DNA from: a virus
DNA length: 21,998 nt
Reading direction: 5' to 3' (one strand)
Virus record (IMG/VR): IMGVR_UViG_3300047667_000484
Coordinates: 1 to 21,998 of that record
Below, piece by piece: positions 1 through 21,998 of this stretch. Each line of letters starts with the position of its first letter. Position 1 is the first letter of the stretch. A program made the position numbers and the translations under genes. The notes under the pieces are model-generated. The model was not told the origin of the DNA, made no database searches, and saw only the letters and a list, made by a program, of their open reading frames with translations.

Positions 1-24
1 AGGTGAACTACAGATACTTACCAT
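1..24 (-). CDS. Left-edge partial CDS, 5' end only
   Basis: Only the first eight codons (MVSICSSP) lie in the window; the gene continues beyond position 1. The start is supported by a nine-base Shine-Dalgarno match, AGGAGGTGA on the minus strand (28-36), three bases before the ATG. It follows the leftward gene ending at 46 and would be the next member of the replication operon. Function cannot be told from this fragment. The ribosome-binding site is part of an inverted repeat described separately. Confidence 0.5.
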
Positions 25-33
25 AGTTCACCT
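1..33 (-). promoter_or_regulatory. Hairpin that could hide the ribosome-binding site of the left-edge gene
   Basis: AGGTGAACTA (1-10) and TAGTTCACCT (24-33) are perfect 10-base inverted arms around a 13-base loop. In the leftward transcript the upstream arm contains part of the Shine-Dalgarno sequence and ends at the A of the start codon. The downstream arm lies in codons 5-8. A folded hairpin would therefore occlude initiation. Pairing is seen directly; regulation is inferred. Confidence 0.45.
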
Positions 34-45
34 CCTATTGTCAAC

Positions 46-252
46 CTACATAGAGGACCAAGTCATTTGCCCTTGTTTTGTGGATACCCCTACTCTCTCA
101 TACTGAGTGTACCCAATAGCTCGTACACCATCGCTAAGGAAGTCCAGCAGTGCATATACATCCTCTACGTTATCCCGTGAGATAGTTACAGTCTGCATGT
201 GTTGCATACCATCATCTTCATCTTCAACGTAAGTGAGTGTCACCTTAGCCAT
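46..252 (-). CDS. Hypothetical acidic small protein (68 aa)
   Basis: No family recognised. The protein begins MAKVTLTYVEDEDDG and looks like a compact alpha/beta fold with an acidic N-terminal patch. The reading frame is open further upstream to 297, but that start would lie inside the preceding gene (261-431) and lacks a ribosome site. The ATG at 252 has AGG about five bases upstream and sits just after the upstream stop, so it is preferred. It belongs to the leftward replication operon between the putative SSB cluster and the left-edge gene. Function unknown. Confidence 0.65.
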   Translation of the reverse strand: MAKVTLTYVEDEDDGMQHMQTVTISRDNVEDVYALLDFLSDGVRAIGYTQYERVGVSTKQGQMTWSSM

Positions 253-260
253 TATACCTA

Positions 261-431
261 TTACCCTTTGCTGTATTTCATACGAAGTTGGTCCCATTTG
301 TGTAGCAGTTGGTCTGCGTCCTCTCCGTCACCATCGTTGAAAAGCCTATTCTTTACAAGAAGCATTACTACATCATCATACAAACCCTCGTACATAGCCT
401 TGTAATCAGTTGCCTCCTTAGTAAAGCTCAT
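261..431 (-). CDS. Hypothetical small protein (56 aa)
   Basis: The protein starts MSFTKEATDYKAMYEG and ends QLRMKYSKG; it is acidic and probably helical, with no family recognised. Its ATG overlaps the stop of the upstream gene as TAATG, implying translational coupling, and the frame is open for 56 codons to TAA at 261-263. It fills what would otherwise be a gap in a tightly packed operon, which supports it being real. Function unknown. Confidence 0.65.
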   Translation of the reverse strand: MSFTKEATDYKAMYEGLYDDVVMLLVKNRLFNDGDGEDADQLLHKWDQLRMKYSKG

Positions 432-949
432 TAGAACCGCACCTCACCACTAGAAATGTACTCCACAAAGTTAGTAACACCAACACTCTCAAGACGTACA
501 ATACGCTTTGCACCATTCTTGTAGATACTCAGCTTAACCTTGCCGCCAGAGCCATTGCCGATGTCCACTGCACTATCCCAATGTACTTGCTCACCAGCCT
601 CTACAGTAGCATTGTAGTCTACTACGTTGGGTTCAGCAAAAGGTTTAGGCTCACCATCCTCATCAGTGAAAGGGCTGTCCCAAGGGCGTTTAGCGGTATA
701 ACGGTACAAACCATCCTCATCTGGACCTTTGAACATATCGTAACCCATTGACTTGTCAGGGATACCATCGGAAATCATCTGATCTTTAACCTCTTCAGTG
801 ATAACCATAGTCACCTTAGTCTGACCACCCTTAGATGCTACAGTACGACCTGCATCAGTATTATCATCACCCTTGTCCATGTTACGCTTGAATACTTGTG
901 CGTACTCCATAAGTGCGTCATATACTTTGTACGTTGTTGATTTAGCCAT
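431..949 (-). CDS. Putative single-stranded DNA-binding protein, gp2.5-like
   Basis: 172 aa from the ATG at 949, which has GGAGAAG upstream; a longer open frame to 1018 has no ribosome site. The C-terminal third (about residues 126-160: AVDIGNGSGGKVKLSIY followed by RIVRLESVGV) resembles the OB-fold core of phage T7 gp2.5-type ssDNA-binding proteins, where a V/IGNGS turn precedes a beta strand and a 'RLxxVxV' strand. The N-terminal part has a long acidic linker (residues 75-105). Sitting directly downstream of the DNA polymerase in the replication operon fits a role coating ssDNA at the fork. The call rests on motif resemblance and context; a profile search could overturn it. Confidence 0.5.
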   Translation of the reverse strand: MAKSTTYKVYDALMEYAQVFKRNMDKGDDNTDAGRTVASKGGQTKVTMVITEEVKDQMISDGIPDKSMGYDMFKGPDEDGLYRYTAKRPWDSPFTDEDGEPKPFAEPNVVDYNATVEAGEQVHWDSAVDIGNGSGGKVKLSIYKNGAKRIVRLESVGVTNFVEYISSGEVRF

Positions 950-969
950 TAGTTCTTCTCCTAAGTTGA

Positions 970-1116
970 TTATTGATTTTCTGCCATAATATCTTGTGCG
1001 TTTTCGTATCCATCCCAATTATCTACACCAGCAGCTTCTAGTGCCAGTAGAAAATCTGAGTCCTCAACTAAGGAGTCATACTCTTTTTTAGGTATTGTGA
1101 CCATATTATCTTCCAT
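970..1116 (-). CDS. Small conserved phage protein, 'MVTIPKKEYDSL' type (48 aa)
   Basis: The protein starts MEDNMVTIPKKEYDSLVED and contains LEAAGVDNWDGYENAQ. Short proteins of this pattern (a start like 'ITIPKxEYDxL' and a 'LEAAGVDNWxGY' motif) occur in many tailed phages; their function is not known to me. The ATG at 1116 has GGAGAAG seven bases upstream, the same 16-base initiation cassette as the next gene at 949. The longer frame to 1179 overlaps the polymerase gene and is rejected. It lies between the polymerase and SSB-like genes and is probably co-transcribed with them. Confidence 0.7.
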   Translation of the reverse strand: MEDNMVTIPKKEYDSLVEDSDFLLALEAAGVDNWDGYENAQDIMAENQ

Positions 1117-1135
1117 TAGTTCTTCTCCAATTTGT

Positions 1136-2614
1136 TTAATGCACACTTGCATATGTTTTACCAAAAGCACTTTCAGCACTAATAGGTACGTTTAAGTTAA
1201 TCATCTCGTTTAGCTCATCAATACTCTTGTCAATAAGCTCACCGCACTCTTGTTGTCTACCCTCTTGAACTACTACAAGAAACTCATCATGATATTGCAT
1301 TGCAACTGTCAGGCCCTTCTGCTTAGATAGGGCTAACCACTTGTCAAATACATACACACCAGTACCTTGGTTAAGAGTACTAAAGATGTCCTTTTCGTAT
1401 CGTAGAGAGTACCAGAAACCACTTACAGGGTTATACAACCACATATCACCCTTGATCTTCTTAACCACTTGCTCATCAACTACTAGTCTTACAGCATGGT
1501 TACGTTCCCAGTATGCCTCAATTAGTGCTGAAGCTTCTGACCTAGACTTGCCCAAATCCCTAGCTAATGCAGCAGCACCAATTCCATAGATGCACGAGTA
1601 GTTAGCAGCTTTATAAGGTCCTCGCACATCTTTAACCCAAGGTGCATCGCCTTTGTTGTAGTTGTCGATATCTTCTTGAGTAACTGCACCTGCGAACTGA
1701 GCTAAGTCCAAATGCTCATCAAAGCCCTCTTTGCTCATCTCCTCAACGTATTCAGGATCATGACTAAACATATAGTGTCGCTTAGTTGTACTTTCAAGTG
1801 AGCTAAGGTCAGTACCACAAAAGACTTCTCCATCTGTTGCAATAAGGCAACCCCTAATCTCTTCTCCCCAAGCTACACCAACCTTAGGCATATTAGCGAT
1901 AGGCTTCTTGTGCTTGAACCTAAGAGTATTAGTCAGGCCACCTACCTCAGACTTTACATATGCTTGTTGTGGTACATCAAAGGTATCACCTATCTTAACA
2001 TAAGAGTTATCAATAAAGGCTTGGAACACCCCCATCCTATGTTGAATGATAGTTAGTCCCTCAAGTACAGCTACGTTAGGCTCCTTCTTAATCAGTCGAG
2101 TTACGCTACTGCATAGTTCACCCTTCTTTCTCACTTGTGGTATCTTACGTTCGTTACCCTCCTTGTCCTTCTTGTAGTCAAATGTTGTAGGCTTCCAACC
2201 TAAGCTATCCAACCAAGACTTAACTTGTGGTGGACTATTAGGGTTAGCATCCTTGTAACCTGTGATGACCTCAAGTACTCCATTGAAGTTCATGGGTAAC
2301 TTATTAGCCTTCAGTAGAGCAAACCAATCAGTGCCAGCTACAGAGAGTGTACCATCCTTCTTGTGAGTAACCTTAGGCTTAGTCTTCTTAGTCAAAACCT
2401 CCACTTTAGGCATCACCTTCTGTAGCTCTAGTACCTTAGGCCCTTGTAGTGCTAAAAGCTCATCACGATGACGTACAGCCTTGTTAAAGTCTAGTGGGAT
2501 ACCAACAGCTTCTTGTTCAGCTACACAAGTAACCTTGAAGTTTAGATAGTTAATCAGTCGCCACTGTTCGTCTGTTAACTGTTGGCCAATACTCTGGGAT
2601 TTCATGTTCAGCAT
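1136..2614 (-). CDS. Family A DNA polymerase, polymerase domain only
   Basis: 492 aa. It carries the polymerase motifs of family A (T7 gp5/Pol I type). An equivalent of the 'TGRLxxxxPNLQxIP' block is at about 225-245 (GGLTNTLRF...ANMPKV). Motif A is at 267-275 (GTDLSSLES, catalytic Asp269). Motif B is at 331-343 (R-x3-K-x3-NY-x2-IYG). Motif C is at 440-445 (QYHDEF, with Asp443-Glu444). There is no 3'-5' exonuclease domain in this chain; it is encoded separately at 3088-3561, with three small genes between. It should copy the phage genome with the gp4-like helicase. The start is either 2614 or 2605; the latter has AGGA about ten bases upstream and may be the better choice. It overlaps the upstream small gene. 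Confidence 0.93.
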   Translation of the reverse strand: MLNMKSQSIGQQLTDEQWRLINYLNFKVTCVAEQEAVGIPLDFNKAVRHRDELLALQGPKVLELQKVMPKVEVLTKKTKPKVTHKKDGTLSVAGTDWFALLKANKLPMNFNGVLEVITGYKDANPNSPPQVKSWLDSLGWKPTTFDYKKDKEGNERKIPQVRKKGELCSSVTRLIKKEPNVAVLEGLTIIQHRMGVFQAFIDNSYVKIGDTFDVPQQAYVKSEVGGLTNTLRFKHKKPIANMPKVGVAWGEEIRGCLIATDGEVFCGTDLSSLESTTKRHYMFSHDPEYVEEMSKEGFDEHLDLAQFAGAVTQEDIDNYNKGDAPWVKDVRGPYKAANYSCIYGIGAAALARDLGKSRSEASALIEAYWERNHAVRLVVDEQVVKKIKGDMWLYNPVSGFWYSLRYEKDIFSTLNQGTGVYVFDKWLALSKQKGLTVAMQYHDEFLVVVQEGRQQECGELIDKSIDELNEMINLNVPISAESAFGKTYASVH

Positions 2615-2747
2615 ATCCTAACCCATTCCAGAAGAGAACAATAGCAGCATCATTAGCTTTGTTCAAGTCTAGCATTTCATCAATACTCTCTAGTAGTTCA
2701 AGATACTTAGCTCGTACTTGTGCATCTGTTAAGTAGCTAACGTTCAT
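2550..2747 (-). CDS. Hypothetical protein (65 aa)
   Basis: The protein begins MNVSYLTDAQVRAKYLELL and is predicted to be mainly helical. No family recognised. The ATG overlaps the TGA of the upstream gene (ATGA type) and has AGGTGAG upstream, a good ribosome site. Its 3' end overlaps the start of the DNA polymerase gene by about 65 bases in another frame, an unusually long overlap for this operon. It is one of three small genes lying between the two halves of the split polymerase. Confidence 0.65.
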   Translation of the reverse strand: MNVSYLTDAQVRAKYLELLESIDEMLDLNKANDAAIVLFWNGLGYAEHEIPEYWPTVNRRTVATD

Positions 2748-2893
2748 TGTGACTCACCTAGAATTTTAAGGGTTTGTGACACACCAGAGTTATAACCAGA
2801 GTAAAAAGCTCCCTTAAGTTGCTCATACATATCATCTAACTCAGGGTATAACTCTGGGTAAGTACTCTTGTACCACTCTTCAAAGTTATTCAT
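2744..2893 (-). CDS. Hypothetical small acidic protein (49 aa)
   Basis: The protein begins MNNFEEWYKSTYPEL and ends TLKILGESQ. No family recognised. The ATG at 2893 is preceded by CAGGAGCTATA, a strong ribosome site also used at 3098, and overlaps the end of the upstream gene. The stop overlaps the next start (ATGA). The coupling at both ends supports it as a real gene. It lies between the polymerase and exonuclease genes. Confidence 0.65.
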   Translation of the reverse strand: MNNFEEWYKSTYPELYPELDDMYEQLKGAFYSGYNSGVSQTLKILGESQ

Positions 2894-3098
2894 TGTATAG
2901 CTCCTGTACTTCTTCTACCAGATCATAATCAGTGTCTTCTTCACTACAAAATAAATAACCTTTACCTGATTCCAACCACACCCCATAGAACTTACTACTA
3001 ACCAGTGCATCTACTACCCATATGTCTTGTGACCACACCATAGGACCAACTTCTTCACCATTACGCATCTTGTACTTCTTACCAGCTTCAATCTTCAT
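2886..3098 (-). CDS. Hypothetical protein (70 aa), probable small beta-barrel
   Basis: The protein begins MKIEAGKKYKMRNGEEVGPM and alternates short strands (WVVDALV, GVWLESGKGYLF), suggesting an SH3-like or similar small barrel of the kind often seen in phage 'KYxxRNGxxxGPM' proteins. The last residues are acidic (VEEVQELYNE). The ATG at 3098 has the CAGGAGCTATA ribosome site and lies within the end of the exonuclease gene. Function unknown; the position suggests co-expression with the replication proteins. Confidence 0.7.
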   Translation of the reverse strand: MKIEAGKKYKMRNGEEVGPMVWSQDIWVVDALVSSKFYGVWLESGKGYLFCSEEDTDYDLVEEVQELYNE

Positions 3099-3561
3099 TA
3101 TATAGCTCCTGTAATTTACGCTTCAGTTGTTTCCACAAGTGGTAGTTAATCAGAGTATCTTCCTCACAACGGTGCATGTACACCTCAATAGGTTGCTCCG
3201 ACCAGTCTGTAACTTTAGGCTTAGGTACTCCAAAGTCTTCACCATAAGAATCTAACCCATGCACACTTCTACCATGATTAAGGTACCATGACAAGGGTAA
3301 AGTATCAATAATCTTGCATTTAGTAGTTACCCCAAGTACCTTATTAATGGCTGGCAGGTCATACCCAATTATGTTGTGACCAATTAATACTGCATCATCA
3401 CATAGCCCACCTAAAATAAAGTAACTGATATCACCAGATGTTGTTAGTGTAGTAACCTCATCAGGTGTATCTACATAACGATAAGACAGGCAATGTATCT
3501 TAGTGATGTTGTCCAAGAGGTTGTCAGCCTCCATATCGAAGATTACTTCACGCTCTACCAT
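3088..3561 (-). CDS. 3'-5' exonuclease subunit of the split family A DNA polymerase
   Basis: 157 aa with the DnaQ-like/Pol I proofreading motifs. ExoI is FDMEAD (Asp9, Glu11), ExoII is GHNIIGYDLP (Asn63, Asp68), and ExoIII lies around Asp135 (RCEEDTLIN). The segment IIDTLPLSWYLN...LDSYGEDFG (85-110) matches the usual 'DTL-x-LS...LxxWGxxLG' region between ExoII and ExoIII. It is the size of an isolated domain and ends where a T7-type polymerase would continue, so it is probably the proofreading partner of the polymerase at 1136-2614. The usual ExoIII tyrosine (Y-x3-D) is replaced by Arg131. The start overlaps the preceding gene by seven bases and has GGTGG upstream. Confidence 0.88.
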   Translation of the reverse strand: MVEREVIFDMEADNLLDNITKIHCLSYRYVDTPDEVTTLTTSGDISYFILGGLCDDAVLIGHNIIGYDLPAINKVLGVTTKCKIIDTLPLSWYLNHGRSVHGLDSYGEDFGVPKPKVTDWSEQPIEVYMHRCEEDTLINYHLWKQLKRKLQELYNED

Positions 3562-3737
3562 GAACCACCATTAGCTAAGTACTCCCTACCCTTTTCTGTA
3601 GTATACATGCAATTACGACCCTTTACAAACTCATTATCCTGTAGAAACTTAATAGCCTTATGCAACTGAGGTTCATCACACAGACCTTGTGTATCACCAC
3701 TGAGTTGCTTTAGTACTAGTAGCTGATAATCATTCAT
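3555..3737 (-). CDS. Small winged-helix-like protein (60 aa)
   Basis: The sequence MNDYQLLVLKQLSGDTQGL followed by LHKAIKFLQDNEFVKG and YTTEKGREYL has the look of a short winged-helix domain: a recognition-helix region followed by 'LxxxxFVK...YxxTEKGREYL', as in MarR/PadR-type or phage Arc-unrelated wHTH proteins. It could bind DNA or be a small regulator. The assignment is by pattern only. The ATG at 3737 uses AAAGGACACAACAA, the same ribosome cassette as at 4062, and overlaps the upstream stop (TGA) by a few bases. Confidence 0.6.
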   Translation of the reverse strand: MNDYQLLVLKQLSGDTQGLCDEPQLHKAIKFLQDNEFVKGRNCMYTTEKGREYLANGGSW

Positions 3738-4062
3738 TTGTTGTGTCCTTTAGGGTTGCTCTTGCAATATGCTGCATCATACCAGCCCTACGCTGACTCC
3801 ATGCTTCATCTGTTAAATCTAGGGTTGCTGGCATGTCAAACCCCATGTGTCCAATCTCTTCTAGTGCTCCCTCAAGCTCTACAATCCGTGGGACTGACAA
3901 AAACATCGCCAAGCTATCAATTGCATCAATATATGCTTGTGCAATGTCAGTACGGGTGTATTCGGTCTGTACTGGGGCTATCCTTAAGCTAAGGGGCGTG
4001 TGGTTCCACGATCCAGTTGTCTTGTTTCCTGTGGCCCATATCTTTTCTGGTGCATCATTCAT
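3730..4062 (-). CDS. Hypothetical phage protein (110 aa)
   Basis: The protein begins MNDAPEKIWATGN, contains TEYTRTDIAQAYIDAI (about 34-49) and an 'RIVELEGALEEI' helix (about 59-70), and ends LKDTTNE. This layout (a 'PExIWA' start, a 'TEYxRxD' segment, then a helix 'RIxELE') is typical of small proteins in phages of alphaproteobacteria; I know of no assigned function. The start has AGGACACAACAA upstream. It is coupled to its neighbours on both sides. Confidence 0.7.
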   Translation of the reverse strand: MNDAPEKIWATGNKTTGSWNHTPLSLRIAPVQTEYTRTDIAQAYIDAIDSLAMFLSVPRIVELEGALEEIGHMGFDMPATLDLTDEAWSQRRAGMMQHIARATLKDTTNE

Positions 4063-4300
4063 TTGTTGTGTCCTCTAGGGCTGCGTGGATGTCCTGCAAT
4101 ACGTGCCATGACCCATCTGTATTGTATTTTTCTTCGACACCTTCAGTCTTTAGCCACCCAAGTTCTATATCATTTGCGGCCCTATTAAGTAGGACCTCAA
4201 GCTCATCAATCCGTGCTTGGGCTGTTGCAAGCCTATATTCTGCGCCAAAACATCTTGCAGCCCATTCCTCTTTCGTCGCGCAATCAATCCCGTAACTCAT
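4055..4300 (-). CDS. Hypothetical coiled-coil protein (81 aa)
   Basis: The protein begins MSYGIDCATKEEWAARCFG, has a heptad-like helix ATAQARIDELEVLLNRAA (about 25-42), and ends ALEDTTNE, nearly the same tail as the next gene because the stop region is shared with the repeated ribosome cassette. No family recognised. The ATG overlaps the upstream stop (ATGA). It is probably a small accessory protein of the early operon. Confidence 0.65.
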   Translation of the reverse strand: MSYGIDCATKEEWAARCFGAEYRLATAQARIDELEVLLNRAANDIELGWLKTEGVEEKYNTDGSWHVLQDIHAALEDTTNE

Positions 4301-4731
4301 TTGATATCTTCCATAAGTTCGCCATTAACCACTGTAAACGTAACAACAGTAACATCACCAATAGTTCTAGTGTAGGATCGTCCACCAGAAATACCAACAG
4401 GGTTACTATCATGTGTATGACGACTATAGTGGTGATGCCCTTGATTGTCAACTACAGTATCAAACGTAAGGTCTTGTACTGAGTCTGCATCTGATATCAT
4501 AATCTGACCGGAGAACAAAGAGTTTAGACCAAAGTACTTGTTACCAAACTCAGGGTGTGGTGTATCTCTATAGTAGATATCTACAGGATACTTACCTAGC
4601 ATCTGTGTAGTACACACGTATTTCACTGGGATACCATCTTGGTCCGAGTAGTGCTTTTCCACTGTTGTAGTGTTAAACAAAGGCTGATGTACAATAATCT
4701 TACCTTCAGGTGTTGTTTGAATAGTGTTCAT
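4297..4731 (-). CDS. Hypothetical protein with a His-rich segment (144 aa)
   Basis: No family recognised. The chain is rich in beta-prone segments (KIIVHQPLF, VKYVCTTQML, VDIYYRD, DVTVVTFTVV), and a histidine cluster HHHYSRHTH lies at about 99-107. The cluster might bind metal, but nothing in the sequence proves this. The ATG at 4731 has GGGAG upstream and overlaps the preceding stop (TAATG). It sits in the leftward operon between paralogous genes and small helical proteins. Confidence 0.7.
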   Translation of the reverse strand: MNTIQTTPEGKIIVHQPLFNTTTVEKHYSDQDGIPVKYVCTTQMLGKYPVDIYYRDTPHPEFGNKYFGLNSLFSGQIMISDADSVQDLTFDTVVDNQGHHHYSRHTHDSNPVGISGGRSYTRTIGDVTVVTFTVVNGELMEDIK

Positions 4732-4967
4732 TAGTTAGTATCTCCCTTAAATGCTGCCATGATATCGTCTGCAATATACACTACGTCAATACCGTTGTTC
4801 TGACGATTCACCCAAAGAATATCTTCAATCTTTTCGCGCATATCTGTGTTAAACAGGGCTGCTAGGATAGAGTCGGCTGCATCATCAGCGTATAAAATCT
4901 CCCCATTTATGTCTGAGCCGACGTTACCCTCAATAATGTCAATAATCTCGTCACGCATGTTAGTCAT
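4731..4967 (-). CDS. Hypothetical protein, paralogue A of the 'MTNMRD' pair (78 aa)
   Basis: It starts MTNMRDEIIDIIEGNVG at the ATG at 4967, which has AGGAGCTACC upstream; an upstream extension to 5027 lies inside the previous gene. Two similar halves are visible: MRDEIIDII...DDAADSILAAL (about 4-38) and MREKIEDIL...IADDIMAAF (about 43-74). The first half is clearly paralogous to the gene immediately upstream. No function known; short helical 'DAADxILxAL' proteins are frequent in phages. Confidence 0.7.
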   Translation of the reverse strand: MTNMRDEIIDIIEGNVGSDINGEILYADDAADSILAALFNTDMREKIEDILWVNRQNNGIDVVYIADDIMAAFKGDTN

Positions 4968-5287
4968 TAGGTAGCTCCTAGGGTAAATGCTGCCATGATA
5001 GCGGCGCGGTGGTGTGTGTTGGCCCAATCAACGGCACGCCCAAACCCACGAATATCTTTGCAGATCACGCGGCCATGCAATCGAACGCGGAATAGGTCGC
5101 CGTGGGTATGTGCAACCTGATAGCCGAACTTGTGGCCCCAATAGTTATTGCGGCGCTCAGGCATATCCAGCGGCGCAATCATGTCAGGTAGGGCTTCTAG
5201 GATAGCGTCGGCTGCATCCTCCCACCCGTTCATATTCTCAGGCATGTTTTCAAGTATATCTGCAATCTGGTCACGCATGTTAGTCAT
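4967..5287 (-). CDS. Hypothetical protein, paralogue B of the 'MTNMRD' pair (106 aa)
   Basis: The first 35 residues (MTNMRDQIADILENMPENM then GWEDAADAILEALPDM) match the start of the downstream gene, and DNA around the two starts is identical for about 20 bases. Residues 45-100 are a different domain, rich in Arg, His and aromatic residues (WGHKFGYQVAHTHGDLFRVRLHGRVICKDI), ending in an AAIMAAF helix like its paralogue. The DNA for this middle domain is visibly richer in G+C than its surroundings, suggesting insertion or transfer. GGAG precedes the start. Function unknown. Confidence 0.7.
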   Translation of the reverse strand: MTNMRDQIADILENMPENMNGWEDAADAILEALPDMIAPLDMPERRNNYWGHKFGYQVAHTHGDLFRVRLHGRVICKDIRGFGRAVDWANTHHRAAIMAAFTLGAT

Positions 5288-5308
5288 TAGCTTATTCTCC
5301 AGTCATAA

Positions 5309-6940
5309 TCAAAAGTTAATACCATCATTTACAAGCTTAGGTGACTTAACTGTAACTTTCTTACTACGGTCAATCACTGGTGATAAGTCTTGCGTTGGTG
5401 TCAGTGTATACGTATCGAAACCGAATGTCAACTCCCCTGCAAAACCTGATCCACCCCCCGTTCGATTCTTTCTGCCTACAAAGACCTTAGTAGTGTTAGC
5501 TTCATCTTGGTCTTCTGCATTTGGGTCTCTCTCTAGTACTATCTCATATGCTGCACTCTGTGTCAAGCTCTTACAGTACTTAGCGTCACCATCTTCATTA
5601 GCATGAGCAATGATAACAATACCTACGTTAATCTCAGCACATAGACGCTTCATGGTATTAGCTAGGTCGGTTAGCTTGTTCTCTTTCTCTGATGTTGTAC
5701 CAGTAACGAAGTCCTGAATAGGCTCAAGAAAGATGTAGTCACAACCCATAGCACTAACCAAAAACCTAATCTGCTCAATAATATCTTCAGGGCCTTGATC
5801 TACTCGAATAACAAACTGGTTCAGCCGCTCTGACTTACCAAGGATAGACAACTCATCACGAACCTCTTGGTCACGACCCTTAGCATCAATCAAATCCTTA
5901 CGCGTCAGGTTATCGTTTAGCTCATAAGATACTAGACCCAACAGTGAACGTAGCTCAGTCTCCTCCCCATGACAAAAAGCAAAGGTATGACCTGCATCAT
6001 AACACTTCTTCTCTAGGTAACGTACAAATTCGGTTTTTCCAATGCCTGTTGGAGCTAAGATAATAGTCAATGCACTCTTGTGGATACCCAACATCTTATG
6101 GTCTAGCCCGTCAATACCAGTCTTGAAGTACTCATAGTCAGGTGTCTCATCGTAGACCTTCAGGAAGTCTTCAGCAGTCGTGTTAATAGTCTCAGGCTTA
6201 ATCTTCTGTGCAGCCCACCACGACTTCTTATATCCAGCGTAATCATCAGCTACAAGGAAGTCATTAGCGTCCTTATACTTACCATGATCTACACGATAGA
6301 CCTTACCAGCGAAGATACGAAAGAACTGTTCAGCAAGCTTATCACCAGCAGGGTCATTATCTACGCTAAGGTAGACCTTCTCGAACTTAGCTAGGTATGT
6401 ACGTGCGTTCTCCCAGAAGTCTTTAGAGGGACTAGCACTAGGCACTGATACAGTAGGGTAGTCACCCATCATTTGAATGACTGACAATCGGTCCTCTTCA
6501 CCCTCAGTGACAGTCAAGATAAGACCACCTGCATAGTCATCCTGACCGTAGAACTTATCCATACTACCTGACGTTAGGATGTGTCCTTTGTCCTTCTTAG
6601 GGATAGATTGGTTCTTATGCTTAGTAGCCTCTGGATAAGTAAAGTGTACAGTCTCAGCACCATTGTTATCAGTGAAGTAAGCCCCGTACTTCTCCATGAT
6701 AGTCTTTTGAATGCCACGGTGTTCTTTGTAGTAAGGTTCCAATGATAGTCCTTCCTCTCTTGCTTGTGTGTTGTTGAATGTGAATGGTTCTATCGTAACT
6801 CCATCGAAGCACTTACCAGTGCCTTTACTGTTGCCCCCACATGAGTGACACCAGAACATACCAGTGTCATTGTTATAGCAGAAGGCATCTGATGAGTTAC
6901 AATCAGGTAGAGGGCATGGCTTGTGGGTAATCTCAGTCAT
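5309..6940 (-). CDS. Primase-helicase, T7 gp4-like
   Basis: 543 aa with the domain order of T7 gp4. An N-terminal zinc-binding domain uses Cys9, Cys14, Cys31 and Cys34 (CPLPDC...WCHSC). A TOPRIM primase follows (TVTEGEEDRLS at 143-153; SVDNDPAG at 192-199 with Asp194 and Asp196). A RecA-like DnaB-family helicase then has Walker A APTGIGKT (296-303), a Walker B region CDYIFLEPIQDF (400-411), HANEDG (446-451), and KNRTGGGSGFAG followed by FGFDTYTL near the end. It should unwind DNA and lay primers for the split polymerase encoded downstream. The length is close to gp4. The start overlaps the upstream stop (ATGA). All key motifs look intact. Confidence 0.93.
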   Translation of the reverse strand: MTEITHKPCPLPDCNSSDAFCYNNDTGMFWCHSCGGNSKGTGKCFDGVTIEPFTFNNTQAREEGLSLEPYYKEHRGIQKTIMEKYGAYFTDNNGAETVHFTYPEATKHKNQSIPKKDKGHILTSGSMDKFYGQDDYAGGLILTVTEGEEDRLSVIQMMGDYPTVSVPSASPSKDFWENARTYLAKFEKVYLSVDNDPAGDKLAEQFFRIFAGKVYRVDHGKYKDANDFLVADDYAGYKKSWWAAQKIKPETINTTAEDFLKVYDETPDYEYFKTGIDGLDHKMLGIHKSALTIILAPTGIGKTEFVRYLEKKCYDAGHTFAFCHGEETELRSLLGLVSYELNDNLTRKDLIDAKGRDQEVRDELSILGKSERLNQFVIRVDQGPEDIIEQIRFLVSAMGCDYIFLEPIQDFVTGTTSEKENKLTDLANTMKRLCAEINVGIVIIAHANEDGDAKYCKSLTQSAAYEIVLERDPNAEDQDEANTTKVFVGRKNRTGGGSGFAGELTFGFDTYTLTPTQDLSPVIDRSKKVTVKSPKLVNDGINF

Positions 6941-7134
6941 AGGCCAACCCCCAACAAATCCCGTAAATCATCAAGTGCATCTTCAATCCATTCCTGATAA
7001 GTACCTACAAATGGGTCACTCCCCATGTACTGTACCTCATCCCACTGCTGCGTATTGTGATAGTCCTTTGATGCAGTCTTAAGCCTATGCTCTATAGTAT
7101 CAATAGCACTTGATATCTTAACCTTGTCCATCAT
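6937..7134 (-). CDS. Hypothetical protein preceding the primase-helicase (65 aa)
   Basis: The protein begins MMDKVKISSAIDTIEHRLKT and ends DALDDLRDLLGVGL, with two amphipathic helices around a short YMGSDPFVGTY segment. No family recognised. AAGGACAAGACAA precedes the ATG. It is the first gene after the promoter at 7170-7198 and is coupled to the primase-helicase by a four-base overlap, so it may be a small partner or simply a leader gene. Confidence 0.7.
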   Translation of the reverse strand: MMDKVKISSAIDTIEHRLKTASKDYHNTQQWDEVQYMGSDPFVGTYQEWIEDALDDLRDLLGVGL

Positions 7135-7169
7135 TTGTCTTGTCCTTTGTTACTTCTGATCCAAGTCTT

Positions 7170-7198
7170 AATATACTACAACTACATAGACTATACAA
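7170..7198 (-). promoter_or_regulatory. Leftward sigma70-like promoter for the primase-helicase operon
   Basis: Read on the minus strand: TTGTAT (7193-7198), 17-base spacer, TATATT (7170-7175). It lies 36 bases upstream of the start at 7134 and points at the replication genes. It has the same spacing and -10 box as the leftward promoter at 9197-9225. Confidence 0.55.
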
Positions 7199-7243
7199 GT
7201 GTGTTAAATATGTTGCACTATAACTTTCTTTGTACCCTACCCC

Positions 7244-7273
7244 TTGAACGACAAGATAGGTTTACTATATACT
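7244..7273 (+). promoter_or_regulatory. Rightward promoter-like site facing the leftward genes
   Basis: TTGAAC (7244-7249), 18-base spacer, TATACT (7268-7273), preceded by CCCC. It is nearly a copy of the promoter at 15598-15627 but points into the 3' end of the leftward gene 7457-7681, so it would make antisense RNA if active. Confidence 0.4.
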
Positions 7274-7312
7274 TATTCTATCTTCTTATACAATTGTTTA
7301 ATACTATTTGTT
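7265..7312. repeat. Duplicated regulatory block, copy 1
   Basis: Positions 7265-7299 are identical over 35 bases to 15619-15653. After one mismatch, a further 12 bases (7301-7312) match 15655-15666. The block covers the -10 region of the rightward promoter-like site and the first operator-like element. Confidence 0.85.
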
Positions 7313-7449
7313 TATCTACATATTAGTATTAAGTAATTATAGGTTATAACAATAGTATAGAACAATTGTATAGAGAATTAATAGTAATAAGATATAACTA
7401 CTGGTTAGAACAATTGTATAGAAGCATATGTAGCCTCCATACAATTGTT
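7287..7449. promoter_or_regulatory. Cluster of AACAATTGTATAGA-type operator-like elements
   Basis: The 14-base element AACAAT(T/A)GTATAGA occurs at 7348-7361, 7361-7374 and 7409-7422. Reverse-complement forms are at 7287-7298 and 7439-7449, and a diverged form at 7301-7312. The last direct and inverted copies form 11-base arms around 19 bases. The 7135-7456 gap contains no convincing gene; apart from the leftward promoter it is an AT-rich control region. Confidence 0.6.
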
Positions 7450-7456
7450 ATTGTAG

Positions 7457-7681
7457 TTATTCTACAAATTCTTGTAGTGCCTTAATAAGCTTCTTGATAT
7501 CCTCTTGTACCATGTATACTACATTATCTGAATCTATTTTTAGCTTAGGCGCAACCTCATCATCTTCATCTTGGTACCAGTGGAAACCTAACAGTACTGC
7601 ATTATGTGACAACACACCTTCATTAGTTACAATAAAACATGGCTCTGTGTTAGTCTCAACTGTTTTGTAGTAGTCTTTCAT
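7457..7681 (-). CDS. Hypothetical acidic protein (74 aa)
   Basis: The protein begins MKDYYKTVETNTEPCFIV, has WYQDEDDEVAPKLKID (about 36-51) and ends in a helix EDIKKLIKALQEFVE. No family recognised. AAGGAGAGATACG precedes the ATG. It is the last gene of the leftward operon before the 7135-7456 control region. Confidence 0.7.
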   Translation of the reverse strand: MKDYYKTVETNTEPCFIVTNEGVLSHNAVLLGFHWYQDEDDEVAPKLKIDSDNVVYMVQEDIKKLIKALQEFVE

Positions 7682-7696
7682 CGTATCTCTCCTTTG

Positions 7697-7861
7697 TTAC
7701 AGATCAAACTGATCTAAGTAATCCTTAAGTGTCAGGTACTCAGGAACCTCACCATCATTCAGTAGCTCTAGGCTTTTGTGTAGTGAGTCCAAGTCAGTCT
7801 TACCTTGGAACCATTCTACACTAGCATTGTACACTTGTTCAGTATAGATGTTATCAATCAT
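7697..7861 (-). CDS. Hypothetical small acidic protein (54 aa)
   Basis: The protein reads MIDNIYTEQVYNASVEWFQG... to LKDYLDQFDL. It is acidic and helical, with no family recognised. AAAGGA lies nine bases before the ATG, which overlaps the stop of the upstream DUF551 gene. The packing and ribosome site support it. Confidence 0.65.
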   Translation of the reverse strand: MIDNIYTEQVYNASVEWFQGKTDLDSLHKSLELLNDGEVPEYLTLKDYLDQFDL

Positions 7862-8112
7862 TGTGGTGTATCCTTTGTTGGTTCATTAGGTAGGGGCATC
7901 CAGTGGGATAATTCTGCATGTGAGAAATGAAACTTGTTTAAGGTAAACCACCCGTGAGAATGTTTGTACTCCAACGCACCATCAATATTCCGGCAATTTT
8001 CAATTCTCTTTGGTGCGTCAGTGTAGCCTTTGTGGCTTATGCACCATACATCAAATACAGTCCCATCCTTGGGCGCTGTCTCAATTGGTTGCCATTGACC
8101 TTTATCAATCAT
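7858..8112 (-). CDS. DUF551-family protein (84 aa)
   Basis: It has the family hallmarks: WQPIETAPKDGTVFDVW at residues 7-23 near the N-terminus and HWMPLPNEP near the C-terminus. DUF551 proteins are small, common in phages and proteobacteria, and have no assigned biochemical role. AAGGAT precedes the start. It is coupled to both neighbours by short overlaps. The family call is confident; the function is unknown. Confidence 0.8.
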   Translation of the reverse strand: MIDKGQWQPIETAPKDGTVFDVWCISHKGYTDAPKRIENCRNIDGALEYKHSHGWFTLNKFHFSHAELSHWMPLPNEPTKDTPQ

Positions 8113-8369
8113 TCTGTAAATCCTTCAGTACAGTATTCTTCAGCATCAGCTTCAGCAGCATATATGGAAGAGTTTCCATAGGTAGCTTGCATGTAAATCG
8201 CATTGTGCAGTGTACCCTCATATTTAGCATACAACAGAGTAGCACTATACTCAGTATACTCTCCACTGTCATCAATGACTAACTCAGAAGATATCTCAAA
8301 TGTTGTAGGTACCCCCTCATGGTAATTATCCTCTGAGTCATACCAGTCGTGTTCAATCTCAATAATCAT
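8109..8369 (-). CDS. Hypothetical acidic protein (86 aa)
   Basis: The protein begins MIIEIEHDWYDSEDNYHEG, continues with beta-prone segments (TFEISSELVIDD, SATLLYAKY) and ends AEADAEEYCTEGFTE. No family recognised. The start at 8369 is preferred over 8387 because GAGGA lies nine bases upstream and it overlaps the tail of the small membrane peptide gene; no ribosome site precedes 8387. Strongly acidic, possibly a beta-sandwich. Function unknown. Confidence 0.65.
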   Translation of the reverse strand: MIIEIEHDWYDSEDNYHEGVPTTFEISSELVIDDSGEYTEYSATLLYAKYEGTLHNAIYMQATYGNSSIYAAEADAEEYCTEGFTE

Positions 8370-8445
8370 TTGTATCGTCCTCATCATCGTTAAATGCCAG
8401 TGCTACAATCAAAGCACCAATTATCACTAGGGTTACGTATAGCAT
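8359..8445 (-). CDS. Putative 28-residue single-span membrane peptide
   Basis: The start is MLYVTLVIIGALIVALAF, an uninterrupted hydrophobic stretch long enough to cross a membrane, followed by an acidic tail (DDEDDTNDY). GGAG precedes the ATG, which overlaps the upstream stop as TAATG; the stop overlaps the next gene. Position and ribosome site argue that it is expressed. It could be an inner-membrane effector such as an inhibitor or signalling peptide, but no homologue is known to me. Confidence 0.5.
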   Translation of the reverse strand: MLYVTLVIIGALIVALAFNDDEDDTNDY

Positions 8446-8633
8446 TATTTCTCCAGTGCTGCTAGTCGCCCGCGCAATTCTATCTTGTCCATTGCCAACA
8501 AGCGGTTTTGTTCGCGCAGCCGTTCAATCTCGTCGGCGGCGATCAAACAACGCTGGTCGTGAGACACACCCGCAAGGATTATTGCTTCCGGCCTGTGAAG
8601 ACCGCTGCGCAATCTTGATGTTATATCATCCAT
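8445..8633 (-). CDS. Small coiled-coil phage protein, 'AADEIERLR' type (62 aa)
   Basis: The sequence MDDITSRLRSGLH followed by CLIAADEIERLREQNRLLA and ELRGRLAALEK matches a frequent small phage protein of Rhizobiales/Rhodobacterales phages: a 'DDIxxRLR' start, 'AADEIERLR', then a heptad-repeat tail. The coiled coil spans about residues 30-62. The DNA is distinctly richer in G+C than neighbouring genes, suggesting recent transfer from a G+C-rich source. AAGGAG precedes the start. Function unknown. Confidence 0.75.
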   Translation of the reverse strand: MDDITSRLRSGLHRPEAIILAGVSHDQRCLIAADEIERLREQNRLLAMDKIELRGRLAALEK

Positions 8634-9157
8634 TAGTTAATCTCCTTACATGCAAGTGTAGTCCAGTCAGGTACACCATCTACAGTAGTTACAGTAATTT
8701 TGTAACTGTGAGTTACCTCTGATTCACGGCTGTTGTGGATGTACAGTTGGTACCCCCCATAAACAACTACCCCCTCTTCAATAATAGGCCCCTTAGTAAC
8801 TTCCCAGTTGATGCTATACTCACTGTTACTACCCATGCTAATAGTAGTACCATCTTTCTTGAATACATAGGCAGCGCCACCATCAGGAGACTTCATCCAC
8901 ACAAAGTCATATTCCTCATAGATAGCTACCCAAGAGTGACCATTGTGGCTCGTGTATGTCTCACCAACCTGTAGTTTATTAGTGGTAGTCACTAGAGTGG
9001 AGTTACAGCACAAACATTCTTGTTCATCACCACTATCATTTATTACAGTAAGCCAGATACCATCAGTTGAAACTACCTTATAGGTACCACCCTGATGTAA
9101 TCCACCACTATCATAGGATGTACGCTCAATCATATCACCTACGTTAAAATTAGTCAT
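8633..9157 (-). CDS. Hypothetical beta-rich protein, first gene of the leftward early operon (174 aa)
   Basis: It starts MTNFNVGDMIERTSYDSGGL at 9157 with GGAG nine bases upstream; the frame extends to 9181, but that start would leave almost no leader. Two similar parts can be seen: VGDMIERTS...GGTYKVVSTDGIWLTV (about 6-40) and VGETYTSHNGHSWVAIYEE (about 65-83), each like a small SH3/KOW-type barrel. A double cysteine (CLCC, about 49-52) is present. No family recognised. It is the promoter-proximal gene, so it is probably made early. Confidence 0.7.
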   Translation of the reverse strand: MTNFNVGDMIERTSYDSGGLHQGGTYKVVSTDGIWLTVINDSGDEQECLCCNSTLVTTTNKLQVGETYTSHNGHSWVAIYEEYDFVWMKSPDGGAAYVFKKDGTTISMGSNSEYSINWEVTKGPIIEEGVVVYGGYQLYIHNSRESEVTHSYKITVTTVDGVPDWTTLACKEIN

Positions 9158-9196
9158 GTTATCTTCTCCATTATTTACCATTGTTTCTGTTACTAC

Positions 9197-9225
9197 AATA
9201 TAGACTACTGAACTTAGCTAGTCAA
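9197..9225 (-). promoter_or_regulatory. Leftward sigma70-like promoter for the early arm
   Basis: Minus strand: TTGACT (9220-9225), 17-base spacer, TATATT (9197-9202), about 40 bases upstream of the first leftward start. This is one of the two best promoter matches in the window. It should be read by the host RNA polymerase. Confidence 0.7.
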
Positions 9226-9252
9226 GTTCATAATTCCCTCTGTAATTCCCAT

Positions 9253-9320
9253 GTGGGTCATTTTCCACTGTGGGTCATTTCCCATCGGAGGTCATTTTCC
9301 ATCGTGGGTGTTTTTCACTA
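9253..9320. repeat. Four tandem 17-bp repeats (iteron- or operator-like)
   Basis: Units at 9253-9269, 9270-9286, 9287-9303 and 9304-9320 follow the pattern G(T/G)(G/A)GGT(C/G)(A/T)TTTT(C)CA. The first three differ by only a few bases; the fourth is more diverged. They lie just upstream of the leftward promoter, in the divergent region, a plausible place for an origin or repressor array. Confidence 0.75.
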
Positions 9321-9548
9321 TTGCAGGTTATTGATATCACCAGATTTATTTTGAGTGTTCTTGATTCGTTCCAATAAAAGGTGGTCAATACCGAATCGGA
9401 TATATTTCATCTCATTCACAATAAAGTTATACTTAAGTAACATGACAATAATGTTATTGGGTGCAATTTTATTTGACTCCAGAACAGAATCAACAGAGTG
9501 ACATTTAAGCAACACGATTCGCATTAAATATATTTTACCTGTTGCCAT
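9318..9548 (-). CDS. Doubtful hypothetical ORF (76 aa)
   Basis: The frame reads MATGKIYLMRIVLLKCHSV...HLLLERIKNTQ and could be a small basic helical protein. There is no convincing ribosome site before either candidate Met, it lies upstream of the main leftward promoter, and its end runs into the 17-bp repeats. A regulator or replication protein acting on those repeats would be an attractive role, but nothing in the sequence shows it. Confidence 0.3.
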   Translation of the reverse strand: MATGKIYLMRIVLLKCHSVDSVLESNKIAPNNIIVMLLKYNFIVNEMKYIRFGIDHLLLERIKNTQNKSGDINNLQ

Positions 9549-9577
9549 AAGTCATAAACTATGGGCTAGCGATTCGT

Positions 9578-9604
9578 TTGAGTGATTCGCTTTCTTCCTA
9601 CAAT
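9578..9604 (+). promoter_or_regulatory. Weak rightward promoter candidate
   Basis: TTGAGT (9578-9583), 15-base spacer, TACAAT (9599-9604). Spacing is short and the match mediocre. It is listed because no better promoter was seen for the rightward small-gene cassette that begins at 9898. Confidence 0.25.
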
Positions 9605-9686
9605 ATAGCAGAAAAACACTTGTTTGTTAGGTCTGGTTATTGCAGGGGATTCGGCGCTTGTAACCCGTTCACGATTCGTTCTAATG

Positions 9687-9816
9687 TATGCAGATCGGCT
9701 CTACCTTATGGCCTATGCAGATCGGCTCTACCTTATGGCCTATGCAGATCGGCTCTACCTTATGGCCTATGCAGATCGGCTCTACCTTATGGCCTATGCA
9801 GATCGGCTCTACCTTA
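9687..9816. repeat. Perfect 27-bp tandem repeat array, 4.8 copies
   Basis: Four identical 27-base units start at 9687, 9714, 9741 and 9768; a fifth of 22 bases runs 9795-9816. Each begins TATGCAGATCGG and ends TTATGGCC. There are no spacers and no variation between units. Because 27 is divisible by three the array is open in three plus-strand frames, but no ribosome site precedes any of them. It lies between the divergent promoters and the rightward small genes. Confidence 0.95.
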
Positions 9817-9897
9817 AAATTTACGCTTGCCAGTTATCGCAGCATATGTTTAAAAGTCCTTAGACAATACGAATCAACCTAATCTGGAGTTAACCCG

Positions 9898-10080
9898 ATG
9901 TTTTTTGTCACCGCTGGAAATACCAAGAATCTATTCAAGAACCAAGAATCCGCGCAAGTATGGTTTGACGCTGTTTGTGCGTCTGGAAAGGGTCACGTTT
10001 TCTTCTGGCAGGAATTGCCAAACTATAAGGTCATTGCCGAACGTAACCCCACAACAACAAACAAGGAGTCAAACCTATGA
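9898..10080 (+). CDS. Hypothetical protein (60 aa), first gene of the rightward cassette
   Basis: It begins MFFVTAGNTKNLFKNQESA, contains AVCASGKGHVFFWQELPNYKV, and ends with a polar tail. It is possibly a small alpha/beta domain; no family recognised. GGAG lies eight bases before the ATG. The stop overlaps the next start (ATGA). It opens a run of a dozen small coupled genes. Confidence 0.7.
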   Translation: MFFVTAGNTKNLFKNQESAQVWFDAVCASGKGHVFFWQELPNYKVIAERNPTTTNKESNL

Positions 10081-10247
10081 GCACATTCATGCTAGTTATG
10101 ACAATCTTTGCAAGCGACGGGCGACAGGATATCGCGCTTGCATTTGATCTATCATGGTCCGATTGTAACGAGATTGCGTTCTATATTGAACAAGGTTTAG
10201 ACGATAACACGGCGCAAGTGTTTTGCGAATTAGAGGGAAGCTACTGA
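10077..10247 (+). CDS. Hypothetical protein (56 aa)
   Basis: The sequence is MSTFMLVMTIFASDGRQDIA... to QVFCELEGSY. A hydrophobic beta start is followed by an acidic helical part (WSDCNEIAFYIEQGLDD). AAGGAG lies nine bases before the ATG; both ends overlap neighbouring genes. No family recognised. Confidence 0.7.
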   Translation: MSTFMLVMTIFASDGRQDIALAFDLSWSDCNEIAFYIEQGLDDNTAQVFCELEGSY

Positions 10248-10363
10248 TGTATCGTGTGACTATCCTACGCTATAATGTAGCTACAGTTGGCCAGAGTTGT
10301 TGGGATTTTGTTCATGGCAAGGCTACACTTGGAACTAAACACTATTCAAAGAGGGTTAACTGA
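10247..10363 (+). CDS. Hypothetical small basic protein (38 aa)
   Basis: The sequence is MYRVTILRYNVATVGQSCWD followed by FVHGKATLGTKHYSKRVN. It is small and basic, with no family recognised. The start overlaps the upstream stop (TGATG), GAGG is upstream, and its own stop overlaps the next ATG. The perfect coupling makes it likely to be translated despite its size. Confidence 0.6.
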   Translation: MYRVTILRYNVATVGQSCWDFVHGKATLGTKHYSKRVN

Positions 10364-10680
10364 TGCACCTATACACTGAAGCCAAAGCAATCGTATCTGA
10401 GGCAATTGAGCAAGTCGGGACTGATCGCGACGAACTGCAACAGTTTATCCATGAGTCATGTGACGGTCATGAGGTTACTATATACTACGGTAAGGCAATT
10501 GAGTTTTGTGCTACACAAGAAACAAGCGACGGTGAACAACGGTTAGAAGACTGTGGAACGATTGTGCAAGAGGGTGACACGTTTGGCGGCATCGCTTGCC
10601 GTATTGCCTTTGCGACGCTCTACTGTGCTTGTGAGCGCGTGCTAGATGAAACACTAGAAGAGATGGAGTCGGACGAATGA
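10363..10680 (+). CDS. Hypothetical acidic protein (105 aa)
   Basis: It begins MHLYTEAKAIVSEAIEQVG and has HESCDGHEVTIYYGKAIEFC (about 30-49), a Cys-containing middle part, and a helical acidic C-terminus (RVLDETLEEMESDE). Proteins with a 'HExxDGxExxIYYxKAIEF' pattern occur in other phages, but I know of no function. GAGG precedes the start and the end overlaps the next gene by four bases. Confidence 0.7.
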   Translation: MHLYTEAKAIVSEAIEQVGTDRDELQQFIHESCDGHEVTIYYGKAIEFCATQETSDGEQRLEDCGTIVQEGDTFGGIACRIAFATLYCACERVLDETLEEMESDE

Positions 10681-11117
10681 ATAACGGATGGACAAACTAC
10701 GGCGATGTAAACCCTTGGCATGGGCAGCTCTGGATAAAAGACGCTTATGCAGATTCCACTGAAGATTCTGCGGAATGCGTTGAAATTATAAGCCCCTGTG
10801 ACTTTGAAGCATTAGCAGATAATCAACTACTAATCATGACAGGGTCACTCTACATTCCATTGCATGATACTGAAGCTATGAAACAACGTTTGGATGTTAT
10901 TGGTAAGACTCCTAGCCTTGCAAATTGGGTAGACTATGCCCTAGCATCACATGCTTATGGTGGCATAGAGAAAGACTCGGAAACGGTTGCACAATTTAGT
11001 AAAGAGGTTGGCGACTCTGGGTCATATCGACACTATGTTGACCCCATGGAATCCGATATTGTATTGCATGGCAATAAGACAGCCCTAGCATATATTGAAG
11101 ACAACTTTTTAAATTGA
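10677..11117 (+). CDS. Hypothetical protein (146 aa)
   Basis: This is the largest gene of the cassette. It begins MNNGWTNYGDVNPWHGQLWIK and contains ALADNQLLIMTGSLYIPLHD (about 45-64), a tryptophan-containing helix and an acidic C-terminus. The N-terminal 'GDVNPxHGxxWI' pattern recalls small phage proteins of unknown function. GGAG is upstream and the start overlaps the previous stop. Function unknown. Confidence 0.7.
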   Translation: MNNGWTNYGDVNPWHGQLWIKDAYADSTEDSAECVEIISPCDFEALADNQLLIMTGSLYIPLHDTEAMKQRLDVIGKTPSLANWVDYALASHAYGGIEKDSETVAQFSKEVGDSGSYRHYVDPMESDIVLHGNKTALAYIEDNFLN

Positions 11118-11133
11118 GTATGGAGACAATCTA

Positions 11134-11274
11134 ATGAACAACTTTAACGATATCAACACTGGTTCTGGCTTTGAATATGACGATGGAATCTATGATCCTT
11201 GGGAGCGTTCGTTGTGTGATGGCAATGACTTAGGCGATGAATCGAATGATGATACACAAGGCGGGGAAAGCTAA
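11134..11274 (+). CDS. Hypothetical acidic disordered-looking protein (46 aa)
   Basis: The sequence is MNNFNDINTGSGFEYDDGIY... to DTQGGES. It is almost free of hydrophobic residues apart from a few aromatics and has many Asp/Asn/Gly, so it is probably disordered. GGAG lies nine bases before the ATG. Its stop overlaps the next start (TAATG). Confidence 0.6.
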   Translation: MNNFNDINTGSGFEYDDGIYDPWERSLCDGNDLGDESNDDTQGGES

Positions 11275-11492
11275 TGAGTGTATATATACATAACTCTAAC
11301 ACGGGCGATAAAGTCGCGCATTTCCGCCCTTTTGGTGAGACCGTTAACTTACTATATATCGTCTTGGGTATACCGGACCACGTAAAGTATTCACCTGATT
11401 TTAAATCGCGTGAATTGGCATTAAATTATGGCATTTTTGTTTATGAACTGGATGGAAACAACCAAGTTATCAGGGGTTTTAAAGATGAATAA
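11274..11492 (+). CDS. Hypothetical protein (72 aa)
   Basis: It begins MSVYIHNSNTGDKVAHFRPF, has a hydrophobic centre (NLLYIVLGIP) and ends VIRGFKDE. A small alpha/beta fold is likely; no family recognised. GGGGAAAG precedes the start, which overlaps the upstream stop. Confidence 0.7.
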   Translation: MSVYIHNSNTGDKVAHFRPFGETVNLLYIVLGIPDHVKYSPDFKSRELALNYGIFVYELDGNNQVIRGFKDE

Positions 11493-11712
11493 TCAAACGA
11501 CACTCCCAAGCGATCAAGTGCAAGCGTTCTTGGATACGCTACAAGGCCCCTTTGAGGTTACATTCCTAACCAACGCAGGCGAAACACGCGAATACACTGG
11601 CGTTCTAATTCCAACGGGTTCGGCACAAGGTGAATCTATTGCCTTTGATACTGGTCAATTCGGGATTAAGCGGTTCAATATTAACAATGTGCTATTCATA
11701 GGGGTTATCTAA
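11485..11712 (+). CDS. Hypothetical protein (75 aa)
   Basis: It starts MNNQTTLPSDQVQAFLDTL at 11485 with AGGGG upstream; the longer frame from 11428 lies inside the previous gene. It is beta-rich after residue 20 (FEVTFLTNAGE, REYTGVLIPTG, FNINNVLFIGVI) and resembles small barrel proteins. No family recognised. Stop and next start overlap (TAATG). Confidence 0.7.
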   Translation: MNNQTTLPSDQVQAFLDTLQGPFEVTFLTNAGETREYTGVLIPTGSAQGESIAFDTGQFGIKRFNINNVLFIGVI

Positions 11713-11921
11713 TGAGAGAGTTTTATATTCAAGTTGAAGGTAAAGCAAAAGAAGGTCCTTTTGAATTAGACGTAGCACTGTCAAAGATTCCTTTTTATGT
11801 CCCTATTGTTGCAAAACGAATGGCGCTTGAGTCTTATGCCAATGGGGATAAATATAGCTTTGAGTTTCAATATGGATTTAATACTGCGAGAGTAGCAGTT
11901 GATTTTATAGGGGCTATTTAA
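11712..11921 (+). CDS. Hypothetical protein (69 aa)
   Basis: It begins MREFYIQVEGKAKEGPFELD and ends RVAVDFIGAI, a mixed alpha/beta chain with a basic middle. The C-terminal 'FIGAI' echoes the 'FIGVI' of the gene before it, because both end in the same ribosome-site cassette (AGGGG...TAATG). No family recognised. Confidence 0.7.
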   Translation: MREFYIQVEGKAKEGPFELDVALSKIPFYVPIVAKRMALESYANGDKYSFEFQYGFNTARVAVDFIGAI

Positions 11922-12076
11922 TGAAAGACGAAACAAGGATCACGCCGGATTACCGAATTGAATATAAGCATTGGGTTTGGTCTGCGGTATTTCTCGCGCC
12001 GTTCCCAGATTATAAGTCCGCAGACAATTGGCGACGCATGAACTGGCCAGATGCAAAACACTTGGAGGTTATCTAA
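11921..12076 (+). CDS. Hypothetical Trp-rich basic protein (51 aa)
   Basis: The sequence is MKDETRITPDYRIEYKHWVW... to NWPDAKHLEVI, with four tryptophans in 51 residues. GGGG lies upstream, and both ends overlap neighbouring genes (TAATG). No family recognised. Confidence 0.65.
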   Translation: MKDETRITPDYRIEYKHWVWSAVFLAPFPDYKSADNWRRMNWPDAKHLEVI

Positions 12077-12258
12077 TGAACAACAATCAGACCAGATCGA
12101 GTCTCAATATGGTGTTGCGGGAGTATTATCTCGATTGGATAAACAATTGGATAAGTGTATCAGCGTTTGCGGGCTATCATGAATTGAGCATTCGACAGGC
12201 AAGGGATATTATTGCAATGGGGCATGACTTGCATGAGTCCTATTGTGATAAGGATTAG
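12076..12258 (+). CDS. Hypothetical helical protein (60 aa)
   Basis: It starts MNNNQTRSSLNMVLREYYLD at 12076 with GGAGG upstream; a longer frame from 12028 lies within the preceding gene. The segment FAGYHELSIRQARDIIAMG could form a helix-turn-helix-like pair of helices, so a DNA-binding role is conceivable but unproven. Confidence 0.65.
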   Translation: MNNNQTRSSLNMVLREYYLDWINNWISVSAFAGYHELSIRQARDIIAMGHDLHESYCDKD

Positions 12259-12263
12259 AGACA

Positions 12264-12443
12264 ATGCGAGATTATTGCAGTCTAGCACGTAGGGAATTGA
12301 CGCTTGCAAGTGAAGCGTTTGAACAGGGGTTCTATGCAACGGGTAGGATACACTTGAAAAGGGTAGATTGGAATCTAGCTGAGTATGATTATCTTAGCGG
12401 CTTTATAGGTCCACCGCGTTCGGATAGTACCTTAGCATTTTAA
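12264..12443 (+). CDS. Hypothetical protein (59 aa)
   Basis: The sequence is MRDYCSLARRELTLASEAFE... to PPRSDSTLAF: a helical first half, then YATGRIHLKRVDWN. No family recognised. AAGGATTAGAGACA precedes the ATG; almost the same 17 bases precede the next gene. Confidence 0.65.
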   Translation: MRDYCSLARRELTLASEAFEQGFYATGRIHLKRVDWNLAEYDYLSGFIGPPRSDSTLAF

Positions 12444-12497
12444 TAGATTACATAAGACCTCACTGTAATTGACCTAACGGACAAAGGATTAGAGATA

Positions 12498-12668
12498 ATG
12501 ACATATGAACCTACATTGCGTGAAGTCCTCAATGCTAACGAGTATGAAGACACAAAAGACGATATTGATGACGGAAGGCGCTCTATATACCACCGGAATG
12601 GATACCTTGAAACTAGGGCCAACGCCAAGGAAGCATGGGAGTGGCTCAGGTCAATGGGCTTGCTCTAG
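12498..12668 (+). CDS. Hypothetical acidic protein (56 aa), last gene of the cassette
   Basis: The sequence is MTYEPTLREVLNANEYEDTK... to EAWEWLRSMGLL. It has an acidic N-terminal half, then a basic YHRNGYLETRAN segment and a C-terminal amphipathic helix. AAAGGATTAGAGATA precedes the ATG. A strong stem-loop follows 27 bases after the stop. Confidence 0.65.
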   Translation: MTYEPTLREVLNANEYEDTKDDIDDGRRSIYHRNGYLETRANAKEAWEWLRSMGLL

Positions 12669-12694
12669 CTCTACCACATAAGACCCCACCACAT

Positions 12695-12732
12695 AGAATA
12701 GGCGCATTAGGTAACACTAGTGCGCCTATTCT
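12695..12732 (+). terminator. Stem-loop ending the small-gene cassette
   Basis: AGAATAGGCGCA (12695-12706) and TGCGCCTATTCT (12721-12732) form a perfect 12-base stem with a 14-base loop just after the last gene. There is no T-tract after it, so it may be a processing or protective hairpin rather than a classical intrinsic terminator. Confidence 0.5.
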
Positions 12733-12899
12733 CATGCCTGCTACACAAGTGCCAAACAAGCGCGTTACAGTAGCACGTTACATTGCCAAGGTAGGGTGAC
12801 TAGGGTCAAGGCTTACATGGTCACGCAATAGGCTTACATCAAGCGGTAGTGACTAAGGCGTTATGATACTAGTAACAATTGGTTATGTAGTTAAATGAA

Positions 12900-13340
12900 C
12901 GAGCGTTCAATTCAATTGCCTATTCTAGGGAGTATCCGATTCGGGGGTGTATAGGGCTATCCGCTTGCTCTCCTTGTCAATAGAAATCTTTAGTATATTC
13001 AATAGAATCAGTCATTTGTATCATTCATGCACCACTCTTGTATCTAATCACATGTAAATGATTCTTTTGCCCCATACGCATGTCAATACCTATGTTTATC
13101 CTACATGTACCATATATGTCACACCTATTGTAATCTACATATAGTGTGATTCGGGTGATTCTATACCCTGTCAAGCCACTGTATCTAGTAGCTACAATTG
13201 TGCAACACATGTGATCTATTATTTATTTGTGATGATTCGGGGGTTGACAGACAAACGTGGGACCCTATGAAAAGCTTGTCAATGATTCGTTGTGGCCTCA
13301 GGTACCCACCATGATTTCCTAGACAAATAAAAACAAAAAT
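12900..13340. other. GANTC-rich gene-poor spacer (segment 2)
   Basis: The whole 12733-13319 interval has no convincing gene on either strand. Between about 12936 and 13340 there are eight GANTC sites, several as GATTCGGG or GATTCGTT, against fewer than two expected. The rightward promoter of the HNH gene closes the region. Nothing else structured was identified. Confidence 0.5.
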
Positions 13341-13348
13341 GATATAAT
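13320..13348 (+). promoter_or_regulatory. Rightward sigma70 promoter for the HNH gene
   Basis: TAGACA (13320-13325), 17-base AT-rich spacer, consensus TATAAT (13343-13348). The start codon at 13383 follows 34 bases later. The free-standing promoter suggests the endonuclease gene is an independently expressed unit. Confidence 0.7.
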
Positions 13349-13382
13349 GGATAGAATCACATGAAAACAGGGGAGACTACAA

Positions 13383-13961
13383 ATGAATGAACTACAAAAA
13401 ATAAATAATAAACTAGGGGGCTTTAGCCTTAGTGACCTGTTCACCTATGATCCTGACACTGGTATTGTTAGGCACAACCCAGATAGACCAAAGGAGTCAT
13501 TTAAGGATGAACGTGGGTACAAGGTATGGTTAGCTAGGTCTTGTGGTCAGGTGGCTGGTTCTTATGGTCGTCTTGGTTACAAAAAGGTTGGACTAAGAAT
13601 GGGTGGTAAGCTTGTGGGTATATATTGCCACAGGTTGGCTTTGTACTTATCAGGAGTAGAAATTGCAAAAGGTCTCCATGTAGATCACATCGATGGGGAC
13701 GAGGGCAATAATAAGCTGAGAAACTTAAGGGTTGTGACCTGTCAAGGTAACTCTAGGAATGCAAAGTTACCCTCTAGTAATAAATCAGGTGTCGTTGGTG
13801 TCTGTTGGAATTCTTCTGCTGGGAAATGGCGATCTGCTATCAGGATTGACTATAAGCCTGTACACCTTGGAGACTACACAAACAAAGATGATGCTATCGA
13901 AGCTCGTAAAGCTGCTGAAGTCAAATATGGCTTCCATGAGAATCACGGTAGGTCATCTTGA
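13383..13961 (+). CDS. HNH homing endonuclease with AP2 DNA-binding domain
   Basis: 192 aa. The HNH region is about 83-127: HRLALYLSG, then HVDHIDGDEGNNKLRNLRVVT and QGNSRN, giving the H...H-N...N arrangement of phage HNH_3 enzymes with DHIDGD as the core. Residues 133-186 (SNKSGVVGVCWNSSAGKWRS through HLGDYTNKDDAIEARKAAE) form an AP2-type domain as in many phage homing endonucleases. It would cut DNA at a specific site to spread its own gene. GGGGAG is upstream, and the gene has its own promoter and sits alone between operons, as mobile endonuclease genes often do. No intron was seen around it. Confidence 0.9.
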   Translation: MNELQKINNKLGGFSLSDLFTYDPDTGIVRHNPDRPKESFKDERGYKVWLARSCGQVAGSYGRLGYKKVGLRMGGKLVGIYCHRLALYLSGVEIAKGLHVDHIDGDEGNNKLRNLRVVTCQGNSRNAKLPSSNKSGVVGVCWNSSAGKWRSAIRIDYKPVHLGDYTNKDDAIEARKAAEVKYGFHENHGRSS

Positions 13962-14019
13962 CAATGTAACTGTACTGGTTTATATTAACATTACAAACTA
14001 TAAACAAAGGAGCTAACTA

Positions 14020-14250
14020 GTGATTAATCCAAAGGACATACATACAAGGGTTATAGACCAACGCATAGGGATGGGTATTGGTGGTATGGATACAGTAATG
14101 CGTGTGATTCACATACCTACTGGCATCCTAGTTGAAGTACCTCGTGTGTCTAGATCACAGTACTATGATCGTGATATTGCTATGCAGATGATTGAGAGTG
14201 CTCTTACACACCCTAAGATGATTAATGATAATGAGGAGACAAACAAATGA
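14020..14250 (+). CDS. Release-factor-domain-like phage protein (76 aa), GGQ changed to GGM
   Basis: It starts at GTG 14020 with AAAGGAG upstream. The order of motifs, GIGGMDTVMRVIHIPTGILV (about 19-38), SRSQYYDRDIAM (about 44-55) and a final helix, follows domain 3 of class I peptide release factors ('GGQxxNxxxxxVRxxHxPTGI...RSQxxNxxxAx'). Short phage proteins of this kind are known, with no proven role. Here the catalytic GGQ reads Gly21-Gly22-Met23, so peptidyl-tRNA hydrolysis as in true release factors is unlikely. It overlaps the next gene by four bases. Confidence 0.65.
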   Translation: MINPKDIHTRVIDQRIGMGIGGMDTVMRVIHIPTGILVEVPRVSRSQYYDRDIAMQMIESALTHPKMINDNEETNK

Positions 14251-14753
14251 ACAATATTCAGCTACACGTAGGATACATTGGCATTACTCGTGAGGGTAAA
14301 CGTGTTGAGATTATCGAGCGGTCCTATGATATGGAGTACCCTTGGAATTGTAAGGACACAGACTACACTGACACTGGGGGGTATTCGCAATCGAGGGAGA
14401 CAAATAACGATATCATAGGCCCATGGGTAGAGACACCTGTAGAACCACAAGTAAACTATAACGATGGTAATTGGCATCGGTGGGATGGAGCTACTGCTGA
14501 GTGTCCTGTTCATAAGGATAGTACTGTAGAGGTCACATACATGGATCAAGATGCAGGGATTATCATAGACTCTAGGTATGCACGTAACTATTGTTGGAAC
14601 TCTGGTCACGGACCTATCCTTGCCTTCCGAGTAACCAGAGAGTACGTAGCACCTGTAGAACCTCGTGAGTTCTGGGTAGTGCCTGCAACTGGTAAATGCT
14701 TTATATCTAAACCCGCCTACACACCTGCTATTCACGTAAGAGAGGTCATCTAA
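14247..14753 (+). CDS. Hypothetical beta-rich protein (168 aa)
   Basis: The N-terminus has YIGITREGKRVEIIERSYDM (about 10-29), a 'GxYxTRxGxxVxI' module seen in small phage proteins, followed by aspartate- and tryptophan-rich segments. Residues near 138-168 (EFWVVPATGKCFISKPAYTP) look like a second small domain. AGGAGA precedes the start. It may be a small barrel or carbohydrate-contacting protein; function unknown. Confidence 0.7.
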   Translation: MNNIQLHVGYIGITREGKRVEIIERSYDMEYPWNCKDTDYTDTGGYSQSRETNNDIIGPWVETPVEPQVNYNDGNWHRWDGATAECPVHKDSTVEVTYMDQDAGIIIDSRYARNYCWNSGHGPILAFRVTREYVAPVEPREFWVVPATGKCFISKPAYTPAIHVREVI

Positions 14754-15061
14754 TGATATCTATAACCCTCGACTCTGTCTGTAGGTACAGCAACAAGAAG
14801 GAATACCGTAACATCAATCGTGCCAGTTGTACCTACAATGGTGATTACTATGAGTCTGTATCAGATGACAACAACATCAGGAAGCTAATTGCTCTTATGC
14901 CCTGTACAGAAGCCCATTCTAGTACTATTGTTAGTATCTCACGTAGGGGTACCAAGGTATTTGAAGATACAACGCTAAAAGCATGGTTAAACCCACAGAA
15001 GGGACAATTGAATGCAGGACTAGCTGCTTATAATGAAACTCATAAAGGAGCTACAACATAA
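14753..15061 (+). CDS. Hypothetical protein (102 aa)
   Basis: It begins MISITLDSVCRYSNKKEYRN, with a basic and Tyr-rich N-terminal half and a helical C-terminal half (TLKAWLNPQKGQLNAGLAAYN). No family recognised. GAGAGG precedes the start; the stop overlaps the next ATG (TAATG). Confidence 0.7.
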   Translation: MISITLDSVCRYSNKKEYRNINRASCTYNGDYYESVSDDNNIRKLIALMPCTEAHSSTIVSISRRGTKVFEDTTLKAWLNPQKGQLNAGLAAYNETHKGATT

Positions 15062-15282
15062 TGACTAAGATTGCATTACCTACAGATAAATTGAATGGCT
15101 GGTGTGATGACATGAGTATTGCACCAACAGAGGGTATTATCGATATCCTAGACGGGTATGACAATAGGTATGTAGCCTGCTATTATTATGATAAACAAGG
15201 TTGGTACGGTAATAACACTGACGAATATGAATTAGTTGCAGGACCTATGTACTGGATGAAAGTGAGTCTTCCCTATGAGTAA
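15061..15282 (+). CDS. DUF551-like protein (73 aa)
   Basis: MSIAPTEGIIDILDG (about 18-32) and the C-terminal PMYWMKVSLP resemble the 'xxAPxDGxxIxxxD...HWMPLP' plan of DUF551 proteins, more weakly than the gene at 7858-8112. AAAGGAG precedes the start. The next gene has a similar end (IKWMEIPSE), so the two may be paralogues. Function unknown. Confidence 0.6.
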   Translation: MTKIALPTDKLNGWCDDMSIAPTEGIIDILDGYDNRYVACYYYDKQGWYGNNTDEYELVAGPMYWMKVSLPYE

Positions 15283-15508
15283 CCTACCAGCTACAAACGT
15301 AGTACACTACGGAAATACACCCAAGGATCGCCTTGTACTAGTGTTTGGTACCCCTAACCACCATTTCGGGTTGAACGTGCTGTACAAGGCTAATTCATGG
15401 TACACAGCGTATTATAGCCATATTGATGAAGCCTTCTGTATTAATGGCGGTGATTGGGCTGGTCCTTTCATTCGTCCTATCAAATGGATGGAGATACCTA
15501 GTGAGTAG
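15275..15508 (+). CDS. Hypothetical protein (77 aa), possible DUF551 relative
   Basis: It begins MSNLPATNVVHYGNTPKDRL, followed by VLVFGTPN, ANSWYTAYYSHIDEAF and the ending GPFIRPIKWMEIPSE. The 'PxxWMxIP' end and general plan echo the previous gene. It overlaps that gene by eight bases and has only a weak ribosome site, so coupling probably drives its translation. It is the last gene before the 1.1-kb non-coding region. Confidence 0.65.
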   Translation: MSNLPATNVVHYGNTPKDRLVLVFGTPNHHFGLNVLYKANSWYTAYYSHIDEAFCINGGDWAGPFIRPIKWMEIPSE

Positions 15509-15513
15509 CTAGT

Positions 15514-15541
15514 GTGACATAATTACCACATAGTCTATATT
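15514..15541 (+). promoter_or_regulatory. Possible rightward promoter
   Basis: GTGACA (15514-15519), 16-base spacer, TATATT (15536-15541), directly after the last small gene. The -35 match is moderate. It shares the string TAGTCTATATT with the leftward promoter at 9197-9225 read on the other strand. Confidence 0.3.
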
Positions 15542-15597
15542 GAGTAATCATTACAAGGCCCCAACAAGAGGGTCAATATTTATTTAATGCCTACCCC

Positions 15598-15627
15598 TTG
15601 ACATACAATAAATCGTACCTATATACT
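15598..15627 (+). promoter_or_regulatory. Rightward sigma70-like promoter upstream of the RNA/structural arm
   Basis: Consensus TTGACA (15598-15603), 18-base spacer, TATACT (15622-15627), preceded by CCCC. It is the best of a family of sites with CCCTTG, an 18-base spacer and CTATATACT; the others are at 7244-7273 and 15960-15989. Confidence 0.6.
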
Positions 15628-15666
15628 TATTCTATCTTCTTATACAATTGTTTTATACTATTTGTT
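15619..15666. repeat. Duplicated regulatory block, copy 2
   Basis: The first 35 bases are identical to 7265-7299, and 12 more match after one mismatch. The block spans the -10 box and start region of the promoter at 15598-15627, so any factor bound here would affect that promoter. Confidence 0.85.
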
Positions 15667-15835
15667 AAATTAATCAATTTGAATAAAGAAACATAAGTAC
15701 TAAACAATAGTATAGACTAGTTGTTAAATAAATCATATTGATTATCCTACATATTGGTTAGAACAATAGTATAGAGTAACTATTAGGTATATGTAATACT
15801 GACTAGCTACAGATTGTAGTAAACAATTGTATAGA
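15641..15835. promoter_or_regulatory. Second cluster of AACAAT(T/A)GTATAGA elements
   Basis: Direct copies lie at 15703-15716, 15762-15775 and 15822-15835, about 60 bases apart, with a reverse-complement form at 15641-15652 and a diverged one at 15655-15666. The copy at 15762 shares upstream TTGGTTAG with the copy at 7409 (CTGGTTAG). They are likely binding sites for one phage or host protein. The rest of 15667-15950 is AT-rich with no gene. Confidence 0.6.
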
Positions 15836-15959
15836 GAGTACATTATCTATCCTTTCTTTATTGTAGGTAAACAATAAGAGTATTGCTGTAGGCAAAGAGA
15901 AATATGTATAAACCTTTTATTAGATATCAACTAGTTATAAGATAATTATGTACTAGCCC

Positions 15960-15989
15960 TTGTAATATACAAAATAGTTCCTATATACT
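15960..15989 (+). promoter_or_regulatory. Rightward promoter-like site
   Basis: TTGTAA (15960-15965), 18-base spacer, TATACT (15984-15989), preceded by CCC and with the same CTATATACT string as the site at 15598-15627. It points into the structured RNA region. Confidence 0.45.
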
Positions 15990-16039
15990 AGCTCAAGACG
16001 AACAAGAAACTACATATCTCCTCAACATTTACCTAGTGA

Positions 16040-16069
16040 TGACAGTAGCTCCTTGTTCGTTTATATACT
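16040..16069 (+). promoter_or_regulatory. Promoter-like site abutting the structured RNA
   Basis: TGACAG (16040-16045), 18-base spacer, TATACT (16064-16069) within TTTATATACTAGG. The predicted start, near 16076, falls just before the first hairpin. CTTGTTCGT (16052-16060) in the spacer can pair with ACGAACAAG (15998-16006) or, as GTTCGTT, with AACGAAC (16090-16096). Confidence 0.45.
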
Positions 16070-16160
16070 AGGCCACAGCCCCGCAAGGGAACGAACGTGT
16101 CACATCGGTTATGAATCTTGCCTAGCAGCGTGAGATAAAGAGACACAGCCAGCTCCAACT

Positions 16161-16261
16161 CTAAGCCGCATTGATGTGGTGTGAAAAAGAACGGCAACGT
16201 CGCCTAGATATACTTAGAGTGTTGCGGTGACGCTAGAACCATTTCACACCTCATGAGCGCG
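16161..16261 (+). repeat. Structured RNA module, copy 1
   Basis: The 24 bases at 16161-16184 are identical to 16400-16423, and the 18 bases at 16244-16261 match 16472-16489 with one difference. The two elements pair: GGTGTGAAA (16178-16186) with TTTCACACC (16242-16250), then ATG/CAT beyond one T-T mismatch. The insert can form GCAAC/GTTGC (16194-16198/16221-16225) or GTCGCC/GGTGAC (16199-16204/16226-16231), which interleave and are probably alternatives. Confidence 0.75.
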
Positions 16262-16399
16262 GAAGTGCTAAGTAATACGTTGGGCCTTCGGGTTGACAAC
16301 AGGGGTAAAACCCACTGAACGGGGCAGCAGTATACCAGCGGCAGAATGGTGGCGTCGATCCCCGCGACCATGACAGACCGGATAGACGGTCAACCTATA

Positions 16400-16489
16400 C
16401 TAAGCCGCATTGATGTGGTGTGATGTTCCATAGTTGGGTCCATGTGGCGCGGACCCTTATATAAGCCACCATCACACCACATGAGCGCG
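16400..16489 (+). repeat. Structured RNA module, copy 2, with H-type pseudoknot
   Basis: The closing stem is perfect: ATGTGGTGTGA (16413-16423) with TCACACCACAT (16472-16482), 11 pairs. The insert forms stem GGGTCC/GGACCC (16436-16441/16451-16456). Its loop element GTGGC (16444-16448) pairs with GCCAC (16465-16469), leaving loops of 2, 2 and 8 bases. This is classical H-type pseudoknot geometry. The insert is unrelated in sequence to that of copy 1. Confidence 0.75.
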
Positions 16490-16623
16490 TTTGATATGCC
16501 TCGCTCTTTAAACATCAGAAGCATACCGCGTAGCGCTCCACAGCCAGACCGTAAAGGTCAATAGTGGACGGTTGGCAGCGGCAACCAATAACAAATCCCT
16601 TACATACCTAGAAAGATAGCCCA

Positions 16624-16983
16624 TTGGCAGATAAACTCCCCTTTTGTGGTAAGATTGCTGCTCGTGTGAAGAAGCTTGAAGCAGATGGCCTAGCACGCAC
16701 TAGAATCTTCGATGGTATCCAAAACTACCAGAATGCACCAAAGTCTATGGCTACCTTCTATAAGTTGTACCGTACAACTATGGATGAGGTTCACGCGGAT
16801 ACTGCTAGTGAAATTGGCGGTCTGGTTGTTAAGCAAGCTAAAGAGGGTGACTTCAAGTCCCAAGAGTTTTACCTCCGCTCTAAAGGGGGTTGGTCCCCTC
16901 AGTCCACTGAAATTCATGTAGAAGATACAGAAGTCTCAACTACAGCCCTTGATAAGATTAAGTCTATGCTAGGGAAGAAATAA
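16624..16983 (+). CDS. terS: Terminase small subunit
   Basis: 119 aa from a TTG start; an in-frame TAG at 16609-16611 and the lack of an early ATG leave no better choice. The ribosome site is weak. A helix-turn-helix-like N-terminal region (about 10-50: RVKKLEADGLARTRIFDGI...SMATFYKLY) would bind packaging-site DNA. The segment VVKQAKEGDFKSQEFYLRSKGGWS (about 68-91) matches the 'A..GD...xFYLKxxGGWS' signature of small terminases. Its place 18 bases upstream of the large subunit supports the call. It should recognise phage DNA and deliver it to the large subunit for packaging. Confidence 0.85.
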   Translation: MADKLPFCGKIAARVKKLEADGLARTRIFDGIQNYQNAPKSMATFYKLYRTTMDEVHADTASEIGGLVVKQAKEGDFKSQEFYLRSKGGWSPQSTEIHVEDTEVSTTALDKIKSMLGKK

Positions 16984-17001
16984 GCAAGAGAGTAACACCC
17001 G

Positions 17002-18372
17002 ATGGACTTACATTCTTCTGATCTTAAGAAGCTGCCAAAAGAAGATGTAGATAAGGCCCTTGCCCAACTGTCACCGGATGAGTGGGAAGAGTTGCTATAC
17101 AATTGGAAGTTTTGGGCTAGGCCTAATCAACTAGCTCCTACTGATAGTGCTTGGAAGGTTTGGTTGCTCAACTGTGGACGTGGTTTCGGCAAGACTAGAA
17201 CTGGCACTGAGTGGGTACGAGAACAGATCAAGCTAGGGTATGACCGTATTGCTGTTGTAGGGCCTACAAAGGGTTCTGTTAGACAGGTTATGGTCGATGG
17301 TGAGTCTGGGCTACTGAGCGTATGTTCTCCCTCTGATAAGACTTACTCAGGCGTTCACATTGGTAAGCCTATTTGGTCCCCAACTAATAACACAATCACA
17401 TGGGCTAACGGTGCTAAGGCTGAAGTCTTTAGTGCAGAAGACCCTGAGAGACTACGTGGGCCTCAGTTTCAAAAGGCTTGGTGTGATGAGATTTGCGCTT
17501 GGACCCGTAGAGATGAAACTTGGGATATGCTCCAGTTTTGTATGCGTCTAGGTGATAACCCTCAGATTGTAGTTACAACAACACCTAAGCCTGATAAGCT
17601 CATCAGACGCCTTACATCACCTGAGATGGTAGACAGTGGCAAAGTAGTTATCACACAGGGTAGTTCCTATGATAACGCTGATAACATTGACCTTGATGCT
17701 CTTAAGCAGTATGAGGGTACTCGGTTAGGTAGACAAGAGCTATACGCTGAAATCCTAACTGAAGCTGCTGGCGCACTTTGGAACAAGGAGATGCTTGAGA
17801 ATTGTCAGGCACCTGAGATTGAGGACGTACTTGAGTTCTCCACTACCTTAGCTAGAATTGTAGTATCTATTGACCCTGCTATTACAGCCAACAAACATTC
17901 TGACTTAACAGGTATTATGGTTGCTGGTATTGATATCAACGGTACTGGATACATACTAGAAGATGCTACAGGTAACTACACACCTGAAGCTTGGGCTACT
18001 AAGGCTGTAGAGCTTTATATTAAGTACAAAGCTGATCGTATCATTGCTGAGAGAAATCAGGGTGGTGACATGGTTAGGCACACGCTTAAGACTGTAGACG
18101 AAACAATCCCCATTACATTGGTACACGCCTCAAGAGGTAAGTACGCACGTGCTGAACCTGTATCAGCTTTATATGAGCAAGGCAAGATTAAACACGTAAG
18201 AGGTCTAATGGAGCTTGAGGACCAGATGGTTACTTGGGAGCCTCTAGACTCTATTGGTTCACCTGACAGGCTTGATGCTATGGTATGGGCCATTACTAAC
18301 TTGCTCCTTAACAACAGGATACAGCCTAAGTTAGAACTCGTATATAAATCATCACAAGGCTTTTTGAACTAA
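17002..18372 (+). CDS. terL: Terminase large subunit (packaging ATPase and nuclease)
   Basis: 456 aa. The ATPase has Walker A GRGFGKT (59-65), Walker B AWCDEICAW with Asp162-Glu163, and a TTTPKP coupling motif (192-197). The RNase H-like nuclease has SIDPAI (Asp291), HSDLTG (Asp301), AERNQGGD (Glu350) and PDRLDAMVWA (Asp422/Asp425). The 'GRGFGKTRTGTEWVRE' region is typical of Terminase_6/GTA- and HK97-like large subunits rather than T7 gp19. It drives DNA into the procapsid and cuts the concatemer. Its stop overlaps the next start (TAATG). Confidence 0.94.
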   Translation: MDLHSSDLKKLPKEDVDKALAQLSPDEWEELLYNWKFWARPNQLAPTDSAWKVWLLNCGRGFGKTRTGTEWVREQIKLGYDRIAVVGPTKGSVRQVMVDGESGLLSVCSPSDKTYSGVHIGKPIWSPTNNTITWANGAKAEVFSAEDPERLRGPQFQKAWCDEICAWTRRDETWDMLQFCMRLGDNPQIVVTTTPKPDKLIRRLTSPEMVDSGKVVITQGSSYDNADNIDLDALKQYEGTRLGRQELYAEILTEAAGALWNKEMLENCQAPEIEDVLEFSTTLARIVVSIDPAITANKHSDLTGIMVAGIDINGTGYILEDATGNYTPEAWATKAVELYIKYKADRIIAERNQGGDMVRHTLKTVDETIPITLVHASRGKYARAEPVSALYEQGKIKHVRGLMELEDQMVTWEPLDSIGSPDRLDAMVWAITNLLLNNRIQPKLELVYKSSQGFLN

Positions 18373-19721
18373 TGAGTGACTTATCAGAATACAAAAGCTT
18401 TGTTAGAAATAACCTACCAGCGGGTATGACTGTAGATGAGCAGTACTTTATTGTAAACTACAAAAGGTTCACTAATTACCTTATAGCTGATTGGTATCTG
18501 AGGTACCTAATTAACTTTGGTTATATCCCGTTGCCTTATTACCCTGCTGGTGGATTGATAGCTACAGCAAAAGCTGATTTTGATGACTTAACAGGAACTA
18601 CCACAACTGGTGACGTTACTATCTCAAATGGTGAAGCTGTTTTTGGTGGTACTACTATTAGTCGAGTTACACTAACAGGACTTACAATACCTACAGGTAT
18701 CTGGTGGGCGCACGCAATTATCAATGAATTTGAGTCAGGCTCTAGCAAGGTTCGGGGACTATCTTCAACGTATGACCCTCTACCTCTTCGCGCTCGTGGG
18801 TTGCATCAAGTCTATCAGCTTCCTGCACTTTCGAGTAGTACAAGCCTTGACTTCCTAGCATCATCAAACTTTGATGGTACACTAGAACGCTTACAATTGT
18901 TTGACCAGACTGCTGCACTTGCTGCACCTTGGGATATCTGGATTGCTGCTGGCCAGTCAAATATGGCTGCTACAACTGCTGGACTACCACTTGATAAAGT
19001 ACAAGACGCTTGGACAGATCAGCGGTTGATGTACTTTGCTGGTGATACCACCGCTGCTCTAAATACTGTAAAAGACTCAATTGACGCAGCACGAGGTCCA
19101 CTTGTAGCTGCGGCTATCTCTGGTGGAGCATTCTTAGCTGACCCTGCAAATAACGGTGTTTCACCTGCTCTAAGGTTTGGTCAACGTATTGTACAGTCAA
19201 CAGCAACAAGCAGAAGTGTTGTACTTATTCAAACTGCTGTCAGTGGTACATCATTAGAAGGTGCAGATGCAGCTTGGAACCCTTCTGGCAACACCGGAGA
19301 TGGTGCATTAGCTTATGATGCAATGTTAGCTCGTGTAGCTGCTGCTCTTGCTGTAGCTCCTGCTGGTTCAACCATCAAAGGTGTTCTTTGGGCGCAAGGT
19401 GAGGGTGACACTTCATCAGATATGTCTAGCTACCCAGCTTCTTGGGCAACTATGAGGTCTGCTGCTGAGACTGCCTTTGGTCAGGGTGAAATACCTTGGA
19501 TTATCCTCTTAGGTCCAGCAGATGCAACACGTAGCAATCAAGATGAGTTCAGACGTGTTCAAGCAGCTATGGCTACTAATAGTGGGGGACCAGAGTCTCA
19601 ACCTCAGTGTTACGTTGTAGATAGACCTACAGGTTATATGGAAGACTCTACGCATGTTAACGCTGCTGGTAATCGTATTGCAGGTGAGAGATTAGCTTCT
19701 TTAGCTGAATCATTACTGTAA
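18372..19721 (+). CDS. SGNH-hydrolase / sialate O-acetylesterase-like virion protein
   Basis: 449 aa. Residues 188-449 carry the blocks of the SGNH/SASA (CE6-like) esterases: DIWIAAGQSNMA with nucleophile Ser196 (block I), VLWAQGEGDTSS at 338-349 (block III-like), and EDSTHVNAAGNRIAGE with Asp425 and His428 completing the triad. The first 60 residues (MSDLSEYKSFVRNNLP...) look like an attachment segment, and residues 60-185 form a beta-rich, jelly-roll-like region. It would remove acetyl groups from host surface glycans, aiding adsorption. Its position between large terminase and portal is unusual, since such enzymes normally sit with tail fibres. The family call is firm; the virion location is inferred. 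Confidence 0.8.
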   Translation: MSDLSEYKSFVRNNLPAGMTVDEQYFIVNYKRFTNYLIADWYLRYLINFGYIPLPYYPAGGLIATAKADFDDLTGTTTTGDVTISNGEAVFGGTTISRVTLTGLTIPTGIWWAHAIINEFESGSSKVRGLSSTYDPLPLRARGLHQVYQLPALSSSTSLDFLASSNFDGTLERLQLFDQTAALAAPWDIWIAAGQSNMAATTAGLPLDKVQDAWTDQRLMYFAGDTTAALNTVKDSIDAARGPLVAAAISGGAFLADPANNGVSPALRFGQRIVQSTATSRSVVLIQTAVSGTSLEGADAAWNPSGNTGDGALAYDAMLARVAAALAVAPAGSTIKGVLWAQGEGDTSSDMSSYPASWATMRSAAETAFGQGEIPWIILLGPADATRSNQDEFRRVQAAMATNSGGPESQPQCYVVDRPTGYMEDSTHVNAAGNRIAGERLASLAESLL

Positions 19722-19753
19722 ATAACCAACGCACCTAATTAAAGGCTACAATA

Positions 19754-21175
19754 GTGAAAACCCCTAAGAAATCATTAGCAAAGCTTGAAATTGGTTATGG
19801 GGGTACTAACACTCGTTATGGCCAAATTCGTGGTGATGAGCTTCTACGTGAGCTTAAGGGCAAGAAGGGCATTACAAAGTACCGTGAGATGCGGGACAAT
19901 GATGCTACTATTGGTGCAATCATGTATGCTACTGAGCAAGTTCTCAGGGATGTACCTAAGATTGTTAAAGCAGCAGATGAATCTGATGAAGCTGTAGGTT
20001 ATGCTGAATATGTAACCTCTGTACTTGATGACATGGAACACACTCTTGATGACCATATCTCTGAGGCATTGTCTAGCTTAACTTATGGCTTTGCCTTCTT
20101 TGAGGTTGTATACAAGCGTAGAATGGGTCCTGACTTCAAGGATAAGAAGCGTCACAGCAAGTTCTCTGATGGTTATTGGGGCGTTACTAAGTTAGCCTCA
20201 CGCGCACAGTGGACTATTGAGCCTTCTACAGATAGCGTTGATAAGAAGACTGGTGACTTGCTAGGTATTAGACAAGCATCTTCTCTGTTGGATAGTTCTA
20301 ACAAGGGTTTTATCCCTGCTGATAAGCTAGTTCATTACCGTACAACGACTGTTAATAACGACATCTATGGACGTTCAATCCTTCGTAACGCTTATAAGAG
20401 CTACACATACCTAACTAACCTACAAGCTATTGAGGCTATTGCAGTTGAGCGTGAGCTACATGGTATTCCTATTGGACGTATGCCAGCAGAGTACTTAGGT
20501 GCTAGTGCTACAGATGACCAGAAGTCTATTAGGGCTGACTTTGAGCGTATGTTACGTGACCTAAAGAATAACGAGCAAGGTTACGCTCTACTGCCTTCTG
20601 ACTTGTTGTTGGATAATGAAGGTAAGTCAACTGGTGGTGTAGCTGCTAGGTTGGTAGACATTGAATTGATTACCTCTAATGGTACTCGAAACATTGACAT
20701 TGACCCTATCATTAAACGCTATCAACATGACATCTCTCGTTCTGTAATGGCTGAGTTCCTTATGCTAGGTTCATCTTCTGCTGGTTCTTATGCTATGTCC
20801 AAGTCTAAGACTGATTTGTTTCTACGGTCTATGGAGAGTTACATTAACTCCGTGTATGACATCTTGAATAAGCAATTGGTAGAGCCTCTTTGGATGCTAA
20901 ATGGTTTCCCTGTTGAGATGATGCCAAAGATTGAAGCTGGTGATGTAGCTCCACATGATCTTAAAGAGCTTGGTTCATACCTTCGTAATCTTAATGGTGC
21001 TAACATTGATCTTAGTAATCAACCTGAGATTATCAACGAGTTGTTGAATACTGCTGAACTTCCTGAACTTGATGTAGAACTCTACGCAGAGTCACAAGAA
21101 CAGAAGAAGGTAGATGCACAAGCTAAGATTGCAGGTATGAATAACAAAACAGAAGAACCAAAAGAGGTTAAGTAA
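19754..21175 (+). CDS. Portal protein
   Basis: 473 aa from a GTG with AAAGG upstream. YREMRDNDATIGAIMYATE (43-61) is a hallmark of a portal family (the 'Y.eMrdnDa.v.a.l..ir..v' helix). Later regions (IPADKLVHYRTTTVNNDIYGRSILRNAY and HDISRSVMAEFLMLGSS) match the clip/wing and core parts of portals of the Mu gp29/DUF935 type. The C-terminus is a polar tail (AQAKIAGMNNKTEEP). Portals form the ring at the vertex through which DNA enters and leaves. The location downstream of terminase supports the call. Confidence 0.88.
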   Translation: MKTPKKSLAKLEIGYGGTNTRYGQIRGDELLRELKGKKGITKYREMRDNDATIGAIMYATEQVLRDVPKIVKAADESDEAVGYAEYVTSVLDDMEHTLDDHISEALSSLTYGFAFFEVVYKRRMGPDFKDKKRHSKFSDGYWGVTKLASRAQWTIEPSTDSVDKKTGDLLGIRQASSLLDSSNKGFIPADKLVHYRTTTVNNDIYGRSILRNAYKSYTYLTNLQAIEAIAVERELHGIPIGRMPAEYLGASATDDQKSIRADFERMLRDLKNNEQGYALLPSDLLLDNEGKSTGGVAARLVDIELITSNGTRNIDIDPIIKRYQHDISRSVMAEFLMLGSSSAGSYAMSKSKTDLFLRSMESYINSVYDILNKQLVEPLWMLNGFPVEMMPKIEAGDVAPHDLKELGSYLRNLNGANIDLSNQPEIINELLNTAELPELDVELYAESQEQKKVDAQAKIAGMNNKTEEPKEVK

Positions 21176-21177
21176 AT

Positions 21178-21462
21178 ATGTCTACTGGAGGTTGGGATAA
21201 GAGGCAATGGGAAGCTTTACAGGATGTCACATCTTCAAATCCTGATGGTACTAAGTCTATTAGTACAGCTACCAAGGATAATATACTAGGTGTTGGCCCT
21301 CATGATTACATTCAGTATTCTTATTCTGCCACAGGTAATATAACTGACATTAGGTACTTCCTTGGTGCTTCTCAAGCTGGTGGTACCCTAGTTGCTAGAG
21401 TTCATTATGAATATGATGCTTCAGACAATCTAACGTCAGCAGAGAGACAGTTTCCAGTATGA
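21178..21462 (+). CDS. Hypothetical virion-type protein (94 aa)
   Basis: It begins MSTGGWDKRQWEALQDVTSS, with beta-prone C-terminal segments (YIQYSYSATGNITDIRYFLG, LVARVHYEYD). No family recognised. It follows the portal immediately, with GAGG upstream, and overlaps the next gene by four bases; a small structural or tail-associated protein is the natural guess. Confidence 0.7.
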   Translation: MSTGGWDKRQWEALQDVTSSNPDGTKSISTATKDNILGVGPHDYIQYSYSATGNITDIRYFLGASQAGGTLVARVHYEYDASDNLTSAERQFPV

Positions 21463-21800
21463 CAGTTAAGGGAATTATAAACTTACTTGATGGTTCCTAC
21501 TTCCCAGCTTCACTTGTAGGCGACACACAAGTTAGTGGTATTGCTACACTTGACTTTGGATCATCAGCTAAGACAGCAACAGTTGTCATAACCGGAGTTA
21601 CCTCAATAACATCTACTTCTGTTGTACTCCTTAAGATGCGTATTGAAGATACAGATAGTCATGTAGCTGAAGATTTGTTGATTGACCCGATTAGGGTTGA
21701 GGCATTTGCAATAGTAGCTGGTATTGGTTTTACGATCTACGGCACTATGCAAAACGCACCTGCAAATGGCAAATACAACGTCCAGTGGGCGCTAGTTTAG
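21459..21800 (+). CDS. Small virion-associated protein (113 aa)
   Basis: It begins MTVKGIINLLDGSYFPASLV; from residue 24 it is beta-rich (GIATLDFGSSAKTATVVITG, VVLLKMRIEDT), followed by a DPIRVEAFAIVAGIGFTIYG segment (about 75-95). This resembles a small phage family ('..V..PIrV....I.aG.GFTIY....') found near head and tail genes. No function is assigned to it. It is coupled to the previous gene (ATGA). Confidence 0.7.
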   Translation: MTVKGIINLLDGSYFPASLVGDTQVSGIATLDFGSSAKTATVVITGVTSITSTSVVLLKMRIEDTDSHVAEDLLIDPIRVEAFAIVAGIGFTIYGTMQNAPANGKYNVQWALV

Positions 21801-21809
21801 GAAAATACA

Positions 21810-21998
21810 ATGGCAGTAGAGATTAAATCAGGCGACAGCACCGACCTTGTAGGCGTGTTTCCAGTTGGTAAGGGCTTGCGGGTTACAAACGTAAGCAGCG
21901 AAGGCATTGAAGGATTTCAGTCGTTGCCGATAGCGATTCCATTAACAAACGTGGAAGCCCCGAACGACGATCTTCTTTCATCTCTTGACGTGTCACAA
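21810..21998 (+). CDS. Right-edge partial CDS, probable structural protein
   Basis: The gene opens MAVEIKSGDSTDLVGVFPVG and runs through 63 codons to the window end without a stop. Small structural or fibre-type phage proteins often begin 'MxVEIKxG.S.DLl.VdP..ka.RV'. AGGA precedes the ATG. The DNA becomes G+C-richer here than in the preceding genes. Confidence 0.7.
   Translation, partial: MAVEIKSGDSTDLVGVFPVGKGLRVTNVSSEGIEGFQSLPIAIPLTNVEAPNDDLLSSLDVSQ

Follow-up and report, generated by a model that had tools for sequence, protein, structure and literature searches.

Gene setting of the RNA region

The window analysed here is a virus fragment of 21,998 bases from IMG/VR. A split DNA polymerase and a primase-helicase are encoded on its - strand, and the terminase large subunit (TerL) and portal proteins on its + strand; a 27-bp tandem repeat (9687–9816; 4.8 perfect copies) lies where the two gene blocks meet. 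The window TerL shares 60% identity with that of Roseobacter phage CRP-6, and the putative small subunit gene (terS) that precedes it has no PHROG match (Table 1).

An earlier note, made from the bare sequence, had placed a large structured RNA and no convincing gene at 16071–16590. No + strand open reading frame (ORF) of at least 50 aa is present between 15508 and 16624 in the ORF list of the window, in line with that claim, and the ORFs that overlap 16071–16590 are all on the - strand, with lengths of 54–62 aa. The G+C content of the RNA region, which forms the 3' half of the gap, is 46–54%, compared with 21–29% just upstream. An AT-rich direct repeat of 31 nt, present in three copies spaced exactly 59 nt apart, lies upstream of the RNA (15644–15792) and represents possible operator or origin repeats.

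Three promoter-like sites sharing TATACT and an 18-base spacer had also been reported. Two of them stood, both on the + strand, with TTGACA and TTGTAA as their -35 elements, but the third TATACT (16063–16068) has no scored -35 element at this spacing. The TTGTAA site is the likely start of the RNA.

Table 1. Features of the RNA region and the adjoining genes. Positions are those of the window.
Feature	Position	Strand	Basis or detail
Sigma70-like promoter TTGACA-18-TATACT, far upstream	15598–15627	+	11/12 consensus match; consensus only
Sigma70-like promoter TTGTAA-18-TATACT	15960–15989	+	9/12 match
Putative RNA 5' domain, stem GUGUC/GACAC	16071–16161	+	Sequence and MFE fold
Unit 1	16162–16262	+	Covariance model R2 match, 71.3 bits, 1e-12; covariation over 49 rows
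Unit 1 linker AAG, segment A CCGC, then AUUG, AUG	A 16166–16169	+
Unit 1 P2 stem, then CAU	16178–16184/16244–16250	+
Unit 1 segment B GAGCGCGG	16255–16262	+
Unit 2, P1/P2 part	16401–16490	+	R2 match, 74.3 bits, 2e-13
Unit 2 segment A	16405–16408	+
Unit 2 P2 stem	16417–16423/16472–16478	+
Unit 2 segment B GAGCGCG	16483–16489	+
Unit 2 P3 arm	16483–16538	+	B GAGCGC 16483–16488 : C GCGCUC 16533–16538, 6 bp
Possible H-type pseudoknot in unit 2 P2 arm	16436–16469	+	Read off sequence
Pseudoknot stem 1, GGGUCC/GGACCC	16436–16441/16451–16456	+
Pseudoknot stem 2, GUGGC/GCCAC	16444–16448/16465–16469	+
Putative terminase small subunit, first downstream gene	16624–16983	+	Homologues in 24 IMG/VR loci; directly before TerL
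Terminase large subunit	17002–18372	+	PHROG 979, 38, 2

One unit is present in two copies

Relative to shuffled sequences, the folding energy of the + strand of 16071–16590 has a z-score of -2.5 (2 of 100 shuffles were equally good) and that of the - strand a z-score of -0.6; for the two modules alone the values are -3.1 and -3.6. The repeated module described in the earlier note was confirmed, with 24 of 24 positions identical between 16161–16184 and 16400–16423 and, in a second block, 17 of 18 between 16244–16261 and 16472–16489. Its count of seven or more hairpins proved loose, many of the predicted stems being arms of the two repeated units, but the presence of structure above chance is upheld by the comparative data given below. 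We conclude that the region carries a + strand structured RNA, best read as one unit in two copies, 16162–16262 and 16401–16538. The domain 5' of unit 1 has no homology to the 5' domains at other loci.

A family of phage RNA units

Exact matches to a 22-base module were found in two other IMG/VR contigs, at two or three copies each, upstream of a terminase small subunit gene or another phage gene. Pattern scans added true members (part of L028–L044), a common 3' element used as query gave L065–L075, and BLAST identified one isolate phage, Octadecabacter Antarctic DB virus 2, which infects Octadecabacter sp. IceBac 430 and has the RNA at about 38100–38365 of MW805364. A covariance model was built from 17 units, rebuilt from 28 and followed by two final scans, for a total of 51 matches (E values 3e-15 to 3e-6) that correspond to 49 distinct units at about 42 loci from IMG/VR and the isolate phage; these units share ancestry and their counts are not numbers of independent events. 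The consensus is (AAG) CCGC(G) WUUG AUGnGG-P2-CCnCAU GAG(S)CGCGG-P3-CCGCG(S)YUC AAC, with a joint that is near-invariant across units and a P3 arm that directly abuts the P2 hairpin.

Looser core patterns gave only chance matches in IMG/VR and GTDB, with P2 not complementary. No true member turned up among 84,980 species of bacteria and archaea scanned with a fixed pattern that core variants would escape, and on this sequence evidence the family therefore looks confined to phages. Model R2 had no match in 385 alphaproteobacterial genomes, a weak result since the scan was run without a positive control. The regions of CRP-6 and MW202777 contain no match to the unit, and the module is absent from all of the loci with terS homologues (L004–L027) apart from L022, which is the same as L003. 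Since TerS relatives (L004–L021, L023–L027) and CRP-6 lack the RNA, it behaves as an accessory element that is probably mobile.

Covariation in P2 and a recurrent partner for P3

Homologous intergenic regions had been suggested as the place to look for covarying pairs, and P2 provided them. In the 49-row alignment of distinct units, which was fitted to the covariance model, 98.8% of P2 cells are paired and there are 53 two-sided changes, spread over six of the ten pairs, compared with 7.9 in shuffles (0 of 500 as high) and at most 19 in slid controls. The signal was repeated in a MAFFT alignment of 17 units fitted to no model (16 cells; 0 of 500 shuffles).

Segment C, the partner of B in P3, was left out of every covariance model. 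A segment C that pairs with B over at least 6 bp is nevertheless present 56–133 nt 3' of B in 46 of the 49 units, against 31% of shuffled DNA, and in 39 of the 49 (9% expected) segment C is followed by an A-rich AA/GA/AG flank. A clean P3 partner is lacking in L043, in one L002 unit (the third, at 1581) and in window unit 1, where no good segment C was found. In unit 2 of the window the P2 arm may also contain a pseudoknot (Table 1), the second stem of which is retained in the arms of L003, L068 and L002.

Several features distinguish the two strands. P3 cells include 29 G-U and no A-C pairs, and the cells of the A3 alignment 11 G-U against one C-A. Sigma70-like sites with at least 9/12 matches lie within 250 nt upstream at 22 of 40 loci, compared with 11% of random segments, and the antisense strand of the 40 homologous loci has none. 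By these sequence criteria the RNA strand is the + strand. The initial proposal of a large structured + strand RNA upstream of the terminase genes is supported, with stems that covary.

A joint with two alternative pairings

Segment B (GAG(S)CGCGG) is complementary both to the upstream segment A, forming P1, and to the downstream segment C, forming P3. Because the same strand fits both partners and the two helices overlap, P1 and P3 are mutually exclusive. Table 1 gives the segments in the window. One-base insertions are present in A, B and C together in L072 (two units), L075, L076, L106 and L107, and these coordinated insertions may go back to one evolutionary event. L071 has the extra base in A and B and a damaged P3, a pattern that suggests that P1 is maintained for its own sake. 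As A:B is almost invariant, covariation is absent from P1 apart from the common insertion; the need for one strand to fit two partners would explain the near-invariance of the joint. When single units were folded thermodynamically, P1 was favoured in most and P3 in some, including unit 2 of the window.

We consider it fairly probable that the joint has two states, P1 and P3. RNA polymerase starting from the nearby sigma70 promoter would transcribe A-P2-B first, allowing a P1/P2 hairpin to form; as C emerged, B would switch partner to give P3 stacked on P2, releasing A together with the AAC/AAG linkers.

Cassette-like exchange of the arms

At a cut-off of at least 0.91 identity, to which these counts are restricted, five unit pairs have P2 arms that are 91–98% identical and P3 arms that are 34–59% identical, and a further five pairs have P3 arms at 91–99% and P2 arms at 55–61%; background arm identity has a mean of 54% and a maximum of 66%. 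Thus one L003 unit shares its P2 arm with L028 (96%) and has an unrelated P3 (47%), and L028 in turn shares its P3 with L091 (99%) and has an unrelated P2 (61%). Between window unit 2 and L068 the P2 arms share 91% identity and the P3 arms are unrelated (34%); with the first unit of L003, the P2 identity of window unit 2 is 84%. Single-linkage clustering of P2 arms at 0.68 chained unrelated arms together and was dropped. L070 and L073 appear to have cleanly lost one unit between conserved joints. As judged from these sequence comparisons, the P2 and P3 arms swap independently between phages and the conserved joints stay fixed.

Neighbouring genes and RNAs

At most loci the RNA lies 50–1000 nt upstream of co-directional phage genes, usually those for terminase, which are of unrelated types (PHROGs 1482, 51 and 2538 for TerS; 979, 38, 3717 and 2/10250 for TerL). 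The next gene is convergent in L035, L041, L102 and L107, in the case of L041 with its end abutting segment C, and the third unit of L002 lies before a different gene, as do L028 and L067. Since the next gene can be convergent, the RNA is not simply a leader, and the processed leader of the structural transcript that had been suggested does not hold as a rule. In L089, a borderline abiF RNA match (3903–3939; 39.9 bits, cut-off 37) lies between the unit and terS; no abiF gene was seen there, the element resembles an intrinsic terminator, and the match may be false.

tRNAs recur beside the units. A tRNA-Ser(UGA) occupies the position of a unit inside the RNA arrays of L065 (3024–3110) and L070 (5784–5870), and in L098 the linker AAUCAUUCUAAG joins the unit to a tRNA-Met directly 5' of it. 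The P3 arm of L107 matches the tRNA model above the Rfam cut-off (31.6 bits), those of L042 (28.9 bits) and L075 (27 bits, tRNA-Sec) match weakly, and hairpins like a T-arm were recognised by eye in L035, L074, L086 and L106; the majority of P3 arms do not resemble tRNA. One kind of linker (AACCUAUUCUAAG and variants) is common to units, real tRNAs and tRNA-like arms. No tRNA, and no tRNA fold over a unit, was found in the window, and neither ARAGORN nor Rfam gave a tmRNA match in the window or related loci.

Further elements were observed at some loci. One of about 110 nt lies 3' of units in L031 (978–1085), L035 and L069; it has the sequence GGCUUGCUAGGUCGGRAUA...AAGUCCUCACGGUGYCG...CAGGGGGCAACCUA and no Rfam match. 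An uncatalogued RNA common to Arthrobacter, Pectobacterium, Dickeya and Enterobacter phages was seen in L039 (about 4180–4400, - strand), L077 (3001–3127), L078 (3001–3073) and L079 (3001–3049). The L039 element, beside a unit, resembles a hammerhead-bearing RNA. The L077 sequence can be read as a full type-I hammerhead, with GCGG/CCGC as stem I and GUA as the cleavage triplet, that scores under the Rfam cut-off; the halves of the RNA seem to be in permuted order between phages.

Relation to known RNAs

The window gave no Rfam match at gathering score, and the only ones at related loci were to tRNAs and the borderline abiF. At E ≤ 10 the single match in the region was to an RNA thermometer, which we regard as chance. 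GOLLD and ROOL, which assemble into homo-oligomeric cages, had no match even at E ≤ 10 in window positions 15900–16700, nor at gathering score in related loci. Like the units, they are large structured phage and prophage RNAs of unknown function that are often found near tRNAs (PMC12286853); in contrast, the units are tandem, have exchangeable arms and mostly lie beside terminase genes. Of the two identities offered in the earlier note, a distant GOLLD or ROOL relative is thus not supported and a new class is.

RNAs linked to phage tRNAs are known (PMC10879173), and phage tRNA operons and theta ribozyme-tRNA units likewise contain tRNAs or tRNA-like arms as units with common linkers; however, nothing in a tRNA corresponds to the conserved joint or to P2, and no ribozyme model matched. 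Prophage hammerhead ribozymes are also intergenic in phages and often occur several per transcript (PMC3088659), and one adjoins a unit in L039, but the units themselves lack a hammerhead core. Strings from the core recovered only chance matches in unrelated papers in PMC. As the RNA could be assigned to no known family and its core appears in PMC only in unrelated papers, there is little doubt in our minds that it represents a new phage family of structured noncoding RNAs, made up of tandem units.

Possible functions

Because units, tRNAs and tRNA-like arms share a linker, the transcript may be tRNA-operon-like. The role that we rank first, tentatively and from sequence comparison, is a stand-alone noncoding RNA of this kind that folds by strand exchange, and action in trans is put forward with similar caution. 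Units would fold independently and host RNA-processing enzymes would probably cut them apart, yielding stable RNAs with a trans-acting or scaffolding role; the 3' end would be expected near CGCGCUUC-AAC.

The main rival, a cis-acting leader of the late operon, is possible but rather unlikely. Abutting hairpins would bind elongating host RNA polymerase, or the P1/P3 switch would control whether transcription reads through into the genes for terminase and structural proteins. Attenuators typically have mutually exclusive pairings of this sort, and HK022 put exerts its suppression of termination via the zinc-binding domain of the RNA polymerase beta' subunit. The put RNA (about 70 nt) likewise has two stem-loops side by side, close to the start of a transcript that host RNA polymerase makes from a phage promoter (PMC9378689). 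The units similarly lie 3' of sigma70-like promoters, and at most loci they are followed by terS/TerL genes belonging to several unrelated types. Unlike the units, put acts in cis in early operons; its placement before a co-directional operon is shared by most loci but not by the four with a convergent gene, and the units upstream of a different gene also argue against a leader. We know of no P1/P3-type exchange, cassette swapping or tRNA company for put.

Less likely again is a counter-defence locus, in which the fixed joint would be a display scaffold and the rapidly swapped P2 and P3 arms, tRNA-like ones included, decoys for those host defences that depend on RNA or cut tRNAs. If so, phages of one habitat would trade decoys through short conserved joints.

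A new self-cleaving ribozyme, with a conserved junction core, two variable arms and the conserved YUC-AAC strand as a possible place of cleavage, is improbable: the near-invariant core with free distal arms, the clean loss of a unit in each of L070 and L073 and the hammerhead-like RNA adjoining the L039 unit would fit, but the A:B and B:C pairings account for most of the conservation and no Rfam self-cleaving ribozyme model matches the units. A likeness to Twister-sister seen by eye (GCGCUCA) was matched by no model.

A packaging RNA acting with terminase, as phi29 pRNA does in forming the ring on the portal that packaging needs, is very improbable; position upstream of terminase genes in most loci is the only argument for the packaging role raised at the outset, and the same unit is found with terS and TerL from several unrelated families, TerS relatives and CRP-6 lack it, and some copies are not beside terminase genes. 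Equally improbable is a DNA element (cos/pac, TerS-binding repeats or a recombination site) merely resembling RNA, for although repeats lie before terS and cassettes are swapped at conserved joints, one site is common to several TerS families, and the compensatory changes in P2, with G-U but almost no A-C, show selection on a + strand RNA. A short conserved ORF from AUGAGCGCG (MSA...) was rejected by eye for its chance-like open lengths, lack of a Shine-Dalgarno sequence and frame drift between L003 and L034.

The units thus constitute a phage RNA class covered by no Rfam family, in which one joint strand has two alternative partners. About 50 natural variants with independently recombining arms offer a series for tests of co-transcriptional strand exchange, and the isolate phage-host pair (Octadecabacter) renders the family testable. 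It provides an entry point to the question of why phages keep ornate RNAs beside terminase genes and tRNAs.
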